Source of the DNA: Kangiellaceae bacterium
Lineage (GTDB): Bacteria > Pseudomonadota > Gammaproteobacteria > Enterobacterales > Kangiellaceae
Direction: 5' to 3'
DNA: 58,788 bases
Assembly (NCBI GenBank): GCA_026196875.1
Contig: JAPHTP010000060.1
Coordinates: 1 to 58,788, forward strand
Shown: positions 1 through 58,788 of the stretch, piece after piece
Layout: each line of letters starts with the position of its first letter
Position numbering within the stretch: position 1 is the stretch's first letter
Notes under the pieces: model-generated
Database searches by the model: none
Told to the model about the DNA's origin: nothing
What the model saw: only the letters and a program-made list of their open reading frames with translations
Position numbers and translations under genes: made by a program

Positions 1-234
1 GTGAAATGGATCGATGCCAGTAAACTCTATTGAAGCTTGCTCAATGTTTGCCCCTTCAAAAGGGTCGACATGAAAATGCCAGCGATTAGCAATTTGCAAA
101 TACCCTTGATCATCAAATTTAAGAGAAACAGCTGCAATTTCTAGCAAAGCGTCTGTTTGTGCGTTAAATCCGCCAGTCTCAACATCAACCACCACAGGGT
201 AAAATCCCCTAAACCGGCGGCTCATCATAGTCAT
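1..234 (-). CDS. rnt: Ribonuclease T (partial, C-terminus off the left edge)
   Basis: The minus-strand frame from ATG at 234 runs to the window edge without a stop (78 codons). RNase T is a DEDDh 3'-5' exoribonuclease that trims tRNA CCA ends and matures stable RNAs in the cytoplasm. The translation contains the family N-terminus: [15 protein letters not shown] with the first metal-binding Asp/Glu pair (D17, E19), then [17 protein letters not shown] and a [14 protein letters not shown] segment, all typical of gammaproteobacterial Rnt. Further in-frame ATGs at 228 and 225 are possible starts. The remaining Asp/His motifs lie outside the window. It is on the same strand as nasA, 158 bp beyond its stop, and probably has its own promoter. 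Confidence 0.93.
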
Positions 235-292
235 TGGTTGTTACAGCCTTAAAACTATTTGAATATTTATAGTTTGTTGTGAAATTTGGGCT

Positions 293-322
293 ATTCTAGC
301 ACTGATTCATATTTATCAGCAA
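293..322 (-). promoter_or_regulatory. Candidate sigma-70 promoter of rnt
   Basis: On the minus strand TTGCTG (322-317) is separated by 18 bp from TAGAAT (298-293). The TAGAAT is preceded by TG one base away, giving an extended -10. It lies about 60 bp upstream of the rnt start, in the gap after nasA, so it would give rnt expression independent of nasA. This is a pattern match only. Confidence 0.4.
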
Positions 323-392
323 AACAGTTAGTAGTTAATTCCTGTTCATCTCGGCTTTATGCTAACGCACCTAGTAAGAAGCAAATCCTACA

Positions 393-3176
393 CTAAGGGG
401 ATCTTTGTACTTTTGCCGGGTTACTAGCGGTAATCGCCATTCTTATATCCCCGATACAACTACCACAGCCATTTCCCGCACCTGATTTATCGCAAACAAA
501 TGCGAGCTTTTCATTAACGGCGTACTCAGCCGGACACTGTGCAATTGTCTCGTTAATCTTTGCAAAGCCGACAGACGAACACAGACAGAAATCCTTTTCC
601 AAGCCTTCCGGGCTTCTATTAAAGGCATTTACCAGATAGGACTGATTGATCTTGTTCCATGGTTGATCGATTAAATTTAATAACCAGGGCTTAGTAAGTT
701 TCCTCTTGCTTTGTCCAACTTGGAATATCGCGGCGATTTTTTTGTTAGTTACCAATACTGATAATTTTAATGAGCCTTCGTTTCTTAGAGATAGACAAAT
801 ATTAGAAAATACGAGATCGTCCAGCTCCGAATATGTCGTTTTAAGCTGGTCTAAAATCAAACTGGCTAGTTTATCCCCCGTAACGTCGGAAGCTAAATAG
901 TAGAGATTTCTATTTTGATGAATATGTTTGACCCAATAGTCAAAACTAGTAACTTTAATTTTTCGTGAAGTTACCAATTGAGCACTTGTATATTCTTGCA
1001 TTGGCTTAACACTTACCATTGCTTGTTTAAATGCAGGTTGTCCAGACTGATGATCGCATTCATCTCCGACCAAGCTGTTGATGCAGCCCGAACTAAAGTT
1101 TCTACTATTCCAATGCATCGCGGCAAAAACTTCGCCTTTTTTGACTAAATGACTAACTTGAGCACGTATAAGATAGTTTTTCTTAGCTACGCTAAGGCTG
1201 ACTAATGAATCGTCTTTAATTGCACGTAATTTTGCATCCTCTCTAGAAATTAATAATTGTGGTTCCACAGAATGAGCATTTAGTCTAGCCACTAAACCAG
1301 TCCTAGTCATAGTGTGCCACTGATCGCGACTTCTACCTGAATTCAGAACCAAACTGTCAGCCTTCTTCTTGGTAATTTTTGATTTCACAGGAACCATATT
1401 GGCAAGTTTCGAATCGGTATGGAAATTACCGTCTGAAAAAGGTTTAACTTCAGAAAGCTGAAAAGACTTGTCCATTGACTGAGGCCATTGGATATTGGTG
1501 ATATTGTCGTAGAGCTCATCTGAAAGATTTTCCATTTCTCCTAAACTAAAACTGTTAGTAAAACGACTTGATAAGTTTGAAAGTTGAGCGTGTTCATTAA
1601 ATATTTGTCTCGCATTTTCAAAGTTAAAACCATGTTCAAAACCCATTGCTCGAGCAAATTGACAAATTATCCACCAATCGGGCTGACTTTCTGCAAAGCA
1701 AGACTTAAATGCCCTTTGCCTTGAAATCCGGCGCTCTGAGTTGGTAACCATGCCCGACTTTTCACTCCATGGCGAAGCAGGAAAGACTATATCAGCGTAA
1801 TCTAACGTTTCGGAAGTTTTAAAAGATTCACTAACAATAACCGTTGGGCACTTCTGTAACGCCTTTTTAACCTTCTCAGAATTAGGCATCGTCGCTGCTG
1901 GATTTGTAGCCATAATCCAAATCGCTTTGACTTTGCCTTTCAATATTTGATCGAACATATCCACCGCTTTTAAACCAGGCTTGCGAGCGATCTCTTTGCT
2001 TTGCCAGAAGTCCTCAAGCAAGTAAAAGCTCTCGTCGTTAAAATCTAAATGAGCAGCCAACGAGCTGGCCATTGCACCTACCTCTCTTCCCCCCATAGCA
2101 TTGGGCTGCCCTGTTATGGAAAGAGGTCCCATACCAGGCTTACCTATTCTTCCAGTTGCTAAATGACAGTTAATTATCGCGCTGCAGTTATCAACTCCGC
2201 TTGATGACTGATTGACTCCCTGAGAAAAAATGGTCACTACTTTTTCGTTACTCGCAAACCAACTCAAGAACAGGTCTAACTGCGACCTTGAAATTCCAAG
2301 TTCAACTTCAGCATTTGGATAGCAATCCAAGTCCTGCTTCGCCGCCCTATAAGTTTCTTTAAGATTGTTTACTTTCGCTTCTTGACAACCACTGATATTG
2401 TTTTCATAAAGATGAGTAAGCAATAGATTAAAAAGGATAAGATCGGTGCCTGCGTTAATAGCTAAATGTAGATCAGCAATTTCACAACTCGCTGTTTCTC
2501 TCGGGTCAATCACTACAACCTTTAACTTTGGATTTTCCTTTTTGTGTCGCTTGATTCGTTGAAACAGAATTGGGTGACACCATGCCAAATTGGAACCAAC
2601 TAATACAATTAACTCCGCTTTATCGAGATCCGAATAATTTACCGGTACCGTATCTGAGCCAAAAGCTTTTTTATGTGCAACTACTGGAGATGACATACAA
2701 AGCCGGGAGTTGGTATCAATATTGGCACTCCCAAGAAACCCTTTCATCAACTTATTCGCTACATAATAATCCTCAGTGAGTAACTGGCCAGATACATAAA
2801 AGGCTACCGAGTCACTTCCAAATTTATCTATGCAACTTCGAAATTTTGAGGCCGCTAAGTTAATAGCTGTTTGCCAGTTCGTCTGCCTCTGGTTGACTAA
2901 TGGCGCTGTAGTCCGCGTATTTGTATTTAGAGTAGATAATAAGCTTCGCCCTTTGGTACAGAGCAACCCTCGATTCGCGGGGTGGTTTTTATCGCCACTT
3001 AAAGATAGCTTTCCATCAGAAGCCATTGATATAACGACACCGCATCCAACGCCACAATAAGGACAGGTTGTTTTAACTGAACGCTTAGAAGTAGATAACT
3101 CATTCCCCCCAGACTCTTTAAGTTTAAAGTTTGCAATTACTTTATTTTTTTGAAGTGTTAGATTTCTAATTTTCAT
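393..3176 (-). CDS. nasA: Assimilatory nitrate reductase catalytic subunit
   Basis: 927-aa molybdopterin oxidoreductase that reduces nitrate to nitrite in the cytoplasm. An N-terminal [4Fe-4S] domain has CPYCGVGC (C38, C41, C45) and C73. Mo-bis-MGD domains follow, with the likely Mo ligand C160 in RLCMSSPVVAHKK. The C-terminus adds a BFD-like [2Fe-2S] domain (CxC at CLC, then GCGSC), the Klebsiella NasA architecture rather than the shorter cyanobacterial NarB type. About 35 residues precede the first Cys motif, longer than usual. No good Shine-Dalgarno sequence precedes ATG 3176, but no better in-frame start is visible. It is divergent from cobA-nirBD and shares a sigma-54/NtrC control region with it. 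No separate NasC/NasB-type reductase gene is present, so electrons may come from ferredoxin or the NirB/NirD proteins (inference). Confidence 0.93.
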   Translation of the reverse strand: MKIRNLTLQKNKVIANFKLKESGGNELSTSKRSVKTTCPYCGVGCGVVISMASDGKLSLSGDKNHPANRGLLCTKGRSLLSTLNTNTRTTAPLVNQRQTNWQTAINLAASKFRSCIDKFGSDSVAFYVSGQLLTEDYYVANKLMKGFLGSANIDTNSRLCMSSPVVAHKKAFGSDTVPVNYSDLDKAELIVLVGSNLAWCHPILFQRIKRHKKENPKLKVVVIDPRETASCEIADLHLAINAGTDLILFNLLLTHLYENNISGCQEAKVNNLKETYRAAKQDLDCYPNAEVELGISRSQLDLFLSWFASNEKVVTIFSQGVNQSSSGVDNCSAIINCHLATGRIGKPGMGPLSITGQPNAMGGREVGAMASSLAAHLDFNDESFYLLEDFWQSKEIARKPGLKAVDMFDQILKGKVKAIWIMATNPAATMPNSEKVKKALQKCPTVIVSESFKTSETLDYADIVFPASPWSEKSGMVTNSERRISRQRAFKSCFAESQPDWWIICQFARAMGFEHGFNFENARQIFNEHAQLSNLSSRFTNSFSLGEMENLSDELYDNITNIQWPQSMDKSFQLSEVKPFSDGNFHTDSKLANMVPVKSKITKKKADSLVLNSGRSRDQWHTMTRTGLVARLNAHSVEPQLLISREDAKLRAIKDDSLVSLSVAKKNYLIRAQVSHLVKKGEVFAAMHWNSRNFSSGCINSLVGDECDHQSGQPAFKQAMVSVKPMQEYTSAQLVTSRKIKVTSFDYWVKHIHQNRNLYYLASDVTGDKLASLILDQLKTTYSELDDLVFSNICLSLRNEGSLKLSVLVTNKKIAAIFQVGQSKRKLTKPWLLNLIDQPWNKINQSYLVNAFNRSPEGLEKDFCLCSSVGFAKINETIAQCPAEYAVNEKLAFVCDKSGAGNGCGSCIGDIRMAITASNPAKVQRSP

Positions 3177-3234
3177 GGATAAACTAATTATCGCGCTTTC
3201 GCTAATCTATTTTAAATTTTTCTATAGAAAGCTC

Positions 3235-3251
3235 TGCAAACAGCATTCCAA
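3235..3251 (-). promoter_or_regulatory. Sigma-54 (-24/-12) promoter of nasA
   Basis: Minus-strand TTGGAATGCTGTTTGCA has GG at 3249-3248 and GC at 3237-3236, separated by exactly 10 bp as RpoN promoters require. It resembles TTGGCAC-N5-TTGCA, with a weaker -24 block (GGAAT instead of GGCAC). The predicted transcription start is near 3224, about 48 bp upstream of the nasA ATG. The two NtrC-type sites lie about 154 and 194 bp upstream of that start. Confidence 0.72.
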
Positions 3252-3370
3252 TAATTTAGAAAAGTCGATTTTCTATATACAAAAAAAGAAAAAGCCCTCA
3301 GAACAAAGCAAAAACGGCAAGCTGAATTTTGATTAGATTGTTTTCGATAAAAAGCCAACAAAGTTAACCC

Positions 3371-3385
3371 GCACCAGCAAAGTGC
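3371..3385. promoter_or_regulatory. NtrC-type enhancer site 1
   Basis: GCAC-N7-GTGC, extended to CCGCAC/GTGCGG, matches the NtrC (NRI) dyad core GCAC(C)N5(G)GTGC. It is centred at 3378, 40 bp (about four helical turns) from the second site. Paired sites of this kind, 100-200 bp upstream of a -24/-12 promoter, are the standard arrangement for NtrC activation. Confidence 0.7.
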
Positions 3386-3410
3386 GGCTAATTTTCTTAG
3401 CAGGCTGTTC

Positions 3411-3425
3411 GCACTTTGAAAGTGC
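3411..3425. promoter_or_regulatory. NtrC-type enhancer site 2
   Basis: GCAC-TTTGAAA-GTGC is a second exact GCAC-N7-GTGC dyad, centred at 3418. With site 1 it forms a tandem enhancer. The midpoint of the pair (3398) almost coincides with the midpoint (3400) between the two outward-facing sigma-54 promoters, so one enhancer could serve both transcription units. Confidence 0.72.
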
Positions 3426-3548
3426 AAAAAGCTTGGCCGGAAAAAACTCTAAAGATGTATCTTTAAAGGTTTACCTTTACCAATATGGCTCGATAACTAG
3501 TTGAGTTAAAAGCCATTTTTCAACTCATTCCAATTGATTATATTGAGT

Positions 3549-3564
3549 TGGCACCGACTTTGCT
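3549..3564 (+). promoter_or_regulatory. Sigma-54 (-24/-12) promoter of the cobA-nirBD operon
   Basis: TGGCAC-CGACT-TTGCT is a near-perfect RpoN promoter, with GG at 3550-3551, GC at 3562-3563 and the required 10 bp between them. The transcription start is expected near 3575, leaving a leader of about 78 nt before the cobA ATG. The NtrC-type sites lie about 157 and 197 bp upstream of that start. Confidence 0.85.
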
Positions 3565-3652
3565 CTAGCTACAGAGTTCCAACGCAAAACACAATTAATA
3601 AATAAAGCGTGTACAAAAAAGCTAACTAACAGAACGAAGCACGAGCAAGCAA

Positions 3653-4516
3653 ATGAAAAAAAAACTATCAATACAAACAGGATATCCCAAGCCTGAACAG
3701 ACTAATAGCAAACCTGGAAAAGTTTATCTAGTTGGAGCAGGACCTGGCGCTGCAGAACTCCTGACAGTCAAAGCTCTTAAGGTAATAGAGTCATGTGATG
3801 TCATCTTATATGACAACTTAGTCAGCGAAGAAATAAAGTCCTTATTCCCCGCAAATATCTCGAAGCTATTCGTCGGAAAAATGAAGAACTTACATAGTGT
3901 CGCTCAGCAAAATCTGAATCAAATATTAGTTGATTATGCCATGAAAGGATTGAAGGTTTGTCGGCTTAAAGGCGGCGATCCATTTATTTTTGGGCGCGGC
4001 AGTGAGGAAATGCTGACTCTTAAAGAAAACAACATTGACGTCGAAATCGTTCCGGGCATTACCGCTGCTTCGGGTTGTACAAGCTATGCAGGAATTCCAC
4101 TTACCCATCGCGGAATATCCCAAGGTTGCACATTTTTGACAGGACATACCGAAAGAGATCCAGACTTCGACTGGCAAGCTATTGCTAAACTTGACCACAC
4201 GCTAGTGTTTTATATGGGTCTTTCAAAACTTGAATTTATTAGTCGAAATCTAGTCACTCAAGGAATGGATGCAGATACTCCCGTAGCTTTGATAGAAAAC
4301 GGCTCGAGGCCATCTCAAAAAGTCGTATCAACAAAACTAAGTGATTTACTCAACGGCAATTCAAATCACCAACTTAAATCGCCTTGCCTAATTGTCATTG
4401 GCCAAACAACCGAACTTAGAGAACAGTTGCAGTGGTTTGAAGGAGACTCACCAGTCAATAATTTACAGACGGAAAAGCTAGCACCCTATAGCTGGAAAAG
4501 AACGATGTCGGCGTAG
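3653..4516 (+). CDS. cobA: Uroporphyrinogen-III C-methyltransferase (SUMT)
   Basis: 287-aa stand-alone SUMT that methylates uroporphyrinogen III at C2 and C7 with SAM to give precorrin-2, the siroheme precursor. Family motifs are intact: VYLVGAGPGAAELLT (SAM-binding loop), DVILYDNLVS, VCRLKGGDPFIFGRGSEE and the GITAASGC region. About 22 residues precede the conserved core. It is the first gene after the sigma-54 promoter and lies 106 bp before nirB, whose product needs siroheme. It matters more than usual here because the CysG encoded at 11032-12054 has lost its own methyltransferase half. The ribosome-binding site before ATG 3653 is weak. Confidence 0.93.
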   Translation: MKKKLSIQTGYPKPEQTNSKPGKVYLVGAGPGAAELLTVKALKVIESCDVILYDNLVSEEIKSLFPANISKLFVGKMKNLHSVAQQNLNQILVDYAMKGLKVCRLKGGDPFIFGRGSEEMLTLKENNIDVEIVPGITAASGCTSYAGIPLTHRGISQGCTFLTGHTERDPDFDWQAIAKLDHTLVFYMGLSKLEFISRNLVTQGMDADTPVALIENGSRPSQKVVSTKLSDLLNGNSNHQLKSPCLIVIGQTTELREQLQWFEGDSPVNNLQTEKLAPYSWKRTMSA

Positions 4517-4622
4517 CATCACTTAATTGAAGATGATTACTCAGAAAGCAAATTAACGACATCTCCCTGAAAAATAATTTGAGCCAACAAATATTAAGAT
4601 CAAAACAACCAGGAACAAAAAC

Positions 4623-7172
4623 ATGCAACATTATCAAGTCATAGTTATCGGAAATGGGATGGTAGGACATCGATTTGTCGAGCACATGATTTCAATCAAC
4701 AAGCCAACTGATTCAACTTTTTCAGTCATGGTGTTTTCTGAAGAAAAGCACCTTGCCTACGATCGAGTCCAACTAAGTAGTGTTTTTGCAGACAAGTCAG
4801 AAAAAGAACTAACCTTAACAAGTAAAGATTACTATATTAACAATCAAGTCGATGTCAGCATAAATGAAAAAGTTAACTACATCGATAAGCAAAGTAAAAC
4901 GATTACAACTTCAATTGGTCGAACCTTTTCCTTCGATAAATTGATAATGGCAACCGGCTCCTATCCTTTTGTTCCTCCCATTAAAGGAATACATCAAGAC
5001 CACATCCACGTATATAGAACTTTTGAAGACCTCAGGGATATTAAGTCTTCTGCAGCAGGTGCGAAAACAGGTGTTGTCATTGGCGGGGGCTTGTTAGGCC
5101 TAGAAGCGGCAAATGCACTAAAGCAACTCGGTTTGGAAACACACGTAGTCGAGTTTGCTCCCCAGCTAATGCCGGTACAAGTAGATGAATCAGGCGGACA
5201 AATACTACGAAAAAAAATAGAAGAGATAGGTGTAAAAGTTCACTTGGAAAAAAGTACCAGCCAAATATCCGCAGGAACTGAGTCGAGATTTACACTAAAT
5301 TTTGCAGATCAATCTTACTTAGATACGGATGTCGTCGTATTTTCAGCAGGCATAAGACCACAAGACGAGCTTGCTCGACAGTTTGATTTAGACGTTGGAG
5401 AAAGAGGAGGTATCGTAATCAATGATTTTTGCCAGACGTCCCACCCAGATATTTACGCAATTGGAGAGTGCGCACTTTGGCAAGATAAAGTTTTCGGCCT
5501 TGTAGCGCCGGGTTATCAAATGGCAAAAGTAGCTCAGACTCATCTAGTTGAAGGTAGCGCTAGCGAATTAAAATTTGAAGGTGCTGACATGAGCACCAAA
5601 TTAAAATTATTGGGTGTAGATGTAGCCAGCATTGGGGACGCTCATGGTCAAACGAAAGGTTCATTAAGCTACAGTTTTATTAATGAAGTCGAACAAATAT
5701 ATAAAAAGATAGTTATCTCGGAAGATGCTAGACACCTCCTCGGCGCTGTAATGGTTGGCTGCACTGCTGACTACGGCAACTGGATACAACTTTACTTAAA
5801 TAAAATAGATCTGCCAGAATATCCGGAAAGTCTTCTGGTTCCCTATGCTGAAGACACAGGGAGTACTAGCGGAGGAATAGAAGCACTACCCGAATCCGCC
5901 CAAATTTGTGCGTGTAATGATGTTTCGAAAGGGCAAGTTATTTCTTGCATTAAAAATGGCGCGACAAACTTAGCAGAAGTGAAAAGTCAATCCAATGCGG
6001 CAACTGGTTGCGGAGGATGTGGTCAACTGGTCGGCCAAGTTTTAGATGCTGAATTATTAAAGCTCGGAGTAGAAGTTAACGACCATCTGTGCGAACACTT
6101 CGAGTATAACCGTACTGATTTGTTCGACATTATCCGAGTAAAGCAGATAAAGACTTTTGAACAACTAATTTCTGAGTACGGCAGTGGACATGGCTGCGAT
6201 CTATGCAAACCAGCTGTAGCTTCAATCCTCGCATCTCTGTGGAACGAACCTGTGCTCAATAGAAACCATGTTAGCCTGCAAGATACCAACGATGCATTCC
6301 TTGCCAACATGCAAAAGAATGGAACCTATTCAGTGGTACCCAGAGTCCCGGGTGGGGAAATAACCGCAGACAAGCTAATTGTTATCGGAGAAGTCGCTAA
6401 AGAATTCAATTTATATTGCAAGATTACCGGCGGACAAAGAATAGATTTATTTGGCGCCCAACTCCACGAACTTCCTTTGATTTGGAAAAAACTAATCGAC
6501 GCCGGGTTCGAAACCGGTCACGCCTACGGCAAAGCACTAAGAACTGTAAAATCGTGTGTTGGTAAAACTTGGTGCCGGTTCGGAGTTCAAGATAGTACCA
6601 GTATGGCAATTTTATTGGAGGAAAGGTATCGCGGGATCCGATCGCCGCACAAAATAAAAATGGCCGTATCAGGGTGCGCAAGAGAATGTGCCGAAGCGCA
6701 AAGCAAAGACTTTGGTGTGATTGCATCTGAAAAGGGATGGAATCTATTTGTCGGCGGTAATGGCGGTATGCGCCCAAGACACGCTGACCTTTTTGCAACC
6801 GACCTTAGTGATGAAGAACTAATTCGTTACATCGATAGAATTATGATTTTCTATATCCGAACCGCAGAAAGACTGCAAAGGACCTCAGTATGGCTAGAGT
6901 CGCTGTCAGGCGGACTCGACTATCTGCGTTCAGTAGTAGTCGAAGACAAATTATCGATAGCTGATGACATGGAGAATCAAATGCAACACCTCATTAATAG
7001 TTATAAGTGTGAATGGAAAGACACAATAGAAGATCCACAAAAGTTAAAACGATTTAAACACTTCATTAACAGTGACAAACCAGACCCTCAGGTTATCTTT
7101 GTTGAAGAAAGAAAACAGATTAAACCGGCCCAAGTTGAAGTGGCCGAAGCGAAACTGACTGCGCAAGCTTAA
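4623..7172 (+). CDS. nirB: NAD(P)H nitrite reductase, large subunit
   Basis: 849-aa cytoplasmic siroheme enzyme reducing nitrite to ammonium, normal length for NirB. Residues 1-300 form the FAD/NAD(P)H domain (VIVIGNGMVGHRF; VVIGGGLLGLEAA at about 151-163). A BFD-like [2Fe-2S] domain has C429, C431, C463 and C466. A second Cys-containing stretch follows (C490, C525, C528). The C-terminal nitrite/sulfite reductase half carries the [4Fe-4S]/siroheme ligands C645, C651, C685 and C689 (CVGKTWC and SGCAREC). It is followed after 14 bp by nirD. A likely ribosome-binding site (AGGA) precedes ATG 4623. Confidence 0.97.
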   Translation: MQHYQVIVIGNGMVGHRFVEHMISINKPTDSTFSVMVFSEEKHLAYDRVQLSSVFADKSEKELTLTSKDYYINNQVDVSINEKVNYIDKQSKTITTSIGRTFSFDKLIMATGSYPFVPPIKGIHQDHIHVYRTFEDLRDIKSSAAGAKTGVVIGGGLLGLEAANALKQLGLETHVVEFAPQLMPVQVDESGGQILRKKIEEIGVKVHLEKSTSQISAGTESRFTLNFADQSYLDTDVVVFSAGIRPQDELARQFDLDVGERGGIVINDFCQTSHPDIYAIGECALWQDKVFGLVAPGYQMAKVAQTHLVEGSASELKFEGADMSTKLKLLGVDVASIGDAHGQTKGSLSYSFINEVEQIYKKIVISEDARHLLGAVMVGCTADYGNWIQLYLNKIDLPEYPESLLVPYAEDTGSTSGGIEALPESAQICACNDVSKGQVISCIKNGATNLAEVKSQSNAATGCGGCGQLVGQVLDAELLKLGVEVNDHLCEHFEYNRTDLFDIIRVKQIKTFEQLISEYGSGHGCDLCKPAVASILASLWNEPVLNRNHVSLQDTNDAFLANMQKNGTYSVVPRVPGGEITADKLIVIGEVAKEFNLYCKITGGQRIDLFGAQLHELPLIWKKLIDAGFETGHAYGKALRTVKSCVGKTWCRFGVQDSTSMAILLEERYRGIRSPHKIKMAVSGCARECAEAQSKDFGVIASEKGWNLFVGGNGGMRPRHADLFATDLSDEELIRYIDRIMIFYIRTAERLQRTSVWLESLSGGLDYLRSVVVEDKLSIADDMENQMQHLINSYKCEWKDTIEDPQKLKRFKHFINSDKPDPQVIFVEERKQIKPAQVEVAEAKLTAQA

Positions 7173-7186
7173 ATTAGGAGAAGATA

Positions 7187-7537
7187 ATGAGTATAAGAGA
7201 AACGAATGGTAAAACTTGGGTAGATATATGCGAGCTAAATGACATAGAAATTGATACTGGAGTTTGCGCGGAATTAAATGGAGAGCAGGTAGCAATTTTT
7301 AGAGTTTCACCTGATAACAAGCTTTACTCCATTAGTAATTTCGACCCTCTCGCCAAAGTCAATATGCTTTCGCGAGGGATAATAGGTGAAACAGAAGGGA
7401 AACGCGTGGTTTTTTCGCCACTTTATAAGCACCCTTTCTGTCTTGAAACCGGACAATGCACTCAAGAGGGTTCGGCAAAGGTAAAAGCATATCAAGTTAG
7501 GGCTTATGAAAATCGGGTGCAATTAAGATTAACCTAA
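7187..7537 (+). CDS. nirD: NAD(P)H nitrite reductase, small subunit
   Basis: 116-aa Rieske-fold protein. It follows NirB by 14 bp and has a good Shine-Dalgarno sequence (TTAGGAGAAG). The sequence shows the NirD pattern (WVDICELNDIEIDTG, LNGEQVAIFRV, HPFCLETGQC) but not the CxH/CxxH ligand pairs of a true Rieske [2Fe-2S] protein, as is normal for NirD. It is required with NirB for nitrite reduction. In Paracoccus a related protein passes electrons from NirB-like flavin to the assimilatory nitrate reductase, so the same sharing is possible here (inference). Confidence 0.93.
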   Translation: MSIRETNGKTWVDICELNDIEIDTGVCAELNGEQVAIFRVSPDNKLYSISNFDPLAKVNMLSRGIIGETEGKRVVFSPLYKHPFCLETGQCTQEGSAKVKAYQVRAYENRVQLRLT

Positions 7538-7643
7538 AAAGTAGAATATTAACTCGAACAATAATAACTATGAAACCTTATTTTTTTAAACAAGATGACG
7601 CCGGATCTAAATATATAAAAACTTGATTTCGACGGAGATAAGC

Positions 7644-9110
7644 ATGGCAACCAGTAAATTTGACTTAATGTCATTCAGCGGGAAAATGAAAATCCTACAT
7701 TTAAGTTGGATGGCATTTTTTATTACCTTTGTTGTATGGTTTAATCACGCCCCTTTGATGGGGGCAATAGCGGAGTCTTTAGGGCTAAGCGCAGCAGAGG
7801 TAAAAACGCTTCTAATTCTAAACGTAGCAATAGCTATTCCTGCTAGAGTTCTAGTTGGTATGTTAACCGACCACTTTGGCCCGAAACTTACTTATAGTTT
7901 GTTACTGATAATCTGCAGCATCCCTTGCTTTATGTTCGCACTGGCTGACAATTTTGCCCAAGCGGCCGTAGCAAGATTTTTATTGGGATTTATCGGCGCG
8001 GGTTTTGTTATTGGTATCCGATTGGTAAGTGAATGGTTCCCAGCAAATGAACTAGGTGTTGCCGAAGGCATTTATGGCGGTTGGGGTAATTTTGGTTCAG
8101 CAGCTGCAGCGTTGACACTACCTAGTATCGCATTACTGTTCGGCGGTGAAGACGGCTGGCGTTATGCCATTGCCATTACCGGTGTCCTATGCGTAGTGTT
8201 TAGCATTATTTTCTTTGTAGAAGTGAAAAATACGCCTAAGGGTTCTACCTATTTTAGACCTAAATCAAATGGCGCTATGGAAGTGACTAGCAAAGGCGAC
8301 TTTATTCTACTACTTCTAATGAAAATCCCAATGTACCTGGTGTTAGCTTTACTAGTATGGAAGTTGGCAGAACCTCCAATAAATTTATTAAGCAATAATA
8401 CTGCTGAGTGGATTTATGTCTCACTAATTGTTGTTTATTTATTTGAAACTAGTCAAGTCTATCGAGTCAACAAGAACATATTCATTGAACCGGTTGAAGA
8501 GATCCATCGCTACCAATTTAAACAAGTCGCGATCTTAAATGTGCTCTATTTTGCAACATTTGGTTCCGAGCTTGCAGTTGTCTCGATGTTACCGCTATTT
8601 TTTTCTGAAACCTTTGACCTGAGTATGGTTACGGCAGGTATTCTTGCATCGACTTATGCCTTTATGAACTTAGCTTCCAGGCCTGGGGGTGGTTGGATAA
8701 GTGACAAGTTTGGCCGTAAAAAGAGCTTGCTTATTCTTACCGCCGGGTTAGCCATAGGGTATTTCTGTATGGCATTTATCAATAGTAACTGGCCCCTCGC
8801 TTTAGCGGTACTAGTAGCGATGTCTTGCAGTTTCTTTGTGCAGGCTGGCGAGGGTGCGGTATTCGCTACCGTGCCTTTGATCAAACGACGATTAACTGGA
8901 CAAATAGCAGGAATGACAGGGGCTTACGGAAATGTCGGCGCTGTATGCTATCTAACAGTTCTTTCTTTCGTTAGTTATCAGTGGTTCTTTCTAATCATTG
9001 CATCGACTGCGGCACTAAGTCTAATTTGCCTGGCCTTCATGCATGAGCCGAAAGGTAACATTGCTGAGGTTAATGAAGACGGTACTATTGAGCTCATCGG
9101 TGTCGGCTAA
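7644..9110 (+). CDS. NarK/NasA-family nitrate/nitrite MFS transporter
   Basis: 488-aa inner-membrane major facilitator protein with about 12 hydrophobic segments. Motifs include GMLTDHFGPK after TM2, the Arg-containing TM segment GFVIGIRLVSEWFP expected to contact nitrate, the Gly-rich stretch IYGGWGNFGSAAA, and a second signature GMTGAYGNVGAVCYLTV. I chose ATG 7644 over an upstream in-frame TTG (7623) because GGAG at 7634-7637 sits six bases before the ATG. Its place after nirBD points to nitrate uptake, possibly with nitrite exchange, for assimilation. Confidence 0.9.
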   Translation: MATSKFDLMSFSGKMKILHLSWMAFFITFVVWFNHAPLMGAIAESLGLSAAEVKTLLILNVAIAIPARVLVGMLTDHFGPKLTYSLLLIICSIPCFMFALADNFAQAAVARFLLGFIGAGFVIGIRLVSEWFPANELGVAEGIYGGWGNFGSAAAALTLPSIALLFGGEDGWRYAIAITGVLCVVFSIIFFVEVKNTPKGSTYFRPKSNGAMEVTSKGDFILLLLMKIPMYLVLALLVWKLAEPPINLLSNNTAEWIYVSLIVVYLFETSQVYRVNKNIFIEPVEEIHRYQFKQVAILNVLYFATFGSELAVVSMLPLFFSETFDLSMVTAGILASTYAFMNLASRPGGGWISDKFGRKKSLLILTAGLAIGYFCMAFINSNWPLALAVLVAMSCSFFVQAGEGAVFATVPLIKRRLTGQIAGMTGAYGNVGAVCYLTVLSFVSYQWFFLIIASTAALSLICLAFMHEPKGNIAEVNEDGTIELIGVG

Positions 9111-9133
9111 AGTAACTTTATAGATAGCAGAAT

Positions 9134-10954
9134 ATGGCTTACTCCACTTCCACAACAGAATATATTTCGATAAATCGCTCGCAATCCAAAACCAAGCTGA
9201 CGATCGAAATGCAGAGTTTGTGTGGAGTAAAACCATCAAATGATGATTGTTTTCTGGCTGCAAAGCCAATGGCTGCTCAATCATCTATAAAAGGTCAATT
9301 GTTTGCGGTAGCTGATGGTGTGTCTCATGCAAACAGAGCAGCCGAAGCCAGTTGGTATTGTCTAAACGAACTTAGAAAAAGCTACTTTTCAAGTGCAACA
9401 TCCTGGTCCACTCAAAGGGCAATTTCGCAGTCGCTGCAAATGATAAACTCACAACTTTACTCTCGAACAGACAGGCATGGAACGAATATAAAATTTGGCG
9501 AACAAAACTTCGAAAGAACGAGTTCAAACGAAAAAGAACAATGGTTGTCTACATTAAGTTGTGCAGTATTAAAGGGAAAAAAAGCACATATTTTTCATGT
9601 AGGTGATAGTCAAGTTGGCGTTGTCAGAGATGGTCATTTTAAGCGACTGACCAAACCACACAATAGCCACTTGGGTGGGCATTCAAAAGTACTCACAAGA
9701 GCAATGGGTGCAGACTCTCACCTTCAAGTCGACTATTCAACCTTTCCGATTCAACCAGGTGATATTCTTATATTTTCAACTGATGGCGTGCATGAGTTTG
9801 TAAGTGAGCCGGAAATAATAGAAGCTGTTTCTTCAGAAGCAGATTTAAACCAGGCGGTTCAACGTATTACTCAGATCGCTACAGCAAATCACAGTGACGA
9901 TAACCTGACCTGTTTGCTCGTAAGAATTGATTCCTTAGCCCAATCGGAAGAGTTCGAGTTTGAAAAGCTCTTGGCTTCTAAAAAGATACCACGCGCATTA
10001 TCATCTGGTAGTATTATTGATGACTTTAAAATAATCGAAGTTCTTCACGAAACACCTCGTTCTCACCTTTATTTGGCTGTCGACAAAGATAACGATCAAA
10101 CTCAACCCACCCAAAAGTATGCGGTCAAAATTCCATCCATCAATTTTGAAGATGACAAGGAGTATTTACAGCGATTTATACGTGAATCGTGGGTATCACA
10201 ATTGATTGCTTCTCCTCAAGTATTAAAGGTTTTGCCATTAAATCAGAACTCTCCTTTCCTTTACCAAGTCTATGAATACGTCGAAGGACAAACGCTAAGG
10301 CAATGGATAGATGATAACCCCAATCCAAATATTAATAGTGTTAGAAAAATAGTCGATAAAATCTCAAAAGCGCTACGCCTTTTTAAAAGATTGGACATAG
10401 TTCACGGAGACATCAAGCCAGACAACATTATGTTGGATGAAAGTAATGAAGATATCAAAATCATTGATTTCGGTGATGTCTCAATTGCATCACTTGATGA
10501 ATTAATCAATGATGATTCTGCACCTACGGCTGCAGGTACGATTAACTATCTTGCTCCTGAAGTGATTCACACTTTTCGCTCCTCTCATCAAAGTGATCTC
10601 TTTAGTTTAGGCGTTGTAGCCTATGAAATGCTGACGGGTAGCTTGCCTTACCCTGACTTGTCAGATATGAACAAGCATAGAGTTAAAAATGTTAAACTTC
10701 ATTATCAGAGCGCAAAGGATAAAAGGCAATCGCTGCCTTTTTGGATCGATCTTGCATTGAAGAAAGCAACAGAACCGGATCCTGGCCTTCGATACGATAC
10801 CTATTCTGAATTTGTCACCGACTTAAGTAGACCTCACAGTCAGATTGAAGAAATTTATTTTTCCCGGCCATTAATAGAAAGAGACCCAGTGAAATTCTGG
10901 AGAACTACCAGCGCTGTATTAGCGCTTTTATTGGTGTTCACAATATTACTTTAG
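9134..10954 (+). CDS. Bifunctional PP2C phosphatase / Ser-Thr protein kinase, membrane-anchored
   Basis: 606-aa fusion. Residues 25-265 are a PP2C-type phosphatase with metal-site motifs VADGVS (D61), FHVGDSQVG, STDGVHE (D217) and SDDN (D255/D256). Residues 298-560 are a Hanks-type kinase: Lys in YAVKIPS (K332), HGDIKPDN with D426 (HGD instead of HRD), DFG at 445-447 and APE at 474-476. The last ~18 residues (AVLALLLVFTILL) form a C-terminal membrane anchor, leaving both enzyme domains cytoplasmic. It starts 24 bp after the transporter gene and probably shares its transcript. Similar fusions recur beside narK/nirB genes in other proteobacteria. Substrate and signal are not known to me; regulation of nitrate uptake or reduction is an inference. 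Confidence 0.88.
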   Translation: MAYSTSTTEYISINRSQSKTKLTIEMQSLCGVKPSNDDCFLAAKPMAAQSSIKGQLFAVADGVSHANRAAEASWYCLNELRKSYFSSATSWSTQRAISQSLQMINSQLYSRTDRHGTNIKFGEQNFERTSSNEKEQWLSTLSCAVLKGKKAHIFHVGDSQVGVVRDGHFKRLTKPHNSHLGGHSKVLTRAMGADSHLQVDYSTFPIQPGDILIFSTDGVHEFVSEPEIIEAVSSEADLNQAVQRITQIATANHSDDNLTCLLVRIDSLAQSEEFEFEKLLASKKIPRALSSGSIIDDFKIIEVLHETPRSHLYLAVDKDNDQTQPTQKYAVKIPSINFEDDKEYLQRFIRESWVSQLIASPQVLKVLPLNQNSPFLYQVYEYVEGQTLRQWIDDNPNPNINSVRKIVDKISKALRLFKRLDIVHGDIKPDNIMLDESNEDIKIIDFGDVSIASLDELINDDSAPTAAGTINYLAPEVIHTFRSSHQSDLFSLGVVAYEMLTGSLPYPDLSDMNKHRVKNVKLHYQSAKDKRQSLPFWIDLALKKATEPDPGLRYDTYSEFVTDLSRPHSQIEEIYFSRPLIERDPVKFWRTTSAVLALLLVFTILL

Positions 10955-11031
10955 GTCTAGAGGCATGTAATTTTTTGTGGTTGTTTCCTTTCTAACTACC
11001 TTAGGTGGAGTTACTATTCTTTTTAATTTAG

Positions 11032-12054
11032 TTAGCTTCTAATTGCTCTATTTAGTTGAATTTTTAGGTCATTTCTTTGAGCTAGAATTTGTTCAATTCG
11101 AGTAATGTTGTCTTCAAATTGGTTATTCAAATTCAATAAACACACCTTCCTACCACTTAAGGTATGTTGGATCAGCTCATCAATCAGATCTCGATCATTC
11201 AGAAACGAGTCCCCTTCCTCTTTAGATAGCTCGAAATCGTGATGTATCGCATCGCGCCTAATCAAATTTTCGTATTCGCTTGCAAGTTTTGTGGACAGAT
11301 AAATTTCATCTACCTTTTGGAGCTTCTTCACAGTGGAAATCGTCAAGCTTTCAGCTCTACCATTTCCCAGATCAATCAAACAAATCTCGCCAGCAGTCTC
11401 ATTCTTATCGCTGTGTATTTCATTAAAAACCTGATCAACGTCCAGGTTTACATCGCTTCCCTTTTGTACATTTTCAGCGACTGACCACCCCAGCAGCTTT
11501 TCGAAAAAGGTTTCCCAAAATTCTCGTCTTGCTTCAATTGATGGATATAGCTTGGTTACTTCTGCTCGTTTCAATTCAATCCTCTCAAGCAACCCCGCAA
11601 GGTTTTGTGGCAATATCCATTCGAGTTTTTCTCTTAACATTCTTGCTAATACCGGTGCGGCCCCACTACTTGATATTGAAATACTCAAGGAGCCACGGTT
11701 AACAATTGACGGCATAATAAAATTACATAAGATTTTTTGGTCAACTACATTGACCAATAAACCCATCGCATTTGCATCTTGTGAAATCTTACGATTAACT
11801 TGCAAATCGTCTGTCGCCGCGACAATTAATCTTTGCCCCATCAAACAATCAGATTGATAAACTTGCTTGGTAACTTCTGCTTTGCCTTCGTCTCCCAGGC
11901 TTATAATTTGCGAAATAAACTCTGTCGCCAAAAAACGAACTTTTGCCCCAGCTTTAATCAACAGGCTTCCTTTTCTAAGGGCAATTTCACCTCCCCCGAT
12001 AATTAAGCAGGGCTGCCCTTTTATATCAATATTGATCGGTAGAAATTCCAACAA
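11032..12054 (-). CDS. cysG: Siroheme synthase: precorrin-2 dehydrogenase/ferrochelatase with a degenerate SUMT remnant
   Basis: 340 aa. Residues 1-220 match the CysG N-terminal (Met8-like) half: FLPINIDIKGQPCLIIGGGEIA with the NAD-binding Gly-rich loop, VNVVDQ containing the catalytic Asp (D105), and SISISSSGAAPVLARMLREKLE. This half oxidises precorrin-2 and inserts iron. Residues 221-340 align by eye with the first third of SUMT (GEICLIDLGNGRAESLT against GEVYLVGAGPGDPELLT; a retained IRRDA), but the GPG loop and the GGDPFVFGRG motif are lost and the rest is missing. CobA at 3653 supplies the missing step. The start is TTG 12054 (or 12051), preceded by AAAGGGAAGA; no in-frame ATG fits. Confidence 0.88.
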   Translation of the reverse strand: MLEFLPINIDIKGQPCLIIGGGEIALRKGSLLIKAGAKVRFLATEFISQIISLGDEGKAEVTKQVYQSDCLMGQRLIVAATDDLQVNRKISQDANAMGLLVNVVDQKILCNFIMPSIVNRGSLSISISSSGAAPVLARMLREKLEWILPQNLAGLLERIELKRAEVTKLYPSIEARREFWETFFEKLLGWSVAENVQKGSDVNLDVDQVFNEIHSDKNETAGEICLIDLGNGRAESLTISTVKKLQKVDEIYLSTKLASEYENLIRRDAIHHDFELSKEEGDSFLNDRDLIDELIQHTLSGRKVCLLNLNNQFEDNITRIEQILAQRNDLKIQLNRAIRS

Positions 12055-12154
12055 TCTTCCCTTTATTTATTTTTGCTATGTACATAGTGACTAGTGTTAC
12101 CAAAATAGCATATTTGAACTTGGTATAGCAGGCTTGCTTTTATACAAATTAGAT

Positions 12155-12181
12155 TTAAGTCGGCCTTTTGAAGGCCGATAA
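12155..12181 (+). promoter_or_regulatory. Candidate sigma-28 (FliA) promoter of motY
   Basis: TTAA (12155-12158), N15, GCCGATAA (12174-12181) matches the flagellar TAAA-N15-GCCGATAA consensus with one -35 mismatch. The expected start is near 12188, about 90 bp before the motY ATG. A perfect 8-bp inverted repeat (TCGGCCTT-TTG-AAGGCCGA, 12160-12178) overlaps it, so part of the -10 match could come from a hairpin instead. Confidence 0.5.
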
Positions 12182-12277
12182 CTAGTACAGAGCAGCACCT
12201 ATTTAGACATCGCGACACCCAATAATGGTTAGAAAATCCTGAGTTGTCGCACATTTCATATATTGGAAATATTGAAA

Positions 12278-13180
12278 ATGAAAAGGACAAAACAGATAAT
12301 ATACGTAGCTATAAAAACTCTCTGTATGTCGAGCATGGCAATAATCTCTCTATCAGCCAGCGCCAGTTTTAAGCGCTTTGAGGCGCCTATGGATGAATCT
12401 CAATGGCAATTCAGCGGAAATCCCTTAGGTTGCTATCTAAATCATGACATTCCGCTTTATGGAAGAGCCGAATTTAGTAAATCGGCAGGTAAAAAAGAAG
12501 TACTCTCTTTTAACTTAGGCTACCAAAGGCACCAAGTTGCTACCAACACTTTTGCTAATGTGAGAGGTATTGCACCAAGCTGGCAGCCAAATTCTAACTC
12601 AAGAGAACTAGGAAAAATAAAACTCACAAGTGGTAAACACATTGTCAAAAGTCGTGATAAGGCAAGTTGGAAGCTACTTAATGAGCTTGAAGTGGGTCGC
12701 TTTCCAACTTTTATGTATCAAGATTTTGAGCAGCTAGAAGATCAAGTATCCGTTGCATTAAACTCAGTTGGGTTTCGAGCGGAATATGACAAATTTTTAG
12801 ATTGTCTCGCCAGTCTGGTTCGATACAAACTTCCAGAACTTACCAAAATGACACTTTTTTTCGACTTTGACAAAGCCGGAATTAAAGATAATTACCGTGA
12901 ACGACTCGAAGCGTTGTCTCAATATATTAAATACGATCCTTCAGTCCAGGTTGTATTTATTAGTGGATATACTGACAGCAAAGGCCCACGCTACTACAAT
13001 CACAAGTTATCAGAACGGCGCATAAATTCAGTTAAAAAACTCTTACAACTTGATGGCGTAGAAGATTCTCGATTTAAAACCCAACCACATGGCGAAAAGA
13101 ATCCAGTAGCAACCAACAGAACCTCAAAAGGTCGAGCTAAAAATAGACGAGTTATAATTAGAATTGCTCAAATCAATTAA
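12278..13180 (+). CDS. motY: Sodium-type flagellar motor T-ring protein MotY
   Basis: 300-aa exported protein. ATG 12278 is chosen over TTG 12263: it gives a basic N-terminus and signal peptide ending near SLSASAS. The N-terminal domain has MotY features (SQWQFSGNPLGCYLNHDIP, RFPTFMYQDFEQLEDQVSVALNSV). Residues ~185-300 form an OmpA-like peptidoglycan-binding domain (GYTDSKG, HKLSERRINSVKKLL, GRAKNRRV). In Vibrio MotY forms the periplasmic T ring with MotX around Na+-driven polar flagella. No other flagellar gene is nearby, so it is an orphan motor gene, as in Vibrio. A sigma-28-like promoter lies upstream and a strong terminator follows. Confidence 0.9.
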   Translation: MKRTKQIIYVAIKTLCMSSMAIISLSASASFKRFEAPMDESQWQFSGNPLGCYLNHDIPLYGRAEFSKSAGKKEVLSFNLGYQRHQVATNTFANVRGIAPSWQPNSNSRELGKIKLTSGKHIVKSRDKASWKLLNELEVGRFPTFMYQDFEQLEDQVSVALNSVGFRAEYDKFLDCLASLVRYKLPELTKMTLFFDFDKAGIKDNYRERLEALSQYIKYDPSVQVVFISGYTDSKGPRYYNHKLSERRINSVKKLLQLDGVEDSRFKTQPHGEKNPVATNRTSKGRAKNRRVIIRIAQIN

Positions 13181-13202
13181 TTTTTTCGGTAAAAAGCGAA
13201 CC

Positions 13203-13232
13203 AAAAAAGCCGCAAGATATTGCGGCTTTTTT
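13203..13232. terminator. Bidirectional terminator between motY and the S8 protease gene
   Basis: AAAAAAGCCGCAA-GATA-TTGCGGCTTTTTT: a GC-rich stem with an A tract on one side and a T tract on the other. It sits between the convergent stops at 13180 and 13237 and can end both transcripts. Confidence 0.92.
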
Positions 13233-13236
13233 ACTT

Positions 13237-16200
13237 CTACTTGAAGAATCTTCGGCGTATTCCCAACAATCCAATAACAAACAAAACTGAAAGACTTCCT
13301 CCTCCAGAGGACGAACTTGGCGGATTAGAATTACCGCCCCCACCAGTCGAATCAGGCGTTCCGCCTCGGCTTATTTGGAAACTGTGGCTTCCCATATAAT
13401 CAGGGTCACTTGCAATACCCAATGCCACCACACCAAACCATTCCGTGTTCACAGGATTTAGATCAGCCCAAGATAAGTCGATGTTAAAATTCGAAGTCCC
13501 GTCCAGGTTCATCGGGGCAGATACAGTTAAATTAGATGAGGCAGTGTTTCCAACTACAGCGTAAGTTAAATCGACATTATCTGTCGATGTACTACTTCCG
13601 GTAAAGTTTTGCACCAGAATCCAATAAGTACCTGCGGCAGGTAAGTCGAAAACAACTTCCTCATCCGCATTTGAACTACGGCTGCTCGAGATCTCCTCTG
13701 ATTCTTGAGGAATACCATCACCATTGGTATCCAGGCCGACATAGAGATCGATGTCATCCGCACTTGAATTATCGGTTTGAGCGATGAAAAATTGCGCCCC
13801 TTGTGGCACTGTAACTGTGCGGTGGGTTGCCCCATCCGATACATCATCATAAACGTCAGAGTTATCTGAATCTTCAGCTAGCTGGAGCGTTAACTCAGTT
13901 GCTTGCGCTAAATACCCTGTGGCAGTGACGTTCGACTGAGCGATACTTTGAATATCCGCGAACTGATGTGAACCGGAGCTGGTACTGTTTGACAGTTGGA
14001 TATGCCCGGCTAAAGTACTATTAACGTTTCTAGCTACAACAGGTAACCTTGTTGTACTGAGACTAGCGCCATCAGGTTGTAATGTGACGGCACCTTGAAC
14101 CCACTCATTATGTGCCAGGCCGGAAATAGAAATATTAAAATCCAAAGAAACTGATTGACCCGCTGTCAGACTAAAATTATTTTGGGATACACTTATAGTG
14201 GCGTTTGCCGGGTTGTCTACAGTAACATTCCAAGTACCCGCTTCAGCAGCAGTGAAATTCCTAGTCCACGAGCACTCTAGCAAGCACAAAGAGTTTGCCA
14301 TCGAGGGTAAATTCAGATCTTTAGGATTAACACTCGAACCCGGTGCAGCATTTCTGAAATTCGCCCCGGTATCGACAATATGTAATCCGGCATTTAACGC
14401 GGCAGGGATGTCTACCCGGCCACCACCGATATCAAATGAGTCCGCAGCGGTGACACCATCTTCTTTCGTCAAATTAACGGAGCCTGTTGTTGACAGCGCT
14501 GAGTGAACTTCTGCCGGTCCCCAATTGGGTTGCAATTGAATAACCAATGCAGCAGCTCCAGCTACGTGAGGACTAGCCATCGAGGTTCCACTTTTGAAGC
14601 CAAATAACACAGGATCTAAGTCAGCAGCTAAGATGTTGACTCCTGGCGCAGCTAGTGAAGGAGTAAGAACCGACGCAGGTGCTGGATTCGGACCACGAGA
14701 ACTGAATCCGGCAACAATATCCGCTGCGTCAGGATCAACTCCAACATTTCCCGAGGTACCAGTGACAGTAGCCGTATGCCCTGCCCCAGAACTCAACCAT
14801 GTTCTGAGTGAATTACCGCCTGCGGCAGCGATGTGGATCCCTGGGATTACATAGATATCATCCGCTAGATTAGTTGCTCCTGAATCAACATTCGCGAGAA
14901 CAAAACCTCCCGCACCACCAACAGCAACATTCTCTGCTTTTTTAACTCGGGCTATTTCCCCGCGATCACACACAACGATTTCACCAGTGAATGTTCCGGC
15001 GGGAAATGGATTCAAACATTGTTCTGGATTTGTGTCTCCATTTGAGTAATTCCCGGCATAGACGATATTAGCGGTTATACTACCAGTGAGGCTTCGGCCG
15101 GTAACATCTGCTGGAGGGGTAGTATCACCTCCACTCATAGAACCAATAGATTTGGTTGGAAATACACCTCGGTCATGGGTTGTTGCAGCAACGCTTGTTA
15201 GCCATGGAGCATTAGCCGGTGCTCCAACCGTTTCAGGTTGAGGACCAGAATTACCCGCAGACGTAGCTACAAAAATGCCTGCCTCTCTGGCGGATAAGTA
15301 AGCCAATGCTGTTGAATCGCTCCAAGGGGTCCCAATTGCATCAGAACCAAAGGAATAATTAATAACATCAACGCCGTCAGCAATCGCTTGCTCGATAGCA
15401 GCGATTGATGCGGAACCCTCAGAAGAACCGGAGCTATCCGCAATTTTATAAGAAATGATGTTTGCTCGGGGTGCAACTCCTGATAACTGAAAAGAATTTC
15501 CTCCGCCTAAATCAAAGTCCAGAGTGTTACCAGCCGCAGTTGAAGCAACATGGGTTCCGTGACTCTCTTCATCTGCAGGGTTAGTATTACCTGATACAAA
15601 GTTATAGCTACCAATTAACTTGCTATTACACAAATTAGGCTGACCTACACAATCACCAAGATAAACGTTATTGCCTAACGGATTGATATGCACATACCCA
15701 TCCGAAGGAGATGTACCGGCAAACGAATCATGGTCATGTCGAATACCAGTATCTATGATCCCAACAACAACACCTTCCCCTCTTGCCTGAATTGCATTAA
15801 AAACGCCATTCCACACTTCTGGCGCTTTAATCATTGAAGGCCCTCGGTCAGTATGCACCCGGTATTTTCTCGATTTTTCTATAGACTTGACTCCAGGCAT
15901 TGATTTCAAACTTTCCATTTGTTCCTTGGTCAGCTTTATTGAAAACCCATTGAGTGCTCGAGTATATTGATGAACGGGAGCCAGATTAACTTTCATTTGC
16001 TTAGAAGCATCCTCAAGTAATTGAGTTTGTTTGCTTTCTAAATATTTTGAATATTGAATTGCTTCTGCAGATTTAGCGTTAAGTTTTCTTTTTCCTGTCA
16101 CTGACAAACTAGTTGCTTTAAATTTCGGATTACTACCGTTATATTTTGTAAGTGAAGGCTCTTCTAATTGAACAATGTATATGGCGGTACTTTTATTGTT

Positions 16201-16281
16201 TTTTTCCACTTGTGCGGTTGCATTTAAACAACCAACTATCGCTAGAAAAACCGATAGTATTTTCAGGTTTAGATTTTTCAT
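13237..16281 (-). CDS. Secreted S8 subtilisin-like serine protease with PA insert, PPC domain and GlyGly-CTERM
   Basis: 1014 aa. Signal peptide at 1-23, then an I9-type propeptide (TAIYIVQLEEPS ... to about 145). The peptidase S8 triad is visible: D177 (GIIDTGI), H241 (ESHGTHVAS) and S567 (SGTSMASPH), with oxyanion N343 (SAGNSG). A PA-like insert occupies about 400-505. Beyond the catalytic domain are beta-sandwich regions and a pre-peptidase C-terminal domain at about 810-910. The end is a Ser/Gly-rich linker, GGG, a hydrophobic helix and RRRFFK, the GlyGly-CTERM signal processed by rhombosortase in type II secreting bacteria. It is probably a cell-surface or extracellular nutritional protease. 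The start is ATG 16281 with AGGGGTAG upstream. Confidence 0.92.
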   Translation of the reverse strand: MKNLNLKILSVFLAIVGCLNATAQVEKNNKSTAIYIVQLEEPSLTKYNGSNPKFKATSLSVTGKRKLNAKSAEAIQYSKYLESKQTQLLEDASKQMKVNLAPVHQYTRALNGFSIKLTKEQMESLKSMPGVKSIEKSRKYRVHTDRGPSMIKAPEVWNGVFNAIQARGEGVVVGIIDTGIRHDHDSFAGTSPSDGYVHINPLGNNVYLGDCVGQPNLCNSKLIGSYNFVSGNTNPADEESHGTHVASTAAGNTLDFDLGGGNSFQLSGVAPRANIISYKIADSSGSSEGSASIAAIEQAIADGVDVINYSFGSDAIGTPWSDSTALAYLSAREAGIFVATSAGNSGPQPETVGAPANAPWLTSVAATTHDRGVFPTKSIGSMSGGDTTPPADVTGRSLTGSITANIVYAGNYSNGDTNPEQCLNPFPAGTFTGEIVVCDRGEIARVKKAENVAVGGAGGFVLANVDSGATNLADDIYVIPGIHIAAAGGNSLRTWLSSGAGHTATVTGTSGNVGVDPDAADIVAGFSSRGPNPAPASVLTPSLAAPGVNILAADLDPVLFGFKSGTSMASPHVAGAAALVIQLQPNWGPAEVHSALSTTGSVNLTKEDGVTAADSFDIGGGRVDIPAALNAGLHIVDTGANFRNAAPGSSVNPKDLNLPSMANSLCLLECSWTRNFTAAEAGTWNVTVDNPANATISVSQNNFSLTAGQSVSLDFNISISGLAHNEWVQGAVTLQPDGASLSTTRLPVVARNVNSTLAGHIQLSNSTSSGSHQFADIQSIAQSNVTATGYLAQATELTLQLAEDSDNSDVYDDVSDGATHRTVTVPQGAQFFIAQTDNSSADDIDLYVGLDTNGDGIPQESEEISSSRSSNADEEVVFDLPAAGTYWILVQNFTGSSTSTDNVDLTYAVVGNTASSNLTVSAPMNLDGTSNFNIDLSWADLNPVNTEWFGVVALGIASDPDYMGSHSFQISRGGTPDSTGGGGNSNPPSSSSGGGSLSVLFVIGLLGIRRRFFK

Positions 16282-16628
16282 ACTTTTACTACCCCTTTTT
16301 TGTTATTTCCCGATTTCTCGAGAACACCCTGGCTGACTTCTAGATAGATAATGGCATCCAAGAATACCTCAATATTATTATTTTAAATAACTTAAGACGG
16401 CTTCATATAACCGCTTAATAGTATTTATATAGCGTTTTATTTGAAAAGATTCTTTGATTCATAGCACAGTTTTCTACAAGCCACTCATCAATATACTGCA
16501 TTATTAGCGTTATTCTCAATGGATTTCATATGCAGCGCATTGTTCTAAGACTCAAATACAGAAAAAGCGTTACATATCAATTATGAAGTTTTACGCACAA
16601 ATTAGAAATTCTATAACAAGTGGACAAC
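16282..16628. other. 347-bp gene-free, AT-rich stretch
   Basis: It lies upstream of the S8 protease and downstream of the hybrid kinase, both on the minus strand. It presumably contains the protease promoter and the 3' end of the kinase transcript. I see no convincing hairpin terminator, repeat or short gene. Confidence 0.5.
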
Positions 16629-19600
16629 TCAATTATTAGAAAGTAACTTCGGAAGTTGCAAATTGATTTGTTGGCAAACTTTCTGTAATTCCGAAATAAA
16701 CACATCGATTTTCTCTGGTTCACTTGCATCGACTTCAGTATAAAGAAGCTCTAACTCTAAGCTGCGTCTATTTAAACGCCTCGCACCAATTGTCGCAGCC
16801 AGCCCTTTAACGGTGTGAAAAAAGTCATGAAGTGAAGCTCCCTCTAAATTATCAATCATTTTTTCTCGCGAAGTCATAACTTGATACTTTTCTAAAAACA
16901 TACTGAGTACATCGAAATAAAGTTCCTCGTTGTTATCCATAGAGCGAATGCCCTTTTTTATGTCGAGTACATCATTAATAGAGTCAAATGGCTTAGGTTT
17001 TAAACTTTCTAAATTATCACGTTCTAGACGGCGGGTCTCGTCCGCGATATCTTCGGCCAACCGGTTAAGCAACCCGGCTAACGAACCAACAACTGATGAT
17101 TCATCTTTCAGTAGCCAGTTTTTCATGCACTCATAAAGAATTTCGGGTTTTATTGGTTTGGACACATAATCATCCATGCCAGCTTCAATACACTTCTCTT
17201 TATCTCCGACCATAGCGTGAGCGGTCATTGCAACAATTGGTTCGTCTTTTAATAGCTTCTTTTCCCTGATTATTTTGGTTGTTTCGGTTCCATCTAAAAC
17301 CGGCATTTGCATGTCCATAAAAACCATATCGTATTTGAACTTTTGCAGTAATTCGATTGCCTGCTCACCGTTATCAGCACAATCAACATGGACACCAAAT
17401 GCTGAGATCAATTCTTTTGCAACCTGCTGATTAATTTCATTGTCCTCAACTAGAAGCACATTTTTTGAAGCCAGTTTTGCTAACAGTCGAGTTCGCTCTT
17501 CTTCTGATAAACTTACATCTGTTGTTTTCGGAACTCTTAAATCGAGACTAGATAACAAACCATCATGCAGCTCAGATGGCGTTACCGGCTTTTCGATAAT
17601 AGTGTCAAATATTCTATGGTGGAGAGGCTCAACACAGGTAGCAATGTTGGTCATCAACAAAACGTGGGTTGGATTTTTCCCAACTTGGTGTTTTAAGAAT
17701 TGTCCAATCTCTGCAAAGCTAGCATTGGGAAGACTGCTATCCAACATAATCAAATTGAATCTTCCAAAATCCATACCGCTATAGCGCAACTGTTGTGGAC
17801 TGATATCTGAAGCTAGATAAGGCGTAGCCCTAATCCCGAAAGACTCTAGCATTCTGATCAAAGTGACTAAAGTTTCTTGATTATCTTCAATAACAAGAAC
17901 TTTGAGCTGATTTAATAGTGGCTTATCCTCAAAGTAAAGTGACTTGCTTGATTTCTCTATACCAAAATGGGCGTTAAAACTAAAAGTCGTACCTTGATTT
18001 TCTCTGCTGGAAACATGTACTTCACCACGCATTAAGTGAACTAGACGACGACTCAGCGATAATCCTAAACCGGTGCCGCCATATTTTCTTGTCGTCGACA
18101 TATCCGCCTGGGTAAATGGTTGAAATATTTTCTGAATTTGTTCCGAGGTCATTCCAATCCCTGTATCAATGACCGATACTTTTAGCTCAATAGTATTGTT
18201 AGATTCGAAAATTTTCTCAAAGCGAATTTCGATAAATCCTTGCTCCGTAAATTTAATCGCATTGTTCGCCAAATTAATAATTACCTGCCTTAAACGAAGC
18301 TCATCACCAATCAATCTGAAATCGATATCCTCCAAATGCGAAACTATAAGCTCGAGTTCTTTCTGGCTGGCTCGTGGAGAAATAACATTAACAACCTGCT
18401 TTACTACATCTTCTAACCTAAAAGCCCGTTTTTCCAATTCAAGCTTATCAGCATCAATCTTTGAGTAATCCAGAATGTCGTCAATGATACGCAGCAGTGA
18501 TTTTGATGAGGAATCAATTTTACCCAGGTAGTCTCTCAATTTATCATTCATCGGAACTCTTAAAGCTAGCTCACTGAGTCCGATAATAGCATTCATAGGC
18601 GTCCTAATTTCATGGCTCATGTTGGCGAGAAACTTCGATTTGAGCTCGTTTGATTTTACCGCATAATCTTTTTCTAGTTGCGCAATTGTTTTTTCTTTGT
18701 CAAGCTTCTCGGCTAAATTCCTCTGTCGGTTAATAAAATAGATTAGTGCAATCAACAGAGAAAAATACAAGAAATATGCAGGGGAAGACTTCCAGGGAGC
18801 TGCGACAATTTTTATTTTTAGTGCAGTTACCTCATTACTCCAAACTCCGTCTGAATTACTAGCTTTTACATAGAAAGTATAATTTCCGGGGTCTAAATTC
18901 GTGTAAGTCGCTCTTCGGTTTTTGGCTTCGGTGTAAAGCCATTCACTATTAAAACCTTCTAGCTTGTATGCGTAGTAATTTCTCGATGGCGACACAAAGT
19001 GAAGTCCCGCGAACTCCAAAGTAAATGCATTTTGTTTGTAACCAAGAGTGATTTGGGAGCTCTCCTCTATCGACTGTTTTAACGGGGAATTCGCCTCAGA
19101 AGATATTGCCACACTTCGATCAAACAACATTAATTTGGTTAACGTTACTTTTGGTTCATAAGGATCTACATTTACCAAACGAGAGTCGAATGCAGTTAAT
19201 CCACTTACCGCGCCGAAGTAAAGAACTCCATTTTGATCTTTATATCTTGAACGGATGTAATAACCACGCGTCAAGACCCCTTGTGCTGATGAATAGTTAG
19301 TCACCTTATTTTCAACTGGCTCTAATTTGGCGATCCCTCGCATACTACTGGCCCATATATTTCCATCTGCACCTTCTAAGATCCCCCCTGTCGCGCCAAT
19401 TGATTGGCCGCCTTTTTCACTCACTAACTCAAAAGAAAGAGAAGTTTTCAACTTATCTTTCGGATCGACAAAGACTCTGCTCACTCCCTTATCGCTGCCA
19501 AGCCAATAACGTCCTTTGCTGTCGCGGAAAATGTCAGTGAGGTTATCGCTCGCCAAAGATCCCTTTTGTTCTTCCTGTTGATACTTAGCCACAACCTTTC

Positions 19601-21323
19601 TAGTTTTAGTATCAAAAAGATTTAATCCTGCCCCTTCAGTACCAACCCACAATATGCCGTCAGCATCTAAATGAAGGATACTGATCGAGTTTAAACTGAT
19701 CGCTGTAGGCTCATCGGGATTTGCCTGATATCTTGTAAACTCTTCCAATTTTTGGTCAAAGTAGTTTAACCCTCCACCACGAGTTGCGATCCAAAGATTT
19801 CCGGAACTTTCTTCTACAATATGGAGTATCTGATTATGGCTTAAGCTTTTGCTATTCCCTTCTTCAACCCGAAAGTTCTTAACCGTATTTGACTCTAAAT
19901 CGACTTTAAACAGTCCGTTTGTCGTAGTCCCGGCCCAAAGGTTACCTTTAAGATCGACAAAAATCTCTCGTACATTGCCGGTTAGATTTTTGGGTAGCAA
20001 AGAGATTTCTTGAGTAAGCCCAGTGGCTGGATCGAAATGGATCAAACCACTGTTCCACGCGGCTAACCAAATTCGTTTTTGTTTATCTTGATAAATTGCC
20101 CTCACCGGTTGTGACTCTATGTGCGCGCCATGTTTTGTCTGTAAATATTGTGGAAACTGATGGGCAGAAAATCCTAGTTTATTAATCCCCCTAGTCCATG
20201 TCCCCGCCCAAAGTACTTCTGTCGAATCGATGTAAAGCGATACAATATCGGTATCATTAAGATTTGAGCTAAATGAGTTTTCTGGAGATAAATGCTGAAT
20301 AGATTGAGTTACTTTATTAATCTGATATACCCCTTGATTTTGCGTAGCGATCCAAAGGCGATTATCGTTATCCTCGACTATGTCCGTTATTGGTGTGGAG
20401 AGATTGTCTTTTCCAAACATTTCAAAAAAAGGCTGGGAAATTTCTCCTGTAGCTAAATCAAAATTAATCAATCCACTAGAGGAGCTTCCCAGCCATAAAT
20501 TTCGATTAGCGTCTAAATAAAGAGAAGTAACACTGTTTAGGTGGTCGTAATAGTAATTTGTCGAAGATAGATCGACAGTCTCTAAATGGTAATTTGTGGG
20601 GTTTAGTTTATTCAGCCCACCTCTATGCTTACTAGGAAGTAAACGAGAGCGACCGGAAGCAATCCATAAAGTGTTTTGCTCACTATCAAAAAGTAGATCG
20701 GTAATGTTGTCGCTTGGGAGGGACGTTGGATTCCTATAATTGCGATTAAACCGCTTAAACTCTTCGCTATCCAAATTGAGCTGATTCAATCCCCCACCAG
20801 CAGTGCCCACCCACAAATGGCCTAATTGATCCTGCGCTATTGCAGTTACATAATTATTAGAGAGTGATTTATTATTATTCTCACTATGAACATATCGTTT
20901 AAAACAATAGCTAGAATAATTGAATTGATTAAGTCCATTTCTGGTTCCAACCCAGAGTTTTCCCTCTCTGTCGATAAACAGTTTATTTACAAAGTTGTCG
21001 GAGAGTGAACAAGGATCTTCTGCGCTGTACTTAAAGTTTTTAAACTCATAACCGTCGTAACGACTTAACCCCTCCTGAGTGGCAAACCACATAAACCCTT
21101 TCGGATCTTGAACCATATCGAAAATGGTTACCTGGGTTAACCCCTGTTCAATACTAATATGCTCAAATTTTAATAATCCTTGCGCATAAGAGTTAGAACT
21201 AAAAAGTAGACAGTTAAAACTAGAAAATAGAATACTTAGCAAACACGCAAAAGAAGAAGTTCGTAAGCATGCAAGCTTACTAGGATACTTTGATGATTCT
21301 TCTGTTGTATTCGTATTGTGCAT
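16629..21323 (-). CDS. Hybrid histidine kinase with two-component propeller, Y_Y_Y, HisKA, HATPase, two REC and HPT domains
   Basis: 1564 aa from ATG 21323, chosen over an upstream TTG (21389) because it gives a usable signal sequence ending near SNSYAQG. Residues ~50-720 hold about a dozen ligand-sensor propeller repeats (LWVGT, LWIAT, LWAGT), then a Y_Y_Y Ig-like domain (~760-840). TM is at 848-864. HisKA has H904 in LANMSHEIRTPMN. HATPase motifs are DTGIGM and GGTGLGLSLS. REC1 (about D1195) is divergent, REC2 has D1337 in MVFMDMQMP, and HPT has H1503 in FFHTVKG. It is a periplasm-sensing phosphorelay kinase resembling the Bacteroidetes HTCS sensors but without their DNA-binding domain. The partner regulator is not in the window and the ligand is unknown. 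Confidence 0.9.
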   Translation of the reverse strand: MHNTNTTEESSKYPSKLACLRTSSFACLLSILFSSFNCLLFSSNSYAQGLLKFEHISIEQGLTQVTIFDMVQDPKGFMWFATQEGLSRYDGYEFKNFKYSAEDPCSLSDNFVNKLFIDREGKLWVGTRNGLNQFNYSSYCFKRYVHSENNNKSLSNNYVTAIAQDQLGHLWVGTAGGGLNQLNLDSEEFKRFNRNYRNPTSLPSDNITDLLFDSEQNTLWIASGRSRLLPSKHRGGLNKLNPTNYHLETVDLSSTNYYYDHLNSVTSLYLDANRNLWLGSSSSGLINFDLATGEISQPFFEMFGKDNLSTPITDIVEDNDNRLWIATQNQGVYQINKVTQSIQHLSPENSFSSNLNDTDIVSLYIDSTEVLWAGTWTRGINKLGFSAHQFPQYLQTKHGAHIESQPVRAIYQDKQKRIWLAAWNSGLIHFDPATGLTQEISLLPKNLTGNVREIFVDLKGNLWAGTTTNGLFKVDLESNTVKNFRVEEGNSKSLSHNQILHIVEESSGNLWIATRGGGLNYFDQKLEEFTRYQANPDEPTAISLNSISILHLDADGILWVGTEGAGLNLFDTKTRKVVAKYQQEEQKGSLASDNLTDIFRDSKGRYWLGSDKGVSRVFVDPKDKLKTSLSFELVSEKGGQSIGATGGILEGADGNIWASSMRGIAKLEPVENKVTNYSSAQGVLTRGYYIRSRYKDQNGVLYFGAVSGLTAFDSRLVNVDPYEPKVTLTKLMLFDRSVAISSEANSPLKQSIEESSQITLGYKQNAFTLEFAGLHFVSPSRNYYAYKLEGFNSEWLYTEAKNRRATYTNLDPGNYTFYVKASNSDGVWSNEVTALKIKIVAAPWKSSPAYFLYFSLLIALIYFINRQRNLAEKLDKEKTIAQLEKDYAVKSNELKSKFLANMSHEIRTPMNAIIGLSELALRVPMNDKLRDYLGKIDSSSKSLLRIIDDILDYSKIDADKLELEKRAFRLEDVVKQVVNVISPRASQKELELIVSHLEDIDFRLIGDELRLRQVIINLANNAIKFTEQGFIEIRFEKIFESNNTIELKVSVIDTGIGMTSEQIQKIFQPFTQADMSTTRKYGGTGLGLSLSRRLVHLMRGEVHVSSRENQGTTFSFNAHFGIEKSSKSLYFEDKPLLNQLKVLVIEDNQETLVTLIRMLESFGIRATPYLASDISPQQLRYSGMDFGRFNLIMLDSSLPNASFAEIGQFLKHQVGKNPTHVLLMTNIATCVEPLHHRIFDTIIEKPVTPSELHDGLLSSLDLRVPKTTDVSLSEEERTRLLAKLASKNVLLVEDNEINQQVAKELISAFGVHVDCADNGEQAIELLQKFKYDMVFMDMQMPVLDGTETTKIIREKKLLKDEPIVAMTAHAMVGDKEKCIEAGMDDYVSKPIKPEILYECMKNWLLKDESSVVGSLAGLLNRLAEDIADETRRLERDNLESLKPKPFDSINDVLDIKKGIRSMDNNEELYFDVLSMFLEKYQVMTSREKMIDNLEGASLHDFFHTVKGLAATIGARRLNRRSLELELLYTEVDASEPEKIDVFISELQKVCQQINLQLPKLLSNN

Positions 21324-21436
21324 ATTCGACGACAAAAAATCAGAAATTATTTGTGAAGCTGTACCCACAGCAACGCTCCACTTCCCCAATTTAAAGTGTA
21401 GTCGAGAATTTGTTTAAGTTTCGGAAAATTAAGACA

Positions 21437-21464
21437 AAACAGGGCGGTTATACCGCCCTGTTTT
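21437..21464. terminator. Intrinsic terminator downstream of ppsA
   Basis: AAAACAGGGCGG-TTATA-CCGCCCTGTTTT: a perfect 12-bp inverted repeat with T runs in both directions, 19 bp beyond the ppsA stop. It separates ppsA from the downstream hybrid kinase gene on the same strand. Confidence 0.9.
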
Positions 21465-21482
21465 AACAACTAATCGATACCG

Positions 21483-23858
21483 TTATTTTTCTTGATTAGC
21501 AAGAAACAACCAAGTTTCTAACACAGTATCCGGGTTGAGAGAAACACTGTCGATGCCTTCGTCCATCAGCCATTTTGCCAAATCAGGATGATCGGAAGGC
21601 CCTTGTCCACAGATACCAACATATTTGTTGGCTTTTTTACATGCTTGAATTGCTTGGCTTAACAGCTTTTTAACCGCAGGATTTCGCTCGTCAAACAAGT
21701 GAGAAATAATACCTGAATCTCTATCAAGTCCTAGGGTTAACTGAGTAAGGTCATTTGAACCTATTGAGAATCCATCAAAGTACTCTAAGAACTCGTCTGC
21801 CAATAACGCATTTGAAGGTAATTCACACATCATGATTACCCGCAAACCATTTTCACCTCGCTTAAGGCCGTATTTAGCGAGCAAATCGATAACTTGGCTT
21901 GCTTCTTCAAGGGTTCGCACGAATGGGATCATAATTTCAACATTGGTTAGCCCCATTGTTTCTCTTACTGTTTTTATTGCTCTACACTCTAATTCGAAGC
22001 ATTCTTCAAATTCCTCCGAGATATATCGGGAAGCACCTCTAAAGCCTAACATTGGATTTTCTTCTTCAGGCTCGTATAAGTAACCGCCGACTAAGTTCGC
22101 ATACTCATTCGACTTAAAGTCAGACATACGCACAATTACTTTTTCTGGAGAAAATGCACAAGCTAGTGTTGAAATACCTTCGACCAACTTATCAACATAA
22201 AATTGAACTGGAGACTCATAACCCGCCATATGATCCAGAATATTTTGCTTTAAGTCTTCGTCCTCCAGCTTGTCAAACTCAAGCAGGGCACGCGGGTGCA
22301 CACCAATCATTCGGTTGATAATGAACTCTAATCGGGCTAAACCAATTCCATAATGAGGTAAGCGGGCAAAATCAAATGCCCTGTCAGGGTTACCAACATT
22401 CATCATTATCTTGAAAGAAAGATCGGGCATATCGTCAATCTGACTTTCATTGACATTAAAGTCGAGTAATCCTTCGTAGATATTACCGGTATCTCCTTCC
22501 GAACAAGAAACGGTAACATCTTGGCCATTTTGAATTCTGTCAGTTGCGTCGCCACATCCTACAACCGCGGGAATTCCCAATTCACGAGCGATAATTGCCG
22601 CGTGGCAGGTACGTCCGCCGCGATTGGTTACAATAGCCGATGCTCTTTTCATGATTGGTTCCCAATCAGGATCGGTCATATCTGTTACTAGTACATCACC
22701 CTCTTTCACAGACGACATTTCCGAAAGATCAGAAATAACTTTAGCAGGCCCTTTACCAATCTTTTGGCCGATAGCGCGGCCAGTTGCAACCAAATTTGAA
22801 GTATTGGCTAATACATATCTCTCAATAACTCGACCATCATCACGGCTTCTTACAGTTTCCGGTCTAGCTTGTACAATGTACAGTTTCCCATCAGCCCCGT
22901 CTTTTGCCCACTCAATATCCATAGGACGCTTGTAGTGGCTTTCAATGATCATTGCTTGTTTTGCCAGCTCCTGAACCTCATCAGCATTGATACAGAACTG
23001 TTGACGTTGCTGCATATCAACTTCAATCGTAGCGACAGACTTACCATGATCGGAATCATCAGTGTAAACCATCTTTATGGCCTTTCCGCCAAGCGTCTTA
23101 CGCACAATTGCCGGTTTGTCAGCAGTTAGCGTTGGTTTATGTACATAGAATTCGTCTGGATTAACAGCTCCCTGAACTACAGTTTCACCTAATCCGTATG
23201 CACCGGTAATGAAAACCACATCGGAAAATCCTGATTCAGTATCGATAGTGAACATAACGCCGCTCGAAGCAATATCACTGCGTACCATTTTTTGTACACC
23301 GGCACTCAAAGCAACTTCAGCGTGTTCAAAACCTTGGTGTACACGATATGAGATGGCTCTATCGTTAAATAATGAAGCAAAAACTTCTTTCAAAGCAAGT
23401 TTCACATTTTCCCAGCCACGCACGTTAAGAAAAGTTTCTTGCTGACCCGCAAAAGACGCATCGGGTAAATCTTCAGCCGTAGCAGATGATCGAACGGCTA
23501 CCGCAAATTCTTCATTAGCATCACCTTTTAGCTCAAGATACGCTTTTTCGATGGATTCCTCTAATTCCGGTTGGAAAGGGGTGTCGATAACCCATTGGCG
23601 AATCTTGCTACCGGTAGCTGCCAAGGCGTCAACATCATCAACGTCAAGTTGATTTAACTCAGCTTGGATTTTGTCATGTAAACCGCTTTGAGCCATAAAA
23701 TCACGAAAAGCTTGAGCTGTGGTGGCAAATCCATTGGGCACGCTCACCCCCATATTACTCAAATTGCTGATCATCTCTCCTAAAGAGGCGTTTTTACCCC
23801 CCACTCGATCAACGTCGTTCATTCCTAAACCATCGTACCAAAGCACATGTTCTTGCAC
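21483..23858 (-). CDS. ppsA: Phosphoenolpyruvate synthase
   Basis: 791 aa (E. coli 792). It makes PEP from pyruvate and ATP for gluconeogenesis. N-terminal ATP-grasp PEP/pyruvate-binding domain ([33 protein letters not shown]), swivelling phosphohistidine domain with [14 protein letters not shown] (catalytic H419, with T417 the expected regulatory Thr), and C-terminal TIM-barrel PEP-binding domain ([29 protein letters not shown]). The start is GTG 23858 with a strong GAGGAG nine bases upstream. It is divergent from ppsR, which controls it. A 14-bp palindrome lies upstream and a strong terminator downstream. Confidence 0.97.
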
Positions 23859-23897
23859 TGTTATTCACTCCTCAAGTCGTGTATTTGTCGCCTTTGC

Positions 23898-23911
23898 CTG
23901 AATTAATTCAG
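23898..23911. promoter_or_regulatory. Palindromic operator candidate upstream of ppsA
   Basis: CTGAATTAATTCAG is a perfect 14-bp palindrome whose core starts 41 bp upstream of the ppsA GTG, in the 135-bp divergent ppsA/ppsR gap. It resembles LacI-family operators, including the E. coli Cra site GCTGAAWCGWTTCAGC (mainly the central CG differs), and Cra controls ppsA in E. coli. The identical 12-bp core occurs at the same distance from the M16 peptidase start at 53428. Which protein binds it cannot be told from the sequence. Confidence 0.4.
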
Positions 23912-23993
23912 CAAGTTTTATTGCCGATTTGTCCCTTGCGTGATTAAATCCTTTCCCTGAAAGTCGGTTATTTTACTTCAAGGGCGCACAAAT

Positions 23994-24812
23994 ATGAAAC
24001 GGAAGGTATTTTTTATATCAGACAGAACTGGAATAACGGCGGAAATGTTCGGCCAGTCATTGCTATCCCAGTTCGAAAATGTCCCGTTTGAGGAGGCAAC
24101 TTTACCTTATGTAGATACAGTCGATAAAGCAGAGAAGGCGTGTGAACAGATAAAGCAGGCAGAACAAGAAACTGGTATGCGCCCAATAGTATTCGATACT
24201 ATCGTTACGCCAGAGATACGCCAGGTAATCCAGTCGAGCGGCGCTCTAGTACTGGATTTCTTTCATACTTTCATTGGTCCGCTTGAAACTGAACTAGGTG
24301 AAACCTCAGGTTTCAGGGTCGGAAAAACCCACTCATTGCGGGACAACGAAGCATATGACTCTAGAATTGAAGCTGTCAATTTTGCTCTAAACAACGATGA
24401 TGGCATTACCACCAGGCATTATGATCAGGCTGACGTGATTTTAGTTGGAGTTTCCCGCTGTGGTAAAACCCCTACCTCTCTCTATATGGCTATGCAATTT
24501 GGAATTAAGGCTGCCAACTACCCTTTCACCGAAGATGATATGGAAAAACTTCGTTTGCCCATGGAGTTAAAGAAGCACAAACACAAAATTTTTGGATTAA
24601 CGATTAATCCTAACCGACTGCATGAAATCAGAACTGAAAGACGGGCAAACTCAAATTATGCGGCGCTTAAGCAATGCCAGTATGAAGTGAGAGAGGTTGA
24701 AGCTTTGTACCGTCGAGAAAAGATCCCAAGCTTAAACACTACCACTCGCTCTGTAGAAGAATTGGCGACCAAGATACTCGCAACGACCGGCATTAAACGT
24801 CACATGTTTTAA
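23994..24812 (+). CDS. ppsR: PEP synthase regulatory protein (Pi-dependent kinase/pyrophosphorylase)
   Basis: 272 aa, the family length. PpsR switches PEP synthase off by ADP-dependent phosphorylation of the Thr next to the catalytic His, and on again by phosphate-dependent dephosphorylation. Visible motifs: [20 protein letters not shown] at the N-terminus, [23 protein letters not shown] in pieces around 107-128, and the nucleotide-binding loop GVSRCGKT at 152-159. It is divergent from ppsA, the usual arrangement, and the target Thr (T417) is present in this PpsA. Confidence 0.96.
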
Positions 24813-24855
24813 TGACCGAGCTATTGATGTAAACAAAATCAATTTAGTAAAGTAA

Positions 24856-24875
24856 GCTCTCACTTACCTGAGAGC
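24856..24875. terminator. Weak hairpin between ppsR and the DGSG lipoprotein gene
   Basis: GCTCTCA-CTTACC-TGAGAGC is a perfect 7-bp stem between convergent genes. Neither side has a clean T tract (minus-strand continuation TTACTTTACT), so termination efficiency is doubtful. Confidence 0.35.
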
Positions 24876-24909
24876 CCTTGGAAAAAATAACTAATTCAAA
24901 TCAGTTTAA

Positions 24910-25725
24910 TTACTCGTCGAGTGTTACGTTACCCTTGACGTTCTTAATTGACAGGCCGCCGCTGCCTGAGTTGATTATGGTTAGTCCATCTTCTAGGTGG
25001 TTAACTCGAATACTACCTGACCCATCATCTATAGTTACATGGCCAGCAGCCTCAACAACACTTAAATCACCCGAACCGTCATCAACATCAACTTTGCCGC
25101 CAATTCTGCTTAATTCAATTCCACCTGATCCATCTTCAATTTCAATAGATTTCTTAACATCAACAATATCAATTCCCCCAGAACCATCGTCAATCGTCAC
25201 CTTTCCACCCACTGACGCAATATCAATGCTCCCTGAGCCATCATCGATAGTTAAATCACCGCCGATGTCTTTGATAGACAAATTGCCTGAGCCATCATTA
25301 ACAGTGAGGTCCGCCATCAGGTTATCAATCTCGATAAACCCTGAACCGTCTTTTACATTAGTTTCTAACCTGGCTGGAATTTCGATAGTTAGGTCGATGC
25401 TCGGAGAACTACTCATAAAACTGATTCGCTGAGTGTTGGGTTCAGCAATCAGCACTGCCTCGTCACCACGTTTATCTAAGGTAAGTTTGTAATGGTCCCT
25501 GTCAACTTTAAGATCTGCTCTTACTTTAATTTCGTCGAGCCCTTCAACTCCCTTTAATTTGATAAAACCGGCACCGGCATCTACACGAAAGCTAGAAATC
25601 CCGTTAGCAGATTGGGTTAAATTCTCGGTTGTTTCATAATTTAGATCGAGTGCATGAACGGTGATGCATCCACTGACAAGAAGCGAGCCGATTGATAGGG
25701 CCAGAATATTACGTTTTTTAATCAT
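24910..25725 (-). CDS. Lipoprotein of 18-residue DGSG beta-helix-like repeats (DUF4097-like)
   Basis: 271 aa from ATG 25725, preceded by AAGGA. An upstream in-frame start at 25833 would place the lipobox too far in. Lipobox VSGC gives lipidated C20; with no Asp at +2, the outer membrane is the likely site. Residues 24-125 are beta-rich and non-repetitive. Residues ~126-271 are eight near-identical units of about 18 residues, each opening with DGSG (SGSG in the last) and followed by alternating hydrophobics such as SIDIASVGGKVTID. That pattern predicts a right-handed beta-helix or a stacked beta-roll. It resembles DUF4097/DUF2807-type adhesin-like putative head-GIN proteins. Function unknown; transcription is convergent with ppsR. 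Confidence 0.8.
   Translation of the reverse strand: MIKKRNILALSIGSLLVSGCITVHALDLNYETTENLTQSANGISSFRVDAGAGFIKLKGVEGLDEIKVRADLKVDRDHYKLTLDKRGDEAVLIAEPNTQRISFMSSSPSIDLTIEIPARLETNVKDGSGFIEIDNLMADLTVNDGSGNLSIKDIGGDLTIDDGSGSIDIASVGGKVTIDDGSGGIDIVDVKKSIEIEDGSGGIELSRIGGKVDVDDGSGDLSVVEAAGHVTIDDGSGSIRVNHLEDGLTIINSGSGGLSIKNVKGNVTLDE
24913..25350 (-). repeat. Tandem ~54-bp coding repeats (eight DGSG units)
   Basis: The 3' half of the lipoprotein gene is an in-frame tandem array with a 54-bp period, each unit encoding about 18 residues beginning Asp-Gly-Ser-Gly. Units are similar but not identical at DNA level, so copy number could change by slippage or recombination while keeping the frame. The array also creates a long periodic antisense reading frame, which is not a gene. 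Confidence 0.85.
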
Positions 25726-26167
25726 TATCGTTTCCTTAACTTTTTCGCTAGATTGCTGACTTTTTGAGTATTTGTTAAATCTGTAAATAGATAAGGCAAA
25801 AGCCATGCCATAGCTACAGCCTTGAATTTTCAACTAGTTAGACTGAATAAACGCTGAAAAGGTTGGCAGATAATGGATTAATTGGCGAAATTCGCCAAAT
25901 TGGTAAGATAGACACTTTGACTCGATTACATTTTCTTCAGACAAAAAAAAGCCACTTACAAAAGTGGCTTAAGATTTATCGGAGATTCTTTACTCAAAGT
26001 CTGCGTTTAGTTCATCAGACTTAGTCAGGAAACCCGATTGCCTAACTAACAACCGAAGGGGAGTTACATTCTCTGTTAATTATGACCGGGCTCATTTCGA
26101 ATAGTTCCAAAATATTTAAGTTTTTTTAAACTTTTTTTACCTTTGAATAAAAACTATTACTTTTCAA
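25726..26167. other. Gene-free stretch of about 440 bp with a minus-strand terminator
   Basis: It runs between the lipoprotein start and the MBL hydrolase stop, both minus strand. It holds the lipoprotein promoter region and, at 25943-25968, a strong minus-strand terminator. The ~200 nt between the hydrolase stop (26168) and that terminator hold no open frame with a start and ribosome-binding site. They could be a long 3' untranslated region or a small RNA. Confidence 0.5.
25943..25968 (-). terminator. Intrinsic terminator of the NhaC-MBL transcript or a small RNA
   Basis: Read on the minus strand, AAGCCACTT-TTGT-AAGTGGC is followed by eight T residues. It is about 200 nt downstream of the MBL hydrolase stop and upstream of the lipoprotein gene. 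Confidence 0.85.
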
Positions 26168-27037
26168 CTAGTTAGATAACACTTCATCTATGCAACTATC
26201 CCACTTTTGGCCTAAACAATATTTCCCTTTTTCATTTTTCTCCAACTTACCCATCGCAGTTTGAGAATCATGAGTGAAAAATAATAACCCGTTGCGATTT
26301 AATAAGTCGGATAACAAAGATTCCTTTTCATCAATCAGTAATTCTGCATAACGGTCATATCCCATAGCAATAGGCAAATGCACCCACGGTTCTCCTGGGA
26401 TCAAATCAGCACAAAACACCACCGGCCCTCGCGGCATTTGAATCTCCGTGAGCATCATTCCGGGTGTATGGCCGTTTGAAATATGGAACTTGTAATCTTC
26501 ACCTAGTACTGGATGGGTTTCTTCTTCAACCAGATACACCCTCTCTCGTTTTTCAAGTAGTTCCATCAAATGTGGAACAAATGACGCCCTATCACGATAG
26601 TGAGGTTTAAAGGCTCTTTGCCAGGCTTGTTTACCGATAACAAAATCAGCATTAGGGAAGAGCAATTCGGATTTTTCCCCCTCCTTCCATTCTGTTAATA
26701 ATCCGCCAATATGGTCAAAGTGCAGATGAGATAAAACAACCACGTCTATATCCGTGTGTTCTAATCCTATTGCCTTAAGCGAATCTAAAAGGACGTGATG
26801 ACTTTCTACAATTCCGAATCGATCTTTTAACTTAGGTTCAAAAAACGCACCAATGCCGACTTCAAACAAAATGTTCTTGTCGCCATCCTGAACGAGCAAA
26901 GCACGACAAGCTAAATCGATTCTGTTTTGTTCATCGACCTGAACCCAGTTTTGCCACATGGCTTTCGGCGCGTTACCGAACATCGCACCACCATCTAGCT
27001 TTTGAGAGTTTCCTTTAACTGAGAACAGCTTCTTCAT
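26168..27037 (-). CDS. MBL-fold metallo-hydrolase
   Basis: 289-aa cytoplasmic metallo-beta-lactamase-fold enzyme. The binuclear metal motif HxHxDH is HLHFDHIGG (H104, H106, D108, H109). Further ligands are the His in SNGHTPGMM, the Asp in FCADLIPG and the late His in FFTHDSQT. The layout resembles the AHL-lactonase/glyoxalase-II-like branch of hydrolases, but the substrate cannot be assigned. The gene overlaps the 3' end of nhaC by 23 bp, so the two are translationally linked. A role in the metabolite locus downstream of the amidohydrolases is an inference. Confidence 0.85.
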
Positions 27038-28559
27038 TTGAACTTCTCTTTTTGACTACGGGAGGGGTATCCGTCTGTGGCTCTTCAGGAGTGTCGGAAT
27101 CATCTTCATCATCAATCTTTTCGATTTTGAAATGGGTGATACCATAAATTACCGAAATAATTGGATTGGCAATATTGAAGAAACAAAACGGAAGATAAAC
27201 TAAAGTGGGCACACCCAAAGTCGCTGCCATAAATGCACCACAGGTATTCCAAGGAATCATTGGAGAAGTAATTGTTGCGGAATCCTCGAGAACCCTAGAC
27301 AAGTTTTTCGGATGTAACCGTCTTTTCTTAAACTCTGCACGATACATTCTTCCCGGAAGAACAATTGCAATGTATTGGTCTGCCGCAATTAAATTAGTTC
27401 CAATACAAGTACCGATCACAGTAGAAACTAATGACCCGGTTCCTTTTACCAGTTTTAACGCGCTTGAAACTAGCCGTTGCAGTAATCCGATAGTTTCTAT
27501 AACTGCACCGAAAGTCATAGCACATAAAATTAGCCACACGGTATTCAGCATATTTGCCATACCACCTCGGCCATCGCCACCATTGCTCAACAATTTGTCT
27601 ACAACTTGATCACCTGTGGTAACCGTGTACCCTCCGTACATTGCTCTCCAAACCGCATCTATGGCATTTACTAAATAGTAATCTGATGAACTTGCCATTT
27701 TCTCAATAGCTTGTGATTGGAAAATCATAGCTAATACACCGCCGAATAAAGCACCTATCAATAATGTTGGAAACGCCGGCATTTTCTTATAAGCGAGAAA
27801 CAAAACTAAAAAAAGCGGTAGCAAAGCAATAAATGAAATTTCAAAATTTGCTTCGAGAATCTTCAAAGTATTATTTAATCCATCATCACTGCTACCAGCA
27901 TCAGAAGTTAAACCAATAATAGTAAAAATGACTAGAGCGATTAAAACACTTGGACCAGTTGTCCAAGCCATATGTCTAATGTGGGTAAATAGCTCTGTGC
28001 CCGCAACTGCTGGAGCAAGATTAGTTGTATCAGAAAGAGGAGACATTTTGTCGCCGAAATAGGCGCCGGAGATGATAGCTCCCGCAGTAATCGCAAGCGA
28101 TAAATCTAACCCGGCGGCAATTCCCATTAATGCAACTCCGACAGTTCCTGCGGTAGTCCATGAACTACCAATACTGATCGAAACAAAAGCACATACGATA
28201 CATGCTGCAGCATAAAAAATACTTGGGTCCAGCACGAGTAAGCCGTAATAAACCATGGTCGGTACTGTACCGGATAAAATCCACGAGCCGATCAGTGAGC
28301 CAACCATTAATAGAATTAAAATAGCGCCTAGCGCCATAGAAATTCCTTTTACAATTCCAGCCTCGAGTTCTTTCCACTTGTATCCATTCTTATGTCCAAT
28401 CAGCATTGCAATTGCTGCAGCTAAAATAAGTGCAATCTGGTTCGCCCCATATGACGAGTCAGAACCATATAATTTTACCGATGCAAAGAGCATCACAATT
28501 AATGACACAACAGGGATTAGCGCATCTAATAAACTGGCCTGCTTCTTTTCACTACTCAT
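27015..28559 (-). CDS. nhaC: NhaC-family Na+/H+ antiporter
   Basis: 514-aa inner-membrane protein with 11-13 predicted membrane segments. The family-characteristic stretch is [20 protein letters not shown] at about 165-185; also present are [20 protein letters not shown] and the late [12 protein letters not shown] segment. NhaC proteins exchange Na+ for protons and some members also exchange organic acids such as malate/lactate. The C-terminal tail is acidic and proline-rich and runs into the overlapping MBL gene. The neighbouring NSS symporter would load Na+ into the cell, so NhaC may recycle it (inference). Confidence 0.9.
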
Positions 28560-28590
28560 ATACTTTCAACCTTAAGTTTAATTTTTATTA

Positions 28591-29883
28591 TTATTTAGTA
28601 AACGCTTGTTCCTGATTACCTTTTAGCTCCCAATAACGGTCACGTAAGCGTGTCGCTCGAGATACCATTGGTTGATTTTGTCCCTGAATCAAAACAAACT
28701 CAGCGTTAGAAGTTACTTCGAGGGGATCCCCGTCCCATACTACCACGTCGGCCTCCATCCCTATTTCCAACTGTCCATAGTTTGAAATGCCAAACACTTC
28801 CGCAGGATTGATGGTCATAGCTTCGATTGCTACTGCATGGGGTACACCGTAAGCAACCGCATTACCTGCGGACTGACGAGCTAAATAAGCGTTGTGAGAA
28901 CCGCCACCAACAAAAATTAATTTCACTCCTGCTTGATACATACGTGCGGCTCCGTCCAAACGCACAGCCAAAGAATCAAATCCTGGTAAATTGCGCATAG
29001 GGTCCATTACTACCGGGACTTTCGCCGCTGCAATCTGATCAGCAACTAACCAACCTTCTTTGGCACCAGAAATAATCAATTTAAATTTATGTTTTTTCGA
29101 AAGACCAATTATGTTAACGATATCGTCTGCGCGATTAGCAGTGATTACCAAAGGAATTTTTCTTTCCAAAACAGGGAAAAGTGCTTTTAGATCTGGTAAA
29201 GACTGACTAAATTGGTATTTAATTCCGGGAGTAAATTTGGCTTGATTGGCTCTTAAATACTTTGCTTCACTTAATGCTTTGTCGAGCATCGCTAAAGCAG
29301 CTGCGCGAGAGCCTCCGGCGTGTGATGCCCCGCTCGTTCCATATCTAGCCAACTGAACCGCTTTAGATTTTAATAAGCCTTTTTCCGTAGAGTGAAGTGC
29401 AATAACCGCTCCCTGACCGGCAAACAGAGATTTGCCGAATCTTGGCATCACTACAGCACGAGTCAACCCGTTAATCCTATTTTGCGGTATCAAAGTTGAA
29501 CGGAAATTAACCGCGGCACTGATATCAAATGATGCCCCTAATTTTTTAGTTGAAGCGTCAACTGTACTCGACACAGCTCCAATTTCAACGAGTCCTAAAT
29601 TAGTCGAGGCGTTTATAAATCCTGGAGTAACGTGTTTACCTTTTGCATTTACGACTTTAACCCCATCGGTTGCTGTTAAATCAATTCCGATCTGGGCAAT
29701 CTTGCCATCTCTGACTAGCAAGTCCGCATTTTTTAGACTACCTTTCGCAGTCGCTGTGTGTAAGGTAGCATTTTTAAAGAGGTAACTTTCCGCCTGTAAA
29801 CCTATGCTAAAAATTGAAGTAGAAAGAGTGACCAATGCTACGGCAATTCTTTTGATTGGTTTGGCTGTTTGTTTAATTTTCAT
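28591..29883 (-). CDS. Exported amidohydrolase-family protein lacking metal ligands
   Basis: 430 aa with a signal peptide (cleavage near IGLQA-ES). The fold signature of the imidazolonepropionase-like amidohydrolases is clear: composite beta-sandwich start, GKHVTPGFINASTNLGL at 82-98, and the C-terminal AMTINPAEVFGISNYGQLEIGMEADVV block in pieces. The diagnostic DxHxH is replaced by NASTN (91-95), and the later metal-binding His/Asp positions read as TANRAD, SGAKEG and VGGGSHN. A classical binuclear site is therefore absent. It overlaps the stop of the upstream active-looking paralogue by 4 bp (ATGA), suggesting coupled translation and perhaps a heteromeric complex. Confidence 0.85.
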   Translation of the reverse strand: MKIKQTAKPIKRIAVALVTLSTSIFSIGLQAESYLFKNATLHTATAKGSLKNADLLVRDGKIAQIGIDLTATDGVKVVNAKGKHVTPGFINASTNLGLVEIGAVSSTVDASTKKLGASFDISAAVNFRSTLIPQNRINGLTRAVVMPRFGKSLFAGQGAVIALHSTEKGLLKSKAVQLARYGTSGASHAGGSRAAALAMLDKALSEAKYLRANQAKFTPGIKYQFSQSLPDLKALFPVLERKIPLVITANRADDIVNIIGLSKKHKFKLIISGAKEGWLVADQIAAAKVPVVMDPMRNLPGFDSLAVRLDGAARMYQAGVKLIFVGGGSHNAYLARQSAGNAVAYGVPHAVAIEAMTINPAEVFGISNYGQLEIGMEADVVVWDGDPLEVTSNAEFVLIQGQNQPMVSRATRLRDRYWELKGNQEQAFTK

Positions 29884-31286
29884 AGCCTTTCTCCTTCAGG
29901 ATTAGTAATGCCTAATTCAAAATCGCTCACTGCATTTTTTGAATTATCCATCAGGTCAAACACTAACGCACCGTCGATATATACCTTTTCAGCTTTTGCA
30001 TAAACGCTAAAAGGGTTTTGATTCCAGATAACGAGATCGGCCATTTTGCCACTTTCTAGCGATCCAACTTTATCTTCAATACCAATTGATTTAGCTGCGT
30101 TAAAAGTAATCCACTTAATTGCATCTTTGGCTTTCAGTGATAGTCCTTTTTTGTTGCCCGCAGCCATTGCCTTAGCCGCTTCTTGATTTAAATGTTGAAT
30201 GCCAATGCCCGAGTCAGAATGTACCACGGCACAGCCCTTCGCCTTTTCTACCATTGCCACGTTTTCTTTTACCGAATCGTAAGCCTCATGCTTAAACCCC
30301 CACCAGTCGGCCCACATTGCAGCACAAATATTATTCTCAGCCAAAACGTCTGCAATTTTGTATGCTTCCACAGCATGGTGAAAAGTCGAAATCTCGTATC
30401 CGAATTCTTTAGCCACATCTATCATAATGGCCATTTCTTCAGCGCGATAACAATGATTATGGATCTGCACCTTGCCTTCTAAAACTTCCTTTAAGGTTTC
30501 TAACTTTAAGTCTCGTTTAGGCGGATCTTTTTCTTCGCCATTTTCGGCTGCTTCGTAATACTTATCCCACTTTGCTTTATAAGCAGCGGCTTCAATCCAA
30601 GCTTTACGATAACCAGCAACATTTCCCATACGAGTCATAGGCGCGCGTTTTTTGCCACCATAAACCCTTTTGGGATTTTCACCACAAGCCATTTTTAAAG
30701 CATGAGGCGCATCTGGAAATTTCATTCCTTGCATAGTAATTGAAGGAATGTTTTTCAAAGTAACACCACGACCACCGAACAAATTTGCCGAACCAGGTAG
30801 AATCTGTAAGCTAGTCACCCCTCCAGCTCTCGCCAAATTAAATCCCGGGTCCTGGGTCCAAACTGCGTGTTCAGCCCAAACCTGAGCGGTGTTGGGATCG
30901 GTCATTTCATTACCATCAGCGTTAGCTTCGTGCGATGGAGATGGATAAACGCCTAGATGGGAGTGAACATCAATGATCCCCGGAGTGACCCATTTACCTT
31001 TTGCATCAATGTAAGTTACCTCTTGTGGTGCTCCTACAGATTGACCAACCGCTTGTACCTTTCCGCCCTTAACCCACACTGAAGCAGCATCAAGCCGCTC
31101 TCCAGTACCTGTCAGAACGGTAGCATTTTTTATCACAAACTCATTCGATGCCAATGGTTCATAAGTAGAAACGAAAACAGGCGCAGGTCGTTCAACTTCT
31201 ACCGGCTTCTTTTCAGTTTCATTTTTCATTTCGCACCCTGCCAATGAGGCAAAGAGTGCAGGAATCACCAACAGTTTTATTTTCAA
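29880..31286 (-). CDS. Amidohydrolase-family lipoprotein (active-site intact)
   Basis: 468 aa. Lipobox LAGC gives lipidated C18, followed by Glu, so outer-membrane anchoring facing the periplasm is likely. The metal-binding motif TPGIIDVHSHLG has H108 and H110. Later ligand candidates are the His residues in IHNHCYRAEE and STFHHAVEAYK, and the Asp in VVHSDSGIG. The C-terminus has KWITFNAAKSIGIEDKVGSLESGKMADLVIW in the usual amidohydrolase position. Related enzymes cleave imidazolone rings, N-acyl amino acids or proline dipeptides; the substrate here is not determinable. It precedes the ligand-less paralogue with a 4-bp overlap. Confidence 0.88.
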   Translation of the reverse strand: MKIKLLVIPALFASLAGCEMKNETEKKPVEVERPAPVFVSTYEPLASNEFVIKNATVLTGTGERLDAASVWVKGGKVQAVGQSVGAPQEVTYIDAKGKWVTPGIIDVHSHLGVYPSPSHEANADGNEMTDPNTAQVWAEHAVWTQDPGFNLARAGGVTSLQILPGSANLFGGRGVTLKNIPSITMQGMKFPDAPHALKMACGENPKRVYGGKKRAPMTRMGNVAGYRKAWIEAAAYKAKWDKYYEAAENGEEKDPPKRDLKLETLKEVLEGKVQIHNHCYRAEEMAIMIDVAKEFGYEISTFHHAVEAYKIADVLAENNICAAMWADWWGFKHEAYDSVKENVAMVEKAKGCAVVHSDSGIGIQHLNQEAAKAMAAGNKKGLSLKAKDAIKWITFNAAKSIGIEDKVGSLESGKMADLVIWNQNPFSVYAKAEKVYIDGALVFDLMDNSKNAVSDFELGITNPEGERL

Positions 31287-31336
31287 AACAAACTCCGCAT
31301 GCTTTGTCGTTGTTATCTATTAATTTTACTGAGCAA

Positions 31337-32737
31337 CTAGCCCAGTAAAATATTAATTATTTTTATTCCCAAAAAGTTATCGAGTACCGTGACAATGAAA
31401 ATGGCTCCAAGTAGCACAGGACATATATAGCTAATGGCGAAATCAACATAAGTCTGTAACCAACTCCCTTTTATACTTTCATCGCCATGCGCTATTTCAG
31501 CGTTAAAGTTTTCTTTGCGCCACACATAAGCAGTAAATACAGCAATCATAAATCCGCCTAGGGGCAGGAATGTATCGCTTGCTATCAAGCCGGCAAAATC
31601 CATAAAGCTAATCGCTGATTCTTTGCCTGGTAGTTGAATAAATCCGGTAAGTGCGTCTACAGCTCCTGCAGATAGCAATGAAGGAATACCAACTAGGAAA
31701 ATAATTGCAGCCACAATCCAAGTCGCTTTAGAACGAGGAACTTCGTGCTCATCAACCATATAGGCTGTCGGAACTTCTAATAGAGAAATAGTCGATGTAA
31801 ATGCGGCAAAAGAAAGTAATAAGAAGAAAAATGCACCGACCACTACGCCTAAGATTGGACCAAGAGATTGGAAGACACCAGGTAAAGTCATGAAGATCAG
31901 TCCTGCGCCGCCGTCAGTTTCGATTCCCTGTGAGAAGACAAATGGGAAAATCATAAAACCTGCAAGGACCGCTACACCAACATCCATTAAAGTAATTTGA
32001 GCTGCAGAACTAACGATGTTCTCTTTTCTATTGACGTAACTACCATAAGTAATCAAAGCCCCCATACCTAATGAAAGTGAGAAAAATGCCTGGCCTAGTG
32101 CAGCGTAAACAACAGTACCGGTAATCTCACTAAAGTCAGGGACAAGATAGAATTTCAATCCTTCCATCGCATTTGGCAGGGTGAGAGAATAGAAAATTAA
32201 TGCAATAATCATCACAAACAAAGTAGGCATCAAAATCTTGGCAGCTCTTTCAATACCACCGGCAATACCGTGAGAAACAACGTAAGCTGTCGCGACCATA
32301 AATATAATGGTGTAGCTACCAACCTTCACCCAATCAGAAACAAATCCACCAAATGCCTCTGCGCCTACTGAGAAATTCCCCATCACAATATCAATGAAGT
32401 ACCCAAAAGCCCACGCAGCTACAACGTTGTAGAAGGAGAGGATTAGTACCCCACTGGTTAATCCAAGATAGCCAATTATTGACCACTTTTTATGACCCAA
32501 AGCGGTAAACGCACCCACAGCATTTCGTTGTGTTTTACGGCCTATTGCAATCTCCGCCACCATAACCGGAAAACATAAAACAAAACAAAAAACTAAATAC
32601 ATTACTACGAAAGCAGCTCCGCCACCTTCACCTACCTCAAATGGGAATTTCCAAATGTTGCCCAGACCAACTGCCGATCCGGCCGCTGCAAGTATGAAAC
32701 CCAAGCGGGTACTAAATCCGCCACGTTGAATTGCCAT
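31337..32737 (-). CDS. Neurotransmitter:sodium symporter (NSS/SNF) family transporter
   Basis: 466-aa inner-membrane protein with about 11 membrane segments. The TM1 signature GFILAAAGSAVGLGNIWKFP contains the unwound Na+/substrate site of LeuT/MhsT-like transporters. TM6 (AALGQAFFSLSLGMGALITYGSY) also fits. Members import amino acids with Na+. It is followed after 50 bp by the amidohydrolase pair and is divergent from the isoaspartyl peptidase gene, suggesting uptake of the amino acids these enzymes release. The start is ATG 32737 with AAGGATAAG upstream. Confidence 0.92.
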   Translation of the reverse strand: MAIQRGGFSTRLGFILAAAGSAVGLGNIWKFPFEVGEGGGAAFVVMYLVFCFVLCFPVMVAEIAIGRKTQRNAVGAFTALGHKKWSIIGYLGLTSGVLILSFYNVVAAWAFGYFIDIVMGNFSVGAEAFGGFVSDWVKVGSYTIIFMVATAYVVSHGIAGGIERAAKILMPTLFVMIIALIFYSLTLPNAMEGLKFYLVPDFSEITGTVVYAALGQAFFSLSLGMGALITYGSYVNRKENIVSSAAQITLMDVGVAVLAGFMIFPFVFSQGIETDGGAGLIFMTLPGVFQSLGPILGVVVGAFFFLLLSFAAFTSTISLLEVPTAYMVDEHEVPRSKATWIVAAIIFLVGIPSLLSAGAVDALTGFIQLPGKESAISFMDFAGLIASDTFLPLGGFMIAVFTAYVWRKENFNAEIAHGDESIKGSWLQTYVDFAISYICPVLLGAIFIVTVLDNFLGIKIINILLG

Positions 32738-32858
32738 TTCTTATCCTTCTTCGTTATAAGTCGTTGTTGTTTAACCCTTGATTTAGGCTAAGCGAAAAGG
32801 ACTATCTTCTGATAGATTGTTATTGCCCTAAACTCTTCATAAGACCACAGATAGTAGG

Positions 32859-32904
32859 GCCTCGACAAGAGGTCGAGGCAAAAAAACTGCTCCTCAGAGG
32901 AGCA
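32859..32904 (-). terminator. Terminator-like hairpins in the leader of the NSS transporter gene
   Basis: Reading the minus strand, TGCTCC-TCTGA-GGAGCA followed by G and seven T residues forms an intrinsic-terminator-like hairpin (32904-32880). An 8-bp hairpin, GCCTCGAC/GTCGAGGC, follows immediately (32879-32859). It sits about 140-170 bp upstream of the transporter ATG with no minus-strand gene before it. It is therefore a candidate attenuator of this operon or the end of a short leader RNA. Confidence 0.55.
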
Positions 32905-32951
32905 ATTATCCCAAATTAGCTATGTAACCCTTGGAAATTTGCAATTAATAC

Positions 32952-32972
32952 GACTAAACGTTAGCTTTAGTC
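32952..32972. promoter_or_regulatory. Inverted repeat in the divergent NSS/isoaspartyl-peptidase promoter region
   Basis: GACTAAA-CGTTAGC-TTTAGTC has 7-bp arms and a 7-bp spacer. It lies 32 bp before the peptidase ATG and 215 bp before the transporter ATG. It is a plausible operator for a dimeric regulator of both units; the regulator is unidentified. Confidence 0.4.
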
Positions 32973-33003
32973 TCTTCGAATAAATTAATTAGGACAAATA
33001 ACA

Positions 33004-34053
33004 ATGAGAAAGCTGCTTGTGGTTCTTTCCACTTTGTTTGTTATAAGTACTCAAGTTATGGCTAAAAATAAACCAGTTGCCATCGCTATTCATGGCGGTG
33101 CAGGCACAATTTTAAAATCCAACATGACTCCTGAGCTGGAAAAAGCCTACCACGCCAAACTTGAAGAAGCCCTAAAAGCCGGCCACCAATTACTCAAAAG
33201 AGGGAGTTCAAGTGTTGAAGCTGTGCAAGCAGCCATCGCAGTTATGGAAGATTCTCCATTGTTTAATGCCGGTAAAGGTGCAGTATTTACCCATCATAAA
33301 ACCAACGAGCTCGATGCCTCTATTATGGAAGGTAAAACTTTAAACGCTGGCGCGGTTTCTGGAGTGAGCCATATAAAAAATCCAATAAAGTTAGCGGCGC
33401 TGGTTATGACAAACTCTAAACATGTCATGCTGAGCGGAGAAGGCGCGGAGCAATTTGCTAAAACTCAATCAATTGAAATGGTAAAACCAGATTACTTTTT
33501 TACTGATCGGCGCTGGCAACAACTGCAAAAAATCTTAAAAAACGATCCAGACACTTTCAAACTGTCCGAGGATAAGGACGACAAACATGCCAGCTCTTTG
33601 CATCAGAAGCCCAACTCAATATGGCCAGATGATAAGAAGTTTGGCACAGTCGGAGCTGTGGCTTTGGATCAGTACGGCGACCTTGCCGCAGGAACGTCAA
33701 CCGGAGGAATGACCAATAAAAAGTACGGTCGCATCGGAGACTCACCTATTATTGGCGCGGGAACTTATGCAGATAATGACTCTTGCGCTATTTCAGCTAC
33801 CGGTCACGGAGAATTTTTTATTCGGGTAGCAGTCGCGCATGATATCTGCGCACGGGTCAAATATAAGGGGCTCGAGCTGCAATCGGCTTCCGACGAAGTA
33901 ATCAAGGACAAGCTCGTAAAAATGAAAGCCCAAGGCGGTATTGTCGGCATGTCGCCTAAAGGCGAAGCGGTGTTTTCTTTTAATTCTGCCGGGATGTATC
34001 GCGGGTATATCAACTCTGAAGGCAAACTATTTACCGCGATCTATAAAGACTAA
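33004..34053 (+). CDS. Exported isoaspartyl peptidase / L-asparaginase (Ntn hydrolase)
   Basis: 349 aa. A signal peptide (MRKLLVVLSTLFVISTQVMA) precedes AIAIHGGAGT, the family N-terminus. The precursor is expected to self-cleave before the nucleophile T215 in KKFGTVGAVALD, giving alpha and beta chains. GTSTGGMTNKKYGRIGDSPI and GAGTYADN supply the substrate-binding residues. The enzyme hydrolyses isoaspartyl dipeptides and asparagine; the signal peptide places it in the periplasm. It is divergent from the NSS transporter-amidohydrolase genes, fitting periplasmic release and then Na+-driven import of amino acids. Confidence 0.92.
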   Translation: MRKLLVVLSTLFVISTQVMAKNKPVAIAIHGGAGTILKSNMTPELEKAYHAKLEEALKAGHQLLKRGSSSVEAVQAAIAVMEDSPLFNAGKGAVFTHHKTNELDASIMEGKTLNAGAVSGVSHIKNPIKLAALVMTNSKHVMLSGEGAEQFAKTQSIEMVKPDYFFTDRRWQQLQKILKNDPDTFKLSEDKDDKHASSLHQKPNSIWPDDKKFGTVGAVALDQYGDLAAGTSTGGMTNKKYGRIGDSPIIGAGTYADNDSCAISATGHGEFFIRVAVAHDICARVKYKGLELQSASDEVIKDKLVKMKAQGGIVGMSPKGEAVFSFNSAGMYRGYINSEGKLFTAIYKD

Positions 34054-34074
34054 GCTCAATCTAAAGTCAAAACG

Positions 34075-34094
34075 AAGGGCGAATCCGCCCTTTT
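34075..34094. terminator. Terminator between the isoaspartyl peptidase gene and pldA
   Basis: AAGGGCG-AATC-CGCCCTTTT between convergent stops at 34053 and 34117. The 7-bp stem is GC-rich but the T run is short. Confidence 0.7.
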
Positions 34095-34116
34095 ATCGAG
34101 TAACAGATCTAGCGAA

Positions 34117-35154
34117 CTAAAAAACGTCCGTTAGCAGCACCCCAAGTCCGATCCTTGTGTTAGAGTGATTGTAATCGATCAAGCTCTCACCATACCCATT
34201 AAATATCTGTAAGTACCCTTTAAACCTGCTGCCCATTGGAAATGTCCAATCCAATTGGACGGCACCGCGATTTTTGCCGGTATCCAAATTATTGCGAATC
34301 ATTATTCCAAACGTCTGCTGATCCCATTGGTACACGCTGGTAAACTCAAAATGTCCCATAAATTCATCTATATCGGGGTTATCGTCGCCATCAGCTTGTC
34401 CGGGTTCAGTTTTTGGATCTTCTGGCAAGCGATACCAAGGTTTAAACATAAATACCCACTCATTGTTTTCCCACACAAATTGCGCATAAATTCGATTCCA
34501 GCTTCTTGAAAGCATTTGTGAACGTCCATTTGACTGGTGCTCTATTCCAATGACATTTACCAAATTGGTCCATTCGCCTATCGAAAAATCATTGGTGAAA
34601 GCGTAAAAGAGCTCAGGTTGGTAGTTAGTTTCTCGGAAAGGAGAGGAAACTTCCGTATTATACATTTGCCAGTACGATTGAAGCGTAAACCCAAAGAACA
34701 ATGTATCTTCTTCGGTAAATACTTGCTCCATAACCGGCGCCTTGAAACTCAATTGAAATTTCGCCTCATATTGGTCCAGCTCTACACTTTCAGGAGCCTC
34801 TTGGTACGGCGCTATATTGGGCTCAGAAACGTAGCTCAAAGGTAGAAAATAGTTACGTTTATGCGACGAAATGACATTTGGGTTATTGCGATTTGCTCGT
34901 TCTCTAGCAATCCTTTTACGTAACGGAGAAAGCTCTTCCTGTTTAATATTTTCGCTTTCAAGCCGCTGCATACAATAGTCTTGTACATCCTTCACGCTGG
35001 TACTGTCATCAGACACAGCAATCTGCTTTGCATAACACTGTTCAAGTAAATCCTTAACGGTTTCTGTTTGTTTTTCGGATTCGGCTCTAGACCCCGTAGA
35101 TACGGTATATAGACCGAGACAAACTAACGATATAACCAAATGAGATTGTTTCAT
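34117..35154 (-). CDS. pldA: Outer-membrane phospholipase A (OMPLA)
   Basis: 345 aa from ATG 35154, which starts a signal peptide (MKQSHLVISLVCLGLYTVSTGSRA in two parts); in-frame codons upstream to 35223 would bury it. OMPLA is a calcium-dependent outer-membrane beta-barrel dimer hydrolysing phospholipids that reach the outer leaflet. The catalytic triad is seen in HQSNGRS...SRSWNRIY: H206, S208 and N220, with the exact E. coli spacing (H142, S144, N156). A ~95-residue periplasmic N-terminal extension precedes the barrel, longer than in E. coli. The C-terminus ends in Phe, as BAM substrates do. Confidence 0.93.
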   Translation of the reverse strand: MKQSHLVISLVCLGLYTVSTGSRAESEKQTETVKDLLEQCYAKQIAVSDDSTSVKDVQDYCMQRLESENIKQEELSPLRKRIARERANRNNPNVISSHKRNYFLPLSYVSEPNIAPYQEAPESVELDQYEAKFQLSFKAPVMEQVFTEEDTLFFGFTLQSYWQMYNTEVSSPFRETNYQPELFYAFTNDFSIGEWTNLVNVIGIEHQSNGRSQMLSRSWNRIYAQFVWENNEWVFMFKPWYRLPEDPKTEPGQADGDDNPDIDEFMGHFEFTSVYQWDQQTFGIMIRNNLDTGKNRGAVQLDWTFPMGSRFKGYLQIFNGYGESLIDYNHSNTRIGLGVLLTDVF

Positions 35155-35271
35155 TATATAAGATGGTTTTTTATTAATTCCTTTCCTATATTGTAAATGA
35201 AGTGTGCGCATTGCAAAGCGCAATTTTAATAGATTGTTAATTTTGGGAATGTTTTATACAAGGAGTTGAAT

Positions 35272-35658
35272 ATGTCAGTTCAGCAAATCCCTACAATTTT
35301 GAAAACTATGCGTCCTCAGTTTGAGGAGCAAAACGCTATCAAAATTACTTCTTCACAATACAACATGATGAAAGAAGTAATTCAAGACTACTGCCGAACC
35401 CATGATGCTCCACGGCTATATGGCATTCTTGGCCGCATCAATAGACGTATGAAGCAACCCAATAATCCGCACCTTTGGCAAACTGAATTCGACTATTTCG
35501 CCACCAGCATGATGGGAGCGCTCAAAGAAAACAATTACTGTCGTTTGGAAGATACGATTGAAGACATAAATGAAATCTTTTCGCGCCAGAATAAGCACTC
35601 CATTCCAGGCCATAATAGACATTCGGACAGATCTCAAATTTTGAGCATTTTTGGCTAG
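35272..35658 (+). CDS. Hypothetical protein, 128 aa
   Basis: I do not recognise the family. ATG 35272 is supported by AGGAG six bases upstream and is preferred to TTG 35266. The protein has no signal peptide or membrane segment, is predicted mostly helical (YNMMKEVIQDYCRTHDAPRLY; LEDTIEDINEIFSRQ) and ends in a basic, His-rich tail (HSIPGHNRHSDRSQ). It is divergent from pldA, 117 bp away, and stands alone. It looks like a small cytoplasmic protein under its own promoter; the good ribosome-binding site supports a real gene. Confidence 0.7.
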   Translation: MSVQQIPTILKTMRPQFEEQNAIKITSSQYNMMKEVIQDYCRTHDAPRLYGILGRINRRMKQPNNPHLWQTEFDYFATSMMGALKENNYCRLEDTIEDINEIFSRQNKHSIPGHNRHSDRSQILSIFG

Positions 35659-35881
35659 ATCGTAAAACTAGCTAAAGTCAGGCATCAACTCGACTTTTAG
35701 GGTCTTCAGCCCTTCGTCAAGCCCCACTGTTTAGATCAAAATTTTGTCAAACTACGACGTTTGACGAAGTTTTGGTCAACCCCCAACGCACCATGCCTAA
35801 TTCTCCGCATCTAACTTGTGGATTCAACGCTTTCAAAGAAACTGCTACAATGCCGCTTTTCATTTATTTAAAGATAACAAT

Positions 35882-36640
35882 ATGTCATTTGAAAGCACAG
35901 TAGCCGTGGTTAGCGGCGGCGCGTCGGGTCTGGGCCTAGGCGTAGTTAATCGAATTGTCGAACAAGGCGGAAAAGTTGCTATTCTTGATATCAACGAAGA
36001 GCAAGGCCAAGCGGTTTCTCAGGCCAACCCTGAGCAGATTATATTTATCAAAACAGATATCAGTAACGAAGCTGATGTTGATTCTGCGGTTGACCAAGCT
36101 GTTGAAAAGTTTGGAAAAGTTACCCTGGCCGTTGGCTGCGCCGGCATTCTTGGAGCAGGTAGATTAATCAGCAAAAAGGGCCCCATGCCTGCTGACTATT
36201 TCCAGAAAGTAGTCGACATCAATTTAGTTGGAACTTTTCTACTCACACGAGCCGCAGCCAGAGTTATGCAAAATAATGACCCGATTGAAAAAGAGCGTGG
36301 GGTAATTGTTCATACCGCCTCTATTGCTGCGTTCGAAGGGCAGTTTGGCCAAGTCGCTTATTCGGCAACTAAGTCCGCCATAGTTGGGATGATGCTTCCG
36401 CTCGCCAGAGAATTCTCAAAACTAGGTATTCGCTGTATGGCAATTGCTCCGGGTAGTTTCGAAACGCCCATGATTGCTGACGTACCAGACGAGATACGCG
36501 AACAGTTATGTGCCACAGTCCCTTTTCCATCTCGTTTTGGTAAAGCAGAAGAATTTGCCCAGTTAGTTCAACAAATCGTAGAAAATCAAATGCTTAATGG
36601 AACAGTTATTCGATTAGATGGCGCGGCTAGATTACAGTAG
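35882..36640 (+). CDS. Short-chain dehydrogenase, 3-hydroxyacyl-CoA dehydrogenase type-2-like
   Basis: 252 aa from ATG 35882; an upstream in-frame TTG at 35816 adds unrelated residues. NAD-binding VSGGASGLGLG near the N-terminus, CAGILGAG, and the catalytic Ser...YSATKS (Tyr and Lys) are all present. APGSFETPM and the C-terminal LNGTVIRLDGAARL match the HSD17B10/HADH2-like branch that oxidises 3-hydroxyacyl-CoA, including 2-methyl-3-hydroxybutyryl-CoA from isoleucine. That assignment comes from overall resemblance. It is a single-gene unit ending at a strong terminator. Confidence 0.85.
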   Translation: MSFESTVAVVSGGASGLGLGVVNRIVEQGGKVAILDINEEQGQAVSQANPEQIIFIKTDISNEADVDSAVDQAVEKFGKVTLAVGCAGILGAGRLISKKGPMPADYFQKVVDINLVGTFLLTRAAARVMQNNDPIEKERGVIVHTASIAAFEGQFGQVAYSATKSAIVGMMLPLAREFSKLGIRCMAIAPGSFETPMIADVPDEIREQLCATVPFPSRFGKAEEFAQLVQQIVENQMLNGTVIRLDGAARLQ

Positions 36641-36672
36641 TAATTGGCGATATCTGAATTTGTGACGCCCAG

Positions 36673-36698
36673 AAAGCCGACTCTAAGTCGGCTTTTTT
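36673..36698. terminator. Bidirectional terminator between the SDR gene and dinB
   Basis: AAAGCCGACT-CTA-AGTCGGC followed by six T residues, between convergent stops at 36640 and 36712. Confidence 0.9.
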
Positions 36699-36711
36699 AT
36701 GCGGCCCAAAT

Positions 36712-37803
36712 TTAAAATGGAATATCCAGTTGACGTAACATTATTCTTTTGGCTTTTTCAGGAAACTTAACTCCGATCCCTAGCAACCTGATTGGCTCGG
36801 GGTATTGCTTCCTTAGACGTTTAAACAGTCGCAACAATAATTGGATATCAAAACCTTGGGATATAGATTCGGCACTGTGGATTTGAAAATTGCTCATCTT
36901 TACTTTGACATAGACCTTATTAATCTTTTCTTCGCTCCCCAATTTCTGTAAGCGCCGTGATAAGCTGGAAACCAGTTCCAAAAACTTGGATTCGCATTCC
37001 TCCCAACGTTCAATATTTTCTTCGAAAGTTGTTTCTACACTGACTGATTTGCGCGCTGAATGTGGTTTCACTCTTCGTGGATCATTACCTCTACACAAGT
37101 CGTATAGATACTTACCGGTTTTACCAAACTTATTCAATAACACATTTAGCTCAACTTGCTTTAACTCGCCGCAAGTAAGAATATCCATTGACTCTAATTT
37201 TCCCGTCATCACCTTACCGACCCCATGGAGTTTTTTTACCGGCAATTTCTCGATAAACTTTTCTTCTTCTTCCGGTAAGATAACTTTCAATCCCGCCGGC
37301 TTATTCCAATCACTAGCAATCTTGGCAAGAAATTTACTACGAGCTACTCCGGCTGAAGCTGTCAGTTGAGTTTGTTTGTAGATCTCATGACATATCGCCT
37401 GAGCGATCCAGGTCGCGCTATTATGATATTGATGGGAGTCAGTTGTATCTAGGTACGCCTCATCCAGAGACAAAGGTTCCACCAAGTCTGTATATTGATG
37501 GAATATCTTGCGGATGCGCTGCGACTCTTCTCGATATTTCGTATGATTAGATTTAACAAATACTAGATCAGGACAAAGTCTTGCAGCTTGAGCCGATGGC
37601 ATAGCGGAATGAACACCGAATTTGCGCGCCTCATAGTTGCAAGTAGCGACCACACCACGGGAATCTGGTTTGCCTCCCACTGCCACAGGAAGACCCGCCA
37701 ATTGAGGGTTATCCCTCACTTCAATGGCGGCAAAAAAGCAATCCATATCTACATGGATAATTTTTCTAATTTTTCTTATTTCAGACTCTTCACTCAGCAT
37801 CAA
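36712..37803 (-). CDS. dinB: DNA polymerase IV (Y-family translesion polymerase)
   Basis: 363 aa, near the usual 350-360. Catalytic motifs are HVDMDCFFAAIE (first metal Asp) and SLDEAYLD (Asp-Glu pair). TASAGVARSKFLAKIASDWNKP in two parts is the palm/finger signature, followed by the HhH motif region LHGVGKVMTGKL and the little-finger domain. The C-terminus (AKRIMLRQLDIPF) lacks an obvious QxxLF clamp motif, although QLDIPF is similar. I see no clear LexA box (CTGT-N8-ACAG) in the upstream 120 bp, so SOS control is not supported. Confidence 0.95.
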   Translation of the reverse strand: MMLSEESEIRKIRKIIHVDMDCFFAAIEVRDNPQLAGLPVAVGGKPDSRGVVATCNYEARKFGVHSAMPSAQAARLCPDLVFVKSNHTKYREESQRIRKIFHQYTDLVEPLSLDEAYLDTTDSHQYHNSATWIAQAICHEIYKQTQLTASAGVARSKFLAKIASDWNKPAGLKVILPEEEEKFIEKLPVKKLHGVGKVMTGKLESMDILTCGELKQVELNVLLNKFGKTGKYLYDLCRGNDPRRVKPHSARKSVSVETTFEENIERWEECESKFLELVSSLSRRLQKLGSEEKINKVYVKVKMSNFQIHSAESISQGFDIQLLLRLFKRLRKQYPEPIRLLGIGVKFPEKAKRIMLRQLDIPF

Positions 37804-37923
37804 AATATACTACAACCACTAACCAATAAAGCTAGTTATACAAGTAGTACATATTAACAATAATCAAAGGATTTAAAAAGCTAATTAAATGAAAACAGAT
37901 TTTCTCAATTGACTAAGGCGTGT

Positions 37924-39285
37924 TTATCCCTCAACTATTGGAATACTGATTTTAAATTTAGCCCCGCCAAGCTCGCTATCGTCGATGTTTATCCTTCCTT
38001 TATAGGTTTTGATAATATCCATGACAATTGAAAGCCCCAGTCCTTGCCCTTCGGCTTGTTGATCAAGCCGCTTGCCTCGATCAAGAATTAGAGACCTTTT
38101 TGCAGTCGGAATTCCAGGCCCATCGTCTTCAACTACAATAAACAACCCATCTAATTGAGTATCAATGTTAATCACAATTTTGCTTTGGGCCCATTTACAT
38201 GCGTTGTCCGACAGATTACCAATGAGCTCCATCAAATCACCTTGCTCACCAGGAAAGTTTGCATCTGGCTCGACAAAAACTAAAAAGTCTAAGCATTTAG
38301 CAGCATGTACCTTTTTTAAAGCCTCAACAATTTTATAGACTTCCGGCTCAACTAGGCATTTTCGCCTTAATGTTTGTCCGGCAGACACCACCGAACGATT
38401 GAGTTGGTACTTAACTATATCGTCTATTCGCTCTACCTGCTTAATCAGTTGTGTCGCGGTATCATCCTGCTCAAGTTGATGCAATTCACTTTTCATCACC
38501 GCCAATGGTGTTTTTAAACTATGTGCAAGATTTCCTAAGCTGTCTCTATACCTTTGTTTTTGCAAATACTCAGCGTCTAATAAGCTATTAATACTTGAGG
38601 TTAGCGGCGACAACTCAGAGGGAAACACGCCTTCAACCTTATTTCGCTCCCCTATTCTGACAAGTTCAATTTGCTGTTGAGCATCCTTTAATGGATTTAA
38701 AGAAAGCCGCATCGCGATCATTAGTACAATAATTAAGGAAAAAGTAGCGACCCATAACCATGTGGCAACTTCGGTTTTAAACTGAGTAACTTGGGCACGC
38801 ATAATTTGTTGCTTTTCGCCGATTAGAAACAGGTATTCGCCTTCCATACCATTTTCATGTTCCCAGATAATTTGATCTCCGATCCAGAACATGCCGTGTC
38901 CATCCAGCGCCGACTCAGTTAAATTAGCAAGAGAATAATTGATGGAAATGTCAGGTAATACGGCGAAAGTATCGCTCGATTTAGAACGCCAAATCAGGTC
39001 TCCGTCAACGTCTAACACGTAGGCAACCAAACCGGAGTTGAGCTGGTTTAAGCGGTCATTACGTAAAAAAGAAGGTACCGTTAGTTGTGCGTCTTGATCT
39101 TCTGCGACCGCCATCAATGCATAAATCTGTACCGTTAAGCTTTCTTTAATTCTGGCTTTACTGGCATTGATATAGGCGGTTTTGGTGAGCAGGTAAATGG
39201 AGTAAAAAGCAATCAACACAATGATTGCTGTGACCGACATTAGCCGCCCTTTCAATGACCAAGAGCGAAGTGGCCCGAAGCGCAT
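37924..39285 (-). CDS. PhoQ-like sensor histidine kinase
   Basis: 453 aa. TM1 at 14-34, a ~140-residue periplasmic sensor domain, TM2 at 174-193, then HAMP-like linker and HisKA with H255 in NLAHSLKTPLAVMK. The HATPase motifs are NLSDNACKWA (N box), DDGPGIP and GQGLGLSIV. The periplasmic part resembles the PhoQ PAS-like domain in size and position, but its ligand (Mg2+, cationic peptides or other) is not determinable. It follows the response regulator gene by 17 bp in one operon with the upstream PepSY gene. Confidence 0.9.
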   Translation of the reverse strand: MRFGPLRSWSLKGRLMSVTAIIVLIAFYSIYLLTKTAYINASKARIKESLTVQIYALMAVAEDQDAQLTVPSFLRNDRLNQLNSGLVAYVLDVDGDLIWRSKSSDTFAVLPDISINYSLANLTESALDGHGMFWIGDQIIWEHENGMEGEYLFLIGEKQQIMRAQVTQFKTEVATWLWVATFSLIIVLMIAMRLSLNPLKDAQQQIELVRIGERNKVEGVFPSELSPLTSSINSLLDAEYLQKQRYRDSLGNLAHSLKTPLAVMKSELHQLEQDDTATQLIKQVERIDDIVKYQLNRSVVSAGQTLRRKCLVEPEVYKIVEALKKVHAAKCLDFLVFVEPDANFPGEQGDLMELIGNLSDNACKWAQSKIVINIDTQLDGLFIVVEDDGPGIPTAKRSLILDRGKRLDQQAEGQGLGLSIVMDIIKTYKGRINIDDSELGGAKFKISIPIVEG

Positions 39286-39302
39286 AATTCTTGTCCCTTA
39301 GT

Positions 39303-39983
39303 TTAAGATAGATACTCGGGATTAAGACGATAGCCTTGACCACGTAATGTTTGAATAATCTTTAAAGACTGATTGGGGTCGATTTTCTTGCGTAAGCGTC
39401 CAACAAAAACCTCTAAAACATTACTATCTCGGTCAAAATCTTGTTCATAAATGTGTTCTGTTAATTCAGTTTTAGAAACGACCTTTTTTGGATTGAGAAA
39501 TAAGTATTCGATTACCTTATATTCATAGGCGGTCAATTCAATCACCTTACCATCTTTGGTAACAGACTGAGCCATAGTGTCTAATTCAATATCAGCAAAT
39601 TTAATCGTCGGTGAAGCATATCCGGCACTTCTTCTTAACAACGCGTTACAACGAGCCAAGAGCTCCTCAAATTGAAACGGTTTAGCCATATAATCATCGG
39701 CACCGGTGGATAATCCTTCCACTTTGTCCTGCCATGAATCTCGCGCAGTCAACACTATGACCGGAAGCTGATTGTCTTTGGCTCTCAGTTGTTCAATCAT
39801 TTCCAAACCTGATATTCCAGGTAAACCAATATCAACGACAGCTATATCTAGCGGATATTCAGTCGCAATAAAAAGACCATCTTCGCCGGATTCTGCCGCT
39901 TCGGTGGCAAATCCCGCTTTTTTAAATGATTCAATCAGGTTTTCCCTTAATCTTTGCTCGTCTTCTACTATTAGTACTTTCAT
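39303..39983 (-). CDS. PhoP-like OmpR-family response regulator
   Basis: 226 aa. Receiver domain with D51 (VVDIGLPG), acidic pair VEDE and the conserved Lys in MAKPFQFEELLAR. The C-terminal winged helix has TAYEYKVIEYLFLNPKKVVSKTEL in pieces, then VFVGRLRKKID and TLRGQGYRL. It is closest in pattern to PhoP. It is 11 bp downstream of the PepSY gene and 17 bp upstream of its kinase gene. Confidence 0.93.
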   Translation of the reverse strand: MKVLIVEDEQRLRENLIESFKKAGFATEAAESGEDGLFIATEYPLDIAVVDIGLPGISGLEMIEQLRAKDNQLPVIVLTARDSWQDKVEGLSTGADDYMAKPFQFEELLARCNALLRRSAGYASPTIKFADIELDTMAQSVTKDGKVIELTAYEYKVIEYLFLNPKKVVSKTELTEHIYEQDFDRDSNVLEVFVGRLRKKIDPNQSLKIIQTLRGQGYRLNPEYLS

Positions 39984-39994
39984 ATTTTAATCTT

Positions 39995-40261
39995 TTACTT
40001 ACACGCTTTAATTGAAATGTTTTTAATTCTCTTATCACCGACCAATACTCTGACTCGGTAAACAGAATCTTTGCCATCATTTTTTAATTTAACACTGACT
40101 ACTTTACCGCCGGTTTGTTTTTGCGCTTTTTTCACCGCTTGTTGACGTGAAATCATACGACATTGCTTTTTAGTCTCCGCTTTTTCGGCAAATGCGAAAA
40201 CAGGAGTATGTCCTCCGAAAGACAGTAAGCTAGCAACGATAATTGGAATTAATTTTCTCAT
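39995..40261 (-). CDS. Small exported PepSY-domain protein
   Basis: 88 aa from ATG 40261, which begins a signal peptide (MRKLIPIIVASLLSFGG...VFA); the open frame extends ten codons upstream to 40291. The mature part is a single PepSY-like unit: SRQQAVKKAQKQTGGKVVSVKLKN in pieces, then SVYRVRVLVGDKRI. PepSY proteins in front of PhoP/PhoQ-type systems are common and are suspected to act as periplasmic modulators of the sensor. Here the gene is first in the operon, 11 bp before the regulator. Confidence 0.82.
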   Translation of the reverse strand: MRKLIPIIVASLLSFGGHTPVFAFAEKAETKKQCRMISRQQAVKKAQKQTGGKVVSVKLKNDGKDSVYRVRVLVGDKRIKNISIKACK

Positions 40262-40439
40262 TTTGGACTCTTTAAAAAAGTACCGATACAATCATTTGCA
40301 AACATATTAAAGTATTTAATGCGCCTGACATAGTGTTAATTTAATCAACATTCTACTCAGAGGAGTATGAATTGTAACTGAACCTAAAACCCATTGATAA
40401 TTCGTCAACCGCCACTGCCCAGGCATAGGTTTGCTACAA

Positions 40440-40465
40440 AAAAAGCGCATAATAATGCGCTTTTT
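40440..40465. terminator. Terminator downstream of the YbaK-HDOD gene
   Basis: AAAAAAGCGCAT-AATA-ATGCGCTTTTT, 19 bp beyond the minus-strand stop at 40484; symmetrical A/T tracts. It insulates the PepSY-regulator-kinase operon that follows. Confidence 0.9.
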
Positions 40466-40483
40466 GATTGGTTAGATATGAAT

Positions 40484-41875
40484 TTAGGCGACTAACTGCT
40501 TAGCCATTAAGTCCAACGTTTCGGCTTCAGATTCTATGTCTTGCAAAGTAGATTCAAGTGTTTCTATATCAAGAGACAAGAGTTCTAACGTCGAATTGGG
40601 GATATCCGTTTCAATAGCATCACCAATCCCCAAACGTTTGAGCATTCGATTGGCGACCAAAACAATATTAGAATAAACCGCATGCTTACTCCAAAACTCT
40701 TCTTGGTGATGCCGCTGCACCGCCACAATTAACTCATCAGGCATATGCCAATTTGCCATAAGCCAAGCACCTATTTCCTCATGATTAACGCCAAGAATAT
40801 AGAATTCGATATCTTCTACTGCGATGTGAGGATTCGCTTCTATGGTGCGATTGACCAGTTCAAACTGCGGAGGAAAAATATGCCCTAATAGCAAATGACC
40901 GAAGTTGTGCAGTAAACCACTCAAGTATATTAACCCCCTTTCCGGTCTTTGTTTAATAGGCATATTCCGACAAATTTTTTCTGCGAGATTGGCAGAATAG
41001 ATAGCCTGCTTCCAAAATTGGCGAATGCCTAAAGGTCCATCCATGGGAACCTTGAGCGATTTGCCGATAGAAATTCCTAAAGCTAAATTCATGACTAGTT
41101 CAAACCCCAAAACACGAGCGATCGCTGTTTCAACAGAGTCGACCTTACCTTGATATCCGTAATAGGGGGAACTTGCCCAACTTATAACTTGCGCCGCCAA
41201 AGATGGATCCCGACACACTATCTTTGCCAGTTTGGTCGCATCCGCACTTGGATCTACCCGTAGCTTCATTATGTCTTGAGCAATTTCAGGCATTGCAGGC
41301 AAGTCGAAAGTTTCATCCACACGTTGCTTTAAACGAATAGGCGTAAAACTAACATCGAGATCGGTCGATTCATCTGAAACACTGTTCCTGCCAGCATATA
41401 GTCTTTCAGATCCAGCAGCAAAGTCAGCAGTATTGGCATTTTGATAAAGTTTACTGGTTTCGGAGTTTTCTATTTGTAACAACAGCTTAGGGTTACCGCT
41501 TTGAATAATAATCTGCTCAAACTCAAAAACTGTCTTATCGATAAAGAAGATGGCGTCAAATGCTCCGGCAATCGGCGCCCACGAACCATCTTGGCAACCT
41601 TTAAATAGGCGATGATTGGCCTCAGGCGCCGAGAGCACAGCTTCCTGCTCTATAGCCAGTTCTAGTTGTTTTATATCTAATAAGTGCGTGTAAGGCAAAA
41701 TGGCGACAATAGGCTTATCACCACCTCTGAATGTCACTGCTCTCACCAAGTACTTTACCCGCTCTTCTAGGAAATTAGCACTGCTTTTTAACGAAGAAGC
41801 TTCGGGCAACTCTATTTGTTTGTAGTTAATTTCTGCGGATTCGAGATGTTCCTGAACTAGCTTTGGGATAGACAA
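40484..41875 (-). CDS. YbaK-like domain fused to HDOD domain
   Basis: 463 aa. Residues ~1-150 resemble the YbaK/ProX aminoacyl-tRNA deacylase fold (SIPKLVQEHLESAEINYKQI, VKYLVRAVTFRGGDK, VAILPYTHLLDIKQLE). Residues ~185-400 are an HDOD domain (LPAMPEIAQDIMKLRVDPSA, LAKIVCRDPSLAAQVISWAS, GLLHNFGHLLLG, VNHEEIGAWLMANW). HDOD proteins are HD-superfamily signalling proteins without proven hydrolase activity, often in motility or c-di-GMP regulation. The YbaK-HDOD order occurs in other gammaproteobacteria such as pseudomonads. Whether the YbaK part deacylates tRNA or only binds ligand is unknown. Confidence 0.83.
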   Translation of the reverse strand: MSIPKLVQEHLESAEINYKQIELPEASSLKSSANFLEERVKYLVRAVTFRGGDKPIVAILPYTHLLDIKQLELAIEQEAVLSAPEANHRLFKGCQDGSWAPIAGAFDAIFFIDKTVFEFEQIIIQSGNPKLLLQIENSETSKLYQNANTADFAAGSERLYAGRNSVSDESTDLDVSFTPIRLKQRVDETFDLPAMPEIAQDIMKLRVDPSADATKLAKIVCRDPSLAAQVISWASSPYYGYQGKVDSVETAIARVLGFELVMNLALGISIGKSLKVPMDGPLGIRQFWKQAIYSANLAEKICRNMPIKQRPERGLIYLSGLLHNFGHLLLGHIFPPQFELVNRTIEANPHIAVEDIEFYILGVNHEEIGAWLMANWHMPDELIVAVQRHHQEEFWSKHAVYSNIVLVANRMLKRLGIGDAIETDIPNSTLELLSLDIETLESTLQDIESEAETLDLMAKQLVA

Positions 41876-42007
41876 TTTGAGGATCCTTTTCTTTATTTAC
41901 TACCCATAAATATAGTTCAGAATCTAAATCTTAGAGAACAAATGCTTTTTAAATGTGAGCAAATTCCTACAATAACAGTCCTATATTACCATTTGAGATA
42001 ACTATCT

Positions 42008-43519
42008 CTATTCATTAACCAACTCGTCAGGCGGCGTTAGAGCAACACTGGCGTCATCAGCATGCTCTAAGGAAACGTCCACCCTTTCAATTTTATCAAA
42101 CCTGGAGGTAATCTTTCGTGCTGATGTATGGACTTGTTCTACATCTTTGCTAACTTGACCAATGTGCCTCGAAAGACTGTCCATACGTGACTGAAATCGC
42201 ACGAAGTCTTTGCCGAGAGCAGACAAGTGATCCTTTATAATGTGAACTTGTTTACGAGTTTGTTCATCCTTAATGACAGCAGATGCTGTGGTCAGAATCG
42301 CCATTAAAGTCGTTGGAGAGACCATCCAAACTTTTTTGTGGTAAGCATGTTCAACCAACCCTGGATAATGGCCATGAATCTCAGCAAACACGCTCTCGGC
42401 AGGAATAAACATAACTGCACCATCGGAAGTCTCGGGAGGTAAAACGTATTTTTCTGAGATATCATTTATGTGCTTTTTGATGTCTTTTGCAAACTGGCGA
42501 GATGCATCTTTACGGTCACTTTCGGCACGCGTAATATCGGTCATTTTCTTAAAGCTCTCGAGCGGAAATTTCGCATCAATAGCAATTTTTCCAGTCGGCT
42601 CCGGCAATTCTAATACGCAATCAGCAATTTTCTCATTAGAGAATTTATACTGCATGCTGTAATGACTTTCAGGCATGATATTGCTCACCAATGATTGCAA
42701 TTGAACTTCACCAAATGCGCCTCGAGATCGCTTGTCATTCAGTATTTCCTGTAAGCTCACTACATTGCTAGAAAGTTCGGTAATCTTTTTTTGAGCATCA
42801 TCGATTAACGCCAACCTTTTTAATACATCGTTAAAAGTCTTAGTTGTCTTATCAAAACCTTCGCTAAGCCGCTTCTCAACCTGACTACTGATTTCCTTTA
42901 GCCTATTGTCAGTACTCTCTGTTAGCCCACTTATACTCTTACCAATAGCATCATTTTGCTGTTGAATACTGCGGTCTAAATCAGTTCGCAAATCTTTAAT
43001 CCCTTTACGAATATTATCAGTGATTGCTTCACGAGTTTGAGTTTGGTGTTGCTCTAATGAACGATTTAATTTCTCGCCAAATTGATTTACAGTTGAACTA
43101 ATCTGCTGTTGACCTTCAGCGAGTGACACTGAAGAGCCTCTTTGTAATTTCTCAAACTTCTCTACCATATCTGCCTTAAATGCTTGGACATTATTAGTTA
43201 ATGACAAACTGGTCTCTGAAAAACGTTTTTCTAGCTCAACTCTAAGTTCACCAATCGAATTAAGCTGTCTTTCCCTATCTTGCATTATATTGCTAAACAA
43301 TTGCTGTTGATCGCGAGACAGTCGTTCGTCAAGTGCTTTGAGCTTTACTTCTAGAGTGCCATTTAAACCTTCAAGTGAGTCTTGAATATTCTTGGATTGT
43401 TCGACGTACTTTTGCGCAGCACTCACTTTAATCAGCAATATGCACAGTACAACAAAAGATAAAAATACAAATCCCGCGATTATCAGCGAGAGTGTCTGCG
43501 GATTAATTTCAAGGCCCAT
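42008..43519 (-). CDS. rmuC: DNA recombination protein RmuC
   Basis: 503 aa. An N-terminal membrane segment (~12-30, LIIAGFVFLSFVVLCILLI) is followed by a long coiled coil (~35-260) and the RmuC nuclease-like domain (~265-450): RGAFGEVQLQSLV, KIAIDAKFPLESFKK, MFIPAESVFAEI, VWMVSPTTLMAIL. RmuC limits inversions at short inverted repeats and contributes to anti-phage or DNA-quality functions. The C-terminal tail is acidic. It is 131 bp upstream of the YbaK-HDOD gene on the same strand; a shared transcript is uncertain. Confidence 0.94.
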   Translation of the reverse strand: MGLEINPQTLSLIIAGFVFLSFVVLCILLIKVSAAQKYVEQSKNIQDSLEGLNGTLEVKLKALDERLSRDQQQLFSNIMQDRERQLNSIGELRVELEKRFSETSLSLTNNVQAFKADMVEKFEKLQRGSSVSLAEGQQQISSTVNQFGEKLNRSLEQHQTQTREAITDNIRKGIKDLRTDLDRSIQQQNDAIGKSISGLTESTDNRLKEISSQVEKRLSEGFDKTTKTFNDVLKRLALIDDAQKKITELSSNVVSLQEILNDKRSRGAFGEVQLQSLVSNIMPESHYSMQYKFSNEKIADCVLELPEPTGKIAIDAKFPLESFKKMTDITRAESDRKDASRQFAKDIKKHINDISEKYVLPPETSDGAVMFIPAESVFAEIHGHYPGLVEHAYHKKVWMVSPTTLMAILTTASAVIKDEQTRKQVHIIKDHLSALGKDFVRFQSRMDSLSRHIGQVSKDVEQVHTSARKITSRFDKIERVDVSLEHADDASVALTPPDELVNE

Positions 43520-43746
43520 GAACTAGCGTCACTCTTAGCTTATAGAGAAGTAAATTCTTTAAATTAGTTGTTTATTGTTAAATAGTGGGGCCAGTAATCA
43601 GATTTATGATTCTGGCTTGGACATACTAACACTTAGTAGTCTCTTACGACAGCTACCCATTGACGCACAAATACACCGTAAAAGTAATCTATTGCAATAT
43701 AGCCATTTCTTATGTGCTAACTCATCGAAAACAACTTCTCCCAAAA

Positions 43747-43791
43747 GAAAAAAAAAAGCTACAACTTCACGCCCCTGTGATTAAGCTGTAG
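43747..43791 (-). terminator. Minus-strand intrinsic terminator with ten-T tract
   Basis: On the minus strand, CTACAGCTT (43791-43783) pairs with AAGTTGTAG (43767-43759, one G-U) around a 15-nt loop. The stem is followed by C and then a run of T broken only by one C. It could end a transcript from the DRR small gene or a separate small RNA. Confidence 0.7.
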
Positions 43792-43947
43792 TGTCCCCTA
43801 TCAGTGGGAGCCACCCTGAGGATGATAAACTTTCTTGTGGAGAAAAAGCCAGGGTTGAAAGCCCTCGAACACGATCTAACCGCAGTTCTCACCGCAGAAT
43901 CATTAAACCATATTAATTAAGCGACTTTCATAACCAATAAAGAACGA

Positions 43948-43965
43948 CTTTTGATCTATCAAAAG
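43948..43965. repeat. 18-bp palindrome CTTTTGAT-CT-ATCAAAAG
   Basis: Perfect 8-bp arms around a 2-bp centre. It shares the TTGATC element with the palindrome 40 bp further on. Too little loop for a stable RNA hairpin, so a DNA-binding site is more likely. Confidence 0.5.
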
Positions 43966-44004
43966 AAGCTGTTTCCAATGAAGGTACATATTAGCAACAG
44001 AACA

Positions 44005-44022
44005 ACTACTTGATCAAGTAGT
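44005..44022. repeat. Perfect 18-bp palindrome ACTACTTGATCAAGTAGT
   Basis: Fully self-complementary, with no spacer, 28 bp beyond the stop of the DRR-repeat gene. Probably a dimeric regulator site or a strong structural element; no known consensus recognised. Confidence 0.55.
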
Positions 44023-44049
44023 ATTTATATAGATAGGACTTAATTGTGC

Positions 44050-44274
44050 TTAGACGTCCATGGCTCTGCCAGTAATTATGAGCCGGACCTTTCTGCGGTC
44101 TTCGCCTGAGCGTCTATCAATTCCCGAGCGCATATCCGGAACAGTAATAACTCTACCACTCATTTGGCGCCTATCCTGGCCTGAACGGCGATCTTTTCCA
44201 CTTCTAACTCGCTTTCGAGATGACCAGGTCACTTCGTCTTCCAATTGTTCAGTGTTCATATCGTCTTTAGCCAT
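44050..44274 (-). CDS. Small hydrophilic protein with RSGxDRR repeats
   Basis: 74 aa. Two blocks of a repeated basic/acidic motif, RSGKDRRSGQDRRQ and RSGIDRRSGEDRRKV, are separated by MSGRVITVPDM. An acidic N-terminus (MAKDDMNTEQLEDEV) precedes them. There is no signal peptide or membrane segment. RSGxDRR runs are seen in small or linker regions of assorted proteobacterial proteins, but I know no function. The open frame on the opposite strand (44060-44284) is its shadow: the repeats belong to the minus-strand reading. The ribosome-binding site is weak, so the start is uncertain. Confidence 0.6.
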   Translation of the reverse strand: MAKDDMNTEQLEDEVTWSSRKRVRSGKDRRSGQDRRQMSGRVITVPDMRSGIDRRSGEDRRKVRLIITGRAMDV

Positions 44275-44663
44275 CGACAGTTAAAATCCGTGCAAGTGCA
44301 GCCTATTTGCGAGCAATTGGTGGAGCCTTTTTCGGTCCCAACCTGCTCAGGTGAAGTATTGAATGAATTAGCTTAAAATCCCATTCTGGCTAACTCTTGA
44401 AGCAATTTTAATTATAGTTACTTTTTATCGCGTTCCTATAATAATTTTCTCATCAGTAAATATTTAATCTAAAAAATCCCTATTTCAAGCATTTAGCAAA
44501 GAGCAACTTGCTAGTATTGAAATAGACTAAACTCAGCACCTAGTGTTACAACTCGAGATTTTCTCCGGTGTTTAGAAGAATTTATCAGAAAACTATCTTC
44601 AAGTGTGCCACAATCAAATCTATAACGAGACCTTAAGAGTTCACCTGCACCCAATCCTAGACA
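44275..44663. other. 389-bp gene-free stretch between divergent genes
   Basis: It presumably carries the promoters of the DRR small gene and the diguanylate cyclase gene. It is strongly AT-rich. I see no convincing operator, hairpin or short coding frame. Confidence 0.45.
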
Positions 44664-45821
44664 ATGTCAGAGCAAGATATTCAGCAAAAAAAGTTGTTTG
44701 ATTCGCTACTTTCAGATAATCATAGTGATTTAAGTAGTGAATCAATTAATCAACAAAATCAGCGCCTTAAGACGACTTTACAGCAATTATTGCATAGTGC
44801 TCAGCACAATCAGGAAACTCAAGAGAAATTCTATCAGCTTGAACTCTATTTTTTACAAGCTGACTCGTTTCAGTGCCTGATGAATCGAGTATTGCAAGAA
44901 CTTAAATCAAAGTTCCGATTAACTCAAGTTGAGTTGTATTTATTTGATCCTGAGAGAGAAGTTAGACAATTACTCGAAGAAATTTACGGCCGACTTGATT
45001 ATGAAAACTTACATTATTTTGACAACCTACAGCATCTGAAAGCCCTTTACTCCAGTTCCATTAAGACACGACTAAGCCAAGACTCTGGCTTCATCAAGCC
45101 TTTGTTTAAGGGATTTCCTCAACAGTCGAAGAGTGTAGCCCTGCTGCCATTAACCAGAGGCAACACAGTTATTGGCAGCTTGCATATAGGAAGTCGAGAC
45201 GCAAATCGTTTTTCGCCACAGCTGGCTACCCATTTTTTACAGCATTTAGCTTCGATCATTAGTGTGTGTATTGAGAGTTCTCTCAATCAGGAACGTTATA
45301 AACATTTAAGCCTGGTTGATATTTTAACCAGGGCAAAAAATCGACGCTATTTTTTCCAGGCCTTAGCAAAAGAAATTTCCCGCTCAGTTAGATCAGAACA
45401 ACCTTTGTCGTGTTTATTTCTGGATATAGACCACTTTAAAAAAATAAATGATAGCTACGGACATTTAATAGGCGATAGAGCGTTAAAATTTATTGTCCAA
45501 AAAATCACGCCATTACTAAGGCGCTCAGATGTATTAGCGAGATTTGGTGGAGAAGAGTTTACCGTCTTGCTACCAAACACAAACCAGCAAGACGCTTACG
45601 AAATTGCCGATCGAATTCGAGAGATTATCGAAACAAATCCCCTCCAAACTGACGAGCATGAAATCCCGATAACTCTATCTATCGGCTATAGCGCGTGGCA
45701 ACCCAAAAGTGACGTCCGTATGACTCCCGAAGAAATACAAAATCTAATTATCAATCAGGCAGACGAAGCAGTTTATGCGGCTAAAAGTTCAGGCAGAAAT
45801 TGCGTCAAACCAAATATCTAG
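44664..45821 (+). CDS. Diguanylate cyclase with N-terminal DUF484/GAF-like domain
   Basis: 385-aa soluble protein. Residues ~25-205 form a helix plus GAF/DUF484-like sensor (LPLTRGNTVIGSLHIGSRD, then LASIISVCIESSL). Residues ~215-383 form a GGDEF domain with substrate/metal motif LDIDHFKKINDSYGH (253-267) and active-site signature GGEEF at 295-299. An inhibitory I-site RxxD (R286-D289) sits five residues before it. It is therefore expected to synthesise c-di-GMP from GTP with product inhibition. Its stop overlaps the convergent pdxB stop by 4 bp. Confidence 0.93.
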   Translation: MSEQDIQQKKLFDSLLSDNHSDLSSESINQQNQRLKTTLQQLLHSAQHNQETQEKFYQLELYFLQADSFQCLMNRVLQELKSKFRLTQVELYLFDPEREVRQLLEEIYGRLDYENLHYFDNLQHLKALYSSSIKTRLSQDSGFIKPLFKGFPQQSKSVALLPLTRGNTVIGSLHIGSRDANRFSPQLATHFLQHLASIISVCIESSLNQERYKHLSLVDILTRAKNRRYFFQALAKEISRSVRSEQPLSCLFLDIDHFKKINDSYGHLIGDRALKFIVQKITPLLRRSDVLARFGGEEFTVLLPNTNQQDAYEIADRIREIIETNPLQTDEHEIPITLSIGYSAWQPKSDVRMTPEEIQNLIINQADEAVYAAKSSGRNCVKPNI

Positions 45822-46975
45822 TTTTCGCTAGTTAAAAAACGAGTTAGTTTTTCCCAAAAACGTTTATCTTGCATATTCCCCCATTTTGAATCCCATCCAA
45901 CATAATCTCTTCTTGGTACTTTAAAGCTAGAAACGTAGTTTTTCCGCAAATTATCGAAATGTTCGGCAATATTATCTTGAGTAGACTGCGTTAATTTACG
46001 ATGATCTCTGACAATATCATAGATTGATAAAAACATGCCTTCTAGGGAACTAAAACTCATTTCAAGTTGATTGTCCGATGGAAGCAGCTGGGCAAGCTCT
46101 TTTTCTTTCGGAAGCTTAAAGTATTCGCAAAAAGACGTATATATCATATAGGACCCCCGAGTCTTACCTTCTAAGGTATGACCGGCAATATGCGGAGTCG
46201 CTAGCAAACACTTTTGAACTAACGAAAAATTGATTGTGGGTTCACCTTCAAAAACATCCAACACAACTTTCGCTGCCGTCGGCGATGCCAAATAGTCTAG
46301 CAGCGCGTCATTATCAATAATTGCGCCTCGAGAAGCATTAACTAATAATTGAGAAGAGCTCAATGATTCTAATTGAAAACGATCAAATAGGTGGTATGTT
46401 TTATCTTCTCCATCTAGATTTAACGGCACGTGTAATGTAACAACGTCACAATTTAGAATTTCCTTAATACTGTTGAATTCTCGCTTGTCACCAGAGCGTT
46501 GTAGTGGCGGATCGCAAAGTAAATACTTGATACCAATCTGGTCGAGCAAAGTGGCTAATCGAGTTCCAACGTTACCGGCCCCAATTATGCCCACGGTTAT
46601 GTGTTCTAATCGCTTGAGAGAAAATGAATAGTCCGTCTCCGTTTTTACATTAAACCAATAACTAATGGCACTCATCACATATTGAACTACTGCGTCCGCG
46701 TTGCAGCCGGCAGCATTGGCCCAGCGAATTTGTTTTGAGTTAAGCCAATTAATATCTAAATGGTCAGTGCCAATGGTTGCAGTGCCGACGAACTTCACCT
46801 GGGTTCCTTGTAACAGTTCTTTGGTTACAGGCGTGATAGAGCGACATAATAGAGCATCGGCATCAATTAGGTCCTGGTGGTTAATTTCTCTTCCCGGTCG
46901 CAATACGACATGCCCAAATTCTCCGAACAACTGTTTCACATTGGGCATATTTTCATCGGCTACTATTCTATACAT
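45818..46975 (-). CDS. pdxB: Erythronate-4-phosphate dehydrogenase
   Basis: 385-aa D-2-hydroxyacid dehydrogenase, second step of the DXP-dependent pyridoxal phosphate pathway. Family features: N-terminal VADENMPNVKQLFGEFG, NAD-binding GIIGAGNVGTRLA, VTLHVPLNLDGEDKTYHLFD, RGAIIDNDALLDYL, and HIAGHTLEGKTRGSYMIY carrying the catalytic His. The C-terminal dimerisation domain (PdxB-specific) explains the length compared with ordinary D-hydroxyacid dehydrogenases. It overlaps the diguanylate cyclase stop tail to tail; no terminator is seen between them. Confidence 0.95.
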   Translation of the reverse strand: MYRIVADENMPNVKQLFGEFGHVVLRPGREINHQDLIDADALLCRSITPVTKELLQGTQVKFVGTATIGTDHLDINWLNSKQIRWANAAGCNADAVVQYVMSAISYWFNVKTETDYSFSLKRLEHITVGIIGAGNVGTRLATLLDQIGIKYLLCDPPLQRSGDKREFNSIKEILNCDVVTLHVPLNLDGEDKTYHLFDRFQLESLSSSQLLVNASRGAIIDNDALLDYLASPTAAKVVLDVFEGEPTINFSLVQKCLLATPHIAGHTLEGKTRGSYMIYTSFCEYFKLPKEKELAQLLPSDNQLEMSFSSLEGMFLSIYDIVRDHRKLTQSTQDNIAEHFDNLRKNYVSSFKVPRRDYVGWDSKWGNMQDKRFWEKLTRFLTSEN

Positions 46976-47136
46976 CTTTCTTCTGATACCTTTCTTATTT
47001 GTATCTTTCCTTTGAGATCTGTCCTATTCATTCGGTTCAAATATAAATTCGTTTATAGAAATTATTAATAAGACAATTGTACCTAGCTTTCCTCTTACTA
47101 TGTTAGACTCCAGCAAAATTTTTTGGTTATTTAATC

Positions 47137-47760
47137 TTGCTCGACACCACACTACTATCGATTTTTATTCCAACATTTTTATTGGTTTCTGCAACACCAG
47201 GTATGTGCATGACTCTGGCGCTCACGCTAGGCATGACTATCGGTGTTAAACGAACCCTTTGGATGATGTGGGGTGAATTAGCCGGCGTTGCTACAGTATC
47301 GGTACTCGCAGTTATCGGCGTCGCAAGTGTGATGCTGAATTTCCCTATTGTTTTCCAACTGCTTAAGTATGTCGGAGGACTGTACTTAGCTTACCTAGGC
47401 GTTCAACTATGGCGCTCAAGAGGCAAAATGGCGATAGATCTAGACAATGAGCAAGATATCTCCGTATCTGCTAAAACTTTAGCCACACAAGGATTTATAA
47501 CCGCAATTGCGAATCCTAAAGGGTGGGCATTCACCATTTCACTTCTGCCTCCTTTCATTAATACCGAGTTGCCAATGGCGCCGCAATTAAGTGCATTGGT
47601 AACTATCATACTACTAAGTGAGCTTGCTTTTATGCTGATTTACGCCAGCGGTGGACAAACTTTACGCAGATTATTGGAACAAAGCGAAAATGTTCGGTTT
47701 ATCAACCGAATATCGGGCAGCCTGATGATCGGCGTGGGGATTTGGTTGGCGCTTGGATAA
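47137..47760 (+). CDS. LysE/RhtB-family amino-acid exporter
   Basis: 207-aa inner-membrane protein with six hydrophobic segments. The family start LLSIFIPTFLLVSATPGMCM carries the conserved TPGP-like motif (here TPGM). GGLYLAYLGVQLWRS and FITAIANPKGWAF are further LysE landmarks. The start appears to be TTG 47137: the next Met lies inside TM1 and no ATG is in frame upstream. It probably exports an amino acid or homoserine-like compound; the substrate is not assignable. Confidence 0.85.
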   Translation: MLDTTLLSIFIPTFLLVSATPGMCMTLALTLGMTIGVKRTLWMMWGELAGVATVSVLAVIGVASVMLNFPIVFQLLKYVGGLYLAYLGVQLWRSRGKMAIDLDNEQDISVSAKTLATQGFITAIANPKGWAFTISLLPPFINTELPMAPQLSALVTIILLSELAFMLIYASGGQTLRRLLEQSENVRFINRISGSLMIGVGIWLALG

Positions 47761-47843
47761 AAGCGCGTACTCGACTACAATTGCAGCAGTTTCAGGCTCG
47801 CCAGCACCAATAGAGCCACATTTAGCCAATTAGAGAGATTAAA

Positions 47844-48398
47844 ATGAGCGATAAACTAGCCCAACATTATGCCGAAATTCTTACCGAGCTAGGTGAAGAT
47901 ATCGATCGCGATGGCCTAAAAGATACACCCAAGCGCGCGGCCAAGGCGATGCAATTTTTAACTCGTGGCTACCATCAAAACCTAGATGAAGTTGTTAACA
48001 ACGCAATTTTCGAGTCTGACAATGACGAAATGGTGATAGTAAAAGACATAGAACTTTATTCGATGTGCGAACATCATATGCTGCCATTTATTGGCAAGTG
48101 TCATGTCGCCTACCTTCCTACAGGCAAAGTGATTGGACTATCAAAAATTGCGCGTATTGTGGATATGTTTGGACGCCGCCTTCAAATACAAGAAAACATG
48201 ACCAAACAAATCGCCGAAGCAATTATGCAAGTCACCAATGCATCAGGCGTTGGTGTTATTATCGAAGCCAAACATATGTGCATGATGATGCGTGGCGTGG
48301 AAAAACAAAACTCAGTTATGAAAACTTCTGTTATGCTAGGCAACTTCCGTTCAAAACCAGCAACTAGAACCGAGTTTCTAACTCTGATCAAAGACTAA
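47844..48398 (+). CDS. folE: GTP cyclohydrolase I (FolE)
   Basis: 184 aa. It converts GTP to dihydroneopterin triphosphate for folate/pterin synthesis. Zinc-binding Cys/His residues lie in [10 protein letters not shown] and in the Cys of [34 protein letters not shown] is the conserved active-site helix. The short N-terminus (about 40 residues less than E. coli FolE) is common in this family. The ATG has an AGAG ribosome-binding element and mnmC follows after 30 bp, possibly co-transcribed. Confidence 0.95.
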
Positions 48399-48428
48399 CC
48401 AAAGTATATTTAATCTACGACTCCCGTT

Positions 48429-50489
48429 ATGTCGAGCTCGCATTTACTTAAGTTTGAAAAAGTAAAACCAGCGGAAATAGTGTGGCGGGAGGATATCCCG
48501 TTCAGTAAAGAGTTCGACGATATCTACTTTAATCCCCAAGATGGACTGGCTGAGTCGGAATACGTCTTTTTAGAAGGTAATGATTTACCAAACGACTGGG
48601 TTAATTCCAGACAAACAAACTTTTGTTTGGCCGAATTAGGATTCGGTAGTGGTCTTAATTTTCTTATGACTGCAGCTCGTTGGCAGCAATCGCGAACGGA
48701 AAACAAAAACTTAGAACACCTTAACTATATTTCGATCGAGAAAAGACCATTCTTTGCATCAGATTTAAAACGCTCCCACCAGCACTGGCCTCAATTTAAA
48801 ACTATTTCTGAGGCGCTTTTAGGCCGATACCCTTCGCTTACCTACGGACGTCATCAACTGGTATTTTCCGAGTTAAAGCTAACTTTAACATTAATGATTA
48901 TGCCGGCTGAAGATGCTTTGGCCGATTTAGAATTAGAATCAAGACAGCAACAGAACAAAATTAAAATTGATCATTGGTTTCTAGATGGTTTTGCACCGGC
49001 TAAAAACCAAAGTATGTGGGGCTTAAGTCTTGCCAAAAAACTTGCTCGACTTTCAAACACAGGCAGCAAACTGGCTACTTTTAGCGTGGCATCTTCGGTT
49101 AGAAGACCGTTGCAACAAGCGGGCTTTTCTTTAACCAAGAAAAAGGGATTTGGTCGCAAAAGAGAAATGCTCACGGCAAAATACACTGAAGAAAATACCC
49201 TACTAGATACTTCGGAGTCTCCCAGAACCCCAAAGGCTATAAGGTATCTTAACTTAAAGTACGATAAACCATGGTTTAACCTCAGTCCAAGCCAACGAGA
49301 CAATAACTCTAATCGAATAGCGATTATTGGTGCAGGCATCGCTGGATGTGCTTTGAGTTTTCAGCTGGCAAAGTATGGATATCAAATTGATTTGTACGAC
49401 GAGAATAAATCAATCGCTAGCTCGGCTTCAGGCGCAGCAGCTGGAATATTCCATCCACAGTTGACCGCCGACATGAACTATAACAGTCAACTAAATTGGC
49501 TGGCATACTTATATTTGCTCCGATTTCTACAGGAACTCACTTCTAAAGAAAAAAGTGAAATTATTCTTTCTCAGGGTTTAGTTCGACTGTTGCCCGAGAA
49601 AAAATCACGGCAACAATTACATCAGCTCACAACAAAACTTCTACTCTCCGAATGGATAAAAGATGAAGATTTTTACCATTCATCAAGAGGTGTATTTTTT
49701 CCACACTCAGCCGCAATAGATATTCCGGCGCTATGTCATTTGTTACTGTCCAAAATATCAGTGAGTCAACTTAATTTAGAATTCGAACAAAAAATACAGC
49801 AACTCGAACAAGTATCAGATGGTTGGAAAATTATTTCTGAAAAAGTCGAACGAAAGTACCCACATGTCATTCTCTGCGGCGGTGCGAATAGCTTGTTAAC
49901 TAAGCGATGGCTTAATTGTGAAACTAATACTACCCGCGGTCAGACTTGCTTTTTTAAAAATAAGGACTTATCCCAAAACCTTCCAAAAGCTCTAGTCGAA
50001 CAAACCTATGTTGTGCCCAAAGGCGTGGATACAATTCACCTAGGCACAACATTCGAAAACTTTACTGATGATAATCTAAACCAACAAAGCCAAACAAATA
50101 TGTTGTTAAAAGCGAATACGCTTTTAACTGAGTTAAAACTTCCGACCATATCCCGACAACAAGTGGAAACCTTACCTTTAAAAGGTACATTGGGATATCG
50201 CTTGCACAGCATGGATCGATTACCACTAGTCGGGCCGGTATCTGACGTAGCGAAGCTGGAAAAAGACTTTGCTAATATAGGTCAGCGTCGAATTAATATG
50301 GCAGATTTGAGTTACTACAATTTGCCTGGCTTGTGGTTAAATACTGCCTACGGCTCTCATGGCTTACTATATTCTTTGATTGTTAGTAGTCATTTGGCTA
50401 GCCTTATTGCTAATGATATATCGCCAATATCCAGCGAACTGGCAAATAGTATTAGTCCGATACGGATGCACTTTAGAAAATCTAATTAA
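48429..50489 (+). CDS. mnmC: Bifunctional tRNA mnm5s2U34 biosynthesis protein MnmC
   Basis: 686 aa. Residues 1-250 form the SAM-dependent methyltransferase domain (YVFLEGNDLPNDW, FCLAELGFGSGLNFLM, DHWFLDGFAPAKNQSMW). Residues ~293-680 form the FAD-dependent oxidoreductase domain (IAIIGAGIAGCALSFQLAK, SSASGAAAGIFHPQL, FANIGQRRINMADLSYYNLPG in pieces). It removes the carboxymethyl group of cmnm5U34 and methylates the product in the tRNA wobble position. Both domains look intact. A terminator follows directly. Confidence 0.95.
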   Translation: MSSSHLLKFEKVKPAEIVWREDIPFSKEFDDIYFNPQDGLAESEYVFLEGNDLPNDWVNSRQTNFCLAELGFGSGLNFLMTAARWQQSRTENKNLEHLNYISIEKRPFFASDLKRSHQHWPQFKTISEALLGRYPSLTYGRHQLVFSELKLTLTLMIMPAEDALADLELESRQQQNKIKIDHWFLDGFAPAKNQSMWGLSLAKKLARLSNTGSKLATFSVASSVRRPLQQAGFSLTKKKGFGRKREMLTAKYTEENTLLDTSESPRTPKAIRYLNLKYDKPWFNLSPSQRDNNSNRIAIIGAGIAGCALSFQLAKYGYQIDLYDENKSIASSASGAAAGIFHPQLTADMNYNSQLNWLAYLYLLRFLQELTSKEKSEIILSQGLVRLLPEKKSRQQLHQLTTKLLLSEWIKDEDFYHSSRGVFFPHSAAIDIPALCHLLLSKISVSQLNLEFEQKIQQLEQVSDGWKIISEKVERKYPHVILCGGANSLLTKRWLNCETNTTRGQTCFFKNKDLSQNLPKALVEQTYVVPKGVDTIHLGTTFENFTDDNLNQQSQTNMLLKANTLLTELKLPTISRQQVETLPLKGTLGYRLHSMDRLPLVGPVSDVAKLEKDFANIGQRRINMADLSYYNLPGLWLNTAYGSHGLLYSLIVSSHLASLIANDISPISSELANSISPIRMHFRKSN

Positions 50490-50512
50490 TTTCCTTATAA
50501 AAAAGGACAAAA

Positions 50513-50539
50513 AAAAGGCCAACATTTGCTGGCCTTTTT
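50513..50539. terminator. Bidirectional terminator between mnmC and the M16 peptidase gene
   Basis: AAAAGGCCA-ACATTTGC-TGGCCTTTTT in the short gap between the convergent stops at 50489 and 50558. Confidence 0.88.
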
Positions 50540-50557
50540 AATTCCTGGTAATCAGAA

Positions 50558-53428
50558 TTATTTCTGGTAAGTTGCCGTTTTATGGAACTTAGCTAAGTCT
50601 TTAATTTCCTTCTCTCCAGCTAATTTCGCAAAAGGCTTATCTTTGAATTTCTTGCCACGAAGCTGAATTGAAAGTCTCGAAGCATCGCCGTTTCCAGCCG
50701 TTTCTTTATAGAAAGCCTTGATGTCTTCCAAAGTAACTTTTTCAACTTCCGCGATTAGTTTTTGGCGAGTATCAAAGTCAAATTTTTCTTGATACCAATC
50801 ATTAATCATTGGAGCTTGCTCTTCCCTTAAGTTTTTAGGCTTTTCTTTAAGCGAAACTAATACACTGTTTTTTAACTGCGCAAATTCTTCTGGAGTAATT
50901 GCGTTTAATTTTACAATATACTCTTTCTTAAAGTCGTCAAAACGTTTTTGCATATCTGCAACGTCTTTCACCGGAGTCTGAATAGCAAAGCCTAACGCAG
51001 TATAATCTTTAATTGAAGTTGATAACGCCCCTACTGCATAAGCGAGTTGTTCTTCCGTACGTAATGTGTCAAAAGTAGCTGTTTGAATATGGCTTTGTAA
51101 CACACGCCCTCTTGCTTCCTGCTTTAAGCTAGGTTCTGGATGAACGTGCAAATCGAATATTGCAACATCCGCTACGTCTAGATCACTTTTAAGACTAAGC
51201 GTCTGACCTTTTTTCGGGTCCCAAATCTGAGTACGCGCATATTCAGTTACTTTACGATGTTCAGGTAAAGAATGCTCAATCTGTGAAACAAAATAGTTAA
51301 CATCTTTTTTGTCATAGTTACCAAAAGCAAAAACTCGTACATGGTTGTTTGCCATTACTTCATCCATAAAGTGAGCCAGGTCTTCTGATTTCAATTTTTT
51401 CGCGGCTTTAACCAGATCGGCATTACTATAGCCAGAACTAGCGATCACACTATTCATCTTGCCGCGCAATTGAGAGATTGGAAATTGCTTTTCCTGATTC
51501 TTAATATCTCTGACGTAACGGTCAATCGCCTGATTGAAGCTGACTGGATCAACTTTAAACGATAACGCTTTAAGTCCTTTTTCAAGTAACTGTGGCTGCT
51601 TGTCGGTAAAACCACTCACGGTTAATTGCAATCCATTTACATCACTAATGTCTAGTCCCATACCTGCAATTGACGCTTCAGTTGATAACGCGCTTTGGCG
51701 TAGATCATATAGGTCGGCCCAAACTGAAAGCAGGATTTGACCTTCAATGCTTGCCTGACGTTCCGGGCTATTAAAGTAAACGCTCAGAACACCTTTAGGC
51801 TGGTTTTTAAATGCTTGCGAAGGATATTGCCAAACAGTAATACCTTTATCACGATGTACAACTTCTGGTTTGGTTTGTTTATTGTCACCAGTTTTAAGCG
51901 CGAATCCTTCAGGAAGCAAAGTGTTTACCTTGGGGAGATTTAGCGCAAACTTGCTTGGCTTACTCCAAGATTGAATTTCCGATTTCGGCAAATCTACAAT
52001 TTTGTATTTGCCATCGTAGAAATGCATTTCCTTATCACTTGGTTCTTGTTTACTAACATACCAAACACGCAGTCTTTCAGCTGTTAACTGGTCGAGTACG
52101 TTTTGAATCGACTTAGCGTCAAACTTCTCGTAAGTAAATGGAGCACTAATCACTTCTTCGACGGGGTAAGACTGCATTTCGTCAGCTAGATTTGAAACAT
52201 AACCAAATGCATTGCCCTTTTCTAAGAACCTGAATCGATTGTTCAGTGAAGTTCGGATTTCTTTAAAATACTTTTTGTTTACGCCTTCCTTACGAACTTT
52301 GTTGATGTAGTTCATCAACACTGCAGTAATGTCTTCTCGCGCTTTCATCCCCGCATCAGTCAGTTCGATGGTAATTGATAACTGACCATAGTTGCCGTAC
52401 ATATCCGGAGTAGCGTTCGAATTTAGACTAGAAATTAAACCTGCTTTTTTTAATTCAAATGCAGGTGTTCCCGGCATTTCGCTGCCTAACAAATAGCCGA
52501 GATAACGATTTGGCTTGGTTTTGTAGTCCTGCAAATTGTTATCAATGGTAAAATCGAGAATTAACTGTTTAATGTCTTGATTCGGAACGTAGTGAATACG
52601 TTTTGCCCCCATTTCACCAAAGTCCAGTTTTGCAGTAACATGAGGCTTTTCAATCTTCTTATTTTTAATATTTGAAAAGTGCTTTTTAGCCAGCTTTTTC
52701 ATTTCCTTAATCGGCAGATTTGAAACCATCGCGACCTTCATGATATTAGAAGAATAATAATCGTTAAAAAACTCGACGGTTTGTGGGTGAAGTTTGGAGC
52801 CTTCTTTATCACCTAAAGTTTCTAAGTTTCCGATCAAAAATCGATTTGCTGGATGCTCTCCCATCATTGCGCGGTTTAATTTGAACATGCCAAAGAAGTC
52901 CATTTCACGACGCATGGACCACTCAGCATTTACAGCATTCTTTTCTTTATCTGTATATTCTGGATAAAGTTTGGGGGATTTGAAAAAGTCTGAAAAACGA
53001 TCAAGCGCTTCACCATAGGCACTATTGTTAATTTCGAACATATAGTTAGTTATATCTAACCAGGTGTAGGCGTTGTGTGCACCACCATTTTTTGACATAA
53101 ACTCACTATATTCATTAGTTTCGGGGAAACGCTCAGTTCCTAGAAATAACATATGCTCTAAATAGTGAGCCATACCTTGCTGAGACATAGGGTCATGTAA
53201 AAGGCCAACTCCTACGCTTAGTGCTGCCGCAGATTTATCTACTGTAGGATCAGAAACCAATAATGCGGTAATTCCGTTGTCTAATTTAACGGTCGCGTAA
53301 TCACGTTGATCATTTGGACTCACAATTACCTTATCAGCTGCAGCGCCTGCATAAGTATTAGTCGAGAGAGTCATACCACCTGCCATCACCATCGCGGCAG
53401 AAAGTACACTTAAGCTTAGTCGTTTCAT
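50558..53428 (-). CDS. Exported M16-family zinc metallopeptidase (pitrilysin/insulinase-like)
   Basis: 956 aa from ATG 53428; TTG 53440 is an alternative four codons earlier. Signal peptide near MKRLSLSVLSAAMVMAGGMT...TYA. The inverted zinc motif HxxEH is HYLEH (H88, E91, H92), with the third ligand in the EKNAVNAEW helix. Later half-domains lack the motif, as in single-chain pitrilysins (E. coli PtrA is 962 aa). A periplasmic oligopeptidase role is expected. A 12-bp palindrome identical to the core of the one before ppsA lies 41 bp upstream of the ATG. Confidence 0.93.
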   Translation of the reverse strand: MKRLSLSVLSAAMVMAGGMTLSTNTYAGAAADKVIVSPNDQRDYATVKLDNGITALLVSDPTVDKSAAALSVGVGLLHDPMSQQGMAHYLEHMLFLGTERFPETNEYSEFMSKNGGAHNAYTWLDITNYMFEINNSAYGEALDRFSDFFKSPKLYPEYTDKEKNAVNAEWSMRREMDFFGMFKLNRAMMGEHPANRFLIGNLETLGDKEGSKLHPQTVEFFNDYYSSNIMKVAMVSNLPIKEMKKLAKKHFSNIKNKKIEKPHVTAKLDFGEMGAKRIHYVPNQDIKQLILDFTIDNNLQDYKTKPNRYLGYLLGSEMPGTPAFELKKAGLISSLNSNATPDMYGNYGQLSITIELTDAGMKAREDITAVLMNYINKVRKEGVNKKYFKEIRTSLNNRFRFLEKGNAFGYVSNLADEMQSYPVEEVISAPFTYEKFDAKSIQNVLDQLTAERLRVWYVSKQEPSDKEMHFYDGKYKIVDLPKSEIQSWSKPSKFALNLPKVNTLLPEGFALKTGDNKQTKPEVVHRDKGITVWQYPSQAFKNQPKGVLSVYFNSPERQASIEGQILLSVWADLYDLRQSALSTEASIAGMGLDISDVNGLQLTVSGFTDKQPQLLEKGLKALSFKVDPVSFNQAIDRYVRDIKNQEKQFPISQLRGKMNSVIASSGYSNADLVKAAKKLKSEDLAHFMDEVMANNHVRVFAFGNYDKKDVNYFVSQIEHSLPEHRKVTEYARTQIWDPKKGQTLSLKSDLDVADVAIFDLHVHPEPSLKQEARGRVLQSHIQTATFDTLRTEEQLAYAVGALSTSIKDYTALGFAIQTPVKDVADMQKRFDDFKKEYIVKLNAITPEEFAQLKNSVLVSLKEKPKNLREEQAPMINDWYQEKFDFDTRQKLIAEVEKVTLEDIKAFYKETAGNGDASRLSIQLRGKKFKDKPFAKLAGEKEIKDLAKFHKTATYQK

Positions 53429-53468
53429 ATTTAAATCCAATCAGTTTATATAATTCATTGATTTCAAT

Positions 53469-53480
53469 TGAATTAATTCA
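53469..53480. promoter_or_regulatory. Palindrome TGAATTAATTCA upstream of the M16 peptidase gene
   Basis: Identical to the core of the ppsA palindrome (23899-23910) and at the same distance (41 bp) from the start codon. A shared LacI-like or other dimeric regulator is conceivable; chance cannot be excluded for an AT-rich palindrome. Confidence 0.35.
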
Positions 53481-53782
53481 GTTAAAATCGATTTGACGCA
53501 CTTTTTTATTTGGCGCCTAATAAAAAACAGGTCAACATTATAATTCGCAAGGGTTGAACAAAAGGTTATTAAATTGTTTCGATTTATTAACTTATAGCTA
53601 CTTTACGCGTGAATATTACCAAATCCGCTTCAATGAAGAAAAAACAATCAATTACGGAACTTGGAGTGTCACCAGAGTAGACTCAAGTAAAGCAATGAGG
53701 TGCGTAATTCACACCGACTTCCACATTTAATCTTGAAAAATCATCTAGTTATCTATTAAACCAGGTTTATTAATTGAAACGC

Positions 53783-53810
53783 TTGCTTCTAAATACAAAA
53801 TCTCTATAAT
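53783..53810 (+). promoter_or_regulatory. Sigma-70 promoter of the iron transporter operon
   Basis: TTGCTT (53783-53788), 16-bp spacer, TATAAT (53805-53810, perfect -10). The start is expected near 53817, inside the adjoining Fur box, about 33 bp before the ATG. Confidence 0.65.
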
Positions 53811-53814
53811 TTCC

Positions 53815-53833
53815 GCAAATAAGAATCATTATT
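53815..53833. promoter_or_regulatory. Fur box over the iron transporter transcription start
   Basis: GCAAATAAGAATCATTATT matches 14 of 19 positions of GATAATGATAATCATTATC, with the right half (AATCATTAT) intact. It lies just downstream of the -10, so Fe-Fur binding would block transcription. Confidence 0.75.
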
Positions 53834-53849
53834 AATTAGTGAGAGTTCA

Positions 53850-54848
53850 ATGAAAAATATTCTGTTGTTACTTTGTGCAATCGTAACGCTTCCTGCGTTT
53901 TCTTCTGAAAGCGTCAATATATATTCTTATAGACAAGCCTATTTAATTGAGCCAGTAGTAGAACGGTTCACCAAAGATACGGGTATAAAAGTCAACGTAC
54001 TATTCGCTAAAAAAGGCTTGGCGGAACGCCTGCAAAGAGAAGGCAAGCATACTAAGGCAGACTTGGTCCTTACGACCGACATCAGCCGACTGATGGAGTT
54101 GACGGATCGCAAACTCACTCAGGGACTAGACAACAAAGTAATCAATAGCAATATTCCTGCACACTTAAGAGACCCAGACAACCAGTGGTTCGCTTTAACA
54201 ACTCGCGTCCGTAACGTCTACGCTTCAAAGGAAAGGATCGGAAAAATCGATATTCGGTACGAAGATCTGGCGGATGAGAAATTTCGCGGCAAGATCTGTA
54301 CTCGAAGTGGTAAGCATCCTTACACAATCGCACTTGTTTCTTCAATGATTTCACATCACGGTTTAGAATCTGCCAAGACATGGCTCGAAGGTGTAAAAGC
54401 CAATCTCGCGCGCAAACCACAAGGCAATGATCGAGCACAAGTCAAAGCAATTAATGAAGGTCTTTGCGATGTTTCCTTAGGAAATAGCTACTACTTTGGT
54501 AAAATGCTTTCCGATAAGAAGCAGAAGACTTGGGCAGATTCGGTTCATATTCTATTTCCAAACCAAAAAGACCGAGGAGCTCACATTAATGTTAGCGGTA
54601 TGGCATTAACCAAGCACGCTCCTAACAAAGCCGCAGCTATCAAATTAATGGAATACCTTAGCAGTGACAGTGCTCAGCAGATTTATGCCGAAGTCAATAT
54701 GGAATACCCTGTTAAATCGAGTGTGAAGCAAGCTCCATTGGTGGCTTCCTGGGGTCAATTTAAATCAGATCAATTAGCTATGGATAAAATTGCTACCAAC
54801 CGACAGCAAGCTATCAAGCTAATTGATGAAGTTAAATTTGACCTATAG
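53850..54848 (+). CDS. Ferric iron ABC transporter, periplasmic binding protein
   Basis: 332 aa, FutA/FbpA-like class II iron-binding protein. The signal peptide ends near LPAFSSES. Candidate iron-ligand tyrosines are Y25/Y27 in NIYSYRQ and the Y214-Y215 pair in LGNSYYFGKM, the hallmark of this family. ADLVLTTDISRL and VSGMALTKHAPNK are further landmarks. A Fur box overlaps the promoter. It is first in the operon with permease and ATPase; a stem-loop in the 88-bp gap before the permease could keep its transcript more abundant. Confidence 0.93.
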   Translation: MKNILLLLCAIVTLPAFSSESVNIYSYRQAYLIEPVVERFTKDTGIKVNVLFAKKGLAERLQREGKHTKADLVLTTDISRLMELTDRKLTQGLDNKVINSNIPAHLRDPDNQWFALTTRVRNVYASKERIGKIDIRYEDLADEKFRGKICTRSGKHPYTIALVSSMISHHGLESAKTWLEGVKANLARKPQGNDRAQVKAINEGLCDVSLGNSYYFGKMLSDKKQKTWADSVHILFPNQKDRGAHINVSGMALTKHAPNKAAAIKLMEYLSSDSAQQIYAEVNMEYPVKSSVKQAPLVASWGQFKSDQLAMDKIATNRQQAIKLIDEVKFDL

Positions 54849-54882
54849 TAAAATCTGAAGCCACGTATAATTCGATTATTAA

Positions 54883-54919
54883 ACGCACACTTTTTCGCAT
54901 GATAGAAGCAAGTGTGCGT
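54883..54919 (+). other. Stem-loop between binding-protein and permease genes
   Basis: ACGCACACTT (54883-54892) and AAGTGTGCGT (54910-54919) form a perfect 10-bp stem with a 17-nt loop. There is no T tract, so it is not a classical terminator. Such hairpins after a binding-protein gene often protect the upstream mRNA from 3' exonucleases and make the binding protein more abundant than its permease. Confidence 0.6.
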
Positions 54920-54936
54920 CAATGGCTTCAACCTAG

Positions 54937-56568
54937 ATGTATCAAAATTTAAGTCGCAAGTGGCTGGTAGTTTGCTGGCTAATTGCTCTCGTCTTAGTCT
55001 CCCCTATAGCGGCACTGGTTTGGCAGTCGTTTGCCGATGACCAAGCTATCTTTAGCCATTTATGGCAAACCGTATTACCGGATTACATTCTAAACTCTAT
55101 CTTAGTCACTTTCGGGGTCATTGTGCTTACCTCTTTAATTGGGATCCCCTGTGCTTGGATTGTTGCCATGTATGATTTTCCCATGCGCAAGACGTTTATC
55201 TGGCTTTTGTTATTGCCTTTAGCCATTCCTTCATATGTAGTCGCCTACGTATACACCGACCTTCTGGAATGTGCCGGTCCTATTCAAAGTTTAATGCGTG
55301 GTTTTCTTGGTATAGAATCTGGCGTTGGGGGATGCCTGTATGAAATTCGCTCAATTGGCAGTGCAATACTAATATTGTCGCTAGTTCTATTTCCCTACAC
55401 CTACTTACTGGCTCGCGCCGCTTTTATGGAACAGTCTGCATCGCTGATTAAAAGTGCCAGAGTAATGGGCTGCAACAGCTGGCAAAGTTTTTACCGGGTT
55501 TCACTACCTCTAGCCCGTCCAGCCATAGTTATTGGGATCACTCTGGTAGCCATGGAAACTTTGGCGGATTTCGCGGTAGTAAAATATTTCGCGGTCTCCA
55601 CACTAACCACAGCCGTTTATGATACCTGGTTGGGTTATGGAGACCTGACAGCTGCGGCGCGTATTTCATCACTAATGTTAGTATTTATATTTATCCTTAT
55701 AGCCATTGAAAAGCTTGGCCACCAAAAGCGAAAGTACTATCAAAAATCGACGGGCCAATCGAATGATGCCAGGAAGCAGCTATCCGGGCGCGAAGCTCTT
55801 ATCGTCTTAAGTTTTTTAATACTAGTATTTACAGCTTCATTTTTGTTCCCGTTTTTAACACTTGCGAAATACGCAATTGAGTACTTTGAGCAATCTTGGA
55901 ACAATCAATTTTTAGAGTATAGTTTTAATAGCCTCTTTGTGGCTATCCTGGTTAGCTTAATCTGTCTGTTTATAGGTCTACTACTCGCCTACTTTAAGCG
56001 CCTATCAGTTGCAAAATCTAGCGCAATTCCGGGAAAACTTTCTAGCACAGGCTATGCGTTACCTGGTACGGTGCTGGCGATCGGAGTACTCGTGCCACTT
56101 ACCCTACTGGATTACAAAATCAACGATATATTCGAATATTTCGAGTTACCTGCCCCAGGTCTCATATTTTCGGGAAGCCTGTTTGCGATAGTTTTTGCTT
56201 ATGTCGTTCGATTTTCAGCGATTTCGGTCGGCGCAATTGAGTCAAGTTTAACTAAGGTATCTCCATCGATTGACATGGTGAGTGCAACAATGGGGATTTC
56301 CCCGCTCAAAAGAATGTTTAAGATCCATTTGCCGTTGGTTAAAAAAGGACTATTAGCAGCAACTACGTTAGTCTTTATTGAGTCGATGAAGGAATTACCG
56401 GCGGCATTGCTGCTGAGGCCATTTGGCTTTGAAACCTTAGCCACACATGTCTATCAATTTGTTTCTGATGAACAGTTAGAACTTGCCGCGCTTTCGGCAA
56501 TAGTGATTGTTTTTGTTGGTCTGATCCCAGTAATATTGTTAAACCGCTTTTTAGAGCAAGGTCGTTAA
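54937..56568 (+). CDS. Ferric iron ABC transporter, permease (FbpB-like)
   Basis: 543-aa inner-membrane protein of two fused permease halves, each with about six membrane segments. Each half has an EAA loop: SASLIKSARVMGCNSWQSFY in the first and SPSIDMVSATMGISPLKRMF in the second, which contact the ATPase. The N-terminal YQNLSRKWLVVCWLIALVLV is TM1. The length and duplicated layout are typical of the FbpB/SfuB/FutB group. It is followed 1 bp after its stop by the ATPase gene. Confidence 0.93.
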   Translation: MYQNLSRKWLVVCWLIALVLVSPIAALVWQSFADDQAIFSHLWQTVLPDYILNSILVTFGVIVLTSLIGIPCAWIVAMYDFPMRKTFIWLLLLPLAIPSYVVAYVYTDLLECAGPIQSLMRGFLGIESGVGGCLYEIRSIGSAILILSLVLFPYTYLLARAAFMEQSASLIKSARVMGCNSWQSFYRVSLPLARPAIVIGITLVAMETLADFAVVKYFAVSTLTTAVYDTWLGYGDLTAAARISSLMLVFIFILIAIEKLGHQKRKYYQKSTGQSNDARKQLSGREALIVLSFLILVFTASFLFPFLTLAKYAIEYFEQSWNNQFLEYSFNSLFVAILVSLICLFIGLLLAYFKRLSVAKSSAIPGKLSSTGYALPGTVLAIGVLVPLTLLDYKINDIFEYFELPAPGLIFSGSLFAIVFAYVVRFSAISVGAIESSLTKVSPSIDMVSATMGISPLKRMFKIHLPLVKKGLLAATTLVFIESMKELPAALLLRPFGFETLATHVYQFVSDEQLELAALSAIVIVFVGLIPVILLNRFLEQGR

Positions 56569-56569
56569 A

Positions 56570-57634
56570 ATGTTAAATCAAGGCAACGATATTAACCAGA
56601 ATACTTATCAGCTTGAAGTTAAAGAGTTATCTTGCCAGTACTCTCAAGAATCAGTTATCAGTGACTTATCTTTGAGGCTTGCCAAAAATGAAATCGTTGC
56701 CTTACTGGGACCGAGCGGGTGCGGCAAAACAACGCTACTCAAATCAGTCGCCGGTTTAATGCCTATTACAAAGGGATCTATAAAAATAGGAGAGAACTTA
56801 GTCAGTGAACAGAATTTTACTTTGCCTAGTGAACAAAGAAAAATAGGAATGATTTTTCAAGATTACGCATTGTTTCCCCACCTCTCTGTTTTTGACAATA
56901 TTGCTTTTGGAATTAAAAATCTTACCAAAGATGAAAGAGCTGTTCGCATAGAGGAAATGTTGGAGCTCGTTAAACTCAGCGGTTTAGCGGAAAGATACCC
57001 TCACGAACTTTCGGGCGGGCAACAGCAAAGAGTGGCGATTGCGCGAGCGCTTGCTTATAAGCCAGATCTATTGTTATTAGACGAACCATTTTCAAATATA
57101 GATAGTCAATCTCGCAGCGCACTTATGCGAGAAATCAGAACCATTTTAAAACAGCAAAATGTCACCGCTATTCTGGTCACCCATAGCAAAGACGAAGCCT
57201 TTATGTTTGCCGATAAAATCGCGGTTTTTGATCAAGGCAAGATTGCACAAGTAGGTAGCGCAAAAGAACTCTACTCACGACCAGCAAACAAATATGTCGC
57301 CGACTTTATTGGAAAAGCCAATTATTTAACTATTCGAAAGCACGCTGATGACGGAGTCGAAACTGACATTGGTTTTATTTCTGCACACACAACAAATCAA
57401 GTTGATATTAATAAAAAGGTGTTAATGTTAAGGCCCGAACAGCTAGTTGTAGCATCGGAAAACTCCAGCCCCCTTACCATTTTAGAAAGATTATTTTGCG
57501 GCTCACACTGGAACTACTTAATTGGGCATTGTGAAGATAAGCAACTGCTGGTCGAAGCCCATACCAACGATGAGTTTGATTTAGGTAGTCGTGTCAATCT
57601 GAACGTGGCAGCACACTCCTTGGTCGCCTTTTGA
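56570..57634 (+). CDS. Ferric iron ABC transporter, ATP-binding protein (FbpC-like)
   Basis: 354 aa. Walker A GPSGCGKT at 47-54, Q-loop FQDYALFPHL, signature LSGGQ at 147-151, Walker B LLLLDEP at 167-173 and the switch His in LVTHSKDEA. A C-terminal TOBE-like domain (~280-350, VLMLRPEQLVV) is typical of iron-type MOI-family ATPases. It starts one base after the permease stop and completes the Fur-regulated operon. A second Fur-like site begins directly after its stop. Confidence 0.95.
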   Translation: MLNQGNDINQNTYQLEVKELSCQYSQESVISDLSLRLAKNEIVALLGPSGCGKTTLLKSVAGLMPITKGSIKIGENLVSEQNFTLPSEQRKIGMIFQDYALFPHLSVFDNIAFGIKNLTKDERAVRIEEMLELVKLSGLAERYPHELSGGQQQRVAIARALAYKPDLLLLDEPFSNIDSQSRSALMREIRTILKQQNVTAILVTHSKDEAFMFADKIAVFDQGKIAQVGSAKELYSRPANKYVADFIGKANYLTIRKHADDGVETDIGFISAHTTNQVDINKKVLMLRPEQLVVASENSSPLTILERLFCGSHWNYLIGHCEDKQLLVEAHTNDEFDLGSRVNLNVAAHSLVAF

Positions 57635-57635
57635 T

Positions 57636-57654
57636 CTAAATCAAAATCATTCTC
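57636..57654. promoter_or_regulatory. Fur box candidate upstream of the DUF4856-type lipoprotein gene
   Basis: CTAAATCAAAATCATTCTC matches about 13 of 19 positions of the Fur consensus, including AATCATTCTC. It lies just after fbpC and about 145 bp before the next ATG, suggesting a second iron-regulated unit. Confidence 0.5.
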
Positions 57655-57797
57655 ATAAAAAACGGTATCTTTCTAGCTTAATTCAATCCACATCATTTGT
57701 TACAGGCACCTTATTGCCTTAAAATTAACTGCAGATGAGATTGATTTGCATTTATATTTGTAATAATATTCGCAAAAACCAATACGATGGAAAAACC

Positions 57798-58788
57798 ATG
57801 AATAAAATAGCCCAGAAGTTATCTCTTTCAACAGTTGCGGCCTCCGTTTTAATCGCACTCTCAGCATGTGGCGGAGGAAGTAGTGACAGCCCAAGCAACC
57901 GCGCCCCTACCGCGATTAATCTATCAGCTAATAGCGTCGCAGAAAATGCACCTGGCGCAACCGTTGGAACCTTATCCGCAACTGACCCAGATACTGGCAA
58001 TACCTTCACTTATACAACCAGCCATGAAGATTTTGAAATCAGCATGGGCTCAACACTTAAGCTAAAAGATGACGTTTCATTCAATTATGAAAAGAACCCA
58101 TCTGCGTCAGTTTCAGTGACAGTAACGGATAACGGTGGACTTTCACACACCCAATCACTCACTGTAAATGTGACAGATGTACTAGATACATATTCATTTG
58201 TAAACGGGGATAACAATTCTACGGTTTCCTACTCTGGGCAAATTACTCGCATGGCTTTGATAGCTGAATTAAATCAATACATCGGCAGCGAGTTACAGGA
58301 CGACCTGATCTCTGGCAGTTTAACTAGTCGCCAAACAGTTATCGATAAGTTAAATTCTTTCTATGAAATCTCTGCTGATGACTACGACTTAAGGGCTGAT
58401 ACCTTTATCATTGATTTTATTGATATGCCATTGCAAACAACATTACGTGACCTTTCCTCTTCACAAAAAGATTTATTGGGCAAAATTGCTGGTAGTGATG
58501 CAGTTGGTCAGCATAAAGATTGGAACAACGGCGCATTCGAAGGATGGGGAGCGGCAGGTTCAACTACCCCTCATGAATTGGTTCAGACCTTCTTCGGAAT
58601 GCTTGGCGATCATGCACAAACTTATATCGACGGTAATACTAGAACTGACTTTAACGGCAATGAAATCACCAAGATCTACTTAACTGCGGACGGTCGCGAC
58701 CTGAAGCAGTTAATCCAAAAATTCCTACTTGGCGCGCTCGCGTTCTCGCAAGGCGTTGACGATTACCTAGATAACGACACAGATTCTA
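57798..58788 (+). CDS. Lipoprotein with cadherin-like repeat and DUF4856-like domain (partial, runs off the right edge)
   Basis: 330 codons are open to the window end. Lipobox LSAC gives lipidated C24, followed by GGG, so outer membrane is likely. Residues ~34-130 form a cadherin-like Ig module (NRAPTAINLSANSVAENAPG, LSATDPDTGN, SVTVTDNGG). From ~135 the sequence (YSFVNGDNNSTVSYSGQITR, KDWNNGAFEGWGAAGSTTPH) resembles DUF4856 lipoproteins, which usually neighbour imelysin-like and di-haem proteins in iron-regulated operons. The neighbouring iron transporter and Fur-like site agree with that. I have not compared databases, so the domain name is from memory. Confidence 0.78.
   Translation, partial: MNKIAQKLSLSTVAASVLIALSACGGGSSDSPSNRAPTAINLSANSVAENAPGATVGTLSATDPDTGNTFTYTTSHEDFEISMGSTLKLKDDVSFNYEKNPSASVSVTVTDNGGLSHTQSLTVNVTDVLDTYSFVNGDNNSTVSYSGQITRMALIAELNQYIGSELQDDLISGSLTSRQTVIDKLNSFYEISADDYDLRADTFIIDFIDMPLQTTLRDLSSSQKDLLGKIAGSDAVGQHKDWNNGAFEGWGAAGSTTPHELVQTFFGMLGDHAQTYIDGNTRTDFNGNEITKIYLTADGRDLKQLIQKFLLGALAFSQGVDDYLDNDTDS

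Follow-up and report, generated by a model that had tools for sequence, protein, structure and literature searches.

A putative bidirectional NtrC/sigma-54 control region between nasA and cobA-nirBD in a Kangiellaceae bacterium and its relatives

Can one stretch of intergenic DNA switch on nitrate reductase and nitrite reductase together? Nitrite is toxic, so matching the one enzyme to the other matters, and the question is raised by a locus in a 58,788-nucleotide stretch of a Kangiellaceae genome (contig JAPHTP010000060.1; hereafter the window, that is, the whole stretch analysed), in which nasA and a cobA-nirB-nirD cluster are encoded back to back. The initial annotation described the gap between them as a symmetric control region, with one NtrC enhancer equidistant from two outward sigma-54 promoters. 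We arrive at a related reading, to which we give a probability of roughly 85%: the gap would be a bidirectional NtrC/sigma-54 control region whose near-central enhancer switches on both operons when nitrogen is short.

The gene at 393..3176 on the minus strand encodes a molybdopterin oxidoreductase of 927 aa, designated here nasA for assimilatory nitrate reductase; both of its profile scores, 380 bits for the NCBIfam NasC model NF047855 and 437 bits for Fdh-alpha, are under the cut-off, and the name was given from the open reading frame, its context and its synteny with cobA-nirBD-narK. A search of genome contigs with NasA as the query returned one distant relative, with 27% identity. On the plus strand, cobA (3653..4516; TIGR01469, 299.7 bits, cut-off 185) encodes the uroporphyrinogen-III C-methyltransferase that serves siroheme supply for nitrite reductase, followed by the large and small nitrite reductase subunit genes nirB (4623..7172; TIGR02374, 1086 bits, cut-off 578) and nirD (7187..7537; TIGR02378, 110.6 bits, cut-off 74.65) and by a narK-type nitrate/nitrite transporter gene (7623..9110; TIGR00886, 337.5 bits, cut-off 311.7), and the order cobA-nirB-nirD-narK is kept in relatives. 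A PP2C-phosphatase/Ser-Thr-kinase fusion, whose scores fall below equivalog cut-offs, is encoded next on the same strand (9134..10954) and is probably the last gene of the cobA operon; such a fusion also ends the nitrite-reduction cluster in five other loci (L056, L057, L058, L061 and L145). Further along, a second siroheme gene at 11032-12054 matches the N-terminal part of CysG but just a portion of the methyltransferase half, covering model positions 1-300 of 450, so its C-terminal domain may be decayed.

The gap extends from 3177 to 3652 (476 bp), between the nasA ATG at 3176 on the minus strand and the cobA ATG at 3653 on the plus strand. Scanning both of its strands yields exactly two GG-N10-GC elements, each pointing outward: the candidate -24/-12 element of nasA on the minus strand at 3236..3250, which reads TGGAATGCTGTTTGC (GG at 3249-3248, GC at 3237-3236; predicted start around 3224), and that of the cobA operon on the plus strand at 3549..3563, which reads TGGCACCGACTTTGC (predicted start around 3575). 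Between them lie two exact GCAC-N7-GTGC dyads, candidate NtrC-type operators, at 3371..3385 (centre 3378; GCACCAGCAAAGTGC) and 3411..3425 (centre 3418; GCACTTTGAAAGTGC), set 40 bp or about four helical turns apart. All positions assigned to promoters and dyads in the initial annotation were recovered on re-scanning, as were the nearly coincident midpoints, 3398 for the enhancer and about 3399.5 for the promoters; the distances of about 155 and 195 bp that it gave from dyads to transcription starts hold if each start, a predicted position, lies 12 nt past the GC. The cobA-side element is the sole zero-mismatch match to TGGCAC-N5-TTGC in the whole window. The nasA-side element has two mismatches, and at that tolerance matches are no commoner across the window than chance predicts (36 vs 45.8 expected), so that the nasA site alone proves little. 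The pattern TGGNNYNNNNNTTGC, picked post hoc so as to fit both sigma-54 sites, occurs 553 times on the two strands of the genome (215 for the control), and by our own arithmetic the probability of one copy in each direction within one given gap is roughly 4e-4.

NtrB phosphorylates NtrC under nitrogen limitation. In the proposed mechanism, phosphorylated NtrC would assemble into oligomers over both dyads (3371-3425) and, with the DNA looping to one side or the other, would activate RNA polymerase-sigma-54 at 3236-3250 and at 3549-3563, the left output being nasA and the right output cobA-nirB-nirD-narK and the PP2C/kinase gene. Nitrogen shortage would thereby induce transport, siroheme supply and the reduction of both nitrate and nitrite at the same time. 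While the NtrC/sigma-54 reading of the gap appears well supported by the comparisons described below, binding, looping, a common enhancer and co-expression are steps that we infer from them. The fixed ratio of nitrate to nitrite reduction once proposed for this arrangement is not supported, because the two promoters differ in sequence and nothing in the DNA points to such a ratio.

Relatives were collected by searching with CobA, which gave a match at E 0.001 in 44 of 61 genomes and at 1e-78 in 43 of 394 genomes of the order (both counts include the genome studied here); a class-wide search at 1e-82 matched the own genome alone (1 of 377), a cut-off too strict to gauge breadth. From these, 49 loci were taken up (the window, 10 and 38), 29 of which have a divergent nasA and were scored, one per genome. 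The 29 belong to eight genera and six families, but 11 come from one genus and seven from another, so they are not independent. Nine of the other 20, from two genera of one family, served as a contrast group, and 11 were left out of the counts (L059, L063, L064, L065, L116 and L123-L128). Site scores used hand-set weights based on consensus sequences, with thresholds picked after the data had been seen. On this scale, outward sigma-54 sites scoring at least 10.9 are present on both sides in 28 of the 29 divergent loci, the window included, the exception being L121, which has no nasA-side site. Sites of that score point outward 57 times and inward twice across the 29 loci, the midpoint that separates the two classes being derived from the best sites themselves. 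Among 5,800 draws of first-order Markov surrogates, 1.4% reached at least 10.9 on both strands and 0.02% reached 13.4.

Dyads are nearly as regular. A dyad scoring at least 13 lies between the promoters in 25 of the 28 two-promoter loci, once in 17 and twice in eight, and the remaining three (L091, L092 and L100) have weak dyads with scores of 9.6-11.4; the best dyad scores at least 15 in 21 of the 29 divergent loci vs 0.7% of surrogates. The initial annotation had proposed a check of related genomes for conservation of both GG-N10-GC elements and both dyads, and what recurs there is the pair of promoter elements, together with one dyad more often than two. In L058 and eleven f2 loci (L061, L104, L105, L108, L110, L111, L113, L114, L115, L117 and L120), the divergent nasA is just 30-32% identical to that of the window. 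The two-promoter layout is retained in these twelve despite the distant homologue, as if nasA had been swapped behind a control region that, to judge from its sites, was conserved.

How far the symmetry itself is conserved was assessed from distances. In the window, 135-178 bp separate the dyads from the centres of the two promoter elements. Across the divergent loci, the promoters are 270-414 bp apart, and the distance from dyad to promoter element ranges from 102 to 301 bp on the nasA side and from 98 to 192 bp on the cobA side. Taking the median per genus, the enhancer midpoint is less than 20 bp off centre in seven of eight genera, and a central placement is favoured over a uniform one (combined Fisher p 3e-4, with 30 bp excluded at each end). 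Such near-central placement is expected if one enhancer has to reach both promoters by loops of a workable length, mostly 110-180 bp. Exact symmetry was considered as a conserved property and rejected, since absolute offsets range from 0.5 to 73.5 bp; the largest belongs to the congener L056, which indicates that the window's 2-bp agreement is not conserved, and the exact balance is taken as coincidence. Equidistance, as first put forward, thus survives in an approximate form that recurs in seven of eight genera, without the 2-bp precision.

Whether two promoters use one enhancer or two is the point at which an alternative has to be weighed most carefully. The gap could consist of two back-to-back NtrC half-modules, each dyad mainly serving one promoter, with no enhancer in common. 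Two dyads are indeed present in the window and in its congeners L056 and L057, and in the nine cobA-nirB-nirD loci of one family without an adjoining nasA a single exact dyad goes with the cobA promoter. The same nine also act as a natural control that favours the bidirectional reading: all of them retain the sigma-54 site of cobA together with an exact dyad, whereas a site of at least 13 on the opposite side is found in none of them vs 25 of the 29 loci with a divergent nasA. A weak opposite-side site (at least 10.9) is present in seven of the nine, in L103 within the divergent gene, and the divergent gene was identified in two of the nine, encoding a sigma-70-family factor in both. The sequence alone is equally compatible with one dyad per promoter. 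Against half-modules, 17 of the 25 loci with a dyad of at least 13 have just one and yet keep two promoters, which suggests one enhancer acting on both. Moreover, paired dyads are spaced close to whole helical turns, at 40 bp in the window, 41 bp in L056 and 42 bp in L057, 33 bp in four g7 loci, 20 bp in L119 and 21 bp in the weaker pair of L122. We therefore consider half-modules unlikely and the use of one enhancer by both promoters likely. Two loci outside the counts add variants: L063, truncated by a contig edge, shows a site on the cobA side plus two exact dyads 41 bp apart, and in L116, where nasA stands upstream in the same orientation, the cobA site is retained but an exact dyad is absent.

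That the dyads are operators of NtrC, and not of some other protein, is suggested by where else they occur. The window holds three exact GCAC-N7-GTGC dyads vs 0.46 expected, a number reached in none of 100 shuffles, and the genome of 6,276,235 bp (188 contigs) holds 28, vs eight for the reversed-pattern control. Among all 28, two dyads occur near each other in the nas gap only, and two within one given 476-bp gap would, by our own arithmetic, be about a 2e-6 event. Nine, counting those at glnA and ntrB, are intergenic outside the nas gap and 17 lie within frames of at least 70 aa; both nas dyads were flagged as genic by the script, solely through a 71-aa frame regarded as spurious. The gap upstream of glnA (L022) contains the same exact dyad and, 122 bp away, a sigma-54 site free of mismatches, and one exact dyad lies directly upstream of ntrB (L131), beside which no sigma-54 site was found even with up to three mismatches; both genes were identified by NCBIfam. 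The same dyad at glnA, with its sigma-54 site, and at ntrB makes it probably the NtrC operator of this genome. Four of the 28 dyads (two nas, glnA and ntrB) were found at nitrogen genes, with other neighbours identified in part, and those named beside the other intergenic dyads are not clearly nitrogen genes. Judged by the company it keeps, the GCAC-N7-GTGC dyad is most likely the sequence that NtrC recognises in this organism, though the bare motif occurs elsewhere too. Dyad 1 had also been flagged as a terminator on both strands (two sites, 0.4 expected); it was not accepted as one, because neither predicted transcript includes it and its core is the one found in the dyads at glnA and ntrB.

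Both regulators have genes here: RpoN is encoded once (501.6 bits), and a single protein exceeds the NtrC family cut-off (663.8 bits). A different enhancer-binding protein or a repressor might nevertheless bind the dyads: a further 12 proteins match the NtrC model at 270 bits or more, all under the cut-off, and both dyads of the gap depart from the NtrC site consensus, TGCACC-N5-GGTGCA, in that the outer T/A is missing from at least one side. Yet the identical core stands at glnA and ntrB in the same genome, the function in nitrogen assimilation fits NtrC, and some sites of relatives conform to the consensus more fully than the window dyads do, e.g., TGCACCACGCCAGTGCA in L056; another binder is thus improbable. 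That common short GG-N10-GC elements and palindromes have fallen into a symmetric layout by chance is hardly credible, for although the 2-bp symmetry is not conserved, the nasA site belongs to an unenriched two-mismatch class and TGGNNYNNNNNTTGC is abundant, the layout recurs in 28 of 29 divergent loci with an overwhelmingly outward orientation, and the dyad is rare genome-wide. The NtrC/sigma-54 architecture set out in the initial annotation accordingly stands in its outline, as sites kept across genera and families, the dyad at glnA and ntrB, and the presence of both RpoN and NtrC are all consistent with it.

Control of nitrate assimilation by NtrC is familiar, as is the nasFEDCBA operon of Klebsiella, which is regulated by NtrC and NasR. 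In Pseudomonas stutzeri A1501, an ntrC mutant lost nitrate use and a putative NtrC site lies upstream of nasB (PMC8443478). The window resembles these systems in having nitrate/nitrite assimilation genes with NtrC-type sites, but differs in having two divergent operons on one gap, with neither an ANTAR protein nor a leader terminator found. In the regulon reconstruction of Leyn et al. 2016, the core targets of NtrC include glnA and ntrBC, both of which are dyad-bearing here too, and the regulon is said to have expanded to nas and narK genes in alpha- and betaproteobacteria (PMC5343134), whereas the window genome belongs to the Gammaproteobacteria.

Divergent sigma-54 promoters have precedents as well. 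Divergent NtrA-dependent promoters were reportedly described by Lutz et al. in 1990, and in the hyc/hyp and zra systems the enhancer itself is common to both promoters. In enteric bacteria, a single activator governs divergent sigma-54 promoters that lie in one gap, FhlA for hycA/hypA and ZraR for zraP/zraSR (PMC3844500, PMC8743547). These share with the window two outward sigma-54 promoters in one gap, but their activator, signal and pathway differ from those proposed here, and the hycA and hypA sites listed for Salmonella are about 114 bp apart (PMC3844500), vs 270-414 bp from promoter to promoter in the divergent nas loci. No description of the divergent nas layout was found in the largely open-access literature consulted, including the available parts of PMC5343134, PMC3844500, PMC8443478, PMC8743547 and PMC1274295. 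This type of mechanism is already known, and the layout is, as its sites indicate, a conserved variant of known NtrC control.

A second layer of control, antitermination, was sought by looking for ANTAR proteins (PF03861) and leader terminators. PF03861 has no match in the own genome and was found in four of 61 genomes, including the congener G004; among the 29 genomes with a divergent locus, 27 have none, and G265 and G256 have one each. Neither predicted leader contains a terminator-like site, and both fold about like shuffles (z -0.86 for nasA and 0.89 for cobA). In G004 (L144, 6220-19720), by comparison, nirB, nirD, nasA and cobA lie on one strand with an adjoining ANTAR protein, forming a NasR-type operon whose leader has a 7-bp stem and, after it, a U run (z -2.70). 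This operon and the window locus have the same four genes, and an exact GCAC-N7-GTGC dyad and a sigma-54-like TGGCATAATCTTTGT stand upstream of it too, but it differs in its single strand, ANTAR protein and leader hairpin. It appears that one genus has two designs for the same pathway. It is tempting to go further and speculate that the divergent gap is a nitrate-blind module in several families, in which a central NtrC enhancer replaces nitrate-sensing antitermination and drives nasA and cobA-nirBD in parallel, near-equidistance being selected so that nitrite production and removal match; we regard this as possible but doubtful.

A single enhancer for two promoters would be a simple way to match nitrate reductase and nitrite reductase, and nitrate assimilation in these bacteria may follow nitrogen status without NasR/NasT. 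The natural variants, with one dyad or two, an off-centre enhancer or no nasA, offer material on how distance and phasing set two outputs.

Sigma-70 promoter-like matches number three vs 1.2 expected, and the window has no match to a known RNA element in Rfam. At 3465-3478, past the enhancer but short of the cobA promoter, there is an inverted repeat, AAAGGT-TT-ACCTTT, that matches no recognised known site. For the IHF motif, the window has one match with one mismatch, exact matches occur in two of the 29 divergent loci (L099 and L122), and a one-mismatch site is recurrent in genus g7. A Nar-type 7-2-7 palindrome has no exact copy in the window and is exact in three of the 29 divergent loci, all of one genus (L097, L098 and L099), where TACCYATTTAGAGGTA lies at about 157-173 of the gap, between the nasA promoter and the enhancer; L103 has a version of it with one mismatch, and the palindrome resembles a NarL/NarP site.
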